Shown: piece after piece, positions 1 to 64,000 of the stretch
Layout of the letters: each line of letters begins with the position of its first letter
Position numbering within the stretch: position 1 is the first letter of the stretch
From: Thermoplasmata archaeon
GTDB lineage: Archaea; Thermoplasmatota; Thermoplasmata; Thermoplasmatales; GCA-001856825
Reading direction: 5' to 3'
DNA: 64,000 nt
NCBI GenBank assembly: GCA_021817415.1
Contig: JAKAUZ010000003.1
Span: 62,001 to 126,000, forward strand
Made by a program: the position numbers and the translations under genes
The notes under the pieces: model-generated
Databases searched by the model: none
What the model was told of the DNA's origin: nothing
Seen by the model: the letters and a program-made list of their open reading frames with translations, nothing else

Positions 1-135
1 GTAAAAATCGGAAAGAATGGAGTGGAAGAAATCTATAAGCTAAGTTTCCAACCAGAGGAAAGAAAACTCTGGGATATAACTGCAGCCCACGTAAAAGAGA
101 GCGTAGAAAAAGTAAACGCCTACCTACACATTTGA
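1..135 (+). CDS. mdh: malate dehydrogenase (C-terminal 44 residues, cut by window start)
   Basis: The window opens inside a plus-strand reading frame that ends with TGA at 133-135. The visible tail carries the features of the last helix of the lactate/malate dehydrogenase family: an acidic run (QPEERKLWD) followed by a helix of the form AAHVKESVEKVN. The catalytic and NAD-binding parts lie outside, so malate versus lactate specificity cannot be read here; malate dehydrogenase is the usual member in Thermoplasmata. Its last 12 bases overlap the end of the convergent DtxR-type gene. The identification rests on a short tail. Confidence 0.6.
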   Translation, partial: VKIGKNGVEEIYKLSFQPEERKLWDITAAHVKESVEKVNAYLHI

Positions 136-516
136 TTTTACTTCTCTTTCTTTCATTTTTATTACGAAATTCTTCAGTCTGAATGCTAGGTCGTCGTCTA
201 TCAAATGCTCAAATACGCACGCTTTTTCATAGGCCGTCTTTTCGTCGCATCCCATCATCACGAATAGCTGATAGATGGATTCTTCCTTCTCGCTCAAATT
301 CGCAAGCAGTTTCTTCCCTTTTTCTGAAAGGGTCATCCCCCTATATTTCTCGTAGTTTATAAGTCCATCATCCGCCAGCTTTCTCAGCATTTGTGAAACT
401 GAGGCAGGCGTTACCTTTAGATATTCCGCTATTTCCAGAGGTCGTGCGTACCCGTGCAATTTTATAAAATAGTCGATAGCTTCCAAATATTTTTCCCTAT
501 CTTCTCTGCCTTTCAC
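124..516 (-). CDS. DtxR/MntR-family metal-dependent transcriptional regulator, short form
   Basis: A 130-residue protein with an N-terminal winged helix-turn-helix (about residues 10-65; recognition helix around VTPASVSQMLRKL, wing around YRGMTLSEKGKKLL) and the helical metal-binding/dimerisation domain (ACVFEHLIDDDLAFRL, whose Glu-His pair matches family metal ligands). There is no third SH3/FeoA domain, so it resembles the two-domain MntR type rather than full DtxR. Family members sense Mn2+ or Fe2+ and repress uptake genes; the metal here is not determinable. The start at 516 fits a leaderless transcript, with an AT-rich TATA-like element near 533-545 on the minus strand and an imperfect palindrome at 520-534 between the two. 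It is divergent from the transketolase operon. Confidence 0.85.
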   Translation of the reverse strand: MKGREDREKYLEAIDYFIKLHGYARPLEIAEYLKVTPASVSQMLRKLADDGLINYEKYRGMTLSEKGKKLLANLSEKEESIYQLFVMMGCDEKTAYEKACVFEHLIDDDLAFRLKNFVIKMKEREVKSNV

Positions 517-519
517 ATA

Positions 520-534
520 CCTAAATTATTAAGG
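520..534. promoter_or_regulatory. imperfect 15-bp palindrome upstream of a DtxR-family start, possible operator
   Basis: The stretch from CCT at 520 to AGG at 534 is self-complementary apart from one mismatched pair. It lies 4 bp upstream of the regulator's ATG at 516 and just downstream of its TATA-like element, where a bound repressor would block transcription. The outer bases resemble the CCTAA/TTAGG ends of DtxR-family operators. Autoregulation is inferred. Confidence 0.35.
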
Positions 535-609
535 TTATATTAAGTTGTTTTATATTCACATTATAATATGTAATATATTTAGCTGTTCAGATTAGATAAA
601 ATAAATACA

Positions 610-1458
610 ATGAAACAGTATATCGGAACCGTGCAAGAGGCTTTGGATATAGTTCATATTAAGGAAAAAGCCAAGGAAGTCAGAAAGCTGATTATAAGGA
701 TGACATATGAGGCGAAGAGCGGTCATCCCGGGGGATCCTTGAGTGCAGCAGATATTCTTACTTACCTTTATTTCAGGGAAATGAATGTAGACCCAAGGAA
801 TCCAGACTGGGCGGACAGGGATAGATTCGTTCTCTCAAAGGGGCACGCTTCCCCTGGATTGTACGCCGTACTGGCACTTAAGGGCTTCTTTCCAATTGAT
901 CATCTCATGACTTTCAGGAAACTCGGTTCTGACCTACAGGGCCATGTGACCAGACACGTCCCCGGGGTGGACATGACTGCTGGGTCTCTGGGGCAGGGGC
1001 TTGGAAATGCTATAGGCATGGCACTTGCGGCAAGACTTGATGGAAAGAGCTACAGGGTTTTTGCAATGATAGGGGACGGGGAGAGCAATGAAGGGAGCAT
1101 ATGGGAGGCTGCACTTTCAGCTAACCACTGGAAACTTTCCAATCTGATTGTATTCCTCGACAGGAACATGATACAGCTGGACGGTTTTACAGAGAGCATA
1201 CTTGCTCTAGGTGACTTAGAGGAAAAATTCAGATATTTCGGCTGGGCGACCAGGACCATTGACGGGCATTCTATGGAGGAAATAGCTGAAGTTCTGGATT
1301 GGGCTAAATATCAAAACGGGCCCAAGATGATAATTGCCAAAACGGTAAAGGGCAAGGGGGTAAGTTTTATGGAAAACAATCCCGATTACCACGGCAAGCC
1401 TCCGCCTGACGAAAAGAAATTTGAGCAAGCATTGAAGGAAATTGAGGAGGGTTTCTAG
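610..1458 (+). CDS. transketolase, N-terminal (TPP-binding) subunit
   Basis: This 282-residue protein is the thiamine-diphosphate-binding half of transketolase, which in many archaea is split in two. It shows SGHPGGSLSAADI near the N-terminus, SKGHASPGLYA around residue 77, and the TPP/Mg motif GDGESNEGSIWEAA around residue 155 followed by the N of FLDRN. Transketolase transfers two-carbon units between ketoses and aldoses; with the next two genes it makes ribose-5-phosphate and erythrose-4-phosphate without the oxidative pentose pathway. The stop codon abuts the start of the C-terminal subunit. An AT-rich TATA element (around 572-581) precedes it and no Shine-Dalgarno site is evident, consistent with a short-leader or leaderless transcript. 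Confidence 0.95.
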   Translation: MKQYIGTVQEALDIVHIKEKAKEVRKLIIRMTYEAKSGHPGGSLSAADILTYLYFREMNVDPRNPDWADRDRFVLSKGHASPGLYAVLALKGFFPIDHLMTFRKLGSDLQGHVTRHVPGVDMTAGSLGQGLGNAIGMALAARLDGKSYRVFAMIGDGESNEGSIWEAALSANHWKLSNLIVFLDRNMIQLDGFTESILALGDLEEKFRYFGWATRTIDGHSMEEIAEVLDWAKYQNGPKMIIAKTVKGKGVSFMENNPDYHGKPPPDEKKFEQALKEIEEGF

Positions 1459-2436
1459 ATGGTTACGGGAAATCTTACATGGCTTCCAAATTTAATCAAT
1501 TCCGTGGAAAGAAAGAGCCAGAGGGAGGCCTACGGTAACGCTTTAGAAAAACTGGGGGTAGATAGGAATGTCGTCGTACTGGATGCAGACCTATCAACTT
1601 CCACCCATACAACAATTTTCCAGAAAAAATATCCCGACAGGTTCTTCAACATGGGCATTTCGGAAAACAACATGATGGCAGTGGCATCGGGATTGGCTAA
1701 CAGCGGCAAAAATGTATTCGCCTCTTCATTTGCTGTTTTTGCTACCGGCAGGTCCTATGACTTCGTAAGGCAAAGTGTGTGCTATGCTGACAGCAATGTG
1801 AAGATCGTCGCGACTCACGCTGGGCTGACGGTTGGCGAGGACGGGGCCACGCATCAGATTATAGAGGATATGGGGCTCATGACGGGTCTTCCAAACATGA
1901 AAGTTCTTTGTCCTGCCGACGCGATGGAAACAGAAGAGATAATAGGATACATATATGAAAACAGGGGACCTTTTTATGTCCGGCTGTCAAGGGAAAAAAT
2001 ACCTGTTGTTCACAAGGAGAAATCTTTCACCTTCGGGAAGTCTGAACTGCTCAGAGATGGATCGGATGTAACAGTCATAGCAACGGGAATACTCGTCAGT
2101 GCTGCCCTTATAGCATCTGATTATCTGAAATCAAAAGGAATATCCGTGAAAGTATTAAATATGGCCACAATTAAGCCAATTGACAGGGAAGGAATACTAA
2201 AGGCTGCTAGAGAGACAGGCAGGATTGTGACTGCTGAGGAGCACAGTATATACAATGGGCTTGGAAGCAGGGTCTCCGAGGTAGTGGCTGAAGGTTATCC
2301 CGTGACTGTCTACAGGCTCGGTGTCAATGACGTTTTCGGTGAATCAGGCAAGGCGTGGGAACTGATGGATGCTTATGGGCTGAACCCGCTGGGAATAGTT
2401 AAGAAGGTCGAAGAAATAATGGTGGCGAGATCATGA
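1459..2436 (+). CDS. transketolase, C-terminal subunit
   Basis: A 325-residue partner of the preceding gene containing the pyrimidine-binding domain of TPP and the C-terminal transketolase domain. Visible landmarks are VVLDADLSTSTHT near residue 38, FNMGISENNMMAVASGLA (the catalytic Glu of the PYR domain lies in GISENN), and THAGLTVGEDGATHQ. The start codon directly follows the upstream stop, with GAGG at 1445-1449 as the ribosome-binding site. It overlaps the transaldolase start by four bases (ATGA), so the three genes form a translationally coupled operon that supplies non-oxidative pentose phosphate interconversion. Confidence 0.95.
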   Translation: MVTGNLTWLPNLINSVERKSQREAYGNALEKLGVDRNVVVLDADLSTSTHTTIFQKKYPDRFFNMGISENNMMAVASGLANSGKNVFASSFAVFATGRSYDFVRQSVCYADSNVKIVATHAGLTVGEDGATHQIIEDMGLMTGLPNMKVLCPADAMETEEIIGYIYENRGPFYVRLSREKIPVVHKEKSFTFGKSELLRDGSDVTVIATGILVSAALIASDYLKSKGISVKVLNMATIKPIDREGILKAARETGRIVTAEEHSIYNGLGSRVSEVVAEGYPVTVYRLGVNDVFGESGKAWELMDAYGLNPLGIVKKVEEIMVARS

Positions 2437-3104
2437 AATTCTTCTTGGATACCGCGAACATTGAAGAAATAAGGGAAGGTGTTTCCTGGGGTGCAGTAGA
2501 TGGCATTACAACCAATCCAACACTTATTTCAAAGGAACTGAAGGGGGAAATGAACTTCAGGAAACTTGTCACATCAATACTAGATCTTGTTAAAGGACCA
2601 GTCTCCCTGGAGGTAACTTCGCTCAAACATGATGAAATGATAGAAGAGGCAAAGAGGTTGAAGAAACTTGGGGATAACGTAGTTGTAAAGATACCTACGA
2701 CAGTTGAAGGATTGAAGGCGCTGAAAATTTTGAAGGAAATTGGCATCGAAACCAATGCGACTCTTGTTTTCTCTCTGAGCCAGGCCCTGATGGTGGTCAA
2801 GGCAGGTGCAACCTATGTCTCTCCATTTGTTGGAAGGCTGGATGACATCGGGGAAGATGGCATGTCCCTGATAGAGGACATAAGGACTGCTTATGATAAC
2901 TATGGAATCAATGCAAAGATTATAGTTGCCTCAATCAGGCATCCCGTTCACGTAAGGGAATCAGCACTGATAGGGGCTGATATTGTCACAATGCCCTTTG
3001 ACGTTTTCAAGAAACTCATGAGTCACCCAAAGACTGATGAGGGGCTGAAGAGGTTTCTTGATGACTGGGACAAGATTGACAGAGGGAAACTCAGGTTGGA
3101 ATGA
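2433..3104 (+). CDS. tal: transaldolase / fructose-6-phosphate aldolase-like protein (small TalC type)
   Basis: A 223-residue protein of the short transaldolase subfamily. It starts FFLDTANIEEIREG, carries GITTNPTLISKE, and has the Schiff-base lysine in VVVKIPTTVEGLKAL around residue 85. Short family members are either transaldolases or fructose-6-phosphate aldolases; location in a transketolase operon favours transaldolase activity, moving dihydroxyacetone units between sugar phosphates. Its ATG overlaps the upstream TGA, and its own stop overlaps the next start in the same way. The protein is of normal length for the subfamily and all motifs are intact. Confidence 0.9.
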   Translation: MKFFLDTANIEEIREGVSWGAVDGITTNPTLISKELKGEMNFRKLVTSILDLVKGPVSLEVTSLKHDEMIEEAKRLKKLGDNVVVKIPTTVEGLKALKILKEIGIETNATLVFSLSQALMVVKAGATYVSPFVGRLDDIGEDGMSLIEDIRTAYDNYGINAKIIVASIRHPVHVRESALIGADIVTMPFDVFKKLMSHPKTDEGLKRFLDDWDKIDRGKLRLE

Positions 3105-3913
3105 GTAAACTAACGGCAATAGCAAGTCCCCCAGATCTTGACTCTATTGGTTCCGTATACTTACTGAGAAGAGCGTTAAGAGGGGTGGAATTGGAGGTCA
3201 AGTATCTGGAACACAACGAGATTGAAATAAAAGAGGCCGATTACATATTGGATTCCCCACATGGAAAGGCAAGAATTAAGAGATTTGATCATCACGGAGA
3301 GAAAGTTTACAGCTGTTCGGCGATAAAGGTGGTTGAGTCGTTTTCGCTGGGAAGAGCTGAGAAGAGACTGGCTGAAGCAATCTGCTGGCAGGACAATGCA
3401 GGCTGGAAATCACTGCAAAGGGAAGGAATGGATAACCTTCTTGATTTGGTGCTTAGGAGTTTTATCGCCGCAGGAAAGGATATCAATGAAATTGAGGACA
3501 TTTTCAAGGTAATATTCGATTCAATGATAATAAAATTTGAGCAGGATTATTCCCTTATTGAAGAAATCAGAGGAAAAATTATGTACCGAGGGCAGGATAA
3601 GGGGAAAGTCCTGGTAGTCTCGGGAGATTATCCCAAGGACCTCATATTCAGAGAGTTCGAACCACTATTGCTTGTTAAGGCAGAGGGAGCTTACGTATCT
3701 GTAACCAGATCCGCGAGTTTGAATGTACCTGATTTGAATTCCTTTAAGCCTATTCTGGAAAGGAATGTGAGAGACATTTCGAGATGGTTCTTTCATCCAA
3801 TAGGATTCTATTTTGGATATTCTCCAGAACCTGGGAAAAGGGAAGAGAGACAGATCGATCCTGTTGTCCTGGGAAAGTTGCTTGAAGATTTCCTCAAATC
3901 TCTTGAAATTTAA
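3101..3913 (+). CDS. diverged DHH-superfamily-like protein, function unknown
   Basis: A 270-residue protein whose N-terminus (IASPPDLDSIGSVYLLRRAL) resembles the first DHH phosphoesterase motif, where paired aspartates bind metal. FDHHGEK around residue 64 supplies the DHH triplet itself. A later ICWQDNAGW could correspond to a further metal ligand region. The C-terminal half (ISRWFFHPIGFYFGYSP) is not a recognisable DHHA1 domain. Family members cleave phosphodiesters, pyrophosphate or cyclic dinucleotides; no substrate can be assigned. Its start overlaps the transaldolase stop by four bases, placing it in the pentose-phosphate operon. DHH membership is moderately sure, any activity is inference. 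Confidence 0.55.
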   Translation: MSKLTAIASPPDLDSIGSVYLLRRALRGVELEVKYLEHNEIEIKEADYILDSPHGKARIKRFDHHGEKVYSCSAIKVVESFSLGRAEKRLAEAICWQDNAGWKSLQREGMDNLLDLVLRSFIAAGKDINEIEDIFKVIFDSMIIKFEQDYSLIEEIRGKIMYRGQDKGKVLVVSGDYPKDLIFREFEPLLLVKAEGAYVSVTRSASLNVPDLNSFKPILERNVRDISRWFFHPIGFYFGYSPEPGKREERQIDPVVLGKLLEDFLKSLEI

Positions 3914-3959
3914 TCCACGGCGTAAGAAAATTTTCTTTAGGTTAAATTACTACAGGTGT

Positions 3960-4838
3960 ATGGAAAAATTCAAAGATGTGCAATCGGAGAACCCAATTAA
4001 CACTTACAGTCTTGATAGAGTCGGTCTGACAAACGTGGCAAGGCCCATTAAGGTTCACAGGAATAAGACAGTCACACTTATTCCAACTTTCAGGGTATTC
4101 GTTGATCTGCCTCCCTCAAGGAAGGGTAGCGATCTTTCGAGAGATATTGAAGCCCTTGAAGACGTAGTTGGGCAGGAAGTGGACGGGAAAATTAAGGGGA
4201 TTGAATATGTAGCAGAACTAATAGTGGATAGGCTTCTAGAGAGGCACCCTTATGCAACTTCTGCTGAAGCCCAACTTGTGGCAGACTATTTTCTGGAAAG
4301 GAAGAATCCGAAGGGACGAAAGACAACGGAAAGATACCAGATTCAGGGAATAGCAAGAAAGAAGGATGGTGAAAAGACCATCAGGTACATAGGAGCCACT
4401 GCCACTGGAATTTCAGTCTGTCCTTCTGCCATGAAAACAGTTTCCACCTTGACTGGAAGAATGTCGGATGAACCACCTTTCATCTCGCACAACCAGAGAA
4501 ATGATGTCACAATCATAATGTCTGTGCCAGATGGAAAGGATGTGGAAGTGGATACGCTTATAGATATTGCTGAAGCCTCAATGAGTGCACCGACCTTTGA
4601 GCTATTGAAGAGAGAAGAGGAGGGCATGTTGGTGCTTCAGGCCCACAAGAATCCGAAATTCGTCGAGGATGTTGTGAGGGACGTTGTGAAATTGATCGTC
4701 AAAAAATTTGAGGATTTTCCGGATACTGTAATGATCGAGGTCAGAAGTGAAAGTTATGAGACAATCCATAAACACAATGCGTACGCAGAAAAGAAAGGGA
4801 CGCTAGGAGACTTCAGGAAAGAACTTAAGGAGAATTGA
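3960..4838 (+). CDS. mptA: GTP cyclohydrolase of the MptA/FolE2 family
   Basis: A 292-residue COG1469-type GTP cyclohydrolase. The start at 3960 follows GGTG at 3955-3958; an open frame extends further upstream into the previous gene but is not family sequence. Features include FRVFVDLPPSRKGSDLSRD near the N-terminus, AEAQLVADYFL, and the metal-binding cysteine region SVCPSAMKTV. Family enzymes open GTP to a dihydroneopterin product, feeding pterin cofactors or the 7-deazaguanine pathway to archaeosine. Without methanopterin genes in view, archaeosine or a pterin is the likely sink. It is separated from the upstream gene by 46 bases and probably co-transcribed. Confidence 0.85.
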   Translation: MEKFKDVQSENPINTYSLDRVGLTNVARPIKVHRNKTVTLIPTFRVFVDLPPSRKGSDLSRDIEALEDVVGQEVDGKIKGIEYVAELIVDRLLERHPYATSAEAQLVADYFLERKNPKGRKTTERYQIQGIARKKDGEKTIRYIGATATGISVCPSAMKTVSTLTGRMSDEPPFISHNQRNDVTIIMSVPDGKDVEVDTLIDIAEASMSAPTFELLKREEEGMLVLQAHKNPKFVEDVVRDVVKLIVKKFEDFPDTVMIEVRSESYETIHKHNAYAEKKGTLGDFRKELKEN

Positions 4839-4840
4839 GA

Positions 4841-7546
4841 TCAGCTCCAGAATCTTCTATTTTTTGCGAACTCCACCTCGTTGAGAAGAATTCGTTCAAG
4901 CAATTCTTCTTCACTTTTCACGGGTACTTGAAGGATCCTGGAGGCACTATCCGGGCCTATTCCATGTGCAGAAAGAACCAGTAGGGCCTTCTCTTCATAC
5001 ATCCTCAGGAGGTGGTAAGAGGTATTGACCCTCTTAAACATCTCCTTCGATAGGGGATCAAGCTTATCGAGGTCGTAAGGCTTTACAGGAGCGATTCTCG
5101 GACTGCTGCAAAATATGCATCTTCTCTCTTTCAGATCTGAAATCTTCATCTTGAAATGTCTCCTGCAGCTGAGACAGTAAAAACCAAGTTCTTCCGCAAG
5201 CAATCGCTTTCTTATGGCTGCAAGTATGGGAGCGGTTGGTCTTATAGGCATCATCTTTTCCTTCAGATTATTCATGTACAGTTTCGAAGAAGTTGAAAAT
5301 CTCCCCCCGACGGATATATTCATCATACCTTCTTCAATTGCCTTGCCGATTATCAGCGAGTGCGGTACATCCATGTAGTCCCATTTGAATTTCTCCACGG
5401 CTTCTTTAAAAATTATCGTATCCTCATAAAGGGAGATTATCTTGTCTATTCTGATCCTTGTAAAATCAGTTTCCTTAGAAAAGATGCCGAATTTCCTTCC
5501 CACGTTTATGAAACTGTAATTGAATATTCTTGTCTTTATAACATACTTGTCCAGGTTAAGCACAAGGGACTGAATATTTCTTAGTCCCTCAACAATTTCA
5601 TCCACACTGTAACGAAAGTTTCCCTGGATCATTATATGGTATGGCGAGATGTCAAACAGGAAAGATTCCCCATATTTATCAGCCAATGAATAGGTCAACA
5701 ATAAGGCAATAGTATAATTGGTCTTGGTTCCCCCAGTCAATTGTATGAGGGTTGTATTGCCCTCTTTCTCTACAAGAATCAATTCATCATTGGCAGACCC
5801 TTCTATAAATTTCTGCACCATCTGGGCTGACCTCTTGTCTAAATTTGGACTGAGGACGCCTTTCCTTCTCTTCCTTCCCACTTCAAATGCTATCTCAAAC
5901 GGGACAGGTATTTCTTCCCCAGACCAGCTTGGAGGAACCGATATACCCTGTATGAAATCAACATAAATGACATCATTCTTTATTCCCACAACTCTCCAGG
6001 TACTTCCCTTGAGAACAAATGTACTTTCTATGTCAATTTCAGTTGCCACGTAACCCTCATCAAGAAATCCAATAATTTTTGCGGTGGAAGATTCTTTGAC
6101 AACGTATCTCTTCTCATCAGGAATCATAGAAATATTCTCAAGAAACTGTTTCATGGTTCTACCGCTTTTCCTTATTGTATTTTTTTCCCCGTCATAGTAG
6201 ATCACCCTCAAATTGCTGAGAAACTCCACATACTTCACAAATTCATCAAAGGATAGATCCCGGAAATTGTAAACAGCCCTGAACAGTTTATATGCCCGAT
6301 CCAGTTGAACTTCCCTTTCCGCATAGACAAGAGATACAAGCTGATTTACCAGAACAATTATCGGCCTATCCCTGATCTCTATTTTCTCAATTCTTCCATT
6401 TTGGGCAAACTCTGCAATTACCGATCCCTCCTCTGCCTCTATCTCATTCACGCAAACTATCTCCCCCTCAGATATCTCACCCAACCTGTGTCTTCCCCTC
6501 CCAACGCGTTGTACAACCCTGATGACCTGTCTGGGTGAGTTCATCTGTATTACAAAGTCCACTGATCCGATATCTATCCCAAGTTCCATGCTAGAGGTGC
6601 AAATGAGTCCCCTGATTCTACCCTTCCTGAATTCATCCTCTATCTTAGTCCTAACATCTTTCCCAAGGGAGCCATGATGCACGTCAACAGAAATGTCATC
6701 GTCGAAGAGGCGCAAACGCATGACTATATCTTCCGCAGTTGACCTCGTATTGGTAAAAACGATGAACTGCTTCCCGATATTATATATCCTTAATATGAAG
6801 TGAATTGCCTCTGCATAGCTATCCTCTGCCCCAATTATTTCCTTGAAGCTGCCGGGAGCTCCTGTTGGCATGGAAACTCTTATGGAATATTCTTTTGATG
6901 CACCCGCTTTCAGCGTCTTGAATGGAAGCGTACCAAAAATTGCCTTTCCCACTTCATCCGGATTCCCCACAGTAGCTGAAATGGCAGCTATCTTCAGTTC
7001 AGGTGCCATTTCCCTGATTCTCGAGATTGCAACTAGTAGCTGCCAGCCCCGTTCATCATTCAATAATTCGTGAACTTCATCTATGATCAGGTATTTCACT
7101 GACTTCAGATGATTTCGCAGCACTTTTCCATTGAGTATCAACTGCATTGTTTCAGGGGTTGTGATCATAACTTCTGGCGGGTTTTCAGCCTGATATCTTC
7201 TTTCACTATTGCTACTGTCTCCATGTCTGACAGAGGCCCTAAGTCCAAATGATTCGGCATAGAATTCAATCCTTCCAAGGACATCTCTATTGAGTGCTCT
7301 CAAGGGGGTTATATAAATGGCCCCAAATCCCTTTAAGGAATTCTTCTTTTCCCCCAGCAAAAGAAAGATTGGAAGAACAACTGCCTCCGTCTTTCCACTC
7401 CCCGTGGGAGACGTCAGCAGAACGTTGTTTCCATTCAAAATCTCAGGTATTGCAATTCTCTGAGGGTCCGTAAAATCGGAAAAGCCCTTCTTAACCAGTA
7501 TGGTTCGTATCAAATTGATTTGTGATTCAACAGTACCTTCGTTCAA
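4841..7546 (-). CDS. lhr: Lhr-family ATP-dependent DNA helicase
   Basis: A 901-residue superfamily 2 helicase. Walker A is TSPTGSGKTE (about 45-54), Walker B DEVHE (156-160), motif III ISATVGN (about 189-195), motif VI QRVGRGRHR. After the RecA pair comes the long Lhr-specific region with a winged helix, and near the C-terminus a four-cysteine zinc site (CLSC ... CIFC). Lhr proteins are 3'-5' translocating helicases with a role in DNA repair. The next plus-strand gene ends 2 bases from its stop, so the two are convergent. Length is typical of archaeal Lhr. Confidence 0.9.
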   Translation of the reverse strand: MNEGTVESQINLIRTILVKKGFSDFTDPQRIAIPEILNGNNVLLTSPTGSGKTEAVVLPIFLLLGEKKNSLKGFGAIYITPLRALNRDVLGRIEFYAESFGLRASVRHGDSSNSERRYQAENPPEVMITTPETMQLILNGKVLRNHLKSVKYLIIDEVHELLNDERGWQLLVAISRIREMAPELKIAAISATVGNPDEVGKAIFGTLPFKTLKAGASKEYSIRVSMPTGAPGSFKEIIGAEDSYAEAIHFILRIYNIGKQFIVFTNTRSTAEDIVMRLRLFDDDISVDVHHGSLGKDVRTKIEDEFRKGRIRGLICTSSMELGIDIGSVDFVIQMNSPRQVIRVVQRVGRGRHRLGEISEGEIVCVNEIEAEEGSVIAEFAQNGRIEKIEIRDRPIIVLVNQLVSLVYAEREVQLDRAYKLFRAVYNFRDLSFDEFVKYVEFLSNLRVIYYDGEKNTIRKSGRTMKQFLENISMIPDEKRYVVKESSTAKIIGFLDEGYVATEIDIESTFVLKGSTWRVVGIKNDVIYVDFIQGISVPPSWSGEEIPVPFEIAFEVGRKRRKGVLSPNLDKRSAQMVQKFIEGSANDELILVEKEGNTTLIQLTGGTKTNYTIALLLTYSLADKYGESFLFDISPYHIMIQGNFRYSVDEIVEGLRNIQSLVLNLDKYVIKTRIFNYSFINVGRKFGIFSKETDFTRIRIDKIISLYEDTIIFKEAVEKFKWDYMDVPHSLIIGKAIEEGMMNISVGGRFSTSSKLYMNNLKEKMMPIRPTAPILAAIRKRLLAEELGFYCLSCRRHFKMKISDLKERRCIFCSSPRIAPVKPYDLDKLDPLSKEMFKRVNTSYHLLRMYEEKALLVLSAHGIGPDSASRILQVPVKSEEELLERILLNEVEFAKNRRFWS

Positions 7547-7606
7547 CAGTCTGTGATGCGTAAGTTGCTAAAAAGAATAACCTGATGTTTTAATTCTCAA
7601 AAAAGA

Positions 7607-7614
7607 TTTATAAA
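7607..7614 (+). promoter_or_regulatory. TATA box for the flavin oxidoreductase gene
   Basis: TTTATAAA is centred about 25 nt upstream of the ATG at 7635, the spacing expected if transcription starts at the first base of the start codon. No Shine-Dalgarno site is present in between. This supports a leaderless transcript and decides the start codon. Confidence 0.6.
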
Positions 7615-7634
7615 GTACCCGACACTTTGTGACC

Positions 7635-8369
7635 ATGCTAGGCTCTCGACTTAACATGAAGGAATTTGAAATATCGGAATTAAAGAACCTGACCTCAGGT
7701 GCAGCGGACAGTTTTCCGGTAAGGAGTTTCACTTTGAGTCCGGTAGATGGAGAAAATTTCAGATTCAAGCCGGGCATGTTCACATCAATTTTCATTAGTC
7801 CTGGAGATAAATTATTCAGGTCCTACTCAATCGCGTCCTCCCCACATGAAAAAAATATAGAATTGATGATTGAATTGGTCAATGGCAAACTCACCAGTAT
7901 CCTTGCGAAATTAAAGGAGGGAGATACCCTCTTTCTTACGGAGCCGAAGGGAACGTTTGTGTACGATCCAGAGAAGGCAACAAAGAGTATCTTCCTGGCC
8001 GCTGGGATAGGTATAGCTCCTTTCTTTTCGATGCTGAGATATACGAAATTCCTTGGGCTTGAAAGAGACGTCGTTCTGTTGTATAGCGTAAAACATTCTC
8101 TGGATATACTGAATGCTCCGGAGTTAGAATCCTATAGAAGCCTGGGACTCAGGGAGATCATTACGGTTACAAGGGACCAGCAATCCAATGGCTGGGACGG
8201 AGAAAGAGGAAGGATCAATATTGAAATGATCAAGAAACATGCGCTTGACTTTAAAGAAAGAACCTTCTACATCTGCGGAGGAATCAAATTCGTGAGGGAC
8301 ATTGTAGATGAACTCACGATATCAGGAATCAAGGATGGCGAGATAAGGAGAGATATCTGGGGCGAATGA
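7635..8369 (+). CDS. FAD/NAD(P)-dependent oxidoreductase, ferredoxin reductase-like
   Basis: A 244-residue protein with the two domains of the ferredoxin-NADP reductase superfamily. The FAD-binding motif is RSYSIASSP, the pyridine-nucleotide site AAGIGIAPFFSMLRY, and the C-terminal part has FYICGG. No [2Fe-2S] cysteine cluster is visible, so it is a bare flavoprotein that would pass electrons between NAD(P)H and a separate carrier. The ATG at 7635 is chosen because a TATA box at 7607-7614 sits about 25 nt upstream; GTG 7629 and ATG 7656 are alternatives. It is monocistronic and divergent from lhr. Partner unknown. Confidence 0.8.
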   Translation: MLGSRLNMKEFEISELKNLTSGAADSFPVRSFTLSPVDGENFRFKPGMFTSIFISPGDKLFRSYSIASSPHEKNIELMIELVNGKLTSILAKLKEGDTLFLTEPKGTFVYDPEKATKSIFLAAGIGIAPFFSMLRYTKFLGLERDVVLLYSVKHSLDILNAPELESYRSLGLREIITVTRDQQSNGWDGERGRINIEMIKKHALDFKERTFYICGGIKFVRDIVDELTISGIKDGEIRRDIWGE

Positions 8370-8437
8370 GCTTTGAAAAAACCAGCACCTTCCCAATATA
8401 TAACCGTTCAAGAGGGAAGAAATATTTATTTATAAAT

Positions 8438-8470
8438 GAAAAATTAATAAAAATAAAAAATAAAGTTTTT
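8438..8470 (-). terminator. T-rich terminator of the peptide-binding protein gene
   Basis: Immediately past the stop of the minus-strand gene ending at 8471, the minus strand reads as successive T runs separated by single A bases, the usual form of archaeal termination. The plus strand also has a run of seven T at 8465-8472, so the stretch may terminate transcription in both directions. A weak 6-bp stem (CTTCCC/GGGAAG, near 8388-8426) lies next to it. Confidence 0.5.
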
Positions 8471-11173
8471 TTAAGTATTGTACTGCACTGTGTAGAATAT
8501 TATGAAAGATCCGCCAACTGCTGGATTATATGTTTGCGCGAGCCCGGCCGGGTTTATCTCGGTGCTGTAGGCAAATAGGCCAAGATTCTGGAACGTTCCC
8601 ACATACAGGAACAGCTGCTGTGTTGCGATTACTTCTGCTTTGTAGTAAAGGTCGGTTGAAAGTGTGACATTGGTTGTTTCAGATGCATTAACCAGGAGAT
8701 CCTGCATTTCCGTTACCAATGCAGCTTGAGATGCATTGAATCCAGGGTTCTGTGCATAAAGTCCGTCTGGCAAAGAATAGCTTCCACCAGGTTCGTAGAA
8801 CGGTGCGACAAAGTCAGAGGCATCAGGATAGTCATCTATCCATCCCAAGAAATACAGAGGCATCGGGTTGGCTCCAGCTGTAACAAGAGTATTTCCAACT
8901 ATAGCTGCAAATGAAACATCCACTATTGTTGTAACTATCTGTCCATTGGATATTTGCGAAAGGTAACTCCCGTATTCTGAATACATTTGGTCCACTTCTG
9001 GAACTCCTTGACTGTTGAATAACGGTATGTACCATTTCTTGCTAGCATTTGCACCTGTCGCGAACTGGCTCTGTGACCAGTAGTATTTTGCCAGGGCGTA
9101 GTTTGTCGTTTCAGGATATTGCGTCGATATGTTTGATGGATATTCAAGCATTCCTCTTGGAATCACACCAGTAATATTTTCCGCAAATGCTATTCCATCT
9201 GCAGACCATGCCTGGTCAATCCAGTACGAGTAGTTGAACGCATATGAGAATGCCTTCCTCACATTCAGGTCAGCGAAGAAGTAAGAAGGAATGTTGGCTT
9301 GTTTGTCATAACCCTGCATTCCTGTAACGTTTACCTGCATGTTGAAATAAAGACTGAATACTGAGAGTTGCGCTACAGAAGTTGTGGACACGATTCCTTG
9401 GTTGACCAGATTGAGAAGCGCTGCAGTGTCTGAAACAGGATATGCGCCTTCAGCAAACTGGGCAGATCCGGTGGCAAAGGCCTGTTGAGCTGTCGCCTCG
9501 TTAGTAAGATATTCTATAACAACCTCTGGTACCAGTGCCGATGGTGCAAGCAGTCCTGGAGTCTGCTGGTAATACGGATTTTTCATGAATATTATTTCCT
9601 GGTTAGGTTCAAACAGTTTCAGTTCGTATGGTCCAGTACCAATCATGTTGAATTCCATATATTGATTCCAGTAACCTTCTACTCCAGGTCCGCTGGTAGT
9701 GTTCGCAAACTGAGCATAAGACGCACTTGTGTTCTGGGGTGCTGCTCCGTTAGCTTTAAGGACGTTATAGTCCATTATCCTGCCGATCGTTGGGCCAGAA
9801 ATAAGCTGCAGGAAATAAGTTCCCGCACCGAAATTCTGGACTGGCAGTCCCGGACTCATTGAGTTGTTCTCAGGAATGGTTGGCAAAAGATGGAATGTCA
9901 CGCTCTGAGTAGCATTGTTCCAAGTGACTGCATGATGTACCCAGTAGAAACTGTTATTGAATGGTCCGTATAGAGAATATCCGGGCAGGACAGCATGAGC
10001 CAGTAACCATCCAGGAGATCCAGCATCATTAGCGAATAGGAGCGCTCTTGCCATTGACACATAAACGTCGTAGGCATTCACGCTATCGCCGTTCGAGAAT
10101 TTGAGCGACGTATTGATATAGAATGTGTAATTCAGTGCTCCGCTCGTTTGATTTCCAGTTATTCCACCGTTCTGGAAGGTAGGAACGTTCTTTGCAATGA
10201 CAGGATTGTACAAAGCGGTCGAAATTCCTGAATAGTAAACGAGCGGTTGATAGACTTCGTAAATTGCCTCATAAGACACTGTATCGTACGCTATTGATGG
10301 ATCGAAAGTTCTAGGCCCTCCCGGAATCCAGGTTGCATCCAGAATCTCGTTCTTGTTCGGAGATATTTTTGTAGTGACCTTTTTGACCTGATAATTTCCA
10401 GCTGCAATAGTCACAATGTACTGACCACTAGCCGTTTGTCCATTATATGCAGACGTAACGGTCAGGGTAACATAGTGAATTCCTGCACTGAAAGTTTCGT
10501 TTATGGTCGCTGTCGTGTTGCTGACGCTGAGAGAGGTATTGTCCACACTCCATTCATATCCAGTTATCAGATAGTTCGTATCCCCAGGTACTGGCGATCC
10601 AACTCCTATGGGAACAGCTGCCTGTGTACCACCGAATGTCATGTTTACCCATCCGCCGGCTGCGATTGTCTGATTGACGTTATTTGCAGAGTTTGCCATT
10701 ATTTCGATAGGACCATATACAGCAGCTATGTTTGCATCTGGGCCGGTTGTAACCGTAACAGGTATCAAGGTTTGATTGGAGTTGACTACTCCACCAGTCG
10801 AGTTATAAGCGGTTACAGATACCAGGTAGTTACCAGGAGTGTTGTAGGTGTACGTTACTTGTCCTGTGCCGCCCGTAGTATTCTGGCTAACTCCATTACC
10901 AAAGTTCCAAACGACTTTAGTAAACGAAGATCCGCTGGGTATTCCTGGCGAGAATGTTATAGGAGCCCCGCTGGTTGTGTATATAGCAGTTGCTGAAGGG
11001 CTGACTGAAAGTGGTCCGTTTTTATGAGTAGGGGTCGGTGTCGTAGGTCGTGTAGCAATGTAGGCAATAGCTGATACTATCACCACTATTATTATTATCA
11101 CAGCTATCCACTTTACAGCAGAAGATTTCTTCTGCGGTTGCGGGCTCTGTGATGAATTTTCGGTCTGTGTCAT
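8471..11173 (-). CDS. peptide ABC transporter substrate-binding protein (family 5) with N-terminal anchor and PKD-like domains
   Basis: A 900-residue extracytoplasmic binding protein. Residues 1-20 are hydrophilic and Gln/Ser-rich, then one membrane helix (AVKWIAVIIIIVVIVSAIAY) anchors it. Two PKD/Ig-like beta domains follow (roughly 50-140 and 150-260; WNFGNG and YEWSVDNTS signatures), then a family 5 solute-binding domain starting around ATWIPGGPRTFDPSIAYDTV. The ATG at 11171-11173 is chosen because a TATA-like TTTAAGTATAAAC (minus strand, 11197-11209) lies about 30 nt upstream; the open frame runs further but into unrelated sequence. It would feed oligopeptides to the DppBCDF complex encoded upstream, from which it is split by a transposase remnant and its own promoter. 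Many Asn-Thr/Ser sites suit a glycosylated surface protein. Confidence 0.85.
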   Translation of the reverse strand: MTQTENSSQSPQPQKKSSAVKWIAVIIIIVVIVSAIAYIATRPTTPTPTHKNGPLSVSPSATAIYTTSGAPITFSPGIPSGSSFTKVVWNFGNGVSQNTTGGTGQVTYTYNTPGNYLVSVTAYNSTGGVVNSNQTLIPVTVTTGPDANIAAVYGPIEIMANSANNVNQTIAAGGWVNMTFGGTQAAVPIGVGSPVPGDTNYLITGYEWSVDNTSLSVSNTTATINETFSAGIHYVTLTVTSAYNGQTASGQYIVTIAAGNYQVKKVTTKISPNKNEILDATWIPGGPRTFDPSIAYDTVSYEAIYEVYQPLVYYSGISTALYNPVIAKNVPTFQNGGITGNQTSGALNYTFYINTSLKFSNGDSVNAYDVYVSMARALLFANDAGSPGWLLAHAVLPGYSLYGPFNNSFYWVHHAVTWNNATQSVTFHLLPTIPENNSMSPGLPVQNFGAGTYFLQLISGPTIGRIMDYNVLKANGAAPQNTSASYAQFANTTSGPGVEGYWNQYMEFNMIGTGPYELKLFEPNQEIIFMKNPYYQQTPGLLAPSALVPEVVIEYLTNEATAQQAFATGSAQFAEGAYPVSDTAALLNLVNQGIVSTTSVAQLSVFSLYFNMQVNVTGMQGYDKQANIPSYFFADLNVRKAFSYAFNYSYWIDQAWSADGIAFAENITGVIPRGMLEYPSNISTQYPETTNYALAKYYWSQSQFATGANASKKWYIPLFNSQGVPEVDQMYSEYGSYLSQISNGQIVTTIVDVSFAAIVGNTLVTAGANPMPLYFLGWIDDYPDASDFVAPFYEPGGSYSLPDGLYAQNPGFNASQAALVTEMQDLLVNASETTNVTLSTDLYYKAEVIATQQLFLYVGTFQNLGLFAYSTEINPAGLAQTYNPAVGGSFIIFYTVQYNT

Positions 11174-11196
11174 AAAACCACACCACTTCAAACAAA

Positions 11197-11209
11197 GTTT
11201 ATACTTAAA
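11197..11209 (-). promoter_or_regulatory. promoter TATA element of the peptide-binding protein gene
   Basis: On the minus strand this reads as an AT-rich TATA element centred about 30 nt before the ATG at 11173, with no Shine-Dalgarno site between. It gives the binding-protein gene a promoter separate from the dppBCDF operon. Confidence 0.45.
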
Positions 11210-11324
11210 TGTTTCCGATTTTAATGCTGTGTTTAATGAATAGCTAAGTCGTTTTTGTCCCAAGTTCTTCTTCTCTTCCCTCTTGGGTACAACTCCCCGC
11301 CCCAGTACACGTGTACCCCTCCTC

Positions 11325-11678
11325 TTAGCTTTCATCCTTATAATGAACTGCCCCTATGGAATACCTGATGTACTTCATTCCATCCAGGAAACCCTCCTTC
11401 CTGGATACGTATCTCCCGTAATGGGAATAGCTGAAGCACCCGTGGAAGTCCATACAGAACTTGGGCGCCTCTCCCCTACTCCCTCTCTTTTACTCTATCG
11501 AGAAAGAAATCAGTGTCTTGGTCATCATTGAGATATCCATGGGTATTCACTGGAAATGTGAATCTTCAATAATGTCTCATGATGGAGACATGCATGATGC
11601 CACGCTCTCCCTCTCCCCGATGTCTATACCCAACATATGGTTGTTCATGTCTCCATTATTCACTTTCCTTCTCTTCAT
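11325..11678 (-). pseudogene. decayed transposase fragment, IS110-like
   Basis: This 580-base gap between the binding protein and the Dpp operon has no intact gene. On the minus strand a strong ribosome-binding site (GGAGGTG) precedes an ATG at 11676-11678 that opens a 33-codon frame ending at 11577. The frame includes MLGIDIGERESVASCM, like the first catalytic-Asp strand of IS110/DEDD transposases. After stops and frame changes a further piece (FCMDFHGCFSYSHYGRYVSR, to a stop near 11325) resembles the following GMExTG-Y segment. No terminal repeats were recognised. The assignment is by eye from short motifs and could be wrong. Confidence 0.35.
11382..11406. repeat. perfect 9-bp hairpin inside the decayed region
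   Basis: ATCCAGGAA (11382-11390) and TTCCTGGAT (11398-11406) pair perfectly around a 7-base loop. It falls inside the decayed transposase region, and a separate 12-bp palindrome GTACACGTGTAC lies at 11305-11316. Neither is followed by a T run, so they are not clear terminators. They may be remnants of an insertion element. Confidence 0.4.
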
Positions 11679-11756
11679 TCTTTTCCACCTCCATAGCGAC
11701 ACTGAGAATAGATTATAGTGCCGCTTGAATGAAAAGCTGGCATTCAGGGGTATTTA

Positions 11757-12023
11757 CTACTCAAAGTTTAAAAATAATTTCCTATAAAGAATAATTTCTA
11801 TATACATAAGTACTGGGATTGAGATCAAAGACGCAAGAAACTCGTAGTACGAAAATCTACTTCCTACAAGCTCGTAATTTTCCAGGTATTGTACAGGTAT
11901 CCCCAAATCAATTAGAAGTGAAAAGAATACGTACCAGTATCTCAGTAATACGAATCTTGCCCATTTACTCCAGCTTAAGCCGGGGTCCCTTACAAGTTTC
12001 TTCCTTTCTTCTTCACTTAGCTT
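11757..12023 (-). CDS. small membrane protein, function unknown
   Basis: An 88-residue basic-then-hydrophobic protein at the end of the Dpp operon. After a charged N-terminus ([16 protein letters not shown]) come two predicted membrane helices, around [19 protein letters not shown] and [18 protein letters not shown]. The chosen ATG at 12023 overlaps the dppF stop by 11 bases; an upstream ATG at 12053 would add ten residues. Overlap and shared direction argue for co-transcription with dppBCDF, so it may be an accessory of the transporter. I recognise no family. Hydrophobic content and a clean frame support it being real. Confidence 0.5.
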
Positions 12024-13287
12024 CATTTGCCTTTTCTGATGATTCTCTTGCAATTACTGTTGAGTCAACTGCATCATATGCGGTCTTCTTGATACCGTAA
12101 AGTTTGGATTCAGATTTGAGAATGTCCTCTGCGTAATGGCATGCAACAAAATGTCCCTGCCTAACCTCCTTAAATAAAGGTTCCTCTTCGCTGCACAACT
12201 TAGTCGCAAATCTGCATCTTGTATGGAATCTGCAGCCGGATGGTGGATTCGCAGGGGAAGGGACATCTCCAGACAGCACTATTCTGTTTCTCTTCAGCTT
12301 CGGATCAGGTATAGGTATCGCCGTAAGCAGTGCCTGGCTGTAGGGATGTATCGGGAATTCGAACAATTCATCAGTTTGCGCCTGCTCAACTATCTTCCCT
12401 AGATACATTACCGCAACTCTGTCGCTCATAAGTCTCACTACCGCAAGATTGTGAGATATGAATAGATAAGTCATTCCATACTTCTTCTGCATATCTTTCA
12501 AAAGATTTAGAATCTGCGCCTGAACAGAAACATCAAGAGCAGAGGAAGGCTCGTCAAGGACTATAAAGCTAGGCCTTGTTATGATTGCCCTCGCAAATGC
12601 TATTCTCTGTCTCTGACCTCCACTAAATTCGTGTGGGAATCTATACATGTGATCCTCATTAAGTCCAAGTTCAGTGATTAGGTCCAGAACCATTTTTCTT
12701 CTTATTTCTCTTATAGATTCGGATTTCACATTTTGAGAATTTACGGAGGTTCCTTGGCTCGTTCCTTCTCCTTTAGCCATCTCACTCCTTTTTGGCAACC
12801 TATTGACAATGAGAGGTTCTGCCACAATGTCTTTAATAAGCATTCTTGGATCAAGCGACGAAATTGGGTCTTGAAAAACGATTTGAACAGTCCTTCTGAA
12901 CTCTTTCTTCTTTTTTCCTTTTGTCCTGTATACGTCTCTGACATTGTACTTCTTAAGAAGTTCCTTTTCCATTTTCCTCATTTCAGCAATATTTTGAGTC
13001 TTTATGTTGTCATATTCACGTTGCAGTTCGTCCCACGGGACAGTTTGTGAGTTAGTATCCAGCGCTTTTCCATCATTGAATACCAATGTCCCGCTTGTAT
13101 GACCTATCAAGTCTATCAAAATTCTGCCTAGGGTAGTCTTTCCACATCCGGATTCACCCACCAGTCCAAGGGTTTCCCCTCTGTAAATGGTAATATTCAC
13201 TCCATCTACAGCATACACGTATCCCTTGGTCGTTCCCATCACTCCTCCCTTTATAGGGAAATACTTCCTCAGGCCAATTCCTCTCAT
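12013..13287 (-). CDS. dppF: oligopeptide/dipeptide ABC transporter ATP-binding protein (DppF/OppF type)
   Basis: A 424-residue ABC ATPase. Walker A is GESGCGKT (44-51), Q-loop [11 protein letters not shown] (137-147), signature [13 protein letters not shown] (221-233), Walker [13 protein letters not shown] (241-252). The C-terminal cysteine-containing oligopeptide/dipeptide region ([11 protein letters not shown]) marks the Opp/Dpp subfamily. It is longer than the usual 320-330 residues because of a charged insert between Walker A and the Q-loop (about 77-128) and a Ser/Gly-rich one before the signature (about 168-190). It pairs with DppD to power peptide import. It lies 10 bases downstream of dppD. 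Confidence 0.9.
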
Positions 13288-13297
13288 CAGTATATCA

Positions 13298-14827
13298 CTA
13301 ATAATCAGTCACCTCTGTTCCATTGAATAGATGGCAAGCTACAATGTGATTTGGTGATACTTCAACGTGAATAGGTACATCTGTCCTGCATTTATCAAAG
13401 GCAAACGGGCACCTAGGGTGGAAACGGCAGCCAGATGGTGGCGAAATTAGATTCGGCACAGTGCCAGAAATACTCTTAAGTTTCTTATCTGGGTTATCAA
13501 TTCTGGGTATTGAAGAAAGAAGACCAATGGTGTATGGATGTTTTGGATTATGGAATATTTCGTCCGCAGTTCCTAATTCTGCAATGTTCCCGGCATACAT
13601 TACTGCAACTCTATCGCACATTTCTGCAATAACACCTAAATCGTGTGTGATCAGAAGTATCGAGGTCCCTTTCTCTCTCTGAAGCTGCCTCATTATTCCC
13701 AGGATTTGAGCTTGAACTGTCACATCCAACGCAGTCGTTGGCTCGTCAGCGATAAGTATCTCTGGATCATTCGCCAGCGCTATGGATATAACAACTCTTT
13801 GAAGCATCCCTCCACTCAATTCGTGTGGGTATCTCTTGAGAATGCCGTAGGCATCTGCTATGTTAACGGTTTCAAGGAGTTTCAAAGCCTCTCTTCTGGC
13901 CTCTACAATTACAGCATCTTTCTTATTTCTTTTCAGCTGTTTGGACAGTTTTACTAAATTCACTTTTTTGGAATATTTCACAAGCTCCTTTTCCATTGCA
14001 ATTGCCTTGTTTTCATCCGTCTCTAGCAATAACTGTTCTCTAATCCTGTTTATTTCTTCGTCTTTAGACATCATCACATCATATTTTTCTGCCTTACTTC
14101 CGTAAATGGATCCTGCGGAAATCAACAGTTCTAGGTGTTTTGAAAGTGATTCAATTCCTTTGTTGGAATTTGAAATTCGGATGAGCTCCTCCTTTATCAA
14201 CCCCTCTGGGAATGACTCATTAATCTGGTCCCTGTAATCCAGTAGGTCCTTCGACTCCTCTTTGCTGATTGTATTCCGGACATCTTCATAAAGTTTCTTT
14301 AAATGATCAAGATCCCGGTGGGCATTTTTTGAGACATTCAAAAGATTCCACCTGCTGTGAAGAACGACCGTCTCGATTATCTGGTCCTCAACAGTATATA
14401 CAGGATTCAAGGCAGCCATTGGCTCTTGAAAAATCATTGATATGCTTTTTCCTCTTATCTGGTTGTAGAACAATTCATCTCTCTTTATACGCCTCTCATA
14501 CCTTTTTACCCTTGGTCGTTTTCTATTTAATCTGATCGATACCTCTTTTTCGTTATTTTTCAGCAAATTCAGATTCCTAAGCAATATCTCTCCACTGACA
14601 ACCCTTCCAGGAGGGTCTTGGATCAATTTCGTGATGGAGAACGCAGTTACAGATTTCCCGCAACCAGTCTCTCCCACCAGCCCAAGAACCTCTCCCTTAT
14701 GCAGCGTAAATGTAACATCTTCTAATGCTTTCACTACTCCATCATATATGAAGAACTGCGTTTTGAGATGTTTCACTTTCAAGACTTCCTCAGTTTTTCC
14801 AGCTCCCTTTTCTAATACTTCCTGCAT
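13298..14827 (-). CDS. dppD: oligopeptide/dipeptide ABC transporter ATP-binding protein (DppD/OppD type) with long coiled insert
   Basis: A 509-residue ABC ATPase. Walker A GETGCGKS (52-59), Q-loop [10 protein letters not shown] (133-142), signature [12 protein letters not shown] (337-348), Walker [13 protein letters not shown] (357-368), and the C-terminal [11 protein letters not shown] motif are intact. Usual length is about 330. The excess is a charged, helix-forming insert of roughly 150 residues (about 158-308) between the Q-loop and the signature, within the helical subdomain that contacts the permeases. A shorter basic insert lies at about 90-125. It starts 6 bases past dppC and is the partner of DppF. 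Confidence 0.9.
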
Positions 14828-14833
14828 GCTAAT

Positions 14834-15775
14834 CTATCTCCTTAGTTTGGGATCAAGCACATCTCTGAGCCCGTCGCCTAGGAAATTCAAAGCAAGGACG
14901 AATAACAGTATGGTGAACCCTGGAATCAAGAGTGTCCACGAGTAATGGAATACTGCGTTAGTACCCTCTAAGGTTGCCAAGTTCATTATGCTTCCCCATT
15001 CGGCAAGTGCATAATTTGCATATCCGAAACCAAGCCAATTTAGAGTTGCAAATCCAATTATTACGTTGCCGAAATCAAGTGATCCTTGAACGAAAAGAGG
15101 ATAAATTGAGTTTGGTAGAATATGTCTTCCAATTACCCTTAATGATCCAGCTCCTGCAGCCCTAGATGCCTCAACGTAATTTAGTTCCCTTACAGTCAGC
15201 ACTTGTCCTCTAATAATTCTGGTGTAAGTTGGCCACCACACGATTACGAAGGCAGCAACCATGATTGTCAGCGTCCTTCCGAGGATTGCCAGCATTGCTA
15301 TTGCAAGCACCAGAAATGGAATAGAGAGAAATATATCGGTAACTCTCATAATTATATCATCAACGACTCCACCGGTATAGCCTGCGAGTGCACCTAATGC
15401 AATGCCAATAATTGCTCCTATCAGAATGATTACGGCCGAAATCATTAAATCGGTTCTAGCACCTTTCACTATCCCGTTTAACAGGTCATATCCTCCAAAC
15501 GTTAATCCAAATGGAAATCTCAGAGAGGGGGGGAGCGGATTGGTGTAAACGTTTCTTCCATTGATAATGAGGTATTGTTTCATCGTATTTGGGTCCCCTC
15601 CAACGATAATTGGGCCAAAGATTGCTACAAGCAAATAGAATAATGCGACTGCCAAGCCGAAGACCGCTAAAGGGTTCCTCGTGAGGAAGTAGAAAGAACG
15701 TATAAACGACTCCATTCTTGTCCTTAAGCTCCTCCTGAAGGAGCTTTCAATTCTAACAGGTTGGTTTTCACTCAT
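14834..15775 (-). CDS. dppC: oligopeptide/dipeptide ABC transporter permease (DppC type)
   Basis: A 313-residue inner-membrane subunit with a basic N-terminus, a first membrane helix around NPLAVFGLAVALFYLLVAIF, and five more toward the C-terminus. The ATPase-coupling EAA loop is visible as EASRAAGAGSLRVIGRHIL, about residue 205. With DppB it forms the translocation path for peptides. Its ATG overlaps the dppB stop by four bases, so translation is coupled. Length and topology are typical. Confidence 0.93.
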   Translation of the reverse strand: MSENQPVRIESSFRRSLRTRMESFIRSFYFLTRNPLAVFGLAVALFYLLVAIFGPIIVGGDPNTMKQYLIINGRNVYTNPLPPSLRFPFGLTFGGYDLLNGIVKGARTDLMISAVIILIGAIIGIALGALAGYTGGVVDDIIMRVTDIFLSIPFLVLAIAMLAILGRTLTIMVAAFVIVWWPTYTRIIRGQVLTVRELNYVEASRAAGAGSLRVIGRHILPNSIYPLFVQGSLDFGNVIIGFATLNWLGFGYANYALAEWGSIMNLATLEGTNAVFHYSWTLLIPGFTILLFVLALNFLGDGLRDVLDPKLRR

Positions 15776-16872
15776 TCTAATCTCACCCTTGGATCCAAAT
15801 AGGCGTACAGAATATCAACTATCAGATTGGCGCATACTATGATGATTGCAAAAATGAATGTTGTCGCAACTATGGAAGTGAGATCGTCTGTTACAGCGGC
15901 CTGATAAAGCCAGGACCCCATCCCTGGCCACCCAAAGATATTCTCTACTACCACAACTCCACCTAGGAGTCCTGCAAAAAATAGCCCCATGATTGTTGTT
16001 GTTGGACCGTATGAATTTCTTCTTGCGTGCTTTTTAATCACATAGTTTAATGGAATTCCTTTTGATTTTGCCGTCCTAACATAGTCCTGACCAAGTGCCT
16101 CTAACATGCTTGATCTCATGAATCTCACGAAGTAACCAAAACTTGTCAGTCCAACAACTAACGCAGGATAAAACACCTGCTTCAGCCCATCAAGAAAAGC
16201 TGGGATGTCCCCATATAACAGAGTGTCAATTAGTAAAAATCCTGTAGGCCTGGTCAGTCCAGAATAAACACCAGTCATGACCCAGGGTTGAGTCGCACCC
16301 GTTGCCGTGAAACCATATTTTGACCAATCTACCTGCCCCACTCCGTTATCTTGAAGTATATGTGGGAATATACTGATTCCTGGAGTCAGAGCTAATAAAA
16401 CCAAGTACCCGAACCAGAATGTCGGTATAGAAACAAAGAAAAGCGCTATTAATCTCGTGATATGATCAGCAGGCTTGTCTTTTTTGACTGCGCTCAACAC
16501 ACCTACCGGAATAGCCAGAGAAATGGTTATGACTGTTGCTATAAGGGCTAGCTCCGCCGTCGGCGGGAATCTCATCTCAAATACGCTAACCACCGATCTC
16601 CCTGCCCCTAGTACATCACCCGGGGCAGTGAATCCCCAGTTACCAGAAAAAAGGATGCCTACGTAGTAAAAATACTGAACGTAGAAAGGTCCATTTAGAT
16701 GAAGTTCCTTACGAACATTATCTATAGCCACTTGATTATGGACTTTCCCTAAGTACTGACTTATCAATAGGTTAATGTTGACGTGGGACAAAGCAAATGT
16801 AATTGCTATGACTCCTAACAAAACCGGAATCATAAGGAGTAGACGTCTTATTATGTAGACATATAACTTCAA
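15772..16872 (-). CDS. dppB: oligopeptide/dipeptide ABC transporter permease (DppB type)
   Basis: A 366-residue permease, first gene of the minus-strand dpp operon. It begins MKLYVYIIRRLLLMIPVLLG, the standard first helix of DppB, and has the EAA loop as DYVRTAKSKGIPLNYVIKKH. Six membrane segments are evident, with a long external loop around residues 185-215. The operon order dppB-dppC-dppD-dppF-small membrane protein, with the binding protein beyond a 580-base gap, is a full peptide importer. The 161 bases upstream (16873-17033) are AT-rich and hold its promoter region; nothing else is seen there. Confidence 0.93.
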   Translation of the reverse strand: MKLYVYIIRRLLLMIPVLLGVIAITFALSHVNINLLISQYLGKVHNQVAIDNVRKELHLNGPFYVQYFYYVGILFSGNWGFTAPGDVLGAGRSVVSVFEMRFPPTAELALIATVITISLAIPVGVLSAVKKDKPADHITRLIALFFVSIPTFWFGYLVLLALTPGISIFPHILQDNGVGQVDWSKYGFTATGATQPWVMTGVYSGLTRPTGFLLIDTLLYGDIPAFLDGLKQVFYPALVVGLTSFGYFVRFMRSSMLEALGQDYVRTAKSKGIPLNYVIKKHARRNSYGPTTTIMGLFFAGLLGGVVVVENIFGWPGMGSWLYQAAVTDDLTSIVATTFIFAIIIVCANLIVDILYAYLDPRVRLE

Positions 16873-17033
16873 ACAATCATCACCGGTGTCTCTTAATGAT
16901 ATTCTCCTTAATAAATTTAGGCTATGAAGTTATATACAAAATGGCTATTTTTATATTTGTTCACTCATTATTTCACCCTTGAATTCAAAAAATTGAATTT
17001 TTTATTTGCTTATATTTAATAATATGAAATAAT

Positions 17034-17960
17034 TTATAAGACCAGATCACCAATTGTTTTCGGGAAGAGAGTTGTATCTGTTATATCACTGAGTCCCCTT
17101 ATGAACCTTACCAGCCTTTCAATGCCTATTCCAAATCCTGCAGAAGGCTTCAGACCTATCTTGGAAGCCTCAAGCAAGATGGAGAATTCAGATTCGTTCT
17201 GACCCTTCTTCCTTATCCTTTCACAGATTCTTTCATATTCGTATTCCCTTTCGCCTCCACTGACAGCCTCTCCGTAGCCGTATGGGTATACTAGATCCAT
17301 GTCCCGCAGAATACCAGATCCAGCGGCAGTTTCCTTGTCATAGAATTCCCGCGAATCAAGAGGTATATCAATGATCCAAAATGGTTCCTTCGCTTCGTTG
17401 CTCAGTGCAGATTCAAAATCATCTCCATATTCTTCCTTTGCATCTAGGAACTTTATTTTCCTGAATGGTTTTTTGAATTTAGCAAGTTTGGGATTCAGGA
17501 ATTCAGGCTCTACGTGCTCCCCCACGTCTTCAACCACCTTATTGATCATATCTTCAGCAAGGTCCATAACGTCTTCTCTCCTTGCATTTCTAACCTCAAG
17601 GTCAAGTTGCGTGAATTCAGCCAAGTGGCGACCAGTAACTCTTCTCTCAAGCGGTTCTATCCTAATATTTGGCGAAAAAGAATATATCCTCTCAAAATAG
17701 ATCATGGCTAGTTGTTTGTGAAATATCATAGACTTAGTCAGCCTGTATGGGTTCCCGTAATAATCTATGACTGGGTCTTTAACCGGGTGGTTCAGAGGAT
17801 CTGATATGGGGGAAATAATCACTGGGTTTATCTCAATAAAATTCTTGAGGTCGAGGAATTTTTTCAAGGATCCTCGCACTATTGTATTTACCCTGAGAGA
17901 CGCCTCAATCACCTTCTTGTTCCTGCTTAGATAGTACCGTACTGGATCAGCACTTAGCAT
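17034..17960 (-). CDS. asparagine synthetase of the AsnRS-related archaeal type (AsnA-like)
   Basis: A 308-residue class II synthetase core without the N-terminal anticodon-binding OB domain of AspRS/AsnRS. Motif 2 (FTQLDLEVRN, about residue 116) and motif 3 (GFGIGIERLVRFI, about residue 277, with FPKT) are present. Proteins of this kind in archaea are known as asparagine synthetases that derive from AsnRS and make asparagine from aspartate, ammonia and ATP. The divergent neighbour is an Lrp/AsnC regulator, an arrangement like asnA-asnC in bacteria, which strengthens the call. A tRNA synthetase role is unlikely without the anticodon domain. The start ATG is preceded by AT-rich promoter sequence and no Shine-Dalgarno site. 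Confidence 0.8.
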   Translation of the reverse strand: MLSADPVRYYLSRNKKVIEASLRVNTIVRGSLKKFLDLKNFIEINPVIISPISDPLNHPVKDPVIDYYGNPYRLTKSMIFHKQLAMIYFERIYSFSPNIRIEPLERRVTGRHLAEFTQLDLEVRNARREDVMDLAEDMINKVVEDVGEHVEPEFLNPKLAKFKKPFRKIKFLDAKEEYGDDFESALSNEAKEPFWIIDIPLDSREFYDKETAAGSGILRDMDLVYPYGYGEAVSGGEREYEYERICERIRKKGQNESEFSILLEASKIGLKPSAGFGIGIERLVRFIRGLSDITDTTLFPKTIGDLVL

Positions 17961-18027
17961 AAATTTAAGAAAGGAACGTAAAATATAGATTTTTATAAGT
18001 CAAATATTAACAAAAAGTAGCAAAATA

Positions 18028-18034
18028 GTTATAT
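18028..18034 (+). promoter_or_regulatory. TATA element of the Lrp/AsnC gene
   Basis: GTTATAT is centred about 25 nt upstream of the ATG at 18056, giving leaderless spacing. The 95-bp region it sits in also serves the divergent asparagine synthetase, so a regulator bound here could act on both. Confidence 0.45.
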
Positions 18035-18055
18035 TGCATCTGATTATCAAACATT

Positions 18056-18499
18056 ATGAAGGACATTGATGAGGTTGATATTCAAATATTAAATTATCTA
18101 CGGGAAAAGGGTAGAGAAAGAGTTACAACTATTGCAGATGATTTAGGTATCAACAGGGTGACTGCCGCTGAAAGAATTGAAAAATTGGTTAAGAATCAAA
18201 CAATAGATAGATTCACTGTCAAACTAAATTATGAGAAATTAGGGATAGATGTTTTGGCTTATGTCTTTATCTCATTCAAGAAGAACAATGAAATCACGCA
18301 GGAGGAACTATCGGAAAGAATTTCGAAGATAGATGGTGTAGAAGAAGTGCACATAATCGCAGGAGAATTTGACATACTTGTAAAAGTGAGATCAAGAAAT
18401 TTGAAGGAACTTGGGGACAAGGTCATTACGAAAATCCGTGGATTTCCTGGAGTAGAAAATACTTTCTCACACTTAGTTTTCCAAACGGTGAAAGAATAG
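18056..18499 (+). CDS. Lrp/AsnC-family transcriptional regulator
   Basis: A 147-residue two-domain regulator. The N-terminal helix-turn-helix (IQILNYLREKGRERVTTIADDLGINRVTAAERIEKL) is followed by an RAM amino-acid-binding domain (YVFISFKKNN, GVEEVHIIAGEFDILVKVRS). Members form dimers and octamers and sense amino acids. The divergent placement 95 bp from the AsnRS-like asparagine synthetase suggests that gene as a target and asparagine as a candidate effector, by analogy with AsnC; that is inference. A T run at 18524-18529 after the stop is a likely terminator. Confidence 0.9.
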   Translation: MKDIDEVDIQILNYLREKGRERVTTIADDLGINRVTAAERIEKLVKNQTIDRFTVKLNYEKLGIDVLAYVFISFKKNNEITQEELSERISKIDGVEEVHIIAGEFDILVKVRSRNLKELGDKVITKIRGFPGVENTFSHLVFQTVKE

Positions 18500-18521
18500 T
18501 TTGTCTATCAAAATGGTTTAT

Positions 18522-18530
18522 GATTTTTTA
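18522..18530 (+). terminator. T-run terminator after the Lrp/AsnC gene
   Basis: A run of six T starts 25 bases after the TAG at 18497-18499. No stem precedes it closely, which is normal for archaeal termination. Confidence 0.4.
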
Positions 18531-18537
18531 AATGCCA

Positions 18538-18567
18538 GGAAAGGAAATTTGGTGATTGATCCTTTCC
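18538..18567. repeat. 8-bp inverted repeat in the 229-bp gap after the Lrp gene
   Basis: GGAAAGGA (18538-18545) pairs perfectly with TCCTTTCC (18560-18567) across a 14-base loop, and a second 5-bp stem TCCCA/TGGGA overlaps its 3' arm. It could be a 3' UTR structure. The remainder of 18500-18728 shows only an AT-rich promoter element near 18690-18700 for the next gene. Confidence 0.4.
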
Positions 18568-18728
18568 CATTTAAAATTGGGATCTATTTAATCACAAATA
18601 TTCAAAGGAAGGGTAGACAATAAAATTGTATTTTCAGAATGAGATAATAAGTCAATCAAAACAGTGCCAACTTAAGTTTTCAAAGGGAAAATTATATTAA
18701 TGTAGAATGAAATAACAGACGGATATCC

Positions 18729-19262
18729 ATGGCAAACCCGGGAGACTTATCAATTTTGGAACAGGTACAAGGTTATATTGCAACGCTGAAAAAGAGAGAA
18801 GAGGAGTTGAAGAAATACGAGTCTACGTTAAACCAGAAAACTGAAGAATTAAACAAAAAAGATAAGTCATTGAGCGACTTGACGGAGTCTCTAAACAGAA
18901 GGCAGCGGGAACTTATAGCCAAAGAAGACGAAATGGATAAGCAAAAAAGAGAGATAGAACTGAAACTGAAAGATCTGGAGATGAAGGAAAGAGAACTTCA
19001 AGCATCACTCAAGAAGGCAAATGAACTCACCGAAGACAATAATAAACTCAAGAGTCAGTTATCAGAAAGAATCACAAAAATGGACGTTGATGGAAAGAAT
19101 ATTGATATTTTAATACGTGATCTCAAAGACCACATAAAAATGGTAATTGAAGGGAAGGAGATAGTGCGCGAGGAAATGATCCCGTGTCCAAATTGCGGCA
19201 CGATGATCTCGAAAGATGCCCTCATATGCTACAACTGTGGATTTGATCTCACGTCGAAGTGA
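18729..19262 (+). CDS. coiled-coil protein with C-terminal zinc ribbon
   Basis: A 177-residue protein. Residues about 12-115 are an uninterrupted charged coiled coil (many Lys/Glu heptads, e.g. KKREEELKKYESTLNQKTEE), followed by a short linker and a zinc ribbon at the C-terminus (CPNCGTMISKDALICYNCG). The architecture suggests a cytoplasmic scaffold or nucleic-acid-binding dimer. I do not recognise a named family. It stands alone, with its promoter in the preceding gap, and ends 14 bases inside the convergent flavoprotein gene. Confidence 0.7.
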   Translation: MANPGDLSILEQVQGYIATLKKREEELKKYESTLNQKTEELNKKDKSLSDLTESLNRRQRELIAKEDEMDKQKREIELKLKDLEMKERELQASLKKANELTEDNNKLKSQLSERITKMDVDGKNIDILIRDLKDHIKMVIEGKEIVREEMIPCPNCGTMISKDALICYNCGFDLTSK

Positions 19263-20328
19263 GGTATTTCAGAAGAACTGGGACCCTCAAAATGCCTGAT
19301 GACAAAAGATACAGGAACGCACGTGAGGGATAATCAACGTCCCCAACACTGTTTATTCCATTTATATTTGCCTTTACAAAAGGTACCCACAAATCGTAAT
19401 ATTTCTCAAATTTGTCAACGATTTTCCTTATGGAATAATCCCTCAAGATCTCTTTTCCGAATGATGCTTTCCAGATTCTATTGTAATCTTGAAGAATGTT
19501 CCCATCCATGCTGATTGCCGATGTTAGGGAATCTCCGGAAGAGAGGGCAGCATAAAGGCCGCCTCCTGTGGTTGCTTTGTTCAATCCAGCAGCATCACCT
19601 ATTAGGAAAATACTCTCTTCCCCCAGTCTGGTGGGACCCTGTGGAACTAATCCACCCCTCTTCCGGATGACCTTCTTATTTTTAGACAGGTGGTTGACTG
19701 CAGAAAGGGCACCGCTACCGGACGCTCCAATTTCTGTTTCCTTATTGTTTGGTATCTCCCACGAAAAAAAATCAGGGGTAATCTTTCTATCCATATGCAG
19801 AAATACTCTATCCCCCCTCCCTTCGACGTCGAACTGAACGGATTGCAAAAGATTGGGAGACTTAATTCCCAGAAGTCTTCTAATCATGCTAGAAGGGCCG
19901 TCAGCTCCAATCAGGTATTTTGTATCAATTGTCTCGAATCCACTCGCACCCTTTATCGTCACTTTTAGTGTCTTATTCTCTTTTGAAAGACCTATGAACC
20001 TCGTCCTCAGTCTCAGGTCTGAACCGTTGGCTTCAGCCAGTTCTCCAAGTTTTCTATCAAGTGCTACTCTATCCACGATGAACATTCTATCTGATCTCAA
20101 GGTAAAGTTACCTGCCGGTGTTGTGACATCCGCTAGGTATAACTTATCAGTTACAAGGTCGTCACCAACAATTTTAACAACCCGTTCATCGACCAGACCT
20201 GAACAATGATTCGGGATTCCGAGACTCTCCTTCAAATCTATTAGGAGGGTTCTATAACCAATTGAAGATAAGTTATCTGAAACGTGTGTTCCCGCAGGAC
20301 CTGCACCGACGACGACCACATCAAACAC
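19249..20328 (-). CDS. FAD-dependent oxidoreductase of the geranylgeranyl reductase family
   Basis: A 359-residue flavoprotein with N-terminal Rossmann motif VVVVGAGPAGTHVSDNL, the family cysteine segment NHCSGLV around residue 42, GADGPSSMIRR about 145, and the FAD-ribityl motif FLIGDAAGLNKATTGGGLYAAL about 238. Family members saturate the isoprenoid chains of archaeal lipids, or reduce menaquinone side chains. Archaea carry several paralogues and this one is shorter than the characterised lipid reductase of about 395 residues, so its exact substrate is open. It is divergent from rpsO across a 53-bp promoter region. Confidence 0.75.
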   Translation of the reverse strand: MFDVVVVGAGPAGTHVSDNLSSIGYRTLLIDLKESLGIPNHCSGLVDERVVKIVGDDLVTDKLYLADVTTPAGNFTLRSDRMFIVDRVALDRKLGELAEANGSDLRLRTRFIGLSKENKTLKVTIKGASGFETIDTKYLIGADGPSSMIRRLLGIKSPNLLQSVQFDVEGRGDRVFLHMDRKITPDFFSWEIPNNKETEIGASGSGALSAVNHLSKNKKVIRKRGGLVPQGPTRLGEESIFLIGDAAGLNKATTGGGLYAALSSGDSLTSAISMDGNILQDYNRIWKASFGKEILRDYSIRKIVDKFEKYYDLWVPFVKANINGINSVGDVDYPSRAFLYLLSSGILRVPVLLKYLTST

Positions 20329-20381
20329 GGGAGTGAATCAACATTTAAGTATTATAATTACATGGACGGGAAGGTGCAGCG

Positions 20382-20837
20382 ATGGCAAGAATGCATACCA
20401 GAAAGAGAGGGAAATCTGGCTCAAAACAACCCCTGAGGGATGGTAAGCCCTCGTGGGTAACTCAAAGCAGTTCAGAAATAGAGCAGTTAGTTGTTAAGCT
20501 CAAAAAAGAGGGAATGACAAAATCAAAAATTGGTATGATTCTCAGAGACCAATACGGTATACCAAAAGTTAAGGACATGACCGGAAAGAGAATATCGTCA
20601 GTCCTGGAGGCCAATAGTATTACGGATCAAATGCCAGAAGATATAATAGCACTGATGAGGAAGGCAGTCAACCTATCAAAGCATCTTATCTCAAATCCAA
20701 AGGATTTAAAAAATAAGAGGGGACTGCAACTCATTGAAGCCAAGATAAAAAGGCTTGCAGATTATTATAAGAGAAACAATAAGCTGCCAAGAAATTGGAC
20801 GTATTCAATTGACAAGGCAGAGCTATTAGTCAAATGA
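20382..20837 (+). CDS. rps15: 30S ribosomal protein S15
   Basis: A 151-residue archaeal S15p with the eukaryote-like N-terminal extension (MARMHTRKRGKSGSK) before the helical S15 core (KSKIGMILRDQYGIP, LNLSKHLISNPKD-like region, LIEAKIKRLADYYKR). It binds the central domain of 16S rRNA. GGTG at 20372-20375 is the ribosome-binding site. The ATGA overlap with recJ marks a conserved euryarchaeal S15-RecJ operon. Confidence 0.97.
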   Translation: MARMHTRKRGKSGSKQPLRDGKPSWVTQSSSEIEQLVVKLKKEGMTKSKIGMILRDQYGIPKVKDMTGKRISSVLEANSITDQMPEDIIALMRKAVNLSKHLISNPKDLKNKRGLQLIEAKIKRLADYYKRNNKLPRNWTYSIDKAELLVK

Positions 20838-22162
20838 TAGACTTAAAAAACGAATATTTGTCCAATCTGAAAAGGGCTGCAGAAAAAATTAGAAACAACG
20901 ATGACATCAGAGTTTACAGTCACTATGATGCCGATGGCGTCTCTTCAGCTATTATCATATCAGAAATTCTGAGGAGACAGGGCAAGAAATTCCATCTTTC
21001 ATTTTTAAAATCATTCGACATAAATGCAATAAAAGAAGATGAGGACAAAATCACAATACTCAGCGACCTTGGGTCAGATGGGATCGCGGAGATCAACGAT
21101 GAGAGAGTGATACTTGTAGACCACCACTCAATTCCACCCATAGAAGATAAGAAAATCATTGACCTCAATCCAAGAACATATGGTTATGATGGAAGCAGAG
21201 AGGCCTGTTCAAGCTCTGTAGCGTACCTGCTGGCAATATCAGTGGATGACAGCAACAATGATCTATTTCCCTACTACATCAGTGGTGCAATAGGGGACAA
21301 GCAGGACGTCGGAGGTTATTATGGAATCAATTTCAGACTTAATGAGGAATTCGGCAAAAAATATCCAATAAAGCAGGACATCAACATTGATGGAAGAAGC
21401 GTCACAGATGCGATTTGTTATTCCACCGATCCGTATTTCATCGGATTGACCGGTCATAGAGACTCCGTAAGAGAATTTCTGAAAGAGATGAAAATTGATC
21501 CAGATTCAAGTCTAGAAAAACTTTCAGAAGAACAGAAGACCAAGCTCGCGGATAAGCTCATGCTGATCCTGATAAAGGAAAACACCTCAAAGGAGGGGTA
21601 TGAAAATCTCGTTTCCAAGAGGTTCTTCTTCAACTCTCTGGGAGTCAGCGGAAAGGAACTATCCTCTTACCTGGATTATGCGGGCAGATCAGGAAATATG
21701 GGCTTGGCGGTTGCATGGGAAATGGGTGACGAAGAAGCTTTTGACAAGATAGAGAAAACGGCGCTTTCCTTTAAGGACGAACTAATTAATGAAGTGACCC
21801 GCGCAGCAGAAACTGTGAAAGAGATGAATCACATCCAGGTGCTGAACGTGATGAACGAGTCCCTTACGGGAACGGTATCAGGAATTGTGATGCTTTATAT
21901 TCTGAAAAAGAACAAGCCAACCGTAGGTATTTACAAAAACAAGGGGATCAAGATATCCACCAGAGCAACACGGGACTTGGTCAGCAAAGGGGTCGATCTC
22001 TCGACTGCTGTAGCAACTGCGGCATCTGCAGTGGGAGGGCATGGCGGTGGACACAATATTGCCGCAGGGGGAGAGATTCCACTTGATAGTGAGAACCTCT
22101 TTCTAATGAAACTTGATTCAATAGTTGGTGAACAGGTTGGAAATTCCAAAAACGCATCCTAG
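20834..22162 (+). CDS. recJ: RecJ-like DHH-family single-strand exonuclease
   Basis: A 442-residue DHH/DHHA1 protein. Motif I is YSHYDADGVSSA (about residue 28), motif III is VDHHS (about 94), and the C-terminal DHHA1 motif GGHGGGHNIAAGG is near residue 398. Archaeal RecJ proteins are 5'-3' (or 3'-5') nucleases that can associate with GINS at the replication fork. All metal-binding motifs visible here are intact. It starts inside the S15 stop and its end overlaps the next gene by 26 bases. Confidence 0.92.
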   Translation: MIDLKNEYLSNLKRAAEKIRNNDDIRVYSHYDADGVSSAIIISEILRRQGKKFHLSFLKSFDINAIKEDEDKITILSDLGSDGIAEINDERVILVDHHSIPPIEDKKIIDLNPRTYGYDGSREACSSSVAYLLAISVDDSNNDLFPYYISGAIGDKQDVGGYYGINFRLNEEFGKKYPIKQDINIDGRSVTDAICYSTDPYFIGLTGHRDSVREFLKEMKIDPDSSLEKLSEEQKTKLADKLMLILIKENTSKEGYENLVSKRFFFNSLGVSGKELSSYLDYAGRSGNMGLAVAWEMGDEEAFDKIEKTALSFKDELINEVTRAAETVKEMNHIQVLNVMNESLTGTVSGIVMLYILKKNKPTVGIYKNKGIKISTRATRDLVSKGVDLSTAVATAASAVGGHGGGHNIAAGGEIPLDSENLFLMKLDSIVGEQVGNSKNAS

Positions 22163-22874
22163 ATACGACAACCTGATGCAGAGGGAAAGGCTGGTTCAAT
22201 TTTACTACAAGGGGATCGTGACAATATCCGGTTTGATTTCGCACGGAAGGGGAGAGGCTTTTGACTATTTATTAGGGGAGAAGTCTCAACCCTTTTCGAT
22301 TCTTGCTGAGAAAGTCTCTCTCGCGAAGGTACTTGGGTCCAGAAGCCCAGTTATTTCCGTCAATGGAAACGTTACAGCGCTTGCAGACGATGCAATAATT
22401 GATGTGGCTAAGAAATATGGGATCAAAGTGGAGGCTAATATATTTCATTGGTCCCAAGGGAGAATAGAGAAGATAGTCGATCATTTCAGGGATAAAGGAC
22501 TGGAGATACTTGGTAAGAACCAGACGGAAAGGATTCCAGGATTAGAGCACGATAGGGGAAGATGTGAAAGGAATGGTATATACGCCGCAGATACGGTGAT
22601 CGTCCCACTCGAGGACGGGGACAGGGTTGAAGCGCTTAGAAGAATGGGGAAATTTGTCATCGCGATAGACCTTAATCCACTAAGCAGAAGTGCAAGGGCA
22701 GCAAATGTGACCATAGTTGATGACGTCAAAAGAACGTTTGAGAATATTTTGAAACTTAATCCTGATGAAAATAAAAATGAGATTAATGAATTTGATAATG
22801 ATAAAAATTTGAAGGAGGCAATGTCCTTCATAGCACATAGGCTTGAGACATTGGATTGGAAGTTGGAGCTATAG
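22137..22874 (+). CDS. 4-phosphopantoate--beta-alanine ligase (archaeal phosphopantothenate synthetase)
   Basis: A 245-residue protein of the archaeal PPS family, which joins 4-phosphopantoate and beta-alanine with ATP on the way to coenzyme A. Diagnostic segments are IPKTHPRYDNL at the N-terminus, SHGRGEAFDYLLGE about residue 36, and AIDLNPLSRSARAANVTIVDD near the C-terminus. The TTG at 22137 is chosen because it puts the family motif at the N-terminus and has GGTGA (22127-22131) five bases upstream; TTG 22125 and GTG 22128 are alternatives. It overlaps recJ by 26 bases. Confidence 0.9.
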   Translation: MEIPKTHPRYDNLMQRERLVQFYYKGIVTISGLISHGRGEAFDYLLGEKSQPFSILAEKVSLAKVLGSRSPVISVNGNVTALADDAIIDVAKKYGIKVEANIFHWSQGRIEKIVDHFRDKGLEILGKNQTERIPGLEHDRGRCERNGIYAADTVIVPLEDGDRVEALRRMGKFVIAIDLNPLSRSARAANVTIVDDVKRTFENILKLNPDENKNEINEFDNDKNLKEAMSFIAHRLETLDWKLEL

Positions 22875-23300
22875 GTTTTCCTGCACCTTTTCCTTCAACA
22901 TTTTTATTATTTTCCTCGTGCCATTGAACTCGCTATCAGAATATTTTGAGATTCTCACCACTCTTACCTTTAATCCTCTGACCTTTGCCTCCTCAACAAT
23001 CTTTTTCTCATCAAAGTCCTGATCATACCCTATAGCAATTATATCTGGCCTAATAAGGTACAGGATATCGTAAATATTACCTTCCAGGCCAAGGATAGCC
23101 GCATCCACCGGTTTCAGCGAGGAGACCATTGCAAGCCTTATATTCTCAGGAATAAACGGTCTTCTTTTCATCTTTTCGGCGACGGAGTCTCTTGCAACCA
23201 CCACTACCAGCTCATCCCCAAGTTTCCTTGCCTCATTCAGAAAATGGACGTGGCCAGGGTGCAAAATATCAAACACCCCAGTTGCCATGACTTTAACCAT
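22869..23300 (-). CDS. ribL: FAD synthase (archaeal RibL, cytidylyltransferase family)
   Basis: A 143-residue nucleotidyltransferase that adenylates FMN to FAD. The fold signature is VMATGVFDILHPGHVHFLNEA at the N-terminus (shown here in part), with the HxGH-type nucleotide-binding site in HPGH, and PDIIAIGYDQDF about residue 88. Archaea use this single-domain enzyme in place of bacterial RibF. It follows the acetyltransferase by 16 bases in the same direction and converges with the phosphopantothenate synthetase, ending 6 bases inside it. The riboflavin genes of this genome are otherwise at 41.8-43.4 and 61.5-62.1 kb. Confidence 0.92.
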   Translation of the reverse strand: MVKVMATGVFDILHPGHVHFLNEARKLGDELVVVVARDSVAEKMKRRPFIPENIRLAMVSSLKPVDAAILGLEGNIYDILYLIRPDIIAIGYDQDFDEKKIVEEAKVRGLKVRVVRISKYSDSEFNGTRKIIKMLKEKVQENL

Positions 23301-23316
23301 GGTGGGACATTGATTA

Positions 23317-23796
23317 CTATTCTAAATTATTTTTCAGTTTTTTAACCAACCTTATTGCATTCCTAGACCCATCGAATGGTATGGTGTAATAGTTCACCAG
23401 TACATCTCTAACCACGTAACCAGATTTTTGATAAAGAGAAAGGGCAGATTTATTCATTTCAAAAGTTTCCAATATGATTCTATTGCAATCGTTCAGAACT
23501 GATATTTTTTCTATTTCATCAAGCAGCAACTTCCCAACTCCTTTTCCCTGCAGTGAAGGATCAACTGCAATGCTTTCCAGGTGTGCGACTCTTGAATTCT
23601 TCCGGAAATAAACGGTCGCATATCCAAGAATTCTTCCCTTCAGATCAAAAACAATTGTTACGGAATTAGCTTCCGTAACCATATACTTCAAAGTTACAAA
23701 ATCATAGGCATGTTCTCCAAATGCCCTATTTTCGACTTCTGCAATGCCGTCTAGATCAATTTCTGAGGCAAATCTCAGTCCCCCCTCAGAAATCAT
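23317..23796 (-). CDS. GNAT acetyltransferase, RimI-like
   Basis: A 159-residue N-acetyltransferase. The acetyl-CoA motif is VDPSLQGKGVGKLLLDEI (about residue 78), preceded by VAHLESIAV and followed by the Asn/Tyr motif MNKSALSLYQKSGY. RimI-type archaeal enzymes acetylate protein N-termini, so a protein substrate is plausible. Several in-frame ATGs lie upstream to 23826, but those codons come from a GACGAT-rich repeat that encodes a poly-Asp tail in another frame; ATG at 23796, overlapping the stop of that small ORF, is preferred. Coupling with the small ORF would explain the lack of a ribosome-binding site. Confidence 0.85.
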   Translation of the reverse strand: MISEGGLRFASEIDLDGIAEVENRAFGEHAYDFVTLKYMVTEANSVTIVFDLKGRILGYATVYFRKNSRVAHLESIAVDPSLQGKGVGKLLLDEIEKISVLNDCNRIILETFEMNKSALSLYQKSGYVVRDVLVNYYTIPFDGSRNAIRLVKKLKNNLE

Positions 23797-23854
23797 CATC
23801 GTCATCGTCGAAATCGTCATCGTCATCTGGTCTTCGCTTAATCGGTTTTAGCAT
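23786..23854 (-). CDS. 22-residue acidic micro-ORF, poly-Asp tail, upstream of the RimI-like gene
   Basis: The ATG at 23852-23854 has a good Shine-Dalgarno site, GGTGG, four bases upstream, and a TATA-like element about 40 nt upstream. The predicted product starts MLKPIKRRP, a basic head, and ends in eleven Asp and two Phe. Its stop overlaps the acetyltransferase gene. An in-frame ATG at 23884 would give 32 residues but has poorer signals. No family is known to me. The translation signals and strict GAT/GAC alternation argue for a real coding sequence, but the length is too small to be sure. Confidence 0.5.
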   Translation of the reverse strand: MLKPIKRRPDDDDDFDDDDDDF

Positions 23855-23992
23855 TTTGCCACCAAAGGGTGAATTCAAAATCATCTACAAAAATATTTCT
23901 TAAGGGTCAGAATGTTCCTGCTATTGAAAAATTAAAGTAATTACTGCATAGAATTCTAGAAAAAAATAATACGCCGAAATCATTGATTCGAT

Positions 23993-25240
23993 ATGGAAAC
24001 AGTTACCTGTCCCAGATGTGGCCACGCATTTCCGTTGGACGAAGGACTGAAGACTGAAATTGTTAGGGGACTAAAGGAGACGGTGGAAAAGGAACTGAAA
24101 GAAAGGGAGGAAAAAATCGAAAAGATTGAACTCGCCTTAAAGAAGAAGGAGAGCGAAATACCGGAACAGGCAGAAAAATTGGCGAACAGTAGAATCAATG
24201 AACTGAGGAAGCAAATAGAGGAACAAGTCAGGGAGGGAATCGCCAGCGAATCAAAATTTAAGGATCAGAGGATTGATGAATTGAAGAAATCCCTTGAAGA
24301 GTCTAGGAATTCTGACGTAAAGGCAAGGCTGGAGCTAAGCAAACTGGAGGATGACATTAAGCAGAGAGAAAGGGAGATGGAACTAGAAATCCAAAAAAGG
24401 ATCACTCAGGAAAGAGAGAGAATTAGAAATGAACAGGAATCGAAACTGCACGATGAATTCGAAATCAGGGAAAAGGAATACAAGGAACAGATAGAGTCAC
24501 TTAAGAGAAAGCTGGAAGAACTCAATAAAGGGTTAAGCAATGAGTCCAACCAACTGGTGGGGGAGGCTCAGGAGATTGCCATTGAGGATAGGTTGAAGGA
24601 AAGCTTCCCTCATGACAACATAATATCAGTTCAGCGAGGAGTGCTTGGAGGGGATATAATTCATGAAGTTGTCATGCCAAATGGGGAGGGAGCTGGTAAG
24701 ATACTCTGGGAATCGAAGAGGACCAAACAGTGGAAGGATGACTGGATAGATAAGCTAAAAGAGGATAGGACTCGCAGCAGTTGCGACTACGGTATCATAG
24801 TTACAAAGACCATGCCAAAAAACACACGGGGTTTTACAATGATTGATGGAATAGTAGTTACCGAATTTCCTCATATTGTTGCAGTTTCATCTCTGATGAG
24901 AGTTTATCTTATAAACGTAAAAAGGGCGAAACTGTCCCAAGCAGACAGGCATACAAAAGAGGGCATGCTTTACGGTTACATAACTAGCAATGATTTCAGG
25001 AATAGGGTGCAATCAATTGTGGATTCAATAAGCCACGCAAAAGAGGATCTGGAAAATGAAAAGAAAGCATTGAACAGGATATGGGCGAAAAGGAATATGG
25101 AGTTAGAAAGGGCGGTAATTGATCTGGCAGAGGTATACGGCAGAATGCAAGGAGTTGCAGGAAATTCTCTGCCAGACATCCCCAGCCTCCAGTCACCTTC
25201 AGAAAGAAGCGAAAATCAGAAACAGCTTACTGATGGATAA
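23993..25240 (+). CDS. DUF2130 protein with N-terminal zinc-binding Cys pair and coiled coil
   Basis: A 415-residue protein. It opens with CPRCGHAFPL, then has a long charged coiled coil (about 20-190), then the DUF2130 domain. In that domain, GGDIIHEVV, ILWESKRTKQWKDDWI and DYGIIVTKTMP resemble a PD-(D/E)xK nuclease core with the catalytic Glu-x-Lys in ESK. Function in archaea is unknown; related bacterial RmuC-like proteins have been linked to DNA metabolism. It is preceded by a 138-base region with an A-rich promoter and shares no operon with the divergent acetyltransferase. Confidence 0.7.
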   Translation: METVTCPRCGHAFPLDEGLKTEIVRGLKETVEKELKEREEKIEKIELALKKKESEIPEQAEKLANSRINELRKQIEEQVREGIASESKFKDQRIDELKKSLEESRNSDVKARLELSKLEDDIKQREREMELEIQKRITQERERIRNEQESKLHDEFEIREKEYKEQIESLKRKLEELNKGLSNESNQLVGEAQEIAIEDRLKESFPHDNIISVQRGVLGGDIIHEVVMPNGEGAGKILWESKRTKQWKDDWIDKLKEDRTRSSCDYGIIVTKTMPKNTRGFTMIDGIVVTEFPHIVAVSSLMRVYLINVKRAKLSQADRHTKEGMLYGYITSNDFRNRVQSIVDSISHAKEDLENEKKALNRIWAKRNMELERAVIDLAEVYGRMQGVAGNSLPDIPSLQSPSERSENQKQLTDG

Positions 25241-25263
25241 ATGGATATTGAACGATTCACTGC

Positions 25264-25974
25264 ATGAGAGTGGAAAGGAAATATTACAACTCCTCTTTTG
25301 GAAAGATTTCCTATATCCAAAGGGCAGGGAAAATCCCGATAATATTCCTCCATGGATTAGGTGGGACCGGAAACAGCTGGACAAGATTAATCCCGTATTT
25401 GCCAGACAAATATGGGTTGTACTTAATTGATCTACTGGGACACGGACGTTCCGAAAGACCAAAAATTGAATACACAATTGAAAAACAGGGAATCGTAATC
25501 AGGGAGTTCGTAGAGAGTGAAGGGTTGGAAGATGTGACACTGATGGGGAACTCCTATGGAGGATGGGTTTCATTGTGGTTAACCCTGGATCATATTGAGC
25601 CGTCACACCTGATCTTAGAGGATAGTGCAGGAATCAATGTAACATTTGCTGAATTGCCTCCAGAAAGGAGGGACAGAATTGTAAGCTCCTTGCTTGAAAA
25701 CAACAAACTCAACTCAAGGGAGGTTATTGAAAGCATCATTACCAGCAACACTGATCCTAAGTGGAAACTGACTGAAAATGAGCTTAAGGCAATAAAGGTC
25801 AAAACTCTCATAATCTGGGGGGAAAGAGACACAGTTATTGAGCCAGTTTATGGAGAGAGGATGAACTCATTGATTTCTGGAAGTATACTTACGGTAATCA
25901 ATAAAGCAGGTCATGTCCCGCATATAGAAAGGCCCGATCTGGTCGCAAAGGCAATGATAGATTTCATGAAATAG
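25264..25974 (+). CDS. alpha/beta hydrolase
   Basis: A 236-residue alpha/beta-fold hydrolase. The oxyanion region is HGLGGTGNSW, the nucleophile elbow GNSYGG (about residue 97), the acid lies in WGERDTVI, and the His in AGHVPHIERPD near the C-terminus, so the catalytic triad is complete. Esterase, lactonase or related activity is possible; the substrate cannot be read. It starts 23 bases after the DUF2130 gene in the same direction and may be co-transcribed. Confidence 0.85.
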   Translation: MRVERKYYNSSFGKISYIQRAGKIPIIFLHGLGGTGNSWTRLIPYLPDKYGLYLIDLLGHGRSERPKIEYTIEKQGIVIREFVESEGLEDVTLMGNSYGGWVSLWLTLDHIEPSHLILEDSAGINVTFAELPPERRDRIVSSLLENNKLNSREVIESIITSNTDPKWKLTENELKAIKVKTLIIWGERDTVIEPVYGERMNSLISGSILTVINKAGHVPHIERPDLVAKAMIDFMK

Positions 25975-26023
25975 ATATTTCCAGATTACCAAAAATCTAA
26001 TAATATGGTTTTCATGAAGGACC

Positions 26024-26473
26024 ATGGCCGAAGACAAAGATAATGGAAAGGGAGAAAGCATAACAATAAAGGGAGTCCAGAAGAATACGTATGATAGGGT
26101 AAAGGAACTTGCAAGAGAAACTGGAAGGACAATTGGAGAGATAACCAACGAATCATACAAGATTTTCATAGCGACTGCCCATGAGACGAAGAAAGCAGGA
26201 GAGGAACTGATTAAGGGTCTCAGGGAATCAGCATCACAAACTATTGAGAACATAAAGACTGTCGAAATAACGGGGGAGGAGCTGAGGGCCAACAACAGGA
26301 AAGTAACATTCAGGAATATAGACCATCTAGTGCTGAAAGGGTTGTCGGAGAATGATTTTGAGAATTATGTTGCCTCCCTCATCAACATAAAAAAATTGGA
26401 GGTACCGAAGGAGATACCAAAGTTGAAAGTACTCGACAGATCAAGGTTCATAGATAATATCATCTACATTTGA
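26024..26473 (+). CDS. ribbon-helix-helix-like protein with uncharacterised C-terminal domain
   Basis: A 149-residue protein. Residues 12-50 (SITIKGVQKNTYDRV ... TIGEITNESYKIFI) look like a ribbon-helix-helix DNA-binding domain, with a beta strand followed by two helices. The rest is a helix rich in Glu/Lys and a beta-leucine region (VTFRNIDHLVLKGLSENDFENYV). This is not a standard toxin-antitoxin antitoxin of 80 residues, and no toxin gene is adjacent. A-rich sequence with a TATA-like element precedes the ATG. Role unknown, possibly transcriptional. Confidence 0.5.
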   Translation: MAEDKDNGKGESITIKGVQKNTYDRVKELARETGRTIGEITNESYKIFIATAHETKKAGEELIKGLRESASQTIENIKTVEITGEELRANNRKVTFRNIDHLVLKGLSENDFENYVASLINIKKLEVPKEIPKLKVLDRSRFIDNIIYI

Positions 26474-26524
26474 AGCACTGTGAAACTATCGAAACATTAT
26501 TTTAATTTAGTTTAATTAACTCAA

Positions 26525-27376
26525 GTGAGTGACCCTATCGTAGTTTACCTATTCATGTTGGTGGGGCTTTCTCTTTTAGCTGGAGTAATAGGGGCCCTGG
26601 GTGGACTTGGTGGTGGGGTCCTTATAGTTCCTTTTCTCACTCTTTTTATTGGAGTCCCGATTCCGTTGGCAATCGGCGCATCAATTGTTTCAGTAATTGC
26701 AACCTCAAGCGGCTCTGCGGCAGCCTATGTCAGGGATCGCATTTCCAATATTAGAATTGGGACATTTCTGGTTCTTTTCACAACCTCTGGGGCAATTTTT
26801 GGAGCTTTTCTTGAGCATATTGTCCCTACAGCATTTCTCTTCTTGACTTTTGGAATTGTGCTTCTGATATCTATTGTTCCCATGGTAAGGAAACTGGGAG
26901 AAGAGACACCTGCAGAATTCAAGAATGATTCTATTGCCGAGAAGCTTTCGCTCAACTCAGAGTACCACGATGCAAAACAAGGCAAGAACATAAAATACAA
27001 TGTTACTGGGACCAGATCCGGTTCAGCAATGATGTTTGTTGCAGGAGTTCTGTCTGGTCTTCTTGGAATCGGCTCAGGTGCATTCAAAGTTATAGCGATG
27101 GATCTTGCCATGAAACTTCCAATTAAAGTTTCAACAACGACTTCAAATTTTATGATAGGAGTTACTGCAGCAGCAAGCGCAGGCATCTATTTCCTCACCG
27201 GAGATGTGAACCCATTCATTGCAGCCCCCGTAGCAGTTGGTGTACTTATTGGTGCAGTCGCGGGAACCAAGATACTTGTAAGAATAAGGAGTTCCACCGT
27301 ACGGAAAATATTTGCAGTCATAATTCTGGCAGTTGCCATTGAAATGCTCCTCAGAGGCATGGGGGTGCACACATGA
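26525..27376 (+). CDS. sulfite exporter TauE/SafE family membrane protein
   Basis: A 283-residue integral membrane protein starting with GTG at 26525. The family half-repeat is visible twice: GALGGLGGGVLIVPFL near residue 22 and SGLLGIGSGAFKV near 180, each with flanking membrane helices. Members move sulfite, sulfoacetate or other organosulfur anions; the substrate is not determinable. It overlaps the next gene by four bases (ATGA), and the pair TauE-DUF1634 recurs in archaea and bacteria. Confidence 0.88.
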   Translation: MSDPIVVYLFMLVGLSLLAGVIGALGGLGGGVLIVPFLTLFIGVPIPLAIGASIVSVIATSSGSAAAYVRDRISNIRIGTFLVLFTTSGAIFGAFLEHIVPTAFLFLTFGIVLLISIVPMVRKLGEETPAEFKNDSIAEKLSLNSEYHDAKQGKNIKYNVTGTRSGSAMMFVAGVLSGLLGIGSGAFKVIAMDLAMKLPIKVSTTTSNFMIGVTAAASAGIYFLTGDVNPFIAAPVAVGVLIGAVAGTKILVRIRSSTVRKIFAVIILAVAIEMLLRGMGVHT

Positions 27377-27795
27377 CCGGGACCTTGGAAGAAATGAAAG
27401 GGGAGGAACTTGAAATTGAATCCAGGATACTGGTCTTTTACCTCATATGGAGCGCATTGATTGCAGTAGTGATTATTGTGGCAGGGGTATTAGAATTCCT
27501 TATCACTGGAAATAGTGGTTATAAGAATATTTCTTTGCCTCAATTACTGACAGCACGTGGGAATTCTCTCATATTTCCATTCAATCCTATCCAAATTATC
27601 CGGGGGGTAATTGAGCTTAAATCGTTTGCAATCATACAGCTAGGAGTCATTCTCTTGCTGTTTACTCCATTTGGAAGGATTTTCTTGCAAATTCTGATTT
27701 TCGCGAGAGAGAAAGACAGAGCATTTACGGTGATAGCAGCTACAGTATTCGTAATACTGCTGATTTCACTTTACACTGTGAGATTTCTTTCATGA
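27373..27795 (+). CDS. DUF1634 membrane protein, partner of the TauE-family gene
   Basis: A 140-residue protein with three predicted membrane helices (ILVFYLIWSALIAVVIIVAG, AIIQLGVILLLFTPFGRIF, AFTVIAATVFVILLISLY). The size and helix pattern match DUF1634, commonly encoded next to TauE/SafE exporters. It may be a subunit or accessory of the transporter. Its start overlaps the TauE stop by four bases, indicating coupled translation. The stop overlaps the convergent dehydrogenase by six bases. Confidence 0.78.
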   Translation: MTGTLEEMKGEELEIESRILVFYLIWSALIAVVIIVAGVLEFLITGNSGYKNISLPQLLTARGNSLIFPFNPIQIIRGVIELKSFAIIQLGVILLLFTPFGRIFLQILIFAREKDRAFTVIAATVFVILLISLYTVRFLS

Positions 27796-28743
27796 GAATC
27801 TGAGGACTATTCTTCCGTCTCTTTTATCATAATTTGCAATTGCTCTTGAATACTCATCAACAGGATATACCTTCCACAACTTGCTTTTCAATTTCTTTCT
27901 CACCACCAGTTGTATCAGTTCTGACAATTCTCGCGGAGTGCCGCCTGTGCTTCCAATTATCTTCCTTTCTCCAGTGTAAAGGAACGCTATATTTAGAACT
28001 CCTTCAGTTCCAGTAAGTGTGCCAAAAGTGACCAGCCTGCCTCCGGTATCCAGATAATTCATGAACTTCTCCCAAAATCCACTTCCTAGAGAATTCACCA
28101 GCACGTCTACTGTTTCTCCGGACCAGGGTTTTCCCCCAAGTTTCTTTATCCATGATTTCCTTGAAATATAGTATACATCGGCACCCATTGCTTTGGCAAG
28201 CATCACCCCGTACTGCCCGGTGTTGCCGGATGCACCAACAACAAGAACTCGTTCCTTTCTTTCGAGATTGGCGGCCTTCAGAGCATGGTAGGCGGTAAGC
28301 CCCCCCACCGGAAGGGATACCGCATCCAGGAAATCCAATTCATCGGGAATCTGGAAAAGATGTTTTTCATCCGTTGCATAGAACTCTGCAAACCCTCCAT
28401 TTGACGCAACTCCAATGACTCCACCCCTTCTGCATATTTCCTCTCTCCCAGAGATGCAATGATCACAGATACCATCAAACAGTCTCGGGTAAACAAGTAC
28501 CCGATCGCCCTCATCGAAAATTTTAGACTTTCCCCTTTCCTCTACGGTCCCCACAAATTCAGCACCGGGAATATGTGGATATGGCTCTATTCTATAATTT
28601 GTCTGCCCCCTAATTGTATTGATGTCCACTGGGTTAAGGCCGGCATATTTCACTCTTATGAGCATGTCACCCTTCGGGATCTGCACATCATCAATTCTTG
28701 TATTCTCGAAGCCCCCCGGTTCTCTTACGAGAACTGCTTTCAT
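27790..28743 (-). CDS. medium-chain zinc-type alcohol dehydrogenase family protein
   Basis: A 317-residue MDR dehydrogenase. It begins MKAVLVREPGGFEN; PGAEFVGTVEERG is the usual GroES-fold motif. CDHCISGREEICRR carries cysteines of the structural-zinc lobe. The nucleotide-binding motif VVGASGNTGQYGV follows. The start is the ATG at 28743 (a TTG two codons upstream would lie on the acetyltransferase stop). It overlaps the preceding acetyltransferase closely, so they form an operon with the malic enzyme. It would oxidise an alcohol or reduce an aldehyde with NAD(P); specificity is not readable. Confidence 0.85.
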   Translation of the reverse strand: MKAVLVREPGGFENTRIDDVQIPKGDMLIRVKYAGLNPVDINTIRGQTNYRIEPYPHIPGAEFVGTVEERGKSKIFDEGDRVLVYPRLFDGICDHCISGREEICRRGGVIGVASNGGFAEFYATDEKHLFQIPDELDFLDAVSLPVGGLTAYHALKAANLERKERVLVVGASGNTGQYGVMLAKAMGADVYYISRKSWIKKLGGKPWSGETVDVLVNSLGSGFWEKFMNYLDTGGRLVTFGTLTGTEGVLNIAFLYTGERKIIGSTGGTPRELSELIQLVVRKKLKSKLWKVYPVDEYSRAIANYDKRDGRIVLRFS

Positions 28744-28745
28744 CG

Positions 28746-29222
28746 TCAATTTATCTTTTTCCCGTATATCGATATTACGCTCCTCATTCCTATGCCGGTG
28801 TAGAACTTGTGAGCAACTAGATTCTCCGTAGGGAATTCGACCGAAATCATAGCACAGCCTCTCTTCTTTTCCTTTTCCGCAACAGCCTCAATCAGCTTCT
28901 TGCCTAGCCCAGTTTTCCTGAATTCCGGAAGGACGTACAGTTCGGTGATCCGTGCCTCCTTCAGTGGCTCATAGAACATCCTATCGACAATGTCTGCCAT
29001 TACAACTCCCACTATCTTGCCCAAGTGCTCTGCAACGAGAGCATCCCTATTTTCAAGCCTGAGTGAACTTTTCAGGTATGCATTCACGGCCTCCTCTATT
29101 TTATCATTGAGCAAAAAAAGCGGATCATGTTCTGAATTGAATTTTTTCAATCTCACAATAAGTGCAGCAGATTCCCTCAGATCATCTTCTTTTAAGTCCC
29201 TTATTTTAATATCCATATTCAT
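28746..29222 (-). CDS. GNAT family N-acetyltransferase
   Basis: A 158-residue acetyltransferase with the acetyl-CoA site LPEFRKTGLGKKLIEAV (about residue 98), preceded by ARITELYV and followed by LVAHKFYTGIGM. N-terminal helices are typical of the fold. The substrate is unknown. It lies between malic enzyme and dehydrogenase and starts inside the malic enzyme stop by four bases (ATGA), so these three genes are translated as a unit. Confidence 0.85.
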   Translation of the reverse strand: MNMDIKIRDLKEDDLRESAALIVRLKKFNSEHDPLFLLNDKIEEAVNAYLKSSLRLENRDALVAEHLGKIVGVVMADIVDRMFYEPLKEARITELYVLPEFRKTGLGKKLIEAVAEKEKKRGCAMISVEFPTENLVAHKFYTGIGMRSVISIYGKKIN

Positions 29223-30556
29223 CTCCCCATCGCCTCTATCAGATTGTCTTTCATGAGCTTTTCTATCATTCCTCTATTCTTCAATATCAGTTCCCTTGCC
29301 CTCTCATAGAACTCATTTTTTGACATTTTCTTTCTTGCTACATTTTCCTTCACTGCAATATCTGCTATTGTAGCCGCCACTCGTGGGAACACTTCCCAAT
29401 CGTCCATGCTTGGAATGATGTGATCCTGTGTGAGATTTTGTTCTTCTGCATATTTTGCAAGCTCTTCGGATGCCTTTACTATCATCGTTTCTGTAATCTT
29501 CCTAGTTCTCGAATCTAGGGCACCCCTGAATACTCCAGGGAAAACCATGCTATTGTTCACCTGATTCGGGAAATCAGATCTTCCAGTTGCTACTATTTCC
29601 GCTCCATTTTCTTTTGCTTCACTTGGCCATATTTCCGGAACTGGATTTGCCAGTGCGAATACTATCGCTCTTTTATTCATCTTCTTGATCCATTCCCCTT
29701 TGATTACCCCGGGTCCAGGACGAGAAGCTGCAACAAGTAAGTCTGCCCCTTCGAGGGCGTCCTGTATGTTTCCCCTAATCCTTCTAACGTTCGTGGCTAT
29801 CCCAAGTTCGTATTTCCAGGGATTGGCCCTCATAAGGCTGTCCATGTCCTCTCTTTCTGGGTGCAATATCCCTTTAGAATCGACCATAACTATATTCTTT
29901 ATGTCAAATCCTGCAGCCTTGAATAACCTGACCGTGGCCACATTTGCTGCTCCGGAACCAAACATCACTATATTTGTGTCTTTGGGGCTCCTCCCAGTAA
30001 TCTTGATTGCATTTAGAGATCCTGCCAATGTTGCCCCAGCAGTTCCCAGTTGATCATCGTGCCAGACAGGTATGTTCATCCTCTCTCTCAGAGTTTCCAA
30101 AAGGTAGAAACATTTTGGGGATTCAATGTCCTCCAGGTTAATACCACCAAACGCCGGTTCAAGTGCTGACGCAACCTCTGCCATTTTTTCTTTATCATGA
30201 ACATTAATGGGGATTGGAATCGCATCTACCCCCCCCAAATATTTGAAAATAAGCCCCTTTCCCTCCATTACTGGAAGAGATGCCTCCGGTCCAATATTAC
30301 CAAGTCCAAGAACTCTGGAGCCATCAGTTAATATCGCAACGGTATTCCATCTCCAAGTCATTTCAAAAGAAAGGTCCTTATCTTCTGCGATTTTTTTGGA
30401 TACTGCAGCTACTCCAGGCGTATACCAGATTGAGAAATCGTCTAGGCTACTTATAGGAACCTTGGGTAGGGTTTGGATCTTCCCCTGGTAGTGCTTGGAA
30501 AATTTTACAGATAGATCAGAATAAACTTCCCCACCACTTTCCCCTTCATTCCTCAT
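29219..30556 (-). CDS. malic enzyme (NAD(P)-dependent, decarboxylating)
   Basis: A 445-residue malic enzyme that converts malate to pyruvate and CO2. The first substrate-binding motif VYSDLSVKFSKHYQGKI, the GLGNIGPEASLPVMEGK region (about 105) and WHDDQLGTAGA follow in order. The nucleotide-binding motif is VMFGSGAANVATVRLFK. The ATG at 30556 is preferred over a TTG nine bases upstream because GGGGGAT precedes it directly. This short class lacks the C-terminal phosphotransacetylase-like domain. It heads an operon with the acetyltransferase and alcohol dehydrogenase. Confidence 0.93.
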   Translation of the reverse strand: MRNEGESGGEVYSDLSVKFSKHYQGKIQTLPKVPISSLDDFSIWYTPGVAAVSKKIAEDKDLSFEMTWRWNTVAILTDGSRVLGLGNIGPEASLPVMEGKGLIFKYLGGVDAIPIPINVHDKEKMAEVASALEPAFGGINLEDIESPKCFYLLETLRERMNIPVWHDDQLGTAGATLAGSLNAIKITGRSPKDTNIVMFGSGAANVATVRLFKAAGFDIKNIVMVDSKGILHPEREDMDSLMRANPWKYELGIATNVRRIRGNIQDALEGADLLVAASRPGPGVIKGEWIKKMNKRAIVFALANPVPEIWPSEAKENGAEIVATGRSDFPNQVNNSMVFPGVFRGALDSRTRKITETMIVKASEELAKYAEEQNLTQDHIIPSMDDWEVFPRVAATIADIAVKENVARKKMSKNEFYERARELILKNRGMIEKLMKDNLIEAMGR

Positions 30557-30565
30557 ATCCCCCAA

Positions 30566-30971
30566 TGATAGAATGGGAATTAAACATTGCCTAAGTAGTC
30601 AGAGTAAGGTCAGTGTTCTAGACAGTTCTTACCTTATGACAACTAACGTCCAGTACCATGGTTTCGAGATTTAATAGACCTTGGATTGTACGATAAATTC
30701 GAATATGGTCCTCTCTGCCTTCTAGAAGGTTCAAGCAACACGATGTTGCAGAGGAGAAAATGTATCAGTGGGATCCATCCATCTCTCTATTTGGCGACAT
30801 TGGGCAGTGAACTGTGCTTCCATTGAAGATAAATAACCCGGACTCTAATTATAATTAATGCCAGACCACTCATCTTTTTGCTCTATTCATATATTTGAAC
30901 ATGCCCAATCTGAATCTCTCTTCCCTTTTTCTTTAGATAAAATTAATAAATAAGCTCTATTTACTAAAACA
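30566..30971. other. 406-bp gap with no supported gene
   Basis: The stretch between malic enzyme and the SPFH module has no start with a plausible ribosome-binding site and no RNA-gene motif. A stop-free plus-strand stretch of about 60 codons (from 30649, including PWFRDLIDLGLYD) lacks a start codon and resembles nothing I can name; it could be a decayed mobile-element fragment. An AT-rich promoter for the next gene sits around 30937-30960. Confidence 0.5.
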
Positions 30972-31493
30972 ATGTCCGATATTCGAGACCAGGTGGTTGA
31001 TGATAGAGGAGTAATCAAGAAATTGCAACTTATGTTTCCAGGGTACCACGGATACAGGGTCAGTGAGGATCTGAGGGATGCTGATATTTATCTGAAAGAT
31101 GAATTATATAAGAAGATGCTTGACATTATAAATGACCTGAAGGCCGCCGAGTCTTCCCTGGTAAGCAACGGAATTTTCACAAATCTTGACAAAATCGGTC
31201 AAACAAGGTCAAAAATACAGACAGCTGCGGCAGACCTCAAACATCATCAGGCAGGATATTCAGGAATTTCGGCAGGGATTAAAGTAACTCCAGCTAAGAT
31301 TTCATCACTTTACGATCTGGATATGAAAATCTACGAGCAGATCCAGACGCTTAGTACTGTTATTCAGGGTTTCAAACAAGAATGTGCACAGGGAAATTTC
31401 AATCAAGCGAGACTTCAGGATGTTAACTCTGCGGTTGGATCAATATCCCAACTCAACCAAAGCAGGGAAACTTTGTTGTACGGGGGCGTGTAA
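30972..31493 (+). CDS. all-helical protein with GYxGY motif, first gene of an SPFH module
   Basis: A 173-residue helical protein. Its N-terminus has PGYHGYRVSEDLRDADIYLKD, a GYxGY-x-E-x-R-x-x-D pattern I associate with small helical proteins encoded beside SPFH and zinc-ribbon genes. The remainder is amphipathic helix with many Gln and Ser. No catalytic residue is evident. The stop abuts the start of the SPFH gene, so the two are translated together. Function is unknown; partnership with the SPFH protein is inferred from order. Confidence 0.55.
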   Translation: MSDIRDQVVDDRGVIKKLQLMFPGYHGYRVSEDLRDADIYLKDELYKKMLDIINDLKAAESSLVSNGIFTNLDKIGQTRSKIQTAAADLKHHQAGYSGISAGIKVTPAKISSLYDLDMKIYEQIQTLSTVIQGFKQECAQGNFNQARLQDVNSAVGSISQLNQSRETLLYGGV

Positions 31494-32657
31494 ATGGTAT
31501 TCAGGAAGACTCCGCCTGGCGGGATACCTCCAAGTGGTGGTAGTGTCTTTGGTTCGACGACAATGGAATGGGAAGATCAGTTCAAGCAGGGAAATATAAT
31601 GTGGAAAGTCCCCAGGCTCATAAGACTTAATGATAACATTGTTGTCAGGGAAGATGAAACAGCTGTTTTTTACAGAGACGGTAAAGCACTTACTTACATA
31701 GACAAACCTGGAAGATATGCACTAACAGACCTAAATGCGCCAATTGTCGGTAATCTAGTAAAGCTTCTGACTGGAATACAACAGCAGGCAGAAGTTTATT
31801 ACCTACAGAGAAGAATATTTGACGGGAAATTTGGATCAAAGGAACCTTATGCGTTCAGGGACAAGGATTTCGGTATAGTCATGCTGAGGCTGTTTGGTGA
31901 GCTGAGGTATCGTATCTCAGATCCTTCCATATTTATAAATCAGTTTGTAGGGACGTTCGCGATTGAAACAAGTGCGCAAGTCGATGACAGGATCAGGGAA
32001 CAGGTTGTTTTATTATTATACAATATCCTAGGGAAAATGAAGGATCAGGGCGTTTCTGTACTGGACCTGCCTTCAAATTTGATGAATATCGAAGAGGCAG
32101 TGATTGCAAATGCAAAAGGATCTTTTGATCAATATGGGATAGAGATCAATAAGATATCTGGGCTCAACATTTCTCTTCCAGATGCTGTACAGAAAGCAGT
32201 TGATGCAAGATCAAGCATGCAGGTACTGGGAGTCAATTATCTGCAGTTCCAGGCTGGTCAGGCAATGGTTGATGCCGCTAAAAACCCATCTGGAACGGCA
32301 GGCGCGGGCGTTGGTCTCGGAATGGGAATGGGAGCCGGGGCGGGGATGGCATATCCTATGGCTTCCAGTATATCGCAGGGTATTTCGCAACCAGCCCAGC
32401 CTTCGCAGCCACCTGGAAAGAAATGTCCTAAATGTGGAGCAACAGTAGACGAGCATGCAAAGTTCTGTCCGGATTGTGGTTATAATTTCCAGGAAGCTGA
32501 GACGATGAAATGTCCCGCTTGCGGTAAGGATATACCTAAGAATTCCAAATTCTGTCCAGAATGTGGGAAACCAATAGTCTCAAAGTGCCCAAAATGCGGT
32601 ACTGATCTGTCCCCAGGCGCAAAATTCTGTCCTAACTGTGGAGAGAAGGTGAACTGA
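31494..32657 (+). CDS. SPFH-domain protein with three C-terminal zinc ribbons (YdjI/virion-core-like)
   Basis: A 387-residue protein. About residues 25-260 form an SPFH-type domain of the COG4260 kind (IVVREDETAVFYRDGKAL, FGELRYRISDPSIFINQFVG, INKISGLNISLPDAVQKAVD). A Gly/Ala-rich linker (GVGLGMGMGAGAGMAYP) follows, then three CxxC-CxxC zinc ribbons at about 308-387 (CPKCG ... CPDCG; CPACG ... CPECG; CPKCG ... CPNCG). Proteins of this type assemble on membranes in bacterial envelope-stress systems such as Bacillus YdjI. It directly abuts both neighbours, with a GGTGA site for the next gene. Confidence 0.8.
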   Translation: MVFRKTPPGGIPPSGGSVFGSTTMEWEDQFKQGNIMWKVPRLIRLNDNIVVREDETAVFYRDGKALTYIDKPGRYALTDLNAPIVGNLVKLLTGIQQQAEVYYLQRRIFDGKFGSKEPYAFRDKDFGIVMLRLFGELRYRISDPSIFINQFVGTFAIETSAQVDDRIREQVVLLLYNILGKMKDQGVSVLDLPSNLMNIEEAVIANAKGSFDQYGIEINKISGLNISLPDAVQKAVDARSSMQVLGVNYLQFQAGQAMVDAAKNPSGTAGAGVGLGMGMGAGAGMAYPMASSISQGISQPAQPSQPPGKKCPKCGATVDEHAKFCPDCGYNFQEAETMKCPACGKDIPKNSKFCPECGKPIVSKCPKCGTDLSPGAKFCPNCGEKVN

Positions 32658-33584
32658 TTGTTCTGCAGGAAATGCGGTAGTCAAATCCCGGACGACTCGG
32701 TCTTCTGTCCCAAATGCGGTGCCCCACAGAATGGCGGGAGTCAAACTTCTTCCCAATCGCCAAAGCCGGCTTCCGATGAGAACGAGATCCTGAAGGAAAT
32801 GAAGTGCCCAAACTGCGGTGCTCCTCTCTCACCACAACCTGGGGAAGCCATGGTGGTCTGTCAATATTGCGGCACATCGGTTACACTGAGCACAGCAGGA
32901 TGGTCAAAAGTCGGGAAACACTTCATTCTAGACATAAAGATTGCAATGAAGGATAATGCACTTGCCATTGCACATCAGTTTCTTGACAGGAGTATACTTC
33001 ACAGACATCTTTTTGAAAAAAGCACAGTAAAGACAACTGAACTTCAATACGTGCCCTACTGGATACTTGATGCGGGGTTTGTTGCACAGTATAGGTACAA
33101 GAGGGAAGAAGCTAGCCCCGGGGGGTTTGTAGGAGTTCCGCTTGGAGGAAGAGGTGGGTTCGGGGGACCGACTGTTCAGTTCAACACAGTGGTAGAGTCG
33201 GGTACAGACACGAGCGAAGTGAGTTATCCTGTCGTGGCTGTTGATAACCTGAACAAATATCAACCTCCTGATTATATTTTTAACCTTACCAATAAGAGGG
33301 CACTTACCACAAGTGACACACAGGGACCGGTAAAACTCTTGAATGGCAGTGTGAGCGAGGAAAAGGGACGAATGGATGGGAAGATAAGGATCACTCAATG
33401 GGAGATAAGGAGACTCCAGAAGAGGGTTCATGGATTTTTATCCGCTGATGTAAATGTGGACATCGCTGACACCTATCTAGTTCATATTCCTATATGGAGC
33501 ATTCTCTTTGAGCACAAGGATAAAAGTCTATTCTTACTTGTAGATGCGCACAACGGTATGGTAATGGAAGAATTAAAAGAGTAG
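32658..33584 (+). CDS. zinc-ribbon protein with PYW motif, third gene of the SPFH module
   Basis: A 308-residue protein starting with TTG at 32658, with GGTGA (32648-32652) five bases upstream of it. It has two zinc ribbons, at the very N-terminus (CRKCGSQIPDDSVFCPKCG) and near residue 54 (CPNCGAPL ... CQYCGTSV), then a beta-rich domain with VPYWILDAGFVAQYRYK and a Gly-rich loop. The layout recalls YdjG-like proteins found beside YdjI in bacteria. Its role may be sensing or membrane-stress signalling. It is followed by 100 bases and a promoter for the M61 peptidase. Confidence 0.7.
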   Translation: MFCRKCGSQIPDDSVFCPKCGAPQNGGSQTSSQSPKPASDENEILKEMKCPNCGAPLSPQPGEAMVVCQYCGTSVTLSTAGWSKVGKHFILDIKIAMKDNALAIAHQFLDRSILHRHLFEKSTVKTTELQYVPYWILDAGFVAQYRYKREEASPGGFVGVPLGGRGGFGGPTVQFNTVVESGTDTSEVSYPVVAVDNLNKYQPPDYIFNLTNKRALTTSDTQGPVKLLNGSVSEEKGRMDGKIRITQWEIRRLQKRVHGFLSADVNVDIADTYLVHIPIWSILFEHKDKSLFLLVDAHNGMVMEELKE

Positions 33585-33662
33585 ATTTTACGGGAAGGCA
33601 GGAGCAAAAAGGCCTGGAAACAAAATATCAGACAGGGGATACTTCTCGGTCAGAAATCTTAA

Positions 33663-33670
33663 GATATATT
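33663..33670 (+). promoter_or_regulatory. TATA box of the M61 peptidase gene
   Basis: GATATATT is centred about 26 nt upstream of the ATG at 33693, and no Shine-Dalgarno site lies between. This favours a leaderless start there over the TTG at 33684. Confidence 0.5.
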
Positions 33671-33692
33671 AACGAACAGTGAATTGACTTCC

Positions 33693-35402
33693 ATGGCAGT
33701 TAGGTTTGTCGTTGATCTTTCTGAGTCGTATAGGAAAATTCTGAAAGTGAAAATGTTCCTCAAAGGTTCAAATGAAGTAGTTTCAATGCCCGTCTGGGCC
33801 CCTGGCTCATATCTTGTGAGGGATTATTCCAGAAACATTTCGTCTATTTCAGTTGAGGATGGAACAATGGTTCAACTGGACAAAACTACCTGGTCTGTGA
33901 CGTCTAACACTGATGAGATAGCACTTAGTTATGAAATATATGCTGACGATCTGTCAGTGCAGGGGACTTATGCCGATGATTCTCTTGTACTTCTGAATGG
34001 CACCAGTATATTTCTCTATCCCAGAAACGCCGGCCAGGTAAGTTACGAAGTTGAACTACTAAACTATGGAGATAAGAATATTTCGACAGGTATGCGGAAA
34101 GAAGGTGAATTATATGAAGCTGAGAATTACGATCAACTAGTGGACTCACCAATACTGATATCAAGGCATTCAATAGAAAGGTTCGATGCACTCGGGAAGA
34201 AGCACACGGTCGCCATACACGGATTCCTTAATCATGACAAGACAAAATTTGTGGAAGATCTGAGAAAGATAGTAATCTCAGAAGGGGGCATTTTTGGCTC
34301 ATTACCTTATGAGAATTACACTTTCATTGTGGTGCTTTTGCCTGACGACATCTACGGAGGACTGGAGCACAAGAACTCTACGGTGATCTTCTCAAACCAA
34401 CAGAACATCGTCAAAGATTTTGACTATAAAAATTTCCTTTCGATATTTTCCCACGAATTCTTCCATACCTGGAATGTGAAGAGGATCAGGCCTAAGACAC
34501 TGGGCCCATTTGATTACAGCAAGGAAAATTATACCGATATGCTCTGGTTCAGTGAGGGATTCACATCATACTATGAATGGCTCACACTCTGGAGGGCAGG
34601 CATAGTCAATGAGAAAGAGTATTTTGAACATCTTGCAGAGATGATCAATTATTACAGATTTATTCCAGGCCACAATACTCCCGCCTCACTTTCTTCCTTC
34701 AATACATGGACGAAACTGTACAAACCAAATGGAGACATTATAAACAGCTACGTTTCCTACTACCTGAAAGGGGAGCTGATTGCCTTTGCACTGAACATAC
34801 ACATCCTTAGGGAATCTTCAGGCTCCATTTCACTGGATGATGTTTTCAGAGCGCTTTACGCCGACTACGTCAACAGGAACAGGGGAATAACATATAGGGA
34901 GCTGAAGGAATTCATCAACAAAACACTGAAGAAAAATATTGACAAATTTGTCGATGACCTTGTCACCAGTTCGAAGGAATTGGATTTCGAAAATTACCTG
35001 AAATCTCTGTCATATGGATTCAAGTATTCGTTCCACGATGGGAATAAGGACCCCTCTGCGACGACTGGGATTGTCATACAGAACAACAGCGGAAAGTACA
35101 CAGTCTCAGGTGTCATAAAGGGTTATCCAGCACATGATGCTGGAATAAATGCAGGAGATGAATTAGTATCTATCAACGGAACCAGGTTTTCAGACAATTA
35201 CACAAGGGAATTCTCGAAGGAAATGAAAAGGTTCAAAATTGATGATCTCAAAGAATCCAGACCAGGGGATGAAATAATTCTCCACATTTTCAGGAAGAAT
35301 GTTTTGAGAGAAATACACATGAATGCAGTTGAAGAACCGAAGTGGATGAATCTGGAGAAAGCGGGTGAAAATGCTCTAATCGATAAGATCCTGAGAGGAT
35401 GA
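33693..35402 (+). CDS. M61-family peptidase (glycyl aminopeptidase-like) with PDZ domain
   Basis: A 569-residue metallopeptidase. The zinc motif HEFFH, in FSHEFFHTWNVKRI (about residue 252), is followed by the third ligand region FSEGFTSYYEWL. The N-terminal domain (MPVWAPGSYLVRDYSRN) is characteristic of M61. The C-terminus is a PDZ domain (GYPAHDAGINAGDELVSING, about 480). No signal peptide is visible, so it acts in the cytoplasm, trimming peptides, which fits with the Dpp importer. The leaderless ATG at 33693 is chosen over a TTG at 33684. Confidence 0.9.
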   Translation: MAVRFVVDLSESYRKILKVKMFLKGSNEVVSMPVWAPGSYLVRDYSRNISSISVEDGTMVQLDKTTWSVTSNTDEIALSYEIYADDLSVQGTYADDSLVLLNGTSIFLYPRNAGQVSYEVELLNYGDKNISTGMRKEGELYEAENYDQLVDSPILISRHSIERFDALGKKHTVAIHGFLNHDKTKFVEDLRKIVISEGGIFGSLPYENYTFIVVLLPDDIYGGLEHKNSTVIFSNQQNIVKDFDYKNFLSIFSHEFFHTWNVKRIRPKTLGPFDYSKENYTDMLWFSEGFTSYYEWLTLWRAGIVNEKEYFEHLAEMINYYRFIPGHNTPASLSSFNTWTKLYKPNGDIINSYVSYYLKGELIAFALNIHILRESSGSISLDDVFRALYADYVNRNRGITYRELKEFINKTLKKNIDKFVDDLVTSSKELDFENYLKSLSYGFKYSFHDGNKDPSATTGIVIQNNSGKYTVSGVIKGYPAHDAGINAGDELVSINGTRFSDNYTREFSKEMKRFKIDDLKESRPGDEIILHIFRKNVLREIHMNAVEEPKWMNLEKAGENALIDKILRG

Positions 35403-36071
35403 AACGAAATTCTTAATTTCCAGAAGCAGGGAAACAAAATCCTCTCTCTTCAGCCGACCGGTGTTCACGTTTCTTGGGCTGGGATGGTAAGAACAGTACA
35501 ATCTTATCCCGTTTAAATCGTAGTGCTTGCCATGCTTGAATTCGATTCCATTGACATCTTTCCCGCTTGCCTTTAGGTATTTGAGATAGGAATTGAAGGC
35601 GACCCTTCCAAGCACAACCACAGCTCTGAGATTTTTCATGAGGTAAATTTCATTGAAAAAATACTTCTTGCAATTTTCAAGCTCCTGAGTTGATGGTTTG
35701 TCTTCTGGAGGAACACACTTCAAAACTGCTGTGATGTACATGTCAAACAGGATCAGGCCGTCGTCCCTGGATACAGAATCTGCTTTGTTTGCTAGTCCTA
35801 CCCTGTTGAGGGAGGAAATCAGAAATGTCGCACTTTTGTCTCCCGTGAAAACACGACCTGTTCTATTTCCTCCTGTGGCCGCCGGGGCCAATCCAAGGAT
35901 GAGTATCTTTCCGTGTATATCCCCAAACCCAGGCACAGGTCTGCTCCAGAATTCTGTTCCTAGAAATCTTCCGGGCCTCTGTGCTACTCTTTCCCTAAAC
36001 TCCACCAATCTTTTGCATTCCCTGCAGTTTACAAGAACAGTATTAAGTTCCCCGATTTCACTGAACTGCAT
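35376..36071 (-). CDS. uracil-DNA glycosylase, family 5 (UDGb)
   Basis: A 231-residue DNA glycosylase that removes uracil, and in family 5 also deaminated purines. Motif 1 is GLAPAATGGNRTGRVFTGD (about residue 58) and motif 2 is HPSPRNVNTG (about 205), both characteristic of UDGb; cysteines near the N-terminus (CRECKRL) and elsewhere could bind an Fe-S cluster. ATG 36071 has GGTGAT four bases upstream; an earlier ATG at 36092 lacks a site. It starts inside the trehalose phosphatase stop and ends 27 bases inside the convergent M61 gene. Confidence 0.9.
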   Translation of the reverse strand: MQFSEIGELNTVLVNCRECKRLVEFRERVAQRPGRFLGTEFWSRPVPGFGDIHGKILILGLAPAATGGNRTGRVFTGDKSATFLISSLNRVGLANKADSVSRDDGLILFDMYITAVLKCVPPEDKPSTQELENCKKYFFNEIYLMKNLRAVVVLGRVAFNSYLKYLKASGKDVNGIEFKHGKHYDLNGIRLYCSYHPSPRNVNTGRLKREDFVSLLLEIKNFVSSSQDLID

Positions 36072-36876
36072 CCTGATCACCTTCAATATCACTACACAAC
36101 ATTTTCAACAGTTCCCTGAATTCAATGAAGCTTTCAAGCCTGAACCTGGCCTTAGTCTCACCTTCTCCAATCTTAATTGTAAGCTGATCTTTCAAAATTT
36201 CGAAAGCTTCCTCATCCGTCATGTCATCACCGGCAAAAAGGACGTACTCTCCCTCATTCATGAGTGTCCGAATCGAAATTCCCTTATTGATCCCCTTAAT
36301 TCGAAGCTCAAAAACATACTTTCCACTGTAGAGCTCAAAACCGTCTTCGGAAATACCTGCAATCGCGCGTTCGAATTCCTTTACGTGACTGCCTTTCATA
36401 TTGAAATAATGGAACTGAAGTCCCCCATGTTTATCGATTATCCTCAGGCCGGGGAACTGTTCTTGAAAATGAGCATATTTGCGAGCAAGTTGGGCAGTCT
36501 TAAGGGAATACCACTCAAAGTCCTTTATGCGGGAAACTTTTCCATATTCATCCATTGCCTCCGCACCGTGCATCGCAATAATATTGAAGCCGTCACCTAT
36601 GAAGCCGTGAATATCGTTCAAGTCCCTTCCAGTTACTATGAAGAGTTTGTATTTTTTCCTCAAACATCTAAGTGTCTCAAGAAGGTCTGAATCAGGTCTA
36701 GCCATCTCAGGGCTGCTTACGAGAGGGACCAGAGTTCCGTCATAATCAAGAAACATTTTTGTAATTTTGTTCCTCCTCTTAATCTCCTCCATCACGACAT
36801 CTATTTGGATTTTTATCATTCCTCTCTTGTAGCCAGTACCTGTAATGGGAAGCAAATTAATATATGTTTTCAGCAT
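36058..36876 (-). CDS. otsB: trehalose-6-phosphate phosphatase (OtsB type)
   Basis: A HAD-superfamily phosphatase of 272 residues as given. HAD motif I is MFLDYDGTLVPL (about residue 41), motif II FIVTGRD, and the C-terminal metal motif FAGDDMTDEEAFE. The cap domain matches trehalose phosphatases, which release trehalose from its 6-phosphate. The N-terminus is uncertain: ATGs at 36876, 36819 and 36792 are all in frame, and the core begins after the last. No trehalose-6-phosphate synthase gene is in the window. It forms an operon with the glycosylase and is divergent from the TPR gene across 35 bases. Confidence 0.85.
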   Translation of the reverse strand: MLKTYINLLPITGTGYKRGMIKIQIDVVMEEIKRRNKITKMFLDYDGTLVPLVSSPEMARPDSDLLETLRCLRKKYKLFIVTGRDLNDIHGFIGDGFNIIAMHGAEAMDEYGKVSRIKDFEWYSLKTAQLARKYAHFQEQFPGLRIIDKHGGLQFHYFNMKGSHVKEFERAIAGISEDGFELYSGKYVFELRIKGINKGISIRTLMNEGEYVLFAGDDMTDEEAFEILKDQLTIKIGEGETKARFRLESFIEFRELLKMLCSDIEGDQDAVQ

Positions 36877-36911
36877 TATGAAAAGATTTTTAGTGTTATA
36901 CGGATATTACT

Positions 36912-39206
36912 ATGATGCAGATAGGCTTGAAAATTACTATTGAAGACTCTAATTTGATCATTTCTGAAAGTATTCTAAGGAATGAAATACTACGGGACAT
37001 ATATGCAAGGGGCAAGGAAAATTCATATTACGTTTCACTAAACGAAGAGTCGTCCTCAATCCCATTATCCTGTTTCAATTTCTTCATATACAACCTTGAA
37101 TACCGGGAGGATAACCTGGACCCAGAAAGGATAGCAGAGATAGTTCATCAGAAATTCAAAAGGATATTCATTCAGGACGTACACAACATAGATAACGAGT
37201 CACTCAAGGTACTCCGGTACTATGCGATAAAACAGGGGGGCAAGATTGAAGTGTCCTCGACTGTAGAGGGGGTTCTTAGGAACTCGAAAGCCATCGCGGA
37301 ACTCATTAACCTTGGATTCAGGGTCATTTTTTATGGAGGGAGCGGTGACAATTTTTATCCTCTTTCACTTCTTAACGGCATTGCTGGAGAAAACAATAAA
37401 ATCATGTTCAGTAACGTGCCTTCTGAAACTTCAAGGAAATATGACGAGCCCTCTGCCTACAGTGAGGAAGAGCTTGAATTGCTTGAGGAAGCGGGCAATG
37501 CACTCTATGTGCTTCCATCATCATTCATAAAGTCCAAAGGGGCTGCTCTGTACAAAGATATCATTAAAATGGTCAATAAGGGAATCATCAATGAGGATAC
37601 CTACTCGTTCAGCCTTCTAGATGTCAGCATCCTCAATAAGATAAATACCAGACTGACCGAGAGAATGAAGAAGGTTATGGTCGAGTATGCAGACTTAGAG
37701 AACAATGAACTGAAGAATAAGATACTGGCTGGTCAGTTGTATTACAAGGCGGGACTATGGGCTCAGAGTGGAGAGGCCCTGAGAGAAGTGATGATAGACC
37801 TCTACAAATCCAAGGATTACAAGACCTTAGTAAATACCATGGAAACCTTGATGAAAATATCAGAGCCGACAGACAAAGACAATTTCAGGTACGCGGTTTC
37901 GCTCAACCACATAGGGAACGCAAGAAGAGCCATAAAGATTTTTGAAAAGCTCATGCAGTCTGATTACTTCCACAACAATCCACAGGACATAGTGGAGTAT
38001 GTGAAGATCGTATATGAAAGGAATGGATTCGACAGGGCAAATAGAATGCTAGAAGGCTTCGTAAGCAAAATGCATCCAGAGATCCTAGGTAACCTGTATT
38101 TGGAACTGTCATCCATTGCCATCTCAGAAGGGGACGAGGCAAACGTCGATTATCTACTGTCAAAAGCAGATGAATTGCTGAAAAGTGATAAAAGGTCCAG
38201 ATGCGAATTCAGCAGGTTAAGAGGGAATCTTTTCCTGATGAGAAAAGATCTTGACTCAGCCCTAAAGAATTATGAAAAGAGCTTTGAATTTGCCAAGGAA
38301 ATTAATGATTATGTCCTAATGGCAAAAACAATGAATAATATTGGAATCCTTTACTCTCAGGAGCTAAAAGTTTCTGAAGGACTTGAATATTTTGACCAGT
38401 CAAGGAAATACTCACTCAAAGGAGGAGACTACTCCACCTACTCCATCACCACGGCAAACATGATACCGCTTGCTTATGATCTGAACGATGAAAAATTATC
38501 TTTCAAATACCTTCAGGAAATAGAGGGCATTCCAAGATACGACAAGGAGAGTATTGCACTGGCAAATGGTTATTTCAGCATTGCAGACTGGTACGTAAGA
38601 AAGGGAGACCTGTTAAAGGCCATCGAGCAGATCAACAAGGGACTGAACTACTCGCTCGAAAAACTTAACAACTTCGAAATCTCATCATTCCTGTTCAAGC
38701 TAGCTCTTTTCAAGATAATAATCGGGCATGACGCCTCTCTCGAGTTGGAGACGGCTAGGATATTCGCTGATAAGTATTCAGAAGAGTACTCTTACTGGGA
38801 GTCGGAAATTGCATTCTTTTCAGGTGAAATTGATGAGGCAAGGAAATTTGTGCACAAAGCATATAAAGATATTGAATCCCTGGGGAACAAACAGTTGATA
38901 ATGGAAGATGGATCGAGGGATACTCTATATGAACTACTGTCTGGGGGCAACAATGTAAATACCAAGCTTTTTGCCATGCGCACTGGGTCACCCGATGTTA
39001 ATGCATACCTGATCCTCATACGATATCTGCTTATGGAGAAAACATATGAAACAGCCGAGAAAGAACTCAAACAGCTCGACAGTCCATTTTTCTACGAGCT
39101 TGGAGTGGCAGTGCTTAATGCTGTCGAAGGTAAATATTTCAGAACTTCCTATCCCGGACTGGTAAATATATATGAAGCCATAAGAAAGTCTAATCTCCCT
39201 CGCTGA
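36912..39206 (+). CDS. large TPR-repeat protein with degenerate N-terminal NTPase-like domain
   Basis: A 764-residue protein. From about residue 260 to the end it is tetratricopeptide-type helical repeats (for example SLNHIGNARRAIKIFEKL, AKTMNNIGILYSQELKVSEG). The N-terminal part has a Walker-B-like strand, FKRIFIQDVHNID (83-94), typical of STAND-type ATPases such as MalT, but the P-loop is absent: the expected position reads SESILRNEILRDIYARG. It is probably a protein-binding scaffold or regulator that lost ATP binding. The end overlaps the convergent helicase by 17 bases. Confidence 0.65.
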   Translation: MMQIGLKITIEDSNLIISESILRNEILRDIYARGKENSYYVSLNEESSSIPLSCFNFFIYNLEYREDNLDPERIAEIVHQKFKRIFIQDVHNIDNESLKVLRYYAIKQGGKIEVSSTVEGVLRNSKAIAELINLGFRVIFYGGSGDNFYPLSLLNGIAGENNKIMFSNVPSETSRKYDEPSAYSEEELELLEEAGNALYVLPSSFIKSKGAALYKDIIKMVNKGIINEDTYSFSLLDVSILNKINTRLTERMKKVMVEYADLENNELKNKILAGQLYYKAGLWAQSGEALREVMIDLYKSKDYKTLVNTMETLMKISEPTDKDNFRYAVSLNHIGNARRAIKIFEKLMQSDYFHNNPQDIVEYVKIVYERNGFDRANRMLEGFVSKMHPEILGNLYLELSSIAISEGDEANVDYLLSKADELLKSDKRSRCEFSRLRGNLFLMRKDLDSALKNYEKSFEFAKEINDYVLMAKTMNNIGILYSQELKVSEGLEYFDQSRKYSLKGGDYSTYSITTANMIPLAYDLNDEKLSFKYLQEIEGIPRYDKESIALANGYFSIADWYVRKGDLLKAIEQINKGLNYSLEKLNNFEISSFLFKLALFKIIIGHDASLELETARIFADKYSEEYSYWESEIAFFSGEIDEARKFVHKAYKDIESLGNKQLIMEDGSRDTLYELLSGGNNVNTKLFAMRTGSPDVNAYLILIRYLLMEKTYETAEKELKQLDSPFFYELGVAVLNAVEGKYFRTSYPGLVNIYEAIRKSNLPR

Positions 39207-40752
39207 GGAAAGTATCCATTGTAGTCTGCTTTATCCCGCTCCTTTTTTCATTCAGGATGTTTTTCATTGATTTTTCCTTTCGTTCAGAAATATAAAGGTA
39301 AGAGACATCGCGAGAATCGTTCATTACCAATATTATAGCTCTTCCTTTCCCGAACCTGCCGGTCCTTCCCCTCCTCTGAATCGACCTAATTTCGCTCGGA
39401 ACAGGCTCATAAAAAATCACCAGGTCTGCAGAAGGTATATCCAGACCCTCCTCTCCCACCTGCGTAGCTACAAGGATCCTAGTATCTCCCATCTTGAATC
39501 TTTCAATTATTTTTTTCTGATCCTTCTGTTTCAAGCCCTCGTCATTCCCGTGAGAACTCTGTCCTACAAACTTCTCGCAAGCATACCCCTCATTCCTGAG
39601 AAAGTTGGAAAGGATGGAAGAAGTTATCCTGAAATGACAGAAAATGATTGCCTTTTCAAACTCAATCTCTTCCAGGATATCCTTTATCTTTGCCATTTTT
39701 GGAGTGTGGTTTTTTACCGGTGACCCGATCAATCTCTGAGACTCTTTCTCTATCCTTACAAATCTCTCGTCTTTGAACAACTTATTTTGCTTGACGTTTT
39801 CCTTCTTTATCTCCGTTAGATACTCCAAGAAGGGTGCACCTCCCTGAGTCTCCGCAAATTCTAACAGATAATCAACCATTATTGCTTGGGTCCTCAGTCT
39901 TGCAGCTGAATAAAAAGTTCTGTTTCCTTTTCTGATTTCCTGGGAAATGCTTTCGCCAGTTTCTATGATTTCCTTTCTGGATTTTCCAGTGAGATGCGGG
40001 ATAAACCATTTAAGCCTTTCAATAATGCTGTCATAATATTCCTTCAAATTAGATACGATATGTTTCAGTTCTGGTGGCATGTCAAGCCTTACCCACTCTA
40101 TTTCCACGCCCTTCATGTACTCTGAGACGTCGGAAGAATTTTCGTCCCTTATCTCTACCGTTTCTATATGTAGATTTTTCATTATATCGTCAATCCTCTC
40201 CCTGTTTGATCCAGGAGAAGCAGTCATTCCAATGATTCTCGATCTTCCCTCTAAAAACGATGCTATTTCAACGTAAGAATAATCTCCAACCGCCCTGTGA
40301 GCCTCGTCAAAGATCACAACCTTAATGTCACCTACAATATCCTGTATTAACTCCCTGTCATTATCAACCACCTGCGGAGTTGAGACGATTATTCGGGCAT
40401 TTTTGTATAAGGTTTTCCTTTCATTCTTCTTTACCTCTCCGGTTACTTCGACAATCTGTTCAGCAGGCAAATCTATGAATCTCCTGAGGCTGCCTAGGTG
40501 CTGGTTAACCAGTGGACGAGTGGGGGCAAGAAAGAGGGCTTTCCCTCCACCCTCAATAAGTCTGGAAATGGCGATTATTGCAATGATTGTCTTCCCCAGA
40601 GCAGTAGGAAGAATTATCAATGTATTCTTTGTTACAGCTGTTGACGCAATTCTATCTTGGTACTCTCTCTTCTCTATTAGCTCAGTCCTCAGGATTGGAG
40701 AATCATTCACAGAATAGAGCAACTTAATGGAATTTAAAAAGTTACCTCCCAT
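39190..40752 (-). CDS. Hef/FANCM-like DNA helicase without nuclease domain
   Basis: A 520-residue superfamily 2 helicase. Walker A is LPTALGKTI (48-56), Walker B FDEAHRAVGD, motif III GMTASPGS, and motif VI QRRGRTGRFGKG. The insert between the RecA domains matches Hef. Euryarchaeal Hef has an XPF-type nuclease and HhH domain after the helicase; here the protein ends about 20 residues after motif VI. Helicase-only Hef proteins occur in Thermoplasmata and probably process stalled forks with a separate nuclease. The ATG at 40752 begins a monocistronic gene. Confidence 0.88.
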   Translation of the reverse strand: MGGNFLNSIKLLYSVNDSPILRTELIEKREYQDRIASTAVTKNTLIILPTALGKTIIAIIAISRLIEGGGKALFLAPTRPLVNQHLGSLRRFIDLPAEQIVEVTGEVKKNERKTLYKNARIIVSTPQVVDNDRELIQDIVGDIKVVIFDEAHRAVGDYSYVEIASFLEGRSRIIGMTASPGSNRERIDDIMKNLHIETVEIRDENSSDVSEYMKGVEIEWVRLDMPPELKHIVSNLKEYYDSIIERLKWFIPHLTGKSRKEIIETGESISQEIRKGNRTFYSAARLRTQAIMVDYLLEFAETQGGAPFLEYLTEIKKENVKQNKLFKDERFVRIEKESQRLIGSPVKNHTPKMAKIKDILEEIEFEKAIIFCHFRITSSILSNFLRNEGYACEKFVGQSSHGNDEGLKQKDQKKIIERFKMGDTRILVATQVGEEGLDIPSADLVIFYEPVPSEIRSIQRRGRTGRFGKGRAIILVMNDSRDVSYLYISERKEKSMKNILNEKRSGIKQTTMDTFLSEGD

Positions 40753-40782
40753 ATGTTTTTATTCTAATAAAGATGAGTAATC

Positions 40783-41733
40783 GTGCCTCTGGTACTCAAT
40801 CTGGCAATCTCAATTTTCATCTTGATGTTATCCTCAGTGCTGCTGTCAGAATCAATTGAGGCATTTGGGAGCAAATTGTCTCTGTCACACAGTTTTACCG
40901 GTGCGATTATTTCGCCCATGTTCACTTCTCTTCCCGAACTCGTCGTCCTAGTCACATCCATCATTATACTGGGTAGAATTTCTGGATCAGAAATAGCTGC
41001 AGGCACAATTATAGGGGAGCCATTCATGGTATCTTCACTGGGATTTGCTGCTATGGCAATTTCTTACATGATCGGGAAAAATGGTCTCAGGGCGAGGGAT
41101 ATTGACCCGGTAATTCCAAGGACTTTCCTGATAATGGCGGGAACATTCCCCATCATGTTGATTCCTGCACTGTTTGGCGGTATGCTGCTCAGGGTTTTTG
41201 TAATAGTGTTATTGATCATCCTCTACATTCTCATTGTCAGATACTTTACAAGACATAGAAGGAATTCCCAAAATAATGGAAATCAAGAGGGAAGGAAATT
41301 CAAATCTACCATAATCATTTTGATTTCCGGAATCATTCTCCTTCTAATAGGATCCGTCTTAATAGTCAATTCAATAAACGACATCTCGATTCAGTATCAT
41401 TTGAATGCTGAGATCACTGCCCTCTTCCTTGTCCCTATAGGAACGATCATCCCGGAGACAATGGTCGCAGTGATATGGGCCTACAAAGGGAAGATTAATC
41501 TTGCCATAGGAGCGCTGATCGGAGAGGAATTCTTATTCACCACAATCTACCCGATAATTGGAATACTTTTCACTAAATGGGTTGTATACTGGCAGGGAAG
41601 TCTAGCTGTAGTACTGACATCAATCTTTTCCATTTTGGCAGGTATCTCCCTAATCGGTAAAAACAGAAGAATACTGGCACTGTTATTCTCATTCTTTACT
41701 CTAATAATATTTATAATATTAATCGTATACTAA
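40783..41733 (+). CDS. calcium/cation antiporter (CaCA superfamily) membrane protein
   Basis: A 316-residue protein of about ten membrane helices starting with GTG at 40783. The two alpha-repeat motifs are visible: the first around SPMFTSLPELVVLVTS and SEIAAGTIIGEPFM, the second around VPIGTIIPETMVAVIWAY and GALIGEEFL, with the acidic residues (PE-, GE-) that bind cations. Family members exchange Na+ or H+ for Ca2+. A hydrophilic loop (HRRNSQNNGNQEGRK) separates the halves. Substrate is inferred from the family. It is monocistronic. Confidence 0.82.
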   Translation: MPLVLNLAISIFILMLSSVLLSESIEAFGSKLSLSHSFTGAIISPMFTSLPELVVLVTSIIILGRISGSEIAAGTIIGEPFMVSSLGFAAMAISYMIGKNGLRARDIDPVIPRTFLIMAGTFPIMLIPALFGGMLLRVFVIVLLIILYILIVRYFTRHRRNSQNNGNQEGRKFKSTIIILISGIILLLIGSVLIVNSINDISIQYHLNAEITALFLVPIGTIIPETMVAVIWAYKGKINLAIGALIGEEFLFTTIYPIIGILFTKWVVYWQGSLAVVLTSIFSILAGISLIGKNRRILALLFSFFTLIIFIILIVY

Positions 41734-41804
41734 ATTTTTGGTAAAACCAATAAATGTGAAAACATTAAAATATGCTCTTTCAATCATGGTCTATGAGAGG
41801 AATT

Positions 41805-42455
41805 ATGGACCTATCGCTTTCCGATATTAAAAGAGATCTACTTTCAGGGAAGCCAATTGTAATTTTTGACTTCAAAGGGAGAGAAGAAGAGACCGATATG
41901 GTATATTATGGTGGTGCGGTCACGTGGGAATCTATAAATACCCTGAGAAAGGAGGCAGGAGGCCTTATCTGTTACGTTACTGGGGAGGATGAAGCACAGG
42001 AAATGGGCCTTAACTTTCTTACAGAAGAGTGGAAATCCCATCCAGTATATTCAAGACTCATAAAGAAACCAGCATACGGGGATTACCCATCCTTCACAAT
42101 CTGGGTAAATCACATCGAGACTGGGACAGGCATTTCGGATTCAGACAGGGCTAAAACAATCAGGGAACTGCACAACTTGGTTCAGATGTATGACGGCACA
42201 AAGATGAATCACTTTCTGAATAATTTCTATGCACCGGGTCACGTCCCGATCCTCGCATCAAGGGGGCTGGAAAACAGAAAGGGTCATACTGAACTGGTCA
42301 CTACCCTTGCCGATAAGCTCGGTCTACCTAGGTCTATGGTCATAGCGGAGATGCTTGACAATGGAAAAGCATTGAACGTGGAAAAAGCCAAGTATTATTC
42401 AATGTCCAGAGGATTGAAGTTCATAAGGGGAGAAGATATTTTAAAGGGGTTGTAA
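41805..42455 (+). CDS. ribB: 3,4-dihydroxy-2-butanone 4-phosphate synthase
   Basis: A 216-residue RibB that converts ribulose-5-phosphate to the four-carbon riboflavin precursor. Landmarks are IVIFDFKGREEETDMVYYG near the N-terminus (acidic metal-binding residues), the substrate region NHIETGTGISDSDRAKTI about 108, and HTELVTTLADKLGL about 165. ATG 41805 has AGAGGA at 41795-41800 as ribosome-binding site; in-frame ATGs at 41772 and 41793 are less likely. It heads the ribB-ribC-ribH operon, with the TATA element near 41765-41773. Confidence 0.93.
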   Translation: MDLSLSDIKRDLLSGKPIVIFDFKGREEETDMVYYGGAVTWESINTLRKEAGGLICYVTGEDEAQEMGLNFLTEEWKSHPVYSRLIKKPAYGDYPSFTIWVNHIETGTGISDSDRAKTIRELHNLVQMYDGTKMNHFLNNFYAPGHVPILASRGLENRKGHTELVTTLADKLGLPRSMVIAEMLDNGKALNVEKAKYYSMSRGLKFIRGEDILKGL

Positions 42456-42458
42456 GCA

Positions 42459-42929
42459 TTGGTCAGGTACGGAGTAGTTGACACAACTTTCTCAAGAGTA
42501 GATATGGCCAAGTTTGCCATTGCATCAATAAGAAAAGAAGATCCTGATGCTGAGATAATGAGATACACTGTACCCGGAATAAAGGACCTTCCTGCAGGGG
42601 CCGTAAAACTTTTTGACGATGGATGCGAAGGGGTAATAACTCTTGGTTGGGTTGGCAGGACAAAACTGGATAAATATAGTTATCTTGCTACGAGTATAGG
42701 ACTGATTCAAGCGCAGGTACTCAACCACAAGCATGTGATTGATGTCACAGTCCATGAAGATGAGGTGGAAGATGAACACCTATTTGAACTGGCGAAAGAC
42801 CGTGCGTCTAAACACGCAGTGAACCTTGTAAAACTTCTGAAGGATGGCGGAAATGCACTCAGGGAAAATGCAGGAAAAGGATTAAGACAAGGATATAATA
42901 ATGTTGGTTCTATATCAGAGGAGGATTAA
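42459..42929 (+). CDS. ribC: riboflavin synthase (archaeal type)
   Basis: A 156-residue archaeal riboflavin synthase, which dismutates two 6,7-dimethyl-8-ribityllumazines to riboflavin. It begins MVRYGVVDTTFSRVDMAKFA and carries VPGIKDLPAGAVKLF. The archaeal enzyme is a pentamer homologous to lumazine synthase rather than to bacterial RibE, and the next gene is its paralogue, in agreement. TTG at 42459 lies three bases after the ribB stop. The family start and length (about 155) match. Confidence 0.92.
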   Translation: MVRYGVVDTTFSRVDMAKFAIASIRKEDPDAEIMRYTVPGIKDLPAGAVKLFDDGCEGVITLGWVGRTKLDKYSYLATSIGLIQAQVLNHKHVIDVTVHEDEVEDEHLFELAKDRASKHAVNLVKLLKDGGNALRENAGKGLRQGYNNVGSISEED

Positions 42930-42930
42930 T

Positions 42931-43353
42931 ATGACAAAAATAGGAATCGTGGCTTCAGAGTTCAACTATGACATAACATACTTGATGACCAAGAAGGCTC
43001 AGGAACACGCTGAACTGCTTGGCGTAAAAACTGAGACGGTAAAGGTACCGGGAGTGTTCGACACTCCTTTTGCAGTGAAGAGGATGCTTTCCAAAAGGGA
43101 TATAGATGCTGTTGCAGTCATAGGGGCCGTAATAAAGGGAGAAACAAAACACGATGATCTGGTGGTAAATCAGGCAGTAAGAAAGCTCATAGATCTTTCC
43201 CAGGAATTCAACAAGCCAGTCACGCTCGGCGTAATCGGCCCTGGAGCAACTCATGACCAGGCAGTAGCCAGACTGGAAGAATATTCTTCAAGGGCAGTTG
43301 AGTCAGCAGTCAAATTGTTGAGGTCAGCAGAATCAATTGAGAAAATTAAATGA
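42931..43353 (+). CDS. ribH: 6,7-dimethyl-8-ribityllumazine synthase
   Basis: A 140-residue lumazine synthase that joins the RibB product with 5-amino-6-ribitylaminouracil. It starts MTKIGIVASEFNYDITYL and has VPGVFDTPFAVKRM, GAVIKGETKHDDLV and GVIGPGATHDQAV, with the catalytic His in KHDD. The ATG at 42931 is preferred over one at 42901 because GAGGAGG (42920-42926) is the ribosome-binding site. It follows ribC by one base and ends the operon in front of an A/T-rich terminator. Confidence 0.93.
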   Translation: MTKIGIVASEFNYDITYLMTKKAQEHAELLGVKTETVKVPGVFDTPFAVKRMLSKRDIDAVAVIGAVIKGETKHDDLVVNQAVRKLIDLSQEFNKPVTLGVIGPGATHDQAVARLEEYSSRAVESAVKLLRSAESIEKIK

Positions 43354-43380
43354 TTCTCTACTTTCAGTTGCTATCCAAAA

Positions 43381-43405
43381 TATGTAAAAATAAAAAAAAT
43401 TAAAT
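43381..43405. terminator. A/T-run terminator between ribH and the HTa gene
   Basis: The two convergent genes are separated by 52 bases with a run of eight A at 43392-43399, which reads as T on the minus strand just after the HTa stop, and T-rich bases follow on the plus strand. It is likely to stop transcription of the HTa gene and perhaps both. Confidence 0.5.
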
Positions 43406-43675
43406 TTATTTGTATTTTATTTTAGAAGATGCACTAAAATGAAGCTTGTTCTTGGAGGGAACTTTTATCAGTTGTTTTGTCCTAGGGTTCTTTGCATTTC
43501 TCGCCTTGGTCTTCTTTCTAGAGAAGATACCAAAACCAGCAATTCTGACCTTCTTCCCCTTGTTCACATTTGCCTCTATTTCCTTGAATGCTTTCCTTAT
43601 TATGGCCTCAGTTTTCTTGGCAGATACTTCCGCATCCTTGGAAGCCGCTTTTGCCAAGTCGGTAATTCCTACCAT
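43406..43675 (-). CDS. HU-family DNA-binding protein (HTa, Thermoplasma-type chromatin protein)
   Basis: An 89-residue HU-fold protein. The helix pair (ITDLAKAASKDAEVSAKKTEA) and the beta-arm GKKVRIAGFGIFSRKKTKARNAKNPRTK, with the conserved GFG and NP at the tip, are intact. HTa was acquired from bacteria by Thermoplasmatales and replaces histones as the main chromatin protein, protecting DNA in nuclease assays. It is highly basic. A TATA element (minus strand, near 43690-43700) about 23 nt upstream of the ATG fits leaderless expression. This gene is a strong taxonomic marker. Confidence 0.95.
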   Translation of the reverse strand: MVGITDLAKAASKDAEVSAKKTEAIIRKAFKEIEANVNKGKKVRIAGFGIFSRKKTKARNAKNPRTKQLIKVPSKNKLHFSASSKIKYK

Positions 43676-43840
43676 ATATTAAAGATAAACTTTTAATATA
43701 AATATTTGACGTTAAAATCTCAGTTTAGACAGCCCCTTTTGAAAACAGAGGATTTATTATAAAAATAAAGTTCCGAATATTATTAGTGACAAATTTTATC
43801 GTTGGAAGAGTGATAATGTTACAATATATTCAAATCAGAA

Positions 43841-43850
43841 AATATAAATA
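43841..43850 (+). promoter_or_regulatory. strong TATA box within the HTa-valS gap
   Basis: AATATAAATA is a near-consensus archaeal TATA element. Counting 25-30 nt places transcription start around 43870-43876, at the candidate ATGs of the micro-ORF and some 200 nt upstream of valS. It may serve the micro-ORF, an RNA, or valS with a long leader. Confidence 0.45.
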
Positions 43851-43865
43851 GAAACAACTCTACCT

Positions 43866-43955
43866 ATGGAGTACATGCCTAATTGCGCAACTGCCTCTCA
43901 TCTCAACACGAGAACTCTTCCTCAAATACAAAAATGTTATGGTGGTCCGGAATGA
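43866..43955 (+). CDS. candidate leaderless micro-ORF, 29 residues
   Basis: ATG 43866 opens 29 codons (start MEYMPNCATASHLNTRT, end YGGPE) and closes with TGA at 43953-43955. A second ATG at 43875 is in frame at the distance expected for a leaderless start from the TATA box at 43841-43850. Two Cys are present. There is no homology evidence and a short frame could be chance; an unannotated RNA is the alternative. Confidence 0.25.
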   Translation: MEYMPNCATASHLNTRTLPQIQKCYGGPE

Positions 43956-44072
43956 AACTTCAAACAGCAATCCAACATACTATCTAATATCACGGAAACG
44001 AATAGTAAATGACAAAAAAGTCAAAAGACGGTTCACAGAAAATCCTTTTTAATATTATATCATGGGAGGCAA

Positions 44073-46625
44073 ATGCCTTACGACTTCAAGGAGAGAGAAA
44101 ATAAATGGAGAGAATTCTGGGCAAAGGAGAGAATATTCGAATATAATTTCCAGTCAGAAAAACAAACTTTCAGCATAGATACTCCTCCCAGATATGCATC
44201 CGGTAAACTCCATATAGGTCACGCTTTTCATTATTCCCACATTGATTTCATAGCAAAATACCAGAAACTTCGGGGAAAGAATGTGTTTTTCCCCCTGTGT
44301 TTTGACGTGAATGGGATGCCCATTGAGGTTAATGTTGAAAAAAAATACGGAATAAGAATGAGGGACTATCCAAGAGAGGAATTTGTCAAATTATGTGAAA
44401 GATTTGCTGATGATAACATTGATGCGATGATCCATCAGTTCGATCTTCTTGGAATCACTGCGGATGCCTCATTATATTACAGGACGGATGGAGAGTATTA
44501 CCGTAAGCTCACACAGATATCGTTCATAAGGATGCTCCAGAATGGGCTGATATACAGAGGTACATTTCCAGTAAACTGGTGCCCCAGATGTGAGACGGCA
44601 ATTGCTGAGTCTGAAATTGTGTATGAAGAGAGGGACGTTGACCTGAATGAAATCAAATTTGCCGGAGAAGATTTCCAAGTTATAATTGATACCACAAGGC
44701 CAGAACTAATACCTGCCTGCGTGGCGGTAGCGGTCAATCCAGAGGATGAAAGATATACTGGCCTGGTTGGAAAAGAAGTGAACGTTCCGCTGGTAGGGAA
44801 GAAGGTGAAGATCATAGCTGATAAAATGGTCCTGAAGGACTTCGGCAGCGGGGCAGAGATGGTATGTTCAGTTGGAGATAAAGATGACCTGCATATGATA
44901 TATGCCCACAATCTACCATTCCTTAAGAGCATTGATGAATCTGGAAAGTTGACTGAAGTTGCAGGAAAATACAAAGGACTGGAAACGAAGGAAGCAAGGA
45001 AGAAAATAATCGAAGATCTAAAGAACCAAGGATTATTCATTGGCTCTAAAAAGATCAGACATAACGTTGGAACGTGCTGGAGATGCAGTTCACCACTGGA
45101 ATTCCTTCAAAAAGACCAATGGTTTGTGAAAACAACAGAATTTAAGGACAAGTTAAAGGAATGGTCAAAAGAACTCGATTGGCACCCGAAATTCATGAAG
45201 AGACGACTTGATGATTGGATAGATTCTCTTTCGTGGGATTGGGTAATTTCAAGGCAAAGATATTTTGCTACTCCAATACCAGTGTGGTTTTGCAAGAACG
45301 GTCATCCGGTTGTTGCCAATGAAAATCAATGCTATGTGGACCCGCTGATAGATCCGCCTCCAATAGAAAAGTGCGACAAATGCGGAGAAGAGCTCAAGGG
45401 AAGCGACGAGGTATTCGATACCTGGATGGATTCGTCAATTTCCCCACTTTTCAATACGTTTTACAACAGGGATGAAGGAGTTTTCGAGAGTCTATACCCA
45501 ATGAACCTGAGGCCTCAGGGGCAAGACATAATCAGAACATGGGCCTTCTATACGCTTTTGAGGGGAAGGCATCTTACCGGTAAGAATCCCTGGAACAGTA
45601 TAATGGTAGATGGCAATATAATGGCCCCAGACGGGCGACCAATGCACGCCTCCTGGGGTAATGTCGTAGATCCGTTAGGACTTCTTGAGAAATATGGCGC
45701 TGACCCATTCAGGTATTTTACATCTCAATGTTCCCTGGGGGAGGACACTCCATTCAAAGAGAGGGACCTTGTGAGGGGTCAGAGATTTGTCAACAAGATT
45801 TATAATCTGGCGAATTTCCTGGAATTTTACTCAGGGAAAGAAACGATGGAAGGTGCATTGAAGCCAACAGATCACTGGATCAGGAAGGAGATAAATAGCG
45901 TAATTCGAGAGGTGAAAGAAGCAATGGATGAATACCAATTCGATGTCGGAATGAAAATCCTGGAAGATTTCATTTGGCATAAGTTTGCGGACAATTATGT
46001 AGAGGCAGTTAAACACAGAATGAATGAGAGAACTGCCGCCAATAATGTCCGGTCAATACTGCTTTCTTCGCTCATCATGATTTCTCCAATTTTCCCGCAC
46101 GTTGCTGAGGACTCCTACCAGAGACTATTCAGATCGGGCGAGGGGAAAAAGAGCATATTCGATAACGACTGGCCATCCACATATGAGTTTGAGGAGTCAA
46201 GTGCAATAATTGGAGAGAACACAATAGAAGCAATTGGACTCCTGAGAAGCTGGAAGGTTGAAATGAGAATACCGCTGGGAGGGGAGATCAGCAAGGCCAT
46301 TATTTACTCGAAAAACCCGGATGATTTCGATGCCGATGAAATTAAGGGAACCATCAGGGCAAAAGAAATAAATGTCGAAAACAGGAAGGTAAAGGAAAAG
46401 TTACTTGGAATCAAATTATCGCCGGAATCATACGGCAAACTGAAAGAGGCATCACCAAAATTCATTGAATATTTAATGAACAATAGCCAAGAACTAAATC
46501 GGGAAGTGATCAATTACGGGGGAGTCAGCATCAACAGGGACGAAATTAAGACTACCTACGAATACAGCGTTGATGAACAAGACGTCACTTGTGGTCTTAA
46601 GTGCTGCGTAAGCATTGAAAAATGA
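44073..46625 (+). CDS. valS: valyl-tRNA synthetase
   Basis: An 850-residue class I synthetase that charges tRNA-Val. HIGH is in ASGKLHIGHAFHYSH (about residue 43), the editing domain has TTRPELIPACVAVAV (about 207), the zinc-type CDKCGEEL occurs around 433, and GQDIIRTWAFYTLL precedes the second signature. That second signature is unusual: where KMSKS is expected (GKKMSKS-GN) the sequence reads GRPMHASWGN, so the Lys residues are gone. A GGGAGG site at 44064-44069 precedes the ATG. The C-terminus ends CGLKCCVSIEK. The ValRS call is firm from the CP1 editing domain and motif order. Confidence 0.9.
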   Translation: MPYDFKERENKWREFWAKERIFEYNFQSEKQTFSIDTPPRYASGKLHIGHAFHYSHIDFIAKYQKLRGKNVFFPLCFDVNGMPIEVNVEKKYGIRMRDYPREEFVKLCERFADDNIDAMIHQFDLLGITADASLYYRTDGEYYRKLTQISFIRMLQNGLIYRGTFPVNWCPRCETAIAESEIVYEERDVDLNEIKFAGEDFQVIIDTTRPELIPACVAVAVNPEDERYTGLVGKEVNVPLVGKKVKIIADKMVLKDFGSGAEMVCSVGDKDDLHMIYAHNLPFLKSIDESGKLTEVAGKYKGLETKEARKKIIEDLKNQGLFIGSKKIRHNVGTCWRCSSPLEFLQKDQWFVKTTEFKDKLKEWSKELDWHPKFMKRRLDDWIDSLSWDWVISRQRYFATPIPVWFCKNGHPVVANENQCYVDPLIDPPPIEKCDKCGEELKGSDEVFDTWMDSSISPLFNTFYNRDEGVFESLYPMNLRPQGQDIIRTWAFYTLLRGRHLTGKNPWNSIMVDGNIMAPDGRPMHASWGNVVDPLGLLEKYGADPFRYFTSQCSLGEDTPFKERDLVRGQRFVNKIYNLANFLEFYSGKETMEGALKPTDHWIRKEINSVIREVKEAMDEYQFDVGMKILEDFIWHKFADNYVEAVKHRMNERTAANNVRSILLSSLIMISPIFPHVAEDSYQRLFRSGEGKKSIFDNDWPSTYEFEESSAIIGENTIEAIGLLRSWKVEMRIPLGGEISKAIIYSKNPDDFDADEIKGTIRAKEINVENRKVKEKLLGIKLSPESYGKLKEASPKFIEYLMNNSQELNREVINYGGVSINRDEIKTTYEYSVDEQDVTCGLKCCVSIEK

Positions 46626-46658
46626 TAAACTTAAATTAATGAAAATGCTATTAAATTG

Positions 46659-47033
46659 ATGGGAGGAAGGAATAAAGAGTCAGAGATCATATTCCACATC
46701 CTAGATATACTGAGACAAAAAGATGAAATCATTGGGGAAATTAATTTCCTTAAACAGCTAAAATCTAGGGGAATCGGAATATCGGCCAAGAGATTTAGAA
46801 AAGTCGTTTTTGATATTCCGAAAATAAACGTTGAGATAGAATTCTCGAAAAAGAGGAACAAAATTTCTAAATATTGTCCTGTTTGTGGAAGCAAATTAGT
46901 TCCGGTAAGGGACATGACTCTTGATGGGCGCAAAAAAAGAATAGGTTATAGATGCAAGAAATGCAATTTCAATTCAAACAGGGATGGGAAACCATTAATA
47001 TACAGCTTCAGGTTGAAGAAATATGATCTCTGA
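46659..47033 (+). CDS. archaeal protein with HTH-like helices and C-terminal zinc ribbon
   Basis: A 124-residue protein, probably leaderless from the ATG at 46659 (a TATA-like run lies near 46626-46640). The N-terminal half is helical and basic (QKDEIIGEINFLKQLKSRGIG, SAKRFRKVVFDI), suggestive of a winged helix. The C-terminal half has four cysteines in a treble-clef-like pattern (YCPVCGSKLVPVRDM ... GYRCKKCNF). DNA or RNA binding is likely. It overlaps the PPC-domain gene by 11 bases, so the two probably work together. I do not recognise a named family. Confidence 0.6.
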   Translation: MGGRNKESEIIFHILDILRQKDEIIGEINFLKQLKSRGIGISAKRFRKVVFDIPKINVEIEFSKKRNKISKYCPVCGSKLVPVRDMTLDGRKKRIGYRCKKCNFNSNRDGKPLIYSFRLKKYDL

Positions 47034-47439
47034 TGTTGAAGACAACATGGTTATGATGAAAATTGAGAAGGGGGAAGATATTTCAGAATCGCTGAATGAA
47101 ATCATAGAGGATTATGCAATATTCTCTGGTATTGTGGTATTTGGGATTGGAATGATCAGGGACCTGGAAATCGGGTACTGGAATGGCAAGGAGTATGTAA
47201 GGGAAAAGCTTCCTGAGCCTGGCGAACTGGTCTCATTCCATGGTTCTATATCGTCTAACGAACCGAAATTGCACATTCACACTGCGATCGCAATGTCAGA
47301 CCATACCGTTAAAGGAGGGCATTTCTTCTCAGGAGTGGCGGATCCACTTATGGAAGTTCACATTGTCAGGTTCAAGGAATTAGTGCTTAAGAGGGAAAAG
47401 AACAATATTACTGGTCTCACAGAATTAAATTTTGACTAG
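47023..47439 (+). CDS. PPC-domain (DUF296) protein
   Basis: A 138-residue protein with the PPC/DUF296 fold, known from plant AT-hook proteins and from stand-alone prokaryotic homologues that trimerise. Matching segments are SGIVVFGIGMIRDLEIGYW, LVSFHGSISSNEPKLHIHTAIA (the His-x-His may bind metal), and GGHFFSGVADPLMEVHI. Function in archaea is unknown. Its start overlaps the preceding gene and its end touches the convergent phosphatase by four bases. Alternative starts at the Met-Val-Met-Met cluster around residue 9 are possible. Confidence 0.8.
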   Translation: MISDVEDNMVMMKIEKGEDISESLNEIIEDYAIFSGIVVFGIGMIRDLEIGYWNGKEYVREKLPEPGELVSFHGSISSNEPKLHIHTAIAMSDHTVKGGHFFSGVADPLMEVHIVRFKELVLKREKNNITGLTELNFD

Positions 47440-48005
47440 TAATCTGACAGTAATTTTTTAACCTTATCGGTAAGTAACAGTGTACCGATTGTCAACGGCT
47501 TCGCGTTATCCAGGTCTATTATCGTCATTGATGCGTGCTTGATATCCATTCCGTAGCTCTCTTTCTCATCCATGTCAAGAAAACTTGCTGTAACTGCCCT
47601 TATGGGCAGTGCATGGCTGACCAGTATGTATTTCCCGTCGAGCTCATCAAGAACGCTTCTCATCCTCAGTACCTGGGCATCCCAGGGCTCCATTCCGAGA
47701 TCCTCCCTGCTCAATTTTGGGACTTCGTCTATCTTAAACTTGTTGTATTGTCCCAGGCCGGATTCCCTTAGTCTCTGGTCAATCCTGATGCCTAATCCTG
47801 TTACATCTGAGATCTTCAGCGATGTTTGTCTTGCACGGAGTATGGGGCTGGAAATAATGCCATTGATATTCAAACCCTTCAGTTGCTCCGCTGAGAAGAG
47901 GACCTGCTCCACACCCCGCTCAGTCAGGGGATGCTCATCTGGATCTTCTGTGATAATTTTCATGACGTTGGCAACGCTCTCGCCATGTCTCATGAGAATA
48001 GCCAT
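47436..48005 (-). CDS. histidine phosphatase (phosphoglycerate-mutase-like)
   Basis: A 189-residue histidine phosphatase. The catalytic RHG is in MRHGESVANV at the N-terminus, and the second His in LVSHALPIRAV (about 145). A conserved Glu lies in RLRESGLGQY. In Thermoplasmata a cofactor-dependent phosphoglycerate mutase of this family is known, so glycolytic PGM is possible, though many members are broad phosphatases. The ATG at 48005 has a GAGAAG upstream and is preferred over a TTG at 48014. It is followed upstream by a 94-base promoter region. Confidence 0.82.
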   Translation of the reverse strand: MAILMRHGESVANVMKIITEDPDEHPLTERGVEQVLFSAEQLKGLNINGIISSPILRARQTSLKISDVTGLGIRIDQRLRESGLGQYNKFKIDEVPKLSREDLGMEPWDAQVLRMRSVLDELDGKYILVSHALPIRAVTASFLDMDEKESYGMDIKHASMTIIDLDNAKPLTIGTLLLTDKVKKLLSDY

Positions 48006-48099
48006 TCTTCTCAAATAGATCAGCTCAACTTCCGTATGTCATTGTTCAATTAAATTTTATGGACTGGATTTCGATCAAATAGCAGCTCACTGGAGAAGG

Positions 48100-48987
48100 T
48101 CAGAAGTTGACAATATCAACGGAGAAATGGTCATATCCCTTTGTACTGAGGGGGAAACCATCCAGATCAATGACCCCGGTTCCATCATCCACGGTACCTA
48201 TTAATGGGAACCCGTCTATCTTCTCAGGCGACGTGAATATCAGTTCATAGTCTCCTCCAAAAGTGTAGCAGAACTTCCTGAATTTCTCATCTCTTTCCAG
48301 GCAGACGTTCTCTTTTATGGTTATCCCTACTCCATTAATTCTTGCCAGCAGTTCAAGTGATTTGTAAATGCCATCAGAGTTATCAAGGCAGGAAGTTATT
48401 TTATGCTCATTCATTTTGCCCAAAACGTCGAACCTAGGCTCAATTGTTATAATATCTTCAGGAATCCCTGAACCAGAGTAGAATTCTTTCATTGCCTTTT
48501 CCTGCTTCCCCACCTTGTTTGTTATGTAAACGAAGTCCCCCGGTCTAGCACCCACTCTCCTGAATTCTTTTCCCTTCTGGATGCCACCAATGACCAGTCC
48601 TGTCAGGGAGATCAAGCCGCTTTCCTTCATATCACCGCCTGAAAATTTCATTCCATATTTACCGCATTCAGCTCGGATTCCCTCTGCAATACCTTCCACG
48701 TAATCCAAATCCAGAGTCCTGGGGAAAGACATCGAGGCCATGAATTCATGCGGTCTCCCATTCTTGGAAGCAATGTCGCTGAGATTCACATCGACAAGAA
48801 ACTTGCCTATTGTATATGGGTCCCAGTCTCTCTTGAAGTGGATACCTTCGTTCAGGGTATCGATCGCAAGAAGGGTATAATAATCTCCACTGTCTATGAA
48901 ATGAACGTCCTCGTCTTCGTTTTTCCCACCAATTACTTCCCATATCCTATCAATTGTTTTTCTTTCACCGATGTCCATTAATTTCAT
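48100..48987 (-). CDS. thiL: thiamine-monophosphate kinase
   Basis: A 295-residue ThiL, which phosphorylates thiamine monophosphate to the active diphosphate used, for example, by the transketolase in this window. The acidic Mg-binding DTLNEGIHF (about residue 45), the dimer motif VDVNLSDIASKNGRPHEFM and the C-terminal CYTFGGDYELIFTSP match the family. Divergent from the metallophosphoesterase across a 41-base region with AT-rich promoter sequence. It could start at the next Met (residue 4) instead. Confidence 0.93.
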   Translation of the reverse strand: MKLMDIGERKTIDRIWEVIGGKNEDEDVHFIDSGDYYTLLAIDTLNEGIHFKRDWDPYTIGKFLVDVNLSDIASKNGRPHEFMASMSFPRTLDLDYVEGIAEGIRAECGKYGMKFSGGDMKESGLISLTGLVIGGIQKGKEFRRVGARPGDFVYITNKVGKQEKAMKEFYSGSGIPEDIITIEPRFDVLGKMNEHKITSCLDNSDGIYKSLELLARINGVGITIKENVCLERDEKFRKFCYTFGGDYELIFTSPEKIDGFPLIGTVDDGTGVIDLDGFPLSTKGYDHFSVDIVNF

Positions 48988-49028
48988 ACATTAACATAAT
49001 TAGATGTAGTAAAAATAATTATCAAACT

Positions 49029-49739
49029 GTGGAAGAGATAGAAATAGAGAACAATATATTCTTCACCAGATATGGAGCTGCATATTTTGAAGATATATCC
49101 ACGATAGCAGTCTCGGACATACACCTCGGATACGAGGATGTCCTAGCCAAGAATGGTATCTTTCTCCCGAGGGTCCAGTCCAGAATAATTTATGAAACCA
49201 TTGACAAGTTGATAGAAAGATATGCACCCGAGAAAGTGCTGATAAACGGAGACCTAAAACACGAGTTCTCCAGGAACACACCACAAGAGTGGAAAGATGC
49301 ATTTGATCTTCTCAGAAGGATCGGGGAGAGGGCCAAGCCTATAGTGGTAAAGGGAAATCATGACAATTATATTGCAAATATAGCATCAAAACTTGGAATA
49401 AAGGTGGTCGATTCATATGAAGAAGGGAAGTACACTTTTCAGCACGGTCACAGGGATTTCAAGTGGAAGGGAATTGCAGTTATTGGGAATGAGCACCCAG
49501 CGGTAGGACTCAGGGATTCAGTGGAATCTGTCGTCAAGCTTCCCTGTTTCTTGTACTTCAAGAAGAAAGGGCTGATAGTTCTCCCTGCACTGTCAATATA
49601 TGCTGGAGGATCGGACCTATTGAAGAATGAAATATCCTCTCCCACACTAAAAAAAATGAGACTGAAAGAGGGCAGGGTTTATGGTCTTTGGGAAGCATAT
49701 GGTATAATAGACCTGGGTGAAATAAGGAATCTGCAATGA
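49029..49739 (+). CDS. metallophosphoesterase (COG1407 type)
   Basis: A 236-residue calcineurin-fold phosphoesterase with VSDIHLGYEDVLA (about residue 24), INGDLKHEF (about 70), VKGNHDNYI (about 102), and FQHGHRDF (about 134), giving all metal ligands. Archaeal members of this family often accompany Lhr-type helicases and are thought to act in DNA repair; here lhr is 42 kb away. GTG 49029 is chosen as start because it follows an AT-rich promoter and matches the family N-terminus; a longer open frame runs into thiL. It overlaps dphB by four bases. Confidence 0.85.
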   Translation: MEEIEIENNIFFTRYGAAYFEDISTIAVSDIHLGYEDVLAKNGIFLPRVQSRIIYETIDKLIERYAPEKVLINGDLKHEFSRNTPQEWKDAFDLLRRIGERAKPIVVKGNHDNYIANIASKLGIKVVDSYEEGKYTFQHGHRDFKWKGIAVIGNEHPAVGLRDSVESVVKLPCFLYFKKKGLIVLPALSIYAGGSDLLKNEISSPTLKKMRLKEGRVYGLWEAYGIIDLGEIRNLQ

Positions 49740-50464
49740 TCGGAATAGTATCAGCGGGTTTCAATCCGCCATCTTCCCTGACCCTTGAAGAAATAGAATT
49801 TCTCAGGAAATGTGAACACATCATAGTTGATACATTCACCTCTCCATTTTACATGAAAGCATTTGAGGGAAAGAATCTGACTTTTGCAGAAAGGGAAAGA
49901 CTGGAAGACTTTTCATGGATTTTTGATCTGAGCGGAAATGTTGGGATAGTTATCTCTGGAGATTCATTCTCTGCTACCACCCACTTCAACATTTACAAGG
50001 AGTCCCTGAAACTCAATAGAGATGTCAGAGTATTCCACAACGCTACAATTGTTCCCATTGCAGCGACAAGATTCGGCTTGCACCTATATAAAATAGGTCC
50101 TATCATCTCACTCCCCAGATTCTCGGACAAATTCAGGCCAACCTCACCATACCTGAAAATAATGGAAAATGTGAAGAACGGACTACACTCCATAATACTT
50201 CTCGATACAAATCCACCAATGGATCTCAATGAAGCACTTGATGAACTGTTATGGCTGGAAAAAGAAATGAAACAGGGGCTGTTTTCAGATGAGATCAAGC
50301 TAGGAATAGTCAGTTCACTTGGGATGCAGAATGAAAAAATAGTTTATGGCAAAATAAAACAAATTTCCAGTTTGACAGCCACGCCACCGATAACAATAAT
50401 CCTTCCGGGGGAGCTACACTTCCAGGAAAAGGAGAATTTGTCATTATTTGAACTTTTTTATTGA
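49736..50464 (+). CDS. dphB: diphthine synthase
   Basis: A 242-residue SAM-dependent methyltransferase of the DphB family, which methylates the modified histidine of elongation factor 2 toward diphthamide. Matching segments are IVSAGFNPPSSLTLEEIEFL, GIVISGDSFSATTH (about 72), HNATIVPIAATRFGLHLYK (about 102), and TSPYLKIMENVKNGLHS. Its start overlaps the phosphoesterase stop (ATGA). It is followed by 60 bases carrying the proteasome promoter. Confidence 0.93.
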   Translation: MIGIVSAGFNPPSSLTLEEIEFLRKCEHIIVDTFTSPFYMKAFEGKNLTFAERERLEDFSWIFDLSGNVGIVISGDSFSATTHFNIYKESLKLNRDVRVFHNATIVPIAATRFGLHLYKIGPIISLPRFSDKFRPTSPYLKIMENVKNGLHSIILLDTNPPMDLNEALDELLWLEKEMKQGLFSDEIKLGIVSSLGMQNEKIVYGKIKQISSLTATPPITIILPGELHFQEKENLSLFELFY

Positions 50465-50482
50465 TACTATTAAATCATAAAG

Positions 50483-50520
50483 ATTTATAATGTCTTTAGC
50501 ATATACGAGAAAGTTGGTGA
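50483..50520 (+). promoter_or_regulatory. promoter and ribosome-binding site of the proteasome-exosome superoperon
   Basis: ATTTATA at 50483-50489 is the TATA element; GGTGA at 50516-50520 is the Shine-Dalgarno site five bases before the psmA ATG at 50525. The implied short leader of about 13 nt differs from the leaderless genes elsewhere in the window. Confidence 0.5.
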
Positions 50521-50524
50521 AATT

Positions 50525-51232
50525 ATGCAGTCAGCACAGATGGCTTATGATAGAGCTATTACCGTATTTTCTCCCGATGGACGTTTATTTCAGGTGGAAT
50601 ACGCTAGGGAAGCAGTGAAGAGAGGAACAACTGCCATTGGTATAACTTACAAAGGTGGCGCTATTCTAGTAGCAGACAAAAGGATCCGTGGCGGATTGGT
50701 AGATGACAGAAGCATAGAGAAAATATTCCTGATCGATGGTCATGTGGGTGCGGCCACTTCTGGTCTAATTGGTGATGCGAGGGTACTTATAGATTATGCA
50801 AGAGTTCAGGCTCAATCTGAAAAAGTTACTTATGGACAGGAGATAACGGTGGAATCTTTGGTTAAAAAGGTTTGTGATCTTCTTCAGCAGTACACACAGT
50901 ACGGTGGAGTGAGGCCATTTGGAGCTTCTCTTCTGATAGCTGGAATAGAAGAAACAGGCATTAGGCTATTTGAGACAGACCCATCCGGGTTATCCACTGG
51001 GTACAAAGCGGATGCAATCGGAGCCGGGAGGGATGCAGCAATGGAAATACTCGAGAAAGAATACAGGGACAATCTGGAACTGAAAGAAGCTGCAGATCTG
51101 GCAATCAAGGCACTGAAAGCTGGACTTGAGCAGGGCCAAGCTCTTGGTACTCTTAGTGTCGGGCTCATAACGAAAGAAGAGAAATTTAAAATTCTCTCTC
51201 CCGAAGAATCCAAGAAACTTATTGGAGCCTGA
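50525..51232 (+). CDS. psmA: proteasome subunit alpha
   Basis: A 235-residue alpha subunit of the 20S proteasome. The N-terminal gate helix YDRAITVFSPDGRLFQVEYAR is intact, as is GTTAIGITYKGG. Alpha rings form the gated entrance and dock the PAN ATPase; no beta subunit gene is present here. It is the first gene of a plus-strand run of twelve genes of protein and RNA turnover and translation, with the order typical of euryarchaea. Confidence 0.97.
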   Translation: MQSAQMAYDRAITVFSPDGRLFQVEYAREAVKRGTTAIGITYKGGAILVADKRIRGGLVDDRSIEKIFLIDGHVGAATSGLIGDARVLIDYARVQAQSEKVTYGQEITVESLVKKVCDLLQQYTQYGGVRPFGASLLIAGIEETGIRLFETDPSGLSTGYKADAIGAGRDAAMEILEKEYRDNLELKEAADLAIKALKAGLEQGQALGTLSVGLITKEEKFKILSPEESKKLIGA

Positions 51233-51243
51233 TGAGGTAATTA

Positions 51244-51939
51244 ATGGTAAAAGTAGAAGATGCACTGGTAGCAAGATACGAAACTCATGGACACAGATTT
51301 GAGATATTGATAGACGAAAGACTTGTAGACTTGGTCAAATCTGGAAAGGAAGTAGACGTTTCTCAGTATCTTGCTGCTGACGTTATTTTCAAGGACAGTG
51401 GAAAGGGAGACAAAGCTGGGGAAGAAGTTATAAAAGAAGTATTCGGGACGACGGAAATATCTCCAGTGGTAAAGGAGATTATCAAGAGGGGTCAGGTTCA
51501 ACTGACGACAGAGCAAAGAAGGAAAATGTTAGAAGAGAAGAGGCGACAGATAGTCGAAATAATATCGAGAGAATCACTGAACCCTCAGGTTGGAGCTCCT
51601 CATCCTCCGCAGAGGATAGAAAAGGCAATGGAAGAAGCAAAAGTAAGGGTAGATCCATTCAAGACTGCTGAAGAACAGGTCCAGGAAGTGTTAAAGGCAA
51701 TTAGAGTAATCCTCCCAATTAGATTTGAGCACGTCAAAGTGCAGATCAAGATTCCCGGAGAGGATTATGGTAAAATCTACTCTGAGTTAACAAAATTGGG
51801 GCAGATCCATAAGGAAGATTGGGGTAATGACGGCAGTTACAATGCCGTGATTGAAATTCCAGCTGGAATTCAGGACCAGCTATTCGATTTTGTGAACAAG
51901 AAGACCAAGGGGAATGCGGATATAAAATTGTTGAAATGA
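51244..51939 (+). CDS. sdo1: ribosome maturation protein SDO1/SBDS
   Basis: A 231-residue SBDS orthologue. Its N-terminal FYSH domain (VARYETHGHRFEILIDERLV), central helical domain (TEQRRKMLEEKRRQIVEIISRE, NPQVGAPHPPQRIEKAMEEA) and C-terminal ferredoxin-like domain are all present. It promotes large-subunit maturation. GAGGTAAT lies just before the ATG. It follows psmA by 11 bases. Confidence 0.96.
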   Translation: MVKVEDALVARYETHGHRFEILIDERLVDLVKSGKEVDVSQYLAADVIFKDSGKGDKAGEEVIKEVFGTTEISPVVKEIIKRGQVQLTTEQRRKMLEEKRRQIVEIISRESLNPQVGAPHPPQRIEKAMEEAKVRVDPFKTAEEQVQEVLKAIRVILPIRFEHVKVQIKIPGEDYGKIYSELTKLGQIHKEDWGNDGSYNAVIEIPAGIQDQLFDFVNKKTKGNADIKLLK

Positions 51940-51948
51940 GGTGATGTA

Positions 51949-52611
51949 TTGGATATAAGCAAGAAAATCGTGCTGCCGGGAGAAGAGATAGATTTGAACG
52001 GCATGAAGCAAGGAAATGGAATATACCATGAGAATGGGAAATATTATGCCTACCAGCTGGGAATGCTTCAGGTTTACAATAATTACGTAAATTTGATTCA
52101 GCTAAGTGGCAAATACTACCCCGTAAAGAATGACAGAGTGATTGGGAAGGTGATTGACATAGCACCGTCATTCTGGATACTTGACATAAAAGGTCCATAT
52201 CCCGGATTCCTCCATATAAATGATACCCCGTGGAAATCAGGAAGTGGGGAACTCAGCAAAATCCTGGGTACTGGTGACACGGTATTTGCAAAGGTAAATG
52301 AGATTACAGAATCCAAACAGATATGGCTGTCACTGAAGGACGCAGGTCTGAGGAAACTGGAAGGGGGCCATATAGTGACTGTCCAGCCAACAAAAGTCTC
52401 TAGAATAATTGGCAAGGCAGGTTCAATGGTCAATATGATAAAGGAAATGACCAATGTAAAGATACAGCTGGGCCAGAATGGAATAGTCTGGCTTGATGGA
52501 GAACCAGATAGAGTTCTTCAGGTAATAAAGATCCTTAAAATTATTGAGGAAGAAGCTCACACCAGTGGGCTGACTGATAGGGTGAAAAAGATTTTAGAAG
52601 ATATGAGGTGA
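51949..52611 (+). CDS. rrp4: exosome subunit Rrp4 (S1/KH RNA-binding cap)
   Basis: A 220-residue Rrp4 with N-terminal domain ([10 protein letters not shown]), S1 domain ([23 protein letters not shown]), and KH domain ([23 protein letters not shown]). It caps the Rrp41/Rrp42 ring and feeds RNA to it. The TTG at 51949 follows GAGGTGATG, which positions it correctly. It precedes rrp41 with the order rrp4-rrp41-rrp42 standard in archaea. Confidence 0.95.
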
Positions 52612-52616
52612 ATAGT

Positions 52617-53402
52617 ATGGGAATGGTAAGTGAAGTGAAACTGATAGACGAAAATGGGTTAAGAATTGATGGCAGGAAGTTCAATGAATTGAGACCTATA
52701 AGTATAGAGGTCGGAATCCTGAACAGGGCAGATGGATCAGCATACATTGAATGGGGGGGCAATAAGGTGATTGCCGCAGTTTATGGGCCCAGAGAGGCTT
52801 TTCCAAAGCATACTCAAAACCCATCCAAGGCAGTGGTGAATGCCAGGTACAACATGGCTGCTTTCTCGGTCGATGAAAGAAAAAGACCAGGTCCTGACAG
52901 GAGGGCTACGGAGATAAGCAAGATCATAAGTGAGGCACTTGAAGCAACTATTTTTGTAGAACAGTTCCCGAGGACGGCAATCGACGTATACATTGAGGTC
53001 CTGCAGGCGGATGCTGGAACAAGGATAGCAGGATTAACTGCAGCCTCGGTCGCACTCGCCGATGCAGGCATCCCGATGCGCGATATGATAGCAGGATGTG
53101 CCGCCGGGAAGGTAGATGGCAAGGTTGTACTGGACCTTAACAAGGAGGAGGACAATTATGGTCAGGCGGACGTTCCTTTCGCTCTGATCCCAAGAACGGG
53201 AGAAGTCGTGCTTTTGCAGATGGATGGAAATCTTACCAGGGCGGAATTTGAGGAGGCAATAGAAATGTCGACAAAGGCCGCGATGTTTATCTCAAATTTG
53301 CAAAGGGAGGCGTTAATGACAAAGTATTCGAGAGCAGAGGAAAGAGAAGAAACTAAAGAAGAACCAAAGAATGGAAATTCAGGAGAGGATGCCCATGAGT
53401 AG
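52617..53402 (+). CDS. rrp41: exosome catalytic subunit Rrp41
   Basis: A 261-residue RNase PH-fold exoribonuclease, the catalytic member of the exosome ring. It has [30 protein letters not shown], and [17 protein letters not shown] near residue 175, carrying the Asp residues of the phosphorolytic site. The ATG 52617 has GAGGTGA upstream and is preferred to a GTG at 52608. A charged tail ([13 protein letters not shown]) ends the protein and overlaps rrp42 by eight bases. Confidence 0.95.
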
Positions 53403-54180
53403 AAGCGCGGACGAAATTGTATATGGCCTTAAGAGGGAATACCTTGAAAAAATATCGAATGGAGGCATCAGGATCGATGGCAGGAAATTTGATGAATTCA
53501 GGAATATCAGGATAAATACTAATTTTGTGACAAGAGCAGAAGGGTCGGCAGACGTAAGACTTGGTAACACGAGAGTTCTTGTTGGAGTAAAGGTTGAAGT
53601 TGGAGAACCTTTTCCAGATACTCCGAACAGCGGCATTTTAACTACAAATGCTGAGCTGATCCCAATGGCATCTCCCACTTTCGAGTCAGGCCCGCCAAAT
53701 GAAGACTCGATAGAACTAGCAAGGGTTGTAGACAGGACGATCAGGGAGTCAAAGATGATTGACTTGGATAAACTGGTTATTACCCCTGGAGAGAAGGTAT
53801 GGGTAGTTTTCGTGGATATACACGTTCTGGACTATGACGGAAATCTTATAGATGCCAGCGCACTTGGCGCCATAGCTGCATTACTTGAAACAAAAGTTCC
53901 TGGTTCAAAAGTCCAGCAGGAAGACACGCCATTGCCCATAAACCATGTGCCAGTGATGATCACTCAGATAAAGATAGGCTCAAACCTATTTGTAGACCCA
54001 AGTCTTGAAGAGGAAGAAGTGGCAACGACCAGAATATCAATTGCAACTGATGAAGCTGGAAATATTGTTGCCATGCAGAAGGGGTTGAGCGGAACTCTTA
54101 CTCATGCCGAAGTTTTCAAGGCAGTCGACACCTCCATAGAAATAGGAAAGGATATTAGGAAGAGAGTATTCGGGAGATGA
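53395..54180 (+). CDS. rrp42: exosome ring subunit Rrp42
   Basis: A 261-residue RNase PH-fold protein without the catalytic residues, which pairs with Rrp41 to form the hexameric ring. Markers are [44 protein letters not shown], and [19 protein letters not shown] 53395 is chosen because AGGAGAGG lies six bases upstream; an in-frame ATG at 53371 sits deeper inside rrp41. It follows rrp41 with an 8-base overlap. Confidence 0.94.
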
Positions 54181-54187
54181 GTCCATC

Positions 54188-54445
54188 ATGACAAAGAGAA
54201 CCAAGAAGGTAGGCAGTGCGGGGAGATTTGGTGCCAGATACGGGTCAACAGTCAAGAAGAGGTGGCTGGAGATGGAGAACCTGAGAAAGGATTCATACGT
54301 CTGTCCGAAATGCCATCACGTTTCTGTAACGAGAGAGCACTCTGGTATATGGCATTGCCAAAAGTGTGGACTGGAGTTTGTTGGGGATGCATATTCTCCT
54401 GAAGTAGACAAAGATTTCAAAAGGGTGAATCTGGAGAATGTTTAA
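54188..54445 (+). CDS. rpl37ae: 50S ribosomal protein L37Ae (eL43)
   Basis: An 85-residue zinc-binding large-subunit protein. It starts MTKRTKKVGSAGRFGARYGS and carries the zinc cysteines in CPKCHHV ... CQKCGLEF. GGAGATGA upstream of the ATG serves for initiation. It lies between exosome and RNA polymerase genes, a standard order in archaea, and overlaps the next small gene by 8 bases. Confidence 0.96.
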   Translation: MTKRTKKVGSAGRFGARYGSTVKKRWLEMENLRKDSYVCPKCHHVSVTREHSGIWHCQKCGLEFVGDAYSPEVDKDFKRVNLENV

Positions 54446-54569
54446 GTGCGTCAGATGTGGAAGAGAACTCAAAGACGAAAATGACACCGCGCAGTTCGAA
54501 TGTGAGTGCGGCTCCAAAGTCTTTGTGAGAATTCCGGGCAACGTGATAAAGACAATTGATGTCAAGTAA
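54438..54569 (+). CDS. rpoP: DNA-directed RNA polymerase subunit P (Rpb12 homologue)
   Basis: A 43-residue zinc-ribbon subunit. The zinc ligands are CVRCG and CECG, with DEND and VFVRIPGNVIKTI in the right places for Rpb12/RpoP. ATG 54438 overlaps the eL43 stop by 8 bases; TAA ends at 54569, immediately followed by the start of pus10. It helps anchor Rpb3 and Rpb10-like subunits in the archaeal polymerase. Its small size makes it easy to miss. Confidence 0.95.
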   Translation: MFKCVRCGRELKDENDTAQFECECGSKVFVRIPGNVIKTIDVK

Positions 54570-55631
54570 ATGAAAATATGCAGTCACTGTGCAGCTAGAC
54601 TTAACGCCGAGAGAACGGCGACTGATACCGGTGAATGTGACCTCTGTGGAGGTCTGCTCAGCCAGGTTGATATATTCTTTGATATTTTTAAAGAGGAAAC
54701 GAAAGAAATTGAATTCTCTAATTTTATTGTTGGCGTGGATGCGGACGAACGATACCTGAAGAATGATGATGACTACAGGAAAGAACACTGCACTGACTGC
54801 AAATCATTCAAGAAAGAGTTCAGTACGATTCTCGGAAGGAAAATAGAGGAATTGCTCGGAAAGGAAGCGGAATTCGGCAATCCTGAACTGGTCTTTACGG
54901 TAAAACAGGAATCGGGGGACTATAAGCTATGGACAAAATCATGCTATATCCAGGGAAGATACAGAAAGTTGAGAAGAGGCATCCCACAATCTCCGTGGAT
55001 AAATCCATCCAGAGAAAGAGAGATGGAAAGATCAATATCTGAATATATTGGTCTAATCGGGTTGAAGTATCTCAAGGGAAGGGATTACACCTTCTTCGCT
55101 TCAGGGAGGGAGGATGTTGATACACTGATGCTGGGTGAAGGAAGGCCCTTCTATGTTGAGATTCTTCAACCAAAATTGAGGAAAATTGACCTAGATTTGC
55201 TTGCGGAACAGGTGAAAAAATTCTCCAATGGTGGAGTTGAGATACTTGCACTTAAACTGGCGGCGAAAGAGGACATAGAAGAACTGAAGGGCAAGGTTTT
55301 CGACAAGTCATACGAGGTTGGAGTGAAAATTGAAGGAAGCATCGAAAATATTGAGAGCAAAATCAAAGAATTTGAAGGGATCACCATTCACCAGAGAACA
55401 CCTACAAGGGTCCTAGGATTGAGAAAAGATAGGATGAGGGATAGAAAAATACACTCCATTTCAATTAAGGAATCTGAAGGTGGAAGAATTAGGCTCATTA
55501 TAACTGCAGAAGCAGGTACTTACATCAAGGAATTCGTGACAGGGGACAATGACAGAACTAATCCCAGCCTCAGCCAGAGGCTCGGTGTAAATGTTCAAAT
55601 AGAATATCTTAATGTATTAGAAGTCAATTAG
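54570..55631 (+). CDS. pus10: tRNA pseudouridine synthase Pus10
   Basis: A 353-residue Pus10, which makes pseudouridine 54 and 55 in archaeal tRNA. The N-terminal zinc site (CSHCAARL ... CDLCGG) precedes the THUMP-like domain. The catalytic Asp lies in FFASGREDVDTLMLGEGRPFY (shown in part: the core is GREDVDTLM), about residue 175. The ATG directly follows the rpoP stop. Length is normal for archaeal Pus10. Confidence 0.92.
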   Translation: MKICSHCAARLNAERTATDTGECDLCGGLLSQVDIFFDIFKEETKEIEFSNFIVGVDADERYLKNDDDYRKEHCTDCKSFKKEFSTILGRKIEELLGKEAEFGNPELVFTVKQESGDYKLWTKSCYIQGRYRKLRRGIPQSPWINPSREREMERSISEYIGLIGLKYLKGRDYTFFASGREDVDTLMLGEGRPFYVEILQPKLRKIDLDLLAEQVKKFSNGGVEILALKLAAKEDIEELKGKVFDKSYEVGVKIEGSIENIESKIKEFEGITIHQRTPTRVLGLRKDRMRDRKIHSISIKESEGGRIRLIITAEAGTYIKEFVTGDNDRTNPSLSQRLGVNVQIEYLNVLEVN

Positions 55632-55643
55632 GGAGAGATAAAA

Positions 55644-55934
55644 ATGGGAAAAATGTCGCATGGCTCTAGAGCTAAGACTCGATATAAAATGAGGAAGAAA
55701 CTTGGCGAGAGCGGCCCAATTCCAGTGAACAGGTTGGTTAAGGTATTTGAGGTAGGGGACAGAGTCGCCATTGACATTGAACCATCCTATCATAATGGCA
55801 TGCCCTTCAAAAGATTTCAGGGAAAGACAGGTATAATAGAGGAAATGAGGGGTAGTGCATACATTGTTAAATTGAACGATCAGAACAAAGAAAAACTGGT
55901 TATATCACACCCGGTTCATCTGAAGAAGGCCTGA
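55644..55934 (+). CDS. rpl21e: 50S ribosomal protein L21e
   Basis: A 96-residue eL21 with the basic N-terminal GSRAKTRYKMRKKLGESGP, FEVGDRVAIDIEPSYHNGMP and FQGKTGIIEEMRGSAYIV. It binds 5S rRNA-facing parts of the large subunit. GGGAGA is upstream of the ATG. It sits 12 bases after pus10 and 9 before rpoF. Confidence 0.97.
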   Translation: MGKMSHGSRAKTRYKMRKKLGESGPIPVNRLVKVFEVGDRVAIDIEPSYHNGMPFKRFQGKTGIIEEMRGSAYIVKLNDQNKEKLVISHPVHLKKA

Positions 55935-55943
55935 AGGAGAATT

Positions 55944-56258
55944 ATGAAAGTAAAATACATTCCCTTGGCAAAGGCAAGGGAATTATTGAGTAGTGCGTCT
56001 GAAAAGAGGGAACTTTCAGACATTCAGCTATCTGCGCTCAATCATGCGAAGAAATTTTCAAAGTTGCCCGCCGATAAGGCCGACAAGTTGATGGAGAAGC
56101 TGACATCAATGGGGCTGCAAGAAATTGTTTCAGCCAAGATAGTTGATATTATGCCGGCAACTATGGACGAGCTTAGGACTGTTGTCTACCCTTACATTCA
56201 AACTCTGGATCCAGATGCAGGAAATAAGATTCTTGAGCAGTTGAACAAGTTAAGGTGA
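55944..56258 (+). CDS. rpoF: DNA-directed RNA polymerase subunit F (Rpb4 homologue)
   Basis: A 104-residue Rpb4/RpoF, part of the RNA polymerase stalk with Rpb7. Matching segments are IPLAKARELLSSASEKRELSD and the C-terminal AKIVDIMPATMDELRTVVY with YIQTLDPDAGNKIL. AAGGAG precedes the ATG by five bases. The order L21e-Rpb4-DUF655-KsgA is conserved in euryarchaea. Confidence 0.95.
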   Translation: MKVKYIPLAKARELLSSASEKRELSDIQLSALNHAKKFSKLPADKADKLMEKLTSMGLQEIVSAKIVDIMPATMDELRTVVYPYIQTLDPDAGNKILEQLNKLR

Positions 56259-56262
56259 TTTC

Positions 56263-56811
56263 TTGGAGGAATTTGCATATATTCTAGACATCCTCCCACA
56301 GGGGAGAATGGAAGAAAAAGCATTCAGGAGGGTCCCGCTTGCACTTGCAATCGGTGAACAGGAACTAAAGCTTTTCGAACTGGTTCCAAAACAAGGTGCA
56401 GTAATGACTATAGGCGACAAGGTATACATAGGGAAGGATATAGAGAAGAGAGATAGAATTGTAAGCGTAAGAAGAAGAATTTCCTTCGAGGAGCTCACTG
56501 CAGGAGCACAAAGTGAAATAGAATATGTACTTAAGGCAATCATTGTGGCCAACGAAAGCAGATTTATCTATTTCTTTAACAATGCGCAGCCGATAACGAC
56601 GAGGCTGCATCAGCTGGATCTTCTCTACGGGGTCGGAAGGAACCTGATGTGGGAAATAATAGATGAGAGGAAGAAAGGTCCGTTCAAGGATTTCGCTGAT
56701 CTTAAAGCCAGAATAAAGGGTTTGAGAGACCCGGAGAAAATGATAGCAGAAAGAATACTTAGGGAACTGAAGAATAAGGATGAAAAACATAGATTATTCG
56801 TGGCAAACTGA
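56263..56811 (+). CDS. DUF655 RNA-binding-like protein
   Basis: A 182-residue DUF655 protein. TTG 56263 follows GGTGAT (56255-56260). The first half has AYILDILPQGRMEEKAFRRVPLA and beta strands (VMTIGDKVYIGKD); the second half has a helix-hairpin-helix-type LDLLYGVGRNLMWEIIDERK. In archaea it is nearly always encoded between rpoF and ksgA, suggesting a role in rRNA or ribosome biogenesis, but no activity is known to me. Confidence 0.88.
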   Translation: MEEFAYILDILPQGRMEEKAFRRVPLALAIGEQELKLFELVPKQGAVMTIGDKVYIGKDIEKRDRIVSVRRRISFEELTAGAQSEIEYVLKAIIVANESRFIYFFNNAQPITTRLHQLDLLYGVGRNLMWEIIDERKKGPFKDFADLKARIKGLRDPEKMIAERILRELKNKDEKHRLFVAN

Positions 56812-56813
56812 GA

Positions 56814-57509
56814 ATGAGAACAGGGAAAAGAACTGGCATACACTTCCTGAATGATGAAAGAATCGCTTCAAGAATAGTTTCATGCATTGACACTACTGAT
56901 AGGGATGTTCTGGAAATAGGTCCAGGAAGAGGCGCGCTTACCGCATATATAAAAGAATACAGGTCACTCTGCTTAATTGAGAAGGAAAAGTCTTTTGAAC
57001 CGATGTTAAGACAAAAATTTCCAGGTGCTACAATTCTGATTGGAGACGCATTGAAGTTAGATTGGCCGAAATTCGACGTTTTTGTAAGCAACATGCCATA
57101 CAAGATAACTTCTCCACTCCTTGAAAAATTATGGGAAACAGATTTCACAGAGGGAGTGATAACCGTCCAGAAAGAATTTGCAGACAGGCTCATGGCGAAG
57201 AAAGGAACGAAAGATTATTCCAAGATGTCTATATTGATGCAACTTAAATTCGAATTAAAGAAGCAATTTGATATTCACCCTTCTAAATTCAGTCCTCCTC
57301 CTGAAGTTTATAGTACTGTTCTGACACTCACCAGAAAGGATGTTGTCATTGAGGAGGAATTTCCAGAATTCCTCAATAAACTGTTTTCGCAGCGGAGAAA
57401 GAAGATAAAGAACATTGTACCAACGGAATTGCACGCAGACCAAAGACCTGAAGAGCTTTCCACAGGCGAGTTACTTGATCTCTACCACAGAATCAATGGG
57501 AAGAAATGA
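56814..57509 (+). CDS. ksgA: 16S rRNA dimethyladenosine transferase (KsgA/Dim1)
   Basis: A 231-residue SAM-dependent methyltransferase that dimethylates the two adenosines near the 3' end of 16S rRNA. The SAM site is VLEIGPGRGALTAYI (about residue 25), and the catalytic motif is NMPYKITSPLLEKL (about 93; usual NLPY is NMPY here). LTLTRKDV and FSQRRKKIKNI complete the C-terminal region. The protein is shorter than bacterial KsgA (270). It ends the superoperon and overlaps the convergent ychF by 17 bases. Confidence 0.92.
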   Translation: MRTGKRTGIHFLNDERIASRIVSCIDTTDRDVLEIGPGRGALTAYIKEYRSLCLIEKEKSFEPMLRQKFPGATILIGDALKLDWPKFDVFVSNMPYKITSPLLEKLWETDFTEGVITVQKEFADRLMAKKGTKDYSKMSILMQLKFELKKQFDIHPSKFSPPPEVYSTVLTLTRKDVVIEEEFPEFLNKLFSQRRKKIKNIVPTELHADQRPEELSTGELLDLYHRINGKK

Positions 57510-58680
57510 TCTTGATTACATCTCCATTTTCGAGAGGATGATCCTTTCCCAGAATTCTCTTGTTCCTGCCATTAACTGCCCTTATGAAATTCTGGCCCAG
57601 GTCAGTATGAATCTTGAATGCAAGATCCAGGGCTGTGGCCCCCTCCTTCATAAGCAATGCATCTGGAAGAACATTTCCAGATTTGTCTATCCAGTGGTTT
57701 TCATCTTCAACGGGATAAACAACTATCATTTTCAGTACCTTGTAGACAATGGTTTCAAGCGTTTCCTGCACCCCAGTTCCATTATTTTCCTTGAGGAATG
57801 CCCGAATGGAATCCAGTGCTTTCCTTTGCTCTGGCCTGAGTCTCTTTTCGTCCAGGATTTCGAAATCAGTCTCTCCAGGATAATAGCGGATTAATCCTGC
57901 CTTTGCCGCCCTTCTCAAAGCCAGTTCATATTCACCAGAGACAACAAATGCTCCCCTCTCTCTAAGTTTTACTCTTTCTTCCATTGTCATACGGTCTGCC
58001 TTAGTGGCAACAACAATATTGGGTTTTGATAATTGCAGGAGATCATCGGCTAGCCTTTCGACGGTGTCTTCATTCCATTCCCTGAGGGAGGATGGTACTG
58101 CGGCCTTTTTTAGTGCAAGAGAAACGGTTCTTTCATCTATTCCCAATCCAGATACCTTGGTTGCAAGGAATGTTTCAACCTTTCCTCCTTCACTCTCTAT
58201 CTTTCTCAAACCCTTGATCAGTCCATCGGAAAGCATGCCAGCAAGCCATAGAACTATCTCCTTATGAATGAATTCTGCATCATCCATCGGGTCGAACTTC
58301 CCATCACCAACGAAGTTCCCGTTTCTATCCAGGGATCCAGAACCATCAATGACCTGAATGAACCCATCTGCTCTCCTGAGGTCGTCCAGAAACTTGTTTC
58401 CAAGACCCTTTCCCTCATGCGCTCCCGGGACCAATCCAGCGACGTCTATCAGTTCCACGGGCACAAATCTGACTCCATCATTGCATTTCCCGGTTCTGGG
58501 ACTACAGTTCTTTTTTAATTCCAGATGGGGGCAAGCTGACCTTATGTAGGTCACTCCCTTGTTTGATTCTATGGTTGTGAAAGGATAATTCGCGATTTCC
58601 ACCTGATTTTCAGTCAGTGCGGAAAATAAAGTGCTCTTTCCCACATTAGGCTTGCCTATGACACCTATAAGTAAGCTCAT
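57493..58680 (-). CDS. ychF: Obg/YchF-family GTPase (translation-associated)
   Basis: A 395-residue GTPase of the archaeal YchF-like type. G1 is GKPNVGKS (9-16), G3 region DVAGLVPGAHEGKGLGNKFLDDL, and NIVVATKADRM serves as G4. The C-terminal TGS domain is visible around LPDALLMKEGATALDLAFKI. YchF binds nucleotides and ribosomes. It follows UPF0179 with a four-base overlap and ends opposite ksgA. Confidence 0.95.
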   Translation of the reverse strand: MSLLIGVIGKPNVGKSTLFSALTENQVEIANYPFTTIESNKGVTYIRSACPHLELKKNCSPRTGKCNDGVRFVPVELIDVAGLVPGAHEGKGLGNKFLDDLRRADGFIQVIDGSGSLDRNGNFVGDGKFDPMDDAEFIHKEIVLWLAGMLSDGLIKGLRKIESEGGKVETFLATKVSGLGIDERTVSLALKKAAVPSSLREWNEDTVERLADDLLQLSKPNIVVATKADRMTMEERVKLRERGAFVVSGEYELALRRAAKAGLIRYYPGETDFEILDEKRLRPEQRKALDSIRAFLKENNGTGVQETLETIVYKVLKMIVVYPVEDENHWIDKSGNVLPDALLMKEGATALDLAFKIHTDLGQNFIRAVNGRNKRILGKDHPLENGDVIKIISSH

Positions 58681-59099
58681 TCAAAGTCTGCCTCAACAAG
58701 GTCATATCCATCTGGGCATTTCGCCTCTCCAATTCTTTGAACCTTGATCTTGCTTTCATCTTTGATCATATTCAGTATGCATCTGTCTGCCAACTCACAA
58801 TCGAAATTATCGCATTTAGTGTGTTTATAGGTGACGATTGCCCCTTCCTTTGCAATCTTCTTTGGAAGCATTATCGTCCTTTTCTTCTCGGTTACCTCTA
58901 CAGTGAAAACCTTGTCTCCAGGGTGGACAAAACACTTATGCTCTTTTCCTCTAGTTTTCGTCACCTCGTAGTATGAATTTACGTTAAGATTGTAGCAGAC
59001 ATTCCTAAGGTTGCAAACACTGCACTCTTTCAAGGGGGAAACGAATTGAAAAATAGATCCTTCCTTGTTAAGATAATCCGGGACTAGCGTAATTATCAT
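58677..59099 (-). CDS. UPF0179 family protein
   Basis: A 140-residue archaeal protein of the UPF0179 family. It is cysteine-rich (CSVCNLRNVCYNL, CDNFDCELADRC), suggesting zinc or iron-sulfur binding, with a central beta region (HPGDKVFTVEVTEKKRTIML). Function is unknown. It is coupled to ychF by a four-base overlap and to egsA by a one-base contact, so it is part of a three-gene operon egsA-UPF0179-ychF. Confidence 0.9.
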   Translation of the reverse strand: MIITLVPDYLNKEGSIFQFVSPLKECSVCNLRNVCYNLNVNSYYEVTKTRGKEHKCFVHPGDKVFTVEVTEKKRTIMLPKKIAKEGAIVTYKHTKCDNFDCELADRCILNMIKDESKIKVQRIGEAKCPDGYDLVEADFE

Positions 59100-60157
59100 T
59101 ATAGTACCTCTGTAAACCTCAAAGCCTCTTTCGCCGCTATTTCACTCAGCCCATTCTCTCCTAGTATGGTATACCGCTCTGGCCTTACCTTGTGGGCCAT
59201 CATAAGAGCCTGAACTGCATCGTCTTCGCTGAGCCCTACCTGATCAAGCTTCGTAGGTGCTCCAATCTTCTGTAAAGTGTCTTTCACCAAGTTCCAGTCC
59301 CCTCCATGCAAATACATGGATATTATAGTTCCTATGCCGCACAATTCACCGTGAAGACCATTCCCTTTTTTCAGTGTATCTACCGCATGAGCAAACATGT
59401 GTTCCGCTCCAGAAGCTGGCCTGGAAGACCCAGAAACGCTCATTGCGATTCCAGAGAATGCTATTTGCTTCATGACAACCCAGACGCTTTCTTCTATATT
59501 GGGTTTGATCTGAGCTGCATTATTGATTATCTCCTTTGCAGCAAATTCTGCTATCATGTAGCCGGAACTGCTGATTTTTTCTCCTTTCAGCCTGTGAGCA
59601 AGACTCCAGTCTTTCAGGGCAGTCAGGTTTGACAGCACGTCTGCAGCACCTGATGCAAGGAGCCTGAATGGAGACTTTACCATAATTTCTGTATCAGCAA
59701 CAATGGCGACCGGCATGGCAGCCTCCATGCTTACCGAAATTTCCCCTTTCTTGATTGAAGCTCTCGGACTCGCCACACCGTCGTGACTAGCTGAAGTAGG
59801 GACAGAAATAAAATACACATTAAGATCGAATGCGCTTTTCTTTGCAATATCAATCTTGGATCCTCCTCCAGCTCCAATTATGACCTTTGCTCCCATCTTT
59901 TTTGATTCTTCCTTCACTTTCTCAACGTTCTCTTCGGTGGCCTCTCCCATTATCATTACTTTTGTCTCCACTCCATTTGAATTCAATATTTCTGCAACCC
60001 TCTTCCCTGCAAGGTTGTATGTTTTTTCACCAGTAACGACAACCACTTTCCTCCCATCTGTTACCCTTATCAAAACATCATAAATTTTCTCTATTGCCCC
60101 GTGTCCACCAATCACATCTCTAGGCAATACCATTTCGGCCAGTTTCTCGAAAGGCAC
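59099..60157 (-). CDS. egsA: sn-glycerol-1-phosphate dehydrogenase
   Basis: A 352-residue NAD(P)-dependent enzyme that reduces dihydroxyacetone phosphate to sn-glycerol-1-phosphate, the backbone of archaeal lipids. Key segments are LPRDVIGGHGAIEKI, VIGAGGGSKIDIAKKSAFD (about 90), SVPTSASHDGVASPRAS (about 115, zinc Asp and His region), and GAEHMFAHAVD. GTG 60157 is chosen because a TATA element (minus strand, 60175-60185) lies about 24 nt upstream, giving a leaderless start that matches the family N-terminus (VPFEKLAEMVLPRD); a GTG at 60202 would add 15 residues. Confidence 0.94.
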   Translation of the reverse strand: MPFEKLAEMVLPRDVIGGHGAIEKIYDVLIRVTDGRKVVVVTGEKTYNLAGKRVAEILNSNGVETKVMIMGEATEENVEKVKEESKKMGAKVIIGAGGGSKIDIAKKSAFDLNVYFISVPTSASHDGVASPRASIKKGEISVSMEAAMPVAIVADTEIMVKSPFRLLASGAADVLSNLTALKDWSLAHRLKGEKISSSGYMIAEFAAKEIINNAAQIKPNIEESVWVVMKQIAFSGIAMSVSGSSRPASGAEHMFAHAVDTLKKGNGLHGELCGIGTIISMYLHGGDWNLVKDTLQKIGAPTKLDQVGLSEDDAVQALMMAHKVRPERYTILGENGLSEIAAKEALRFTEVL

Positions 60158-60174
60158 TAGGGCATATCCTATTT

Positions 60175-60185
60175 CAAATATAAAG
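60175..60185 (-). promoter_or_regulatory. TATA element of egsA
   Basis: On the minus strand CTTTATATTTG is centred about 24 nt before the GTG at 60157. The alternative upstream GTG at 60202 would put this element inside the coding region, which argues against it. Confidence 0.5.
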
Positions 60186-60235
60186 AAGTTAGGGTTTTGC
60201 ACTTTTTTAGGGCAGTTGAAGGTGGTTGATTGGCC

Positions 60236-61447
60236 TCAGGTCCCTTCTTCCCAGGAATTCATGTAATCTACCTGATCTTTGGTAAGGGTGTCGATCCCTA
60301 TTCCATAGGATTTAAGGCAAATACTGGCAACCTTTCCATCTACAGTTTCAGGTACGGGGAAGACCTTGTTCTGCTTAGGGGGACTCTTGACGATGTACTC
60401 TGCTGTCAGAGCCTGAATTGAAAAAGAAAGATCCATGATCTCCACTGGATGTCCTTGTCCAGATGCTAAGTTTACTAATCTTCCGTCAGATAATATATAT
60501 ATCTTCTTCTTTTCAATTTCATATCTCTTGACATTCCCCCTTACTGACTTACCCTTGAACTTTCTCTCTACTTCTTCGACTGCAATCTCATTGTTGAAAT
60601 GCCCTGCATTGGCCAATATGACACCATTCTTTGCATTGCGAAGTGTTTTCAATGTCACAACATCTTTCATCCCAGTCGCAGTCACCACAAAGTCGGCGGA
60701 TTTAATGACTTCTTCCATCGGACCAACATTGAACCCATCCATGTGGGCCTCAATTGCCTTGAACGGATCAATCTCAGTCACTGATACCTTTGCTCCCATT
60801 CCTTTCATCCTTAACGCAATTCCCCTCCCGCACCATCCATAGCCCGCGACCACAACGTTCTTCCCTGCTATGACCAGATTTGTCGCATTCATTATCCCAT
60901 CCAATGTGCTCTGACCAGTGCCATATCTATTGTCGAAGAGATGTTTCATTAAGGCATCATTTACGTCAAACATCGGGAACTTAAGTTTTCCCGCCCTTTC
61001 CATATTTTTCAGTCTCACGACCCCTGTGGTCGTTTCCTCATTTCCTCCAATTATGTGCTTTGAGAATTCAGGTCTTGAATGCGCCAGGGCTGTAAGATCT
61101 CCTCCATCGTCTATTATTAAATCAGGTTCATGTTCCAGCACCTTGTTCAGATATTCGTAATACTCTTCCTTGGAGAGACCTCTATGAGCAAATACATCAA
61201 CTCCAAAATCACTCTTCAGTGACACTGCCACCTCATCGTCTGTGCTGAGGGGGTTGCATCCCGCAATTCTGACCTTGGCCCCCCCTTGTTTCAGGGCAAT
61301 AGCCAGTGCAGCGGTCTTGGCCTCCAGATGAAGTGCCATTGAAATCTTAATATTTCTGAACGGTTTACTTTTTGAGAATTCCTTGCTTATTACCTTTAAG
61401 ACAGGCATCCATTCCTGTGCCCACTCTATTTTATCCTTCCCTACCAT
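60236..61447 (-). CDS. ahcY: adenosylhomocysteinase
   Basis: A 403-residue S-adenosylhomocysteine hydrolase, which clears the product of SAM-dependent methylation. NAD binding is VVAGYGWCGRGIALRMKGMG (about residue 205). Substrate-site segments include MALHLEAKTAALAIALKQGGA, IDDGGDLTAL, and NAGHFNNEIAVEEV. ATG 61447 is the start. Like other archaeal members it is shorter than eukaryotic SAHH (430). It serves the methyltransferases in this window (DphB, KsgA). Confidence 0.95.
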   Translation of the reverse strand: MVGKDKIEWAQEWMPVLKVISKEFSKSKPFRNIKISMALHLEAKTAALAIALKQGGAKVRIAGCNPLSTDDEVAVSLKSDFGVDVFAHRGLSKEEYYEYLNKVLEHEPDLIIDDGGDLTALAHSRPEFSKHIIGGNEETTTGVVRLKNMERAGKLKFPMFDVNDALMKHLFDNRYGTGQSTLDGIMNATNLVIAGKNVVVAGYGWCGRGIALRMKGMGAKVSVTEIDPFKAIEAHMDGFNVGPMEEVIKSADFVVTATGMKDVVTLKTLRNAKNGVILANAGHFNNEIAVEEVERKFKGKSVRGNVKRYEIEKKKIYILSDGRLVNLASGQGHPVEIMDLSFSIQALTAEYIVKSPPKQNKVFPVPETVDGKVASICLKSYGIGIDTLTKDQVDYMNSWEEGT

Positions 61448-61469
61448 AGGTAGTTAATAATGTTCACAA

Positions 61470-62102
61470 TTAATACTTTTTAAGCCAAACAACGAAACCA
61501 TTCCCGATGACCTCAATTTTTTCAATCTTAGTATTGATCATTTGGGCTAGCTCGGATGTCATTGGAATTCCAGAATCTCCAACAATGACTGGGGAATAAA
61601 ATATGGTAGCCTCATCCCATAATTTACTTGACAGAAAAGATGTAAGAATGGACATCCCTCCCTCAACCATAACGGACTTGTAGCCGAGTTCTGCAGCTAC
61701 CTGTATTGCAAATTCCGGAGATGGGGAATCTTCCTGGCTCTTTTTTATCAGAACTTTTGACACTGTTTTGACCGCTGGTTTTGATAATGCATTTTTTCCC
61801 GTAAGGATTACGACATTCCTTTTGTAGCTGAATACTCTGGCCTCAAAATTCACATTGAGTTTTGAATCCATTATCATTACGTCAGGAATCCTGTCTGATG
61901 CGTAGTATTTGGAACTTATAACCAGCTTTGGATCATCACCATTAATCGTGTTCCTGCCTACCAAGATTGCATCGGATTCCGCCCTCATCTTATGGACTCT
62001 ATTCATATCTTCCATATTGGAAAATTTGAATGGCTGATTACCTCTCAGGGCTATTCTACCATCCAGTGATGTCGCGAAGTTTATCCTGACAAAAGGTTTC
62101 AC
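61470..62102 (-). CDS. 2,5-diamino-6-ribosylamino-pyrimidinone phosphate reductase (RibD C-terminal/RIB7 type)
   Basis: A 210-residue reductase of the archaeal riboflavin pathway. Characteristic segments are INFATSLDGRIALRG (about residue 7), ESDAILVGRNTINGDDPKL (about 40), MIMDSKLNVN, and VMVEGGMSILTSFL (about 140). GTG 62102 is favoured because an AT-rich TATA element (minus strand, near 62125-62135) is about 26 nt upstream; a TTG at 62111 is the alternative. It acts before RibB/RibH products are joined. It stands alone between ahcY and a divergent dehydrogenase. Confidence 0.88.
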   Translation of the reverse strand: MKPFVRINFATSLDGRIALRGNQPFKFSNMEDMNRVHKMRAESDAILVGRNTINGDDPKLVISSKYYASDRIPDVMIMDSKLNVNFEARVFSYKRNVVILTGKNALSKPAVKTVSKVLIKKSQEDSPSPEFAIQVAAELGYKSVMVEGGMSILTSFLSSKLWDEATIFYSPVIVGDSGIPMTSELAQMINTKIEKIEVIGNGFVVWLKKY

Positions 62103-62184
62103 GATTAACAATATGAGTAATGATAAAATATTTTGCTAGTTTTGAGAAGAATGGAAATTATTAACACAGAGGAAATAAGGAGTT

Positions 62185-63060
62185 ATGGAGAACGTAGGAT
62201 TCATTGGATTGGGTAAAATGGGAGTCCCGATGGCAAAGAGGATAAAGAATGCAGGATATGACTTAATGGTATACAATAGAACAAAAGCAAAATCCGAATC
62301 TCTCAAATCACTGGGATTCAAAGTCGCCAGAACACCAAAGGAGGTAGTTGAATTCAGCAAATATACCATTACTATGCTAACAGATTCAGAGGCAGTAGAA
62401 CAGACCTTTTATGGATCAGACGGAATAATGAACGCTCTCGGGCCAGGTAAGACGTACATTGATATGAGTACAATATCCCCTTCAGTTTCCATGGAACTTG
62501 CCAAGATTTCAGGTTCGAAGGGAGGGGAAATGCTAGATGCACCTGTGACTGGCTCAATTCCTTCCGCGGAGAATGGAGAACTCACCATAATGGTCGGCGG
62601 GAAAAAAGAAACTTTCGAAAAAGCAAAAGAACTCCTCTCGACAATGGGTAAGAATGTTGTATACATCGGAGAAAACGGTTCTGGCCTCAAAATGAAACTC
62701 ATTAATAATATAATTCTGGGGGGAAATATGGCGATCCTTGCAGAAGCCTTGCTTCTCGGGCAGGCAAATGGGCTAGATCCAGAACTGCAATTCAGAATAA
62801 TTTCCACTGGTACTGCGCATTCAAGAGTAATGGACATGAAAAGGGAGAATATAATTAACAACTCGTTTCCATCCATGTTCAATCTTGAACATGAAGTGAA
62901 GGACCTAAACTATGCAATGGAAATGGCAAGGGGACTATTGCATCCGATGGTAATAGCGTCTGAGGTCACTCAGCTTTACGAAATGGCTTTCAAGAAGGGT
63001 TTTGCTAAAAAGGATTTCTCGTCAATATATGGGGCAATTAAGTTGATGAATGAGGGTTAA
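62185..63060 (+). CDS. NAD(P)-dependent beta-hydroxyacid dehydrogenase (3-hydroxyisobutyrate dehydrogenase-like)
   Basis: A 291-residue member of the beta-hydroxyacid dehydrogenase family. The Rossmann motif is GFIGLGKMGVPMAKRI, the substrate motif LDAPVTGSIPSAENG (about 115), and the catalytic Lys region GLKMKLINNIILGGN (about 172). Substrates range over 3-hydroxyisobutyrate, tartronate semialdehyde, succinic semialdehyde or glyoxylate; this cannot be read. AAGGAG lies just before the ATG. It is separate from the DtxR gene 35 bases downstream. Confidence 0.87.
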   Translation: MENVGFIGLGKMGVPMAKRIKNAGYDLMVYNRTKAKSESLKSLGFKVARTPKEVVEFSKYTITMLTDSEAVEQTFYGSDGIMNALGPGKTYIDMSTISPSVSMELAKISGSKGGEMLDAPVTGSIPSAENGELTIMVGGKKETFEKAKELLSTMGKNVVYIGENGSGLKMKLINNIILGGNMAILAEALLLGQANGLDPELQFRIISTGTAHSRVMDMKRENIINNSFPSMFNLEHEVKDLNYAMEMARGLLHPMVIASEVTQLYEMAFKKGFAKKDFSSIYGAIKLMNEG

Positions 63061-63063
63061 GCA

Positions 63064-63070
63064 ATATTTA
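63064..63070 (+). promoter_or_regulatory. TATA element of the DtxR-FeoA/NRAMP operon
   Basis: ATATTTA is centred about 29 nt upstream of the ATG at 63096, consistent with a leaderless transcript. Its 3' end abuts the operator-like palindrome at 63069-63088. Confidence 0.5.
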
Positions 63071-63088
63071 ATTAGGTCTACCTAATTA
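63069..63088. promoter_or_regulatory. perfect 20-bp palindrome, probable DtxR-family operator
   Basis: TAATTAGGT (63069-63077) and ACCTAATTA (63080-63088) are exact reverse complements around CT. The TTAGGT/ACCTAA core is the core of iron-dependent repressor operators. It lies between the TATA element and the start of the DtxR-family gene, so binding would block RNA polymerase entry and repress the regulator and the NRAMP transporter together. Confidence 0.75.
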
Positions 63089-63095
63089 CACATTA

Positions 63096-63719
63096 ATGAA
63101 GAACAATCTCGAAGATTACCTGTTAGTCATATGGGAAACAGATGAAAGTTTCGGGGAGGTATCAGAAAAGGAGGTTGCGACAAGACTGAATGTTTCCCTG
63201 CCGACCGCATGGGAAGTTCTTCACAAGCTGGGGGACGAAGGTCTGGTAAATGTGGACAGAAATGGAATTATTTTCACAGAGAGAGGCAAGGAATATTCGG
63301 GTACATTGATGAGGGCACATCGGATAATCGAATACTTTGCTTATTCTTTCCTGGAAATTCCTTGGGAAGAATCACATGAAGCAGTCATGTACCTTGAGCA
63401 TGGTTTTTCTGGGAAGACACTGGAGACCCTGCATAAGAATATGGGATATCCAAGTGATTGTCCTCACGGAAACCCAATTAACATCAAAGACAAAAGGAAT
63501 GAGCTTAATCTATCGGAGGTCAGCGGAGGAAGTTATGAGGTGAAAAGAGTTGTTTATGAAGAAAAGAATTTCTTAAAGGGACTTGCGGATGCAGGAAGCA
63601 AACCCGGAATGCGAATCAAGACTGGCAGGGATAATGAAAAAATCTGGATCCAGGGGGAGAATGGAGAATTCACATTTGATAAAAGCAAAGCAGATGGAAT
63701 CAGAGTACACCCGAAATGA
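63096..63719 (+). CDS. DtxR-family metal-dependent regulator with C-terminal FeoA-like domain
   Basis: A 207-residue regulator. The winged helix (VSEKEVATRLNVSLPTAWEVLHKLGDEG) leads to the metal-binding domain (HRIIEYFAYSFLEIPWEESHEAVMYLEHGFS, with Glu-His ligands) and a C-terminal SH3/FeoA-like domain (about 140-207). It is larger than the one at 124-516 and has the third domain. The perfect palindrome at 63069-63088 implies self-repression. Its stop overlaps the NRAMP start by four bases (ATGA), so it regulates and is co-expressed with that transporter. Metal is Fe or Mn by family. Confidence 0.9.
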   Translation: MKNNLEDYLLVIWETDESFGEVSEKEVATRLNVSLPTAWEVLHKLGDEGLVNVDRNGIIFTERGKEYSGTLMRAHRIIEYFAYSFLEIPWEESHEAVMYLEHGFSGKTLETLHKNMGYPSDCPHGNPINIKDKRNELNLSEVSGGSYEVKRVVYEEKNFLKGLADAGSKPGMRIKTGRDNEKIWIQGENGEFTFDKSKADGIRVHPK

Positions 63720-64000
63720 ATAAGAAAATAATCAAGCTAATCCCGATGCTTGGGCCCGGATGGATAGTGATGATGGCTGACATGGATGCTCCCAGCGCTA
63801 TTACCGCTATTCAATCAGGCGCTCAGTTTCAAGGACACCTTATCATCTTTCTAATCATCTTGATATTTCCTTTATTCCTTGTGCAGGACACGGCATCCAG
63901 AGTTGGAGCAGTAACAGGCAAGACGCTGGGGAAGATTGCTACAGAAAATTTCGGCCACGCCTGGACAGTTTTTGCAGTTTCAGGGAGTGCAATCATTGAC
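63716..64000 (+). CDS. NRAMP-family divalent metal transporter (N-terminal part, cut by window end)
   Basis: The first 95 codons are visible. The first helix has LGPGWIVMMADMDAPSAITAIQ. In canonical NRAMPs the metal site in this helix is DPGN; here the equivalent reads DMDAPS, as in a divergent prokaryotic group. The second helix is HLIIFLIILIFPLFLVQDTA. The ATG overlaps the DtxR-family stop, so the pair is an operon. Metal uptake under DtxR control is the likely role; the cation cannot be assigned from the altered motif. The gene continues beyond 64000. Confidence 0.8.
   Translation, partial: MNKKIIKLIPMLGPGWIVMMADMDAPSAITAIQSGAQFQGHLIIFLIILIFPLFLVQDTASRVGAVTGKTLGKIATENFGHAWTVFAVSGSAIID

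Follow-up and report, generated by a model that had tools for sequence, protein, structure and literature searches.

A conserved archaeal GY-SPFH gene pair with a zinc-ribbon companion: a candidate PspA-independent, membrane-associated SPFH complex

Introduction

All domains of life have SPFH proteins, whose role is still debated. In Bacillus the operon pspA-ydjGHI encodes PspA, YdjG, the TPM protein YdjH and the SPFH protein YdjI (PMC8581546, PMC11237479). YdjI, together with YdjG and YdjH, brings PspA to the membrane, and YdjI raises membrane fluidity (PMC8581546). YdjG has been described as carrying two zinc ribbons, an uncharacterised body and a transmembrane segment (PMC11237479). A stretch of 64,000 nucleotides from a Thermoplasmata archaeon (hereafter the window) harbours three tandem genes that were likened to YdjG-YdjI-type membrane-stress genes in a sequence-only reading, which suggested a membrane-associated sensing complex. 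This raises the question whether the three genes form a genuine functional unit, and what an SPFH protein of this type might do in an archaeon.

Organization of the locus

The three genes, P0001, P0002 and P0003, lie head to tail on the + strand at positions 30972-33584, with gaps of 0 and 0 nt. Their coordinates and strand, the PGYHGY motif, the three zinc ribbons of the second protein, the further zinc-ribbon set of the third and its PYW motif were all confirmed. The features are as follows.

30941..30953, + strand: A/T-rich TATA-like element, a probable promoter judged from sequence, about 25 nt 5' of the P0001 ATG
30972..31493, + strand: P0001, the 'GY' protein, 173 amino acids, helical
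31038..31058, + strand: PGYHGYR signature of P0001 (residues 23-29); P23, Y28 and R29 invariant in 70 homologs
31494..32657, + strand: P0002, SPFH/Band_7_1 protein with three C-terminal zinc ribbons, 387 amino acids
31620..32225, + strand: SPFH (Band_7_1) domain of P0002 (residues 43-244); PF13421, 124.9 bits, cut-off 24
32283..32393, + strand: Gly/Ala/Met-rich linker of P0002 (residues 264-300)
32424..32477, + strand: zinc ribbon 1 of P0002 (residues 311-328)
32511..32564, + strand: zinc ribbon 2 of P0002 (residues 340-357)
32586..32639, + strand: zinc ribbon 3 of P0002 (residues 365-382)
32658..33584, + strand: P0003, double zinc-ribbon protein with a PYW-containing mixed alpha/beta body, 308 amino acids, TTG start
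32664..32717, + strand: zinc ribbon 1 of P0003 (residues 3-20; Cys 3/6/17/20)
32805..32870, + strand: zinc ribbon 2 of P0003 (residues 50-71; Cys 50/53/68/71), present in bacterial relatives too
33054..33062, + strand: PYW motif (P0003 residues 133-135), within one of the long beta strands predicted

Inspection by eye of 14 related loci showed similar A/T-rich elements in most of them, about 25-30 nt before the GY start, and P0001 is probably the first gene of a leaderless transcript. The TTG of P0003 follows immediately on the TGA stop of P0002; this start is supported because homologs have an ATG start codon at the corresponding M(F/Y)C.KCG. A gene for an M61 peptidase follows P0003 and was considered as a fourth member, but this position is kept only in the window's own family.

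Linkage and distribution of the genes

Among 119 distinct archaeal loci (identical copies removed), 114 have an SPFH gene directly downstream of the GY gene on the same strand, with gaps mostly of -4 to +18 nt. With the GY cut-off relaxed, seven loci lacked a downstream SPFH gene. Two of these are contig ends (L126, L129), three are solitary GY paralogs within the window's own family (L034, L036, L186), and two are divergent (L189, L198), with a next gene in which the zinc ribbon alone is recognisable. A divergent SPFH protein beside GY in L189 was considered and rejected, the hhalign match being restricted to its zinc ribbon. The GY gene occurs in 59 of the 117 genomes of the window's order, and the SPFH profile detected the same 59 genomes, one fragment in one further genome and one zinc-ribbon-only match (Fisher p = 5e-33 over the 117 genomes, phylogeny ignored). 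Pairwise distances of GY and SPFH proteins are correlated (r = 0.67, 0/1000 permutations), a value that co-inheritance would raise too.

Among 84,980 species genomes scanned, 109 GY relatives were found, of which 80 were kept. All of these are archaeal, from Thermoplasmata, DHVE2, Methanomassiliicoccales, Methanocorpusculum, ANME-2, Methanoperedens and Nitrososphaerales/Thaumarchaeota, and tblastn against plasmids revealed no bacterial GY loci. Gene order is kept across many archaeal families with unrelated flanks, in support of the three-gene module proposed earlier; since the flanking genes differ between families, the GY-SPFH linkage is not passive synteny. GY and SPFH are the constant core of the module, while the P0003-like gene may lie after or before this pair, occur in two or three copies, or be absent. 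The trio is thus a real module, far beyond chance. No description of the gene set was found in the literature searched, with subscription papers mostly outside the search.

The term 'virion-core-like', applied earlier to P0002, proved to be a database nickname only: viral contigs yielded no relative of GY or SPFH, and a viral or virion link was rejected. A defence system was rejected as well, as PADLOC returned nothing for P0001 and P0002 and weak zinc-finger noise only for P0003. The distribution also speaks against the idea that the module is explained by the lack of a cell wall. Methanocorpusculum and Nitrososphaerales normally carry S-layers. The argument fails because such S-layered lineages carry the module and about half of the window's own order does not.

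The SPFH protein P0002

The assignment of P0002 to the SPFH proteins, made earlier from the sequence, held up: its Band_7_1 score is far above the cut-off and it also matches Pfam Band_7 (34.7 bits, cut-off 23.6). By sequence profiles P0002 is an SPFH protein. Band_7_1 also detects a B. subtilis protein, used as a control, and like B. subtilis YdjI, P0002 combines a Band_7_1 score above the cut-off with a C-terminal zinc ribbon and the lack of a transmembrane anchor, the features of YdjI-type SPFH proteins. Its hydropathy maximum stays below the transmembrane threshold. The three ribbons are of the CxxC...CxxC type, and the preceding linker is G-rich in all aligned relatives as well as in bacterial SPFH-ribbon proteins.

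P0002 shares the SPFH superfamily with flotillins, stomatins and HflK/C. SPFH families are known as regulators or cages of proteases (Hinderhofer 2009, PMC2636767), and the trio could accordingly be a quality-control scaffold, in which an SPFH ring surrounds membrane proteins or, in the manner of HflK/C and FtsH, a protease, while GY and the zinc-ribbon protein serve as substrate adaptors. Zinc ribbons often bind proteins, which would suit such a role. However, no protease is a recurrent neighbour, the M61 peptidase being confined to the window's own family, and P0002 lacks the N-terminal transmembrane anchor of stomatins and HflK/C. A quality-control scaffold is therefore considered unlikely. 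From flotillins, stomatins and HflK/C alike P0002 differs in having a zinc-ribbon tail and no N-terminal membrane anchor. No NfeD gene was recognised among the recurrent neighbours of the trio.

The GY protein P0001

P0001 matches no Pfam family. It does match NCBIfam NF047596 (LIMLP_15305) over its full length (residues 10-167, E = 8e-8), as do 70/70 archaeal GY proteins at E <= 0.01 (best 1.5e-17). NF047596 was named from Leptospira and has no known function. The score of P0001, 32.3 bits, is below the curated cut-off of 210, so P0001 does not belong to that equivalog; judged by these profile matches it is a remote relative with clear full-length homology.

An AlphaFold2 model based on 70 sequences (pLDDT 81, pTM 0.76) predicts an all-helical protein: an N-terminal helix, a poorly predicted loop carrying PGYxGYR, and finally four helices (34-65/72-91/107-139/145-170) packed as a bundle. 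The invariant residues number fourteen (K16, P23, Y28, R29, D33, R35, D38, L41, H91, Y96, G98, Y114, D117 and R165). In the model, all seven that fall inside bundle helices are placed in one half of the bundle, and the others lie in the N-terminal segment and in segment 92-106, both of which join the conserved bundle end, a placement that takes successive helices to pack antiparallel. The conserved half has the lower column entropy (1.98 vs 2.89 bits, p = 2e-7). The clustering of invariant residues at one pole therefore indicates a functional site or a docking surface. Foldseek with the model gave no significant PDB match, and a PDB profile search with GY returned only chance-type matches to helical bundles, the best being a designed protein. 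An amphipathic, membrane-binding N-terminal helix was considered and rejected, since its hydrophobic moment was not above that of shuffled sequences.

The conserved pole might be an active or ligand-binding site instead of a docking surface, with GY acting as an enzyme or ligand-binding sensor under control of the SPFH protein. Most of the invariant residues, clustered at this pole, are indeed polar or charged (K16, Y28, R29, D33, R35, D38, H91, Y96, Y114, D117, R165), and the solitary paralogs show that GY can exist without an SPFH gene. Against this, neither Pfam nor fold searches gave a significant match to an enzyme or ligand-binding family, PDB sequence searches gave none that convinced, and an interface likewise predicts the 1:1 linkage of GY and SPFH. 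An enzymatic or sensory role of GY is regarded as improbable.

Relation to PspA and ESCRT-III

A helical protein encoded before an SPFH protein recalls the position of PspA before ydjGHI, and links between SPFH proteins and ESCRT have been proposed in archaea (PMC10936438). The trio could thus belong to a true PSP/ESCRT-type system, either because the SPFH protein recruits PspA or ESCRT-III encoded elsewhere, or because GY itself is a diverged PspA/ESCRT-III-like protein. The survey of the order offered little room for the first possibility. PspA (PF04012) was found above the cut-off in 0/117 genomes, the window's included, while 9/14 controls were positive, and YdjH/TPM (PF04536) likewise in 0/117 (8/14 controls positive). 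ESCRT-III was detected in 4/59 GY genomes versus 17/58 others (p = 0.02 inside the largest family, without correction for phylogeny); it is thus absent from 55/59 GY genomes and was not detected in the window's genome, whose assembly is about 89% complete. These counts refer to recognisable homologs, and a very divergent ESCRT-III or PspA could escape detection. As to the second possibility, 0/70 GY proteins match PF04012 or PF03357 at E <= 0.01, no PspA or ESCRT-III structure is among the Foldseek top 50, and GY is predicted to be a compact bundle with one conserved pole. On the evidence of these models and profiles, GY is not PspA/ESCRT-like but forms a bundle of four helices whose invariant residues gather at one pole. 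A PSP/ESCRT-type system is very improbable and already largely refuted.

Archaeal Meth_adaptin ESCRT loci contain an SPFH/zinc-ribbon protein (PMC10936438) and resemble the trio in being multi-gene, membrane-linked loci with an archaeal SPFH protein and zinc ribbon. They differ in encoding Vps4, ESCRT-III and adaptin-like proteins, none of which was recognised among the recurrent neighbours of the trio.

The zinc-ribbon protein P0003

Within the P0003 family P133 of the PYW motif is invariant and Y134 and W135 are at least 90% conserved. The body of P0003 is covered by no Pfam model. Its AlphaFold model is of moderate quality (pLDDT 80, pTM 0.65), predicts very long strands within the body and gave no PDB fold match. 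An NTF2/YpeB-like fold has been proposed for YdjG (PMC11237479); for P0003, with a moderate model and no PDB match, this fold was neither confirmed nor excluded. P0003 is homologous to multi-copy archaeal versions and to proteins whose genes directly follow an SPFH gene on plasmids of Pseudorhodobacter and Vibrio, with which the P0003 family has VPYW/LPYW and LPIW motifs in common. These plasmid proteins have a C-terminal transmembrane segment, whereas hydropathy predicts none in P0003.

Possible association with the membrane

By hydropathy P0001 is likewise without a transmembrane segment, so that none of the three proteins has one. Together with the five zinc ribbons of P0002 and P0003, and the fusion of GY to a zinc ribbon in one clade, this would also fit a cytosolic zinc- or redox-dependent regulator, whose ribbons bind nucleic acid or partner proteins and whose membrane link is incidental. 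Such ribbons are, however, commonly adaptors that do not bind DNA, and the SPFH domain and a recurrent membrane-protein partner argue against a cytosolic regulator, which we consider the least probable explanation.

The recurrent partner is a small protein of about four transmembrane segments (4-TM). It is encoded directly upstream of GY in about 41/144 GY-bearing stretches and after SPFH in up to 11/144, counts in which duplicates remain and a small number of unrelated membrane ORFs are included. A profile of one 4-TM version matched 16 of the order's genomes strongly (E < 1e-8), 15 with GY and 1 other (p = 2e-4). The ortholog in the window's genome is unlinked (G000:C36:829-1212) and adjoins a helical zinc-ribbon ORF. 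The earlier suggestion of a membrane link thus gains support from related loci. For the window's own proteins membrane contact is supported indirectly, because they have no predicted transmembrane helix and P0001 shows no significant amphipathicity in its N-terminal helix.

Proposed function and comparison with bacterial systems

The resemblance to YdjG-YdjI noted earlier stands in part. P0002 is kin to the YdjI-type family, and P0003, kin to bacterial ribbon proteins encoded next to SPFH genes, is like YdjG as published in combining zinc ribbons with an uncharacterised body. Unlike YdjG, an integral membrane protein, P0003 has no transmembrane segment; GY has no counterpart in pspA-ydjGHI, and two of the four components of that operon, PspA and YdjH, are missing. 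As PspA and TPM are absent from the order, the trio is not a PSP system by membership. By analogy, it plausibly works like the SPFH half of such a system.

We favour, at a probability of about 50%, the reading that the trio encodes an SPFH complex that is associated with the membrane, has GY as dedicated partner and, while independent of PspA, works like the YdjI/YdjG half of the Bacillus operon. P0002 would oligomerise via its SPFH domain on the inner face of the membrane, as inferred from its family. P0001 would be an obligatory subunit or adaptor docking on this oligomer, probably by its invariant pole, and P0003 a zinc-ribbon accessory or adaptor protein that other lineages have in one to three copies or lack. 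The membrane anchor is probably the small 4-TM protein. The role of the complex, like that of YdjI in Bacillus, would be to scaffold or survey a membrane patch. No hand-over to a PspA or ESCRT-III effector is envisaged, because neither is detectable in this genome; the documented task of YdjI in Bacillus is PspA recruitment, which therefore cannot apply in this archaeon. A bolder version is offered tentatively and is itself doubtful: GY-SPFH might be a distinct archaea-wide membrane machine independent of PspA and ESCRT, in which GY, with its conserved polar site, is the universal SPFH partner, capping the ring or serving as client adaptor, and replaces the membrane-repair effector where PspA and ESCRT-III are missing.

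As GY is almost never found without its SPFH gene, it offers a concrete way to study a dedicated SPFH partner, and an archaeal version without PspA makes the intrinsic function of YdjI-type SPFH complexes testable in isolation. The archaeal version also shows the SPFH/zinc-ribbon unit linked to PSP to be modular. No GY gene was detected in the Pseudorhodobacter and Vibrio plasmid stretches, where, as in the trio, an SPFH gene is followed by a gene for a zinc-ribbon/PYW homolog of P0003.

Distribution and variant architectures

Across the order (117 genomes), the GY-SPFH module and ESCRT-III (Snf7) tend to be mutually exclusive, a tendency that is uncorrected for phylogeny. In one Thermoplasmata clade (stretches L101, L104, L105, L107, L110, L116 and L202) GY proteins have a zinc ribbon at their N-terminus together with a proline-rich linker. 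A large protein of about 1200-1500 amino acids, TPR-like in appearance, is encoded upstream in L107, L187, L188 and L202. Two stretches (L189:3446-4666 and L198:4899-6194) encode, after a divergent GY gene, a protein of 406-431 amino acids with a C-terminal zinc ribbon. An SPFH domain was not recognisable in these two proteins, which are possibly strongly diverged SPFH proteins. In the close relative G025, a frame break splits the SPFH gene ahead of the zinc ribbons (L033:5001-6165, minus strand), reflecting either a sequencing error or decay.

Further loci in the same genome

The genome that contains the window harbours two further loci:
L186:3740-4240 (G000:C7:3740-4240), minus strand: second GY-like gene, solitary, without an adjoining SPFH gene
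L213:246-1212 (G000:C36): gene for a helical protein of 171 amino acids with a C-terminal zinc ribbon, and immediately after it an ortholog of the 4-TM partner

The solitary GY-like gene lies between a gene resembling an alcohol dehydrogenase and one for a basic protein that resembles a ribosomal protein, and is syntenic with the solitary copies in L034 and L036. The L213 locus may be an additional, unlinked component of the GY-SPFH system.

Neighbouring genes in the window

33684-35402: M61 peptidase carrying a PDZ domain, immediately 3' of the module
26525-27795: TauE/SafE exporter gene, followed by an overlapping DUF1634 membrane protein gene

The position of the M61 peptidase after the module is conserved in the window's family only. 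The TauE/SafE-DUF1634 gene pair is conserved within this family.
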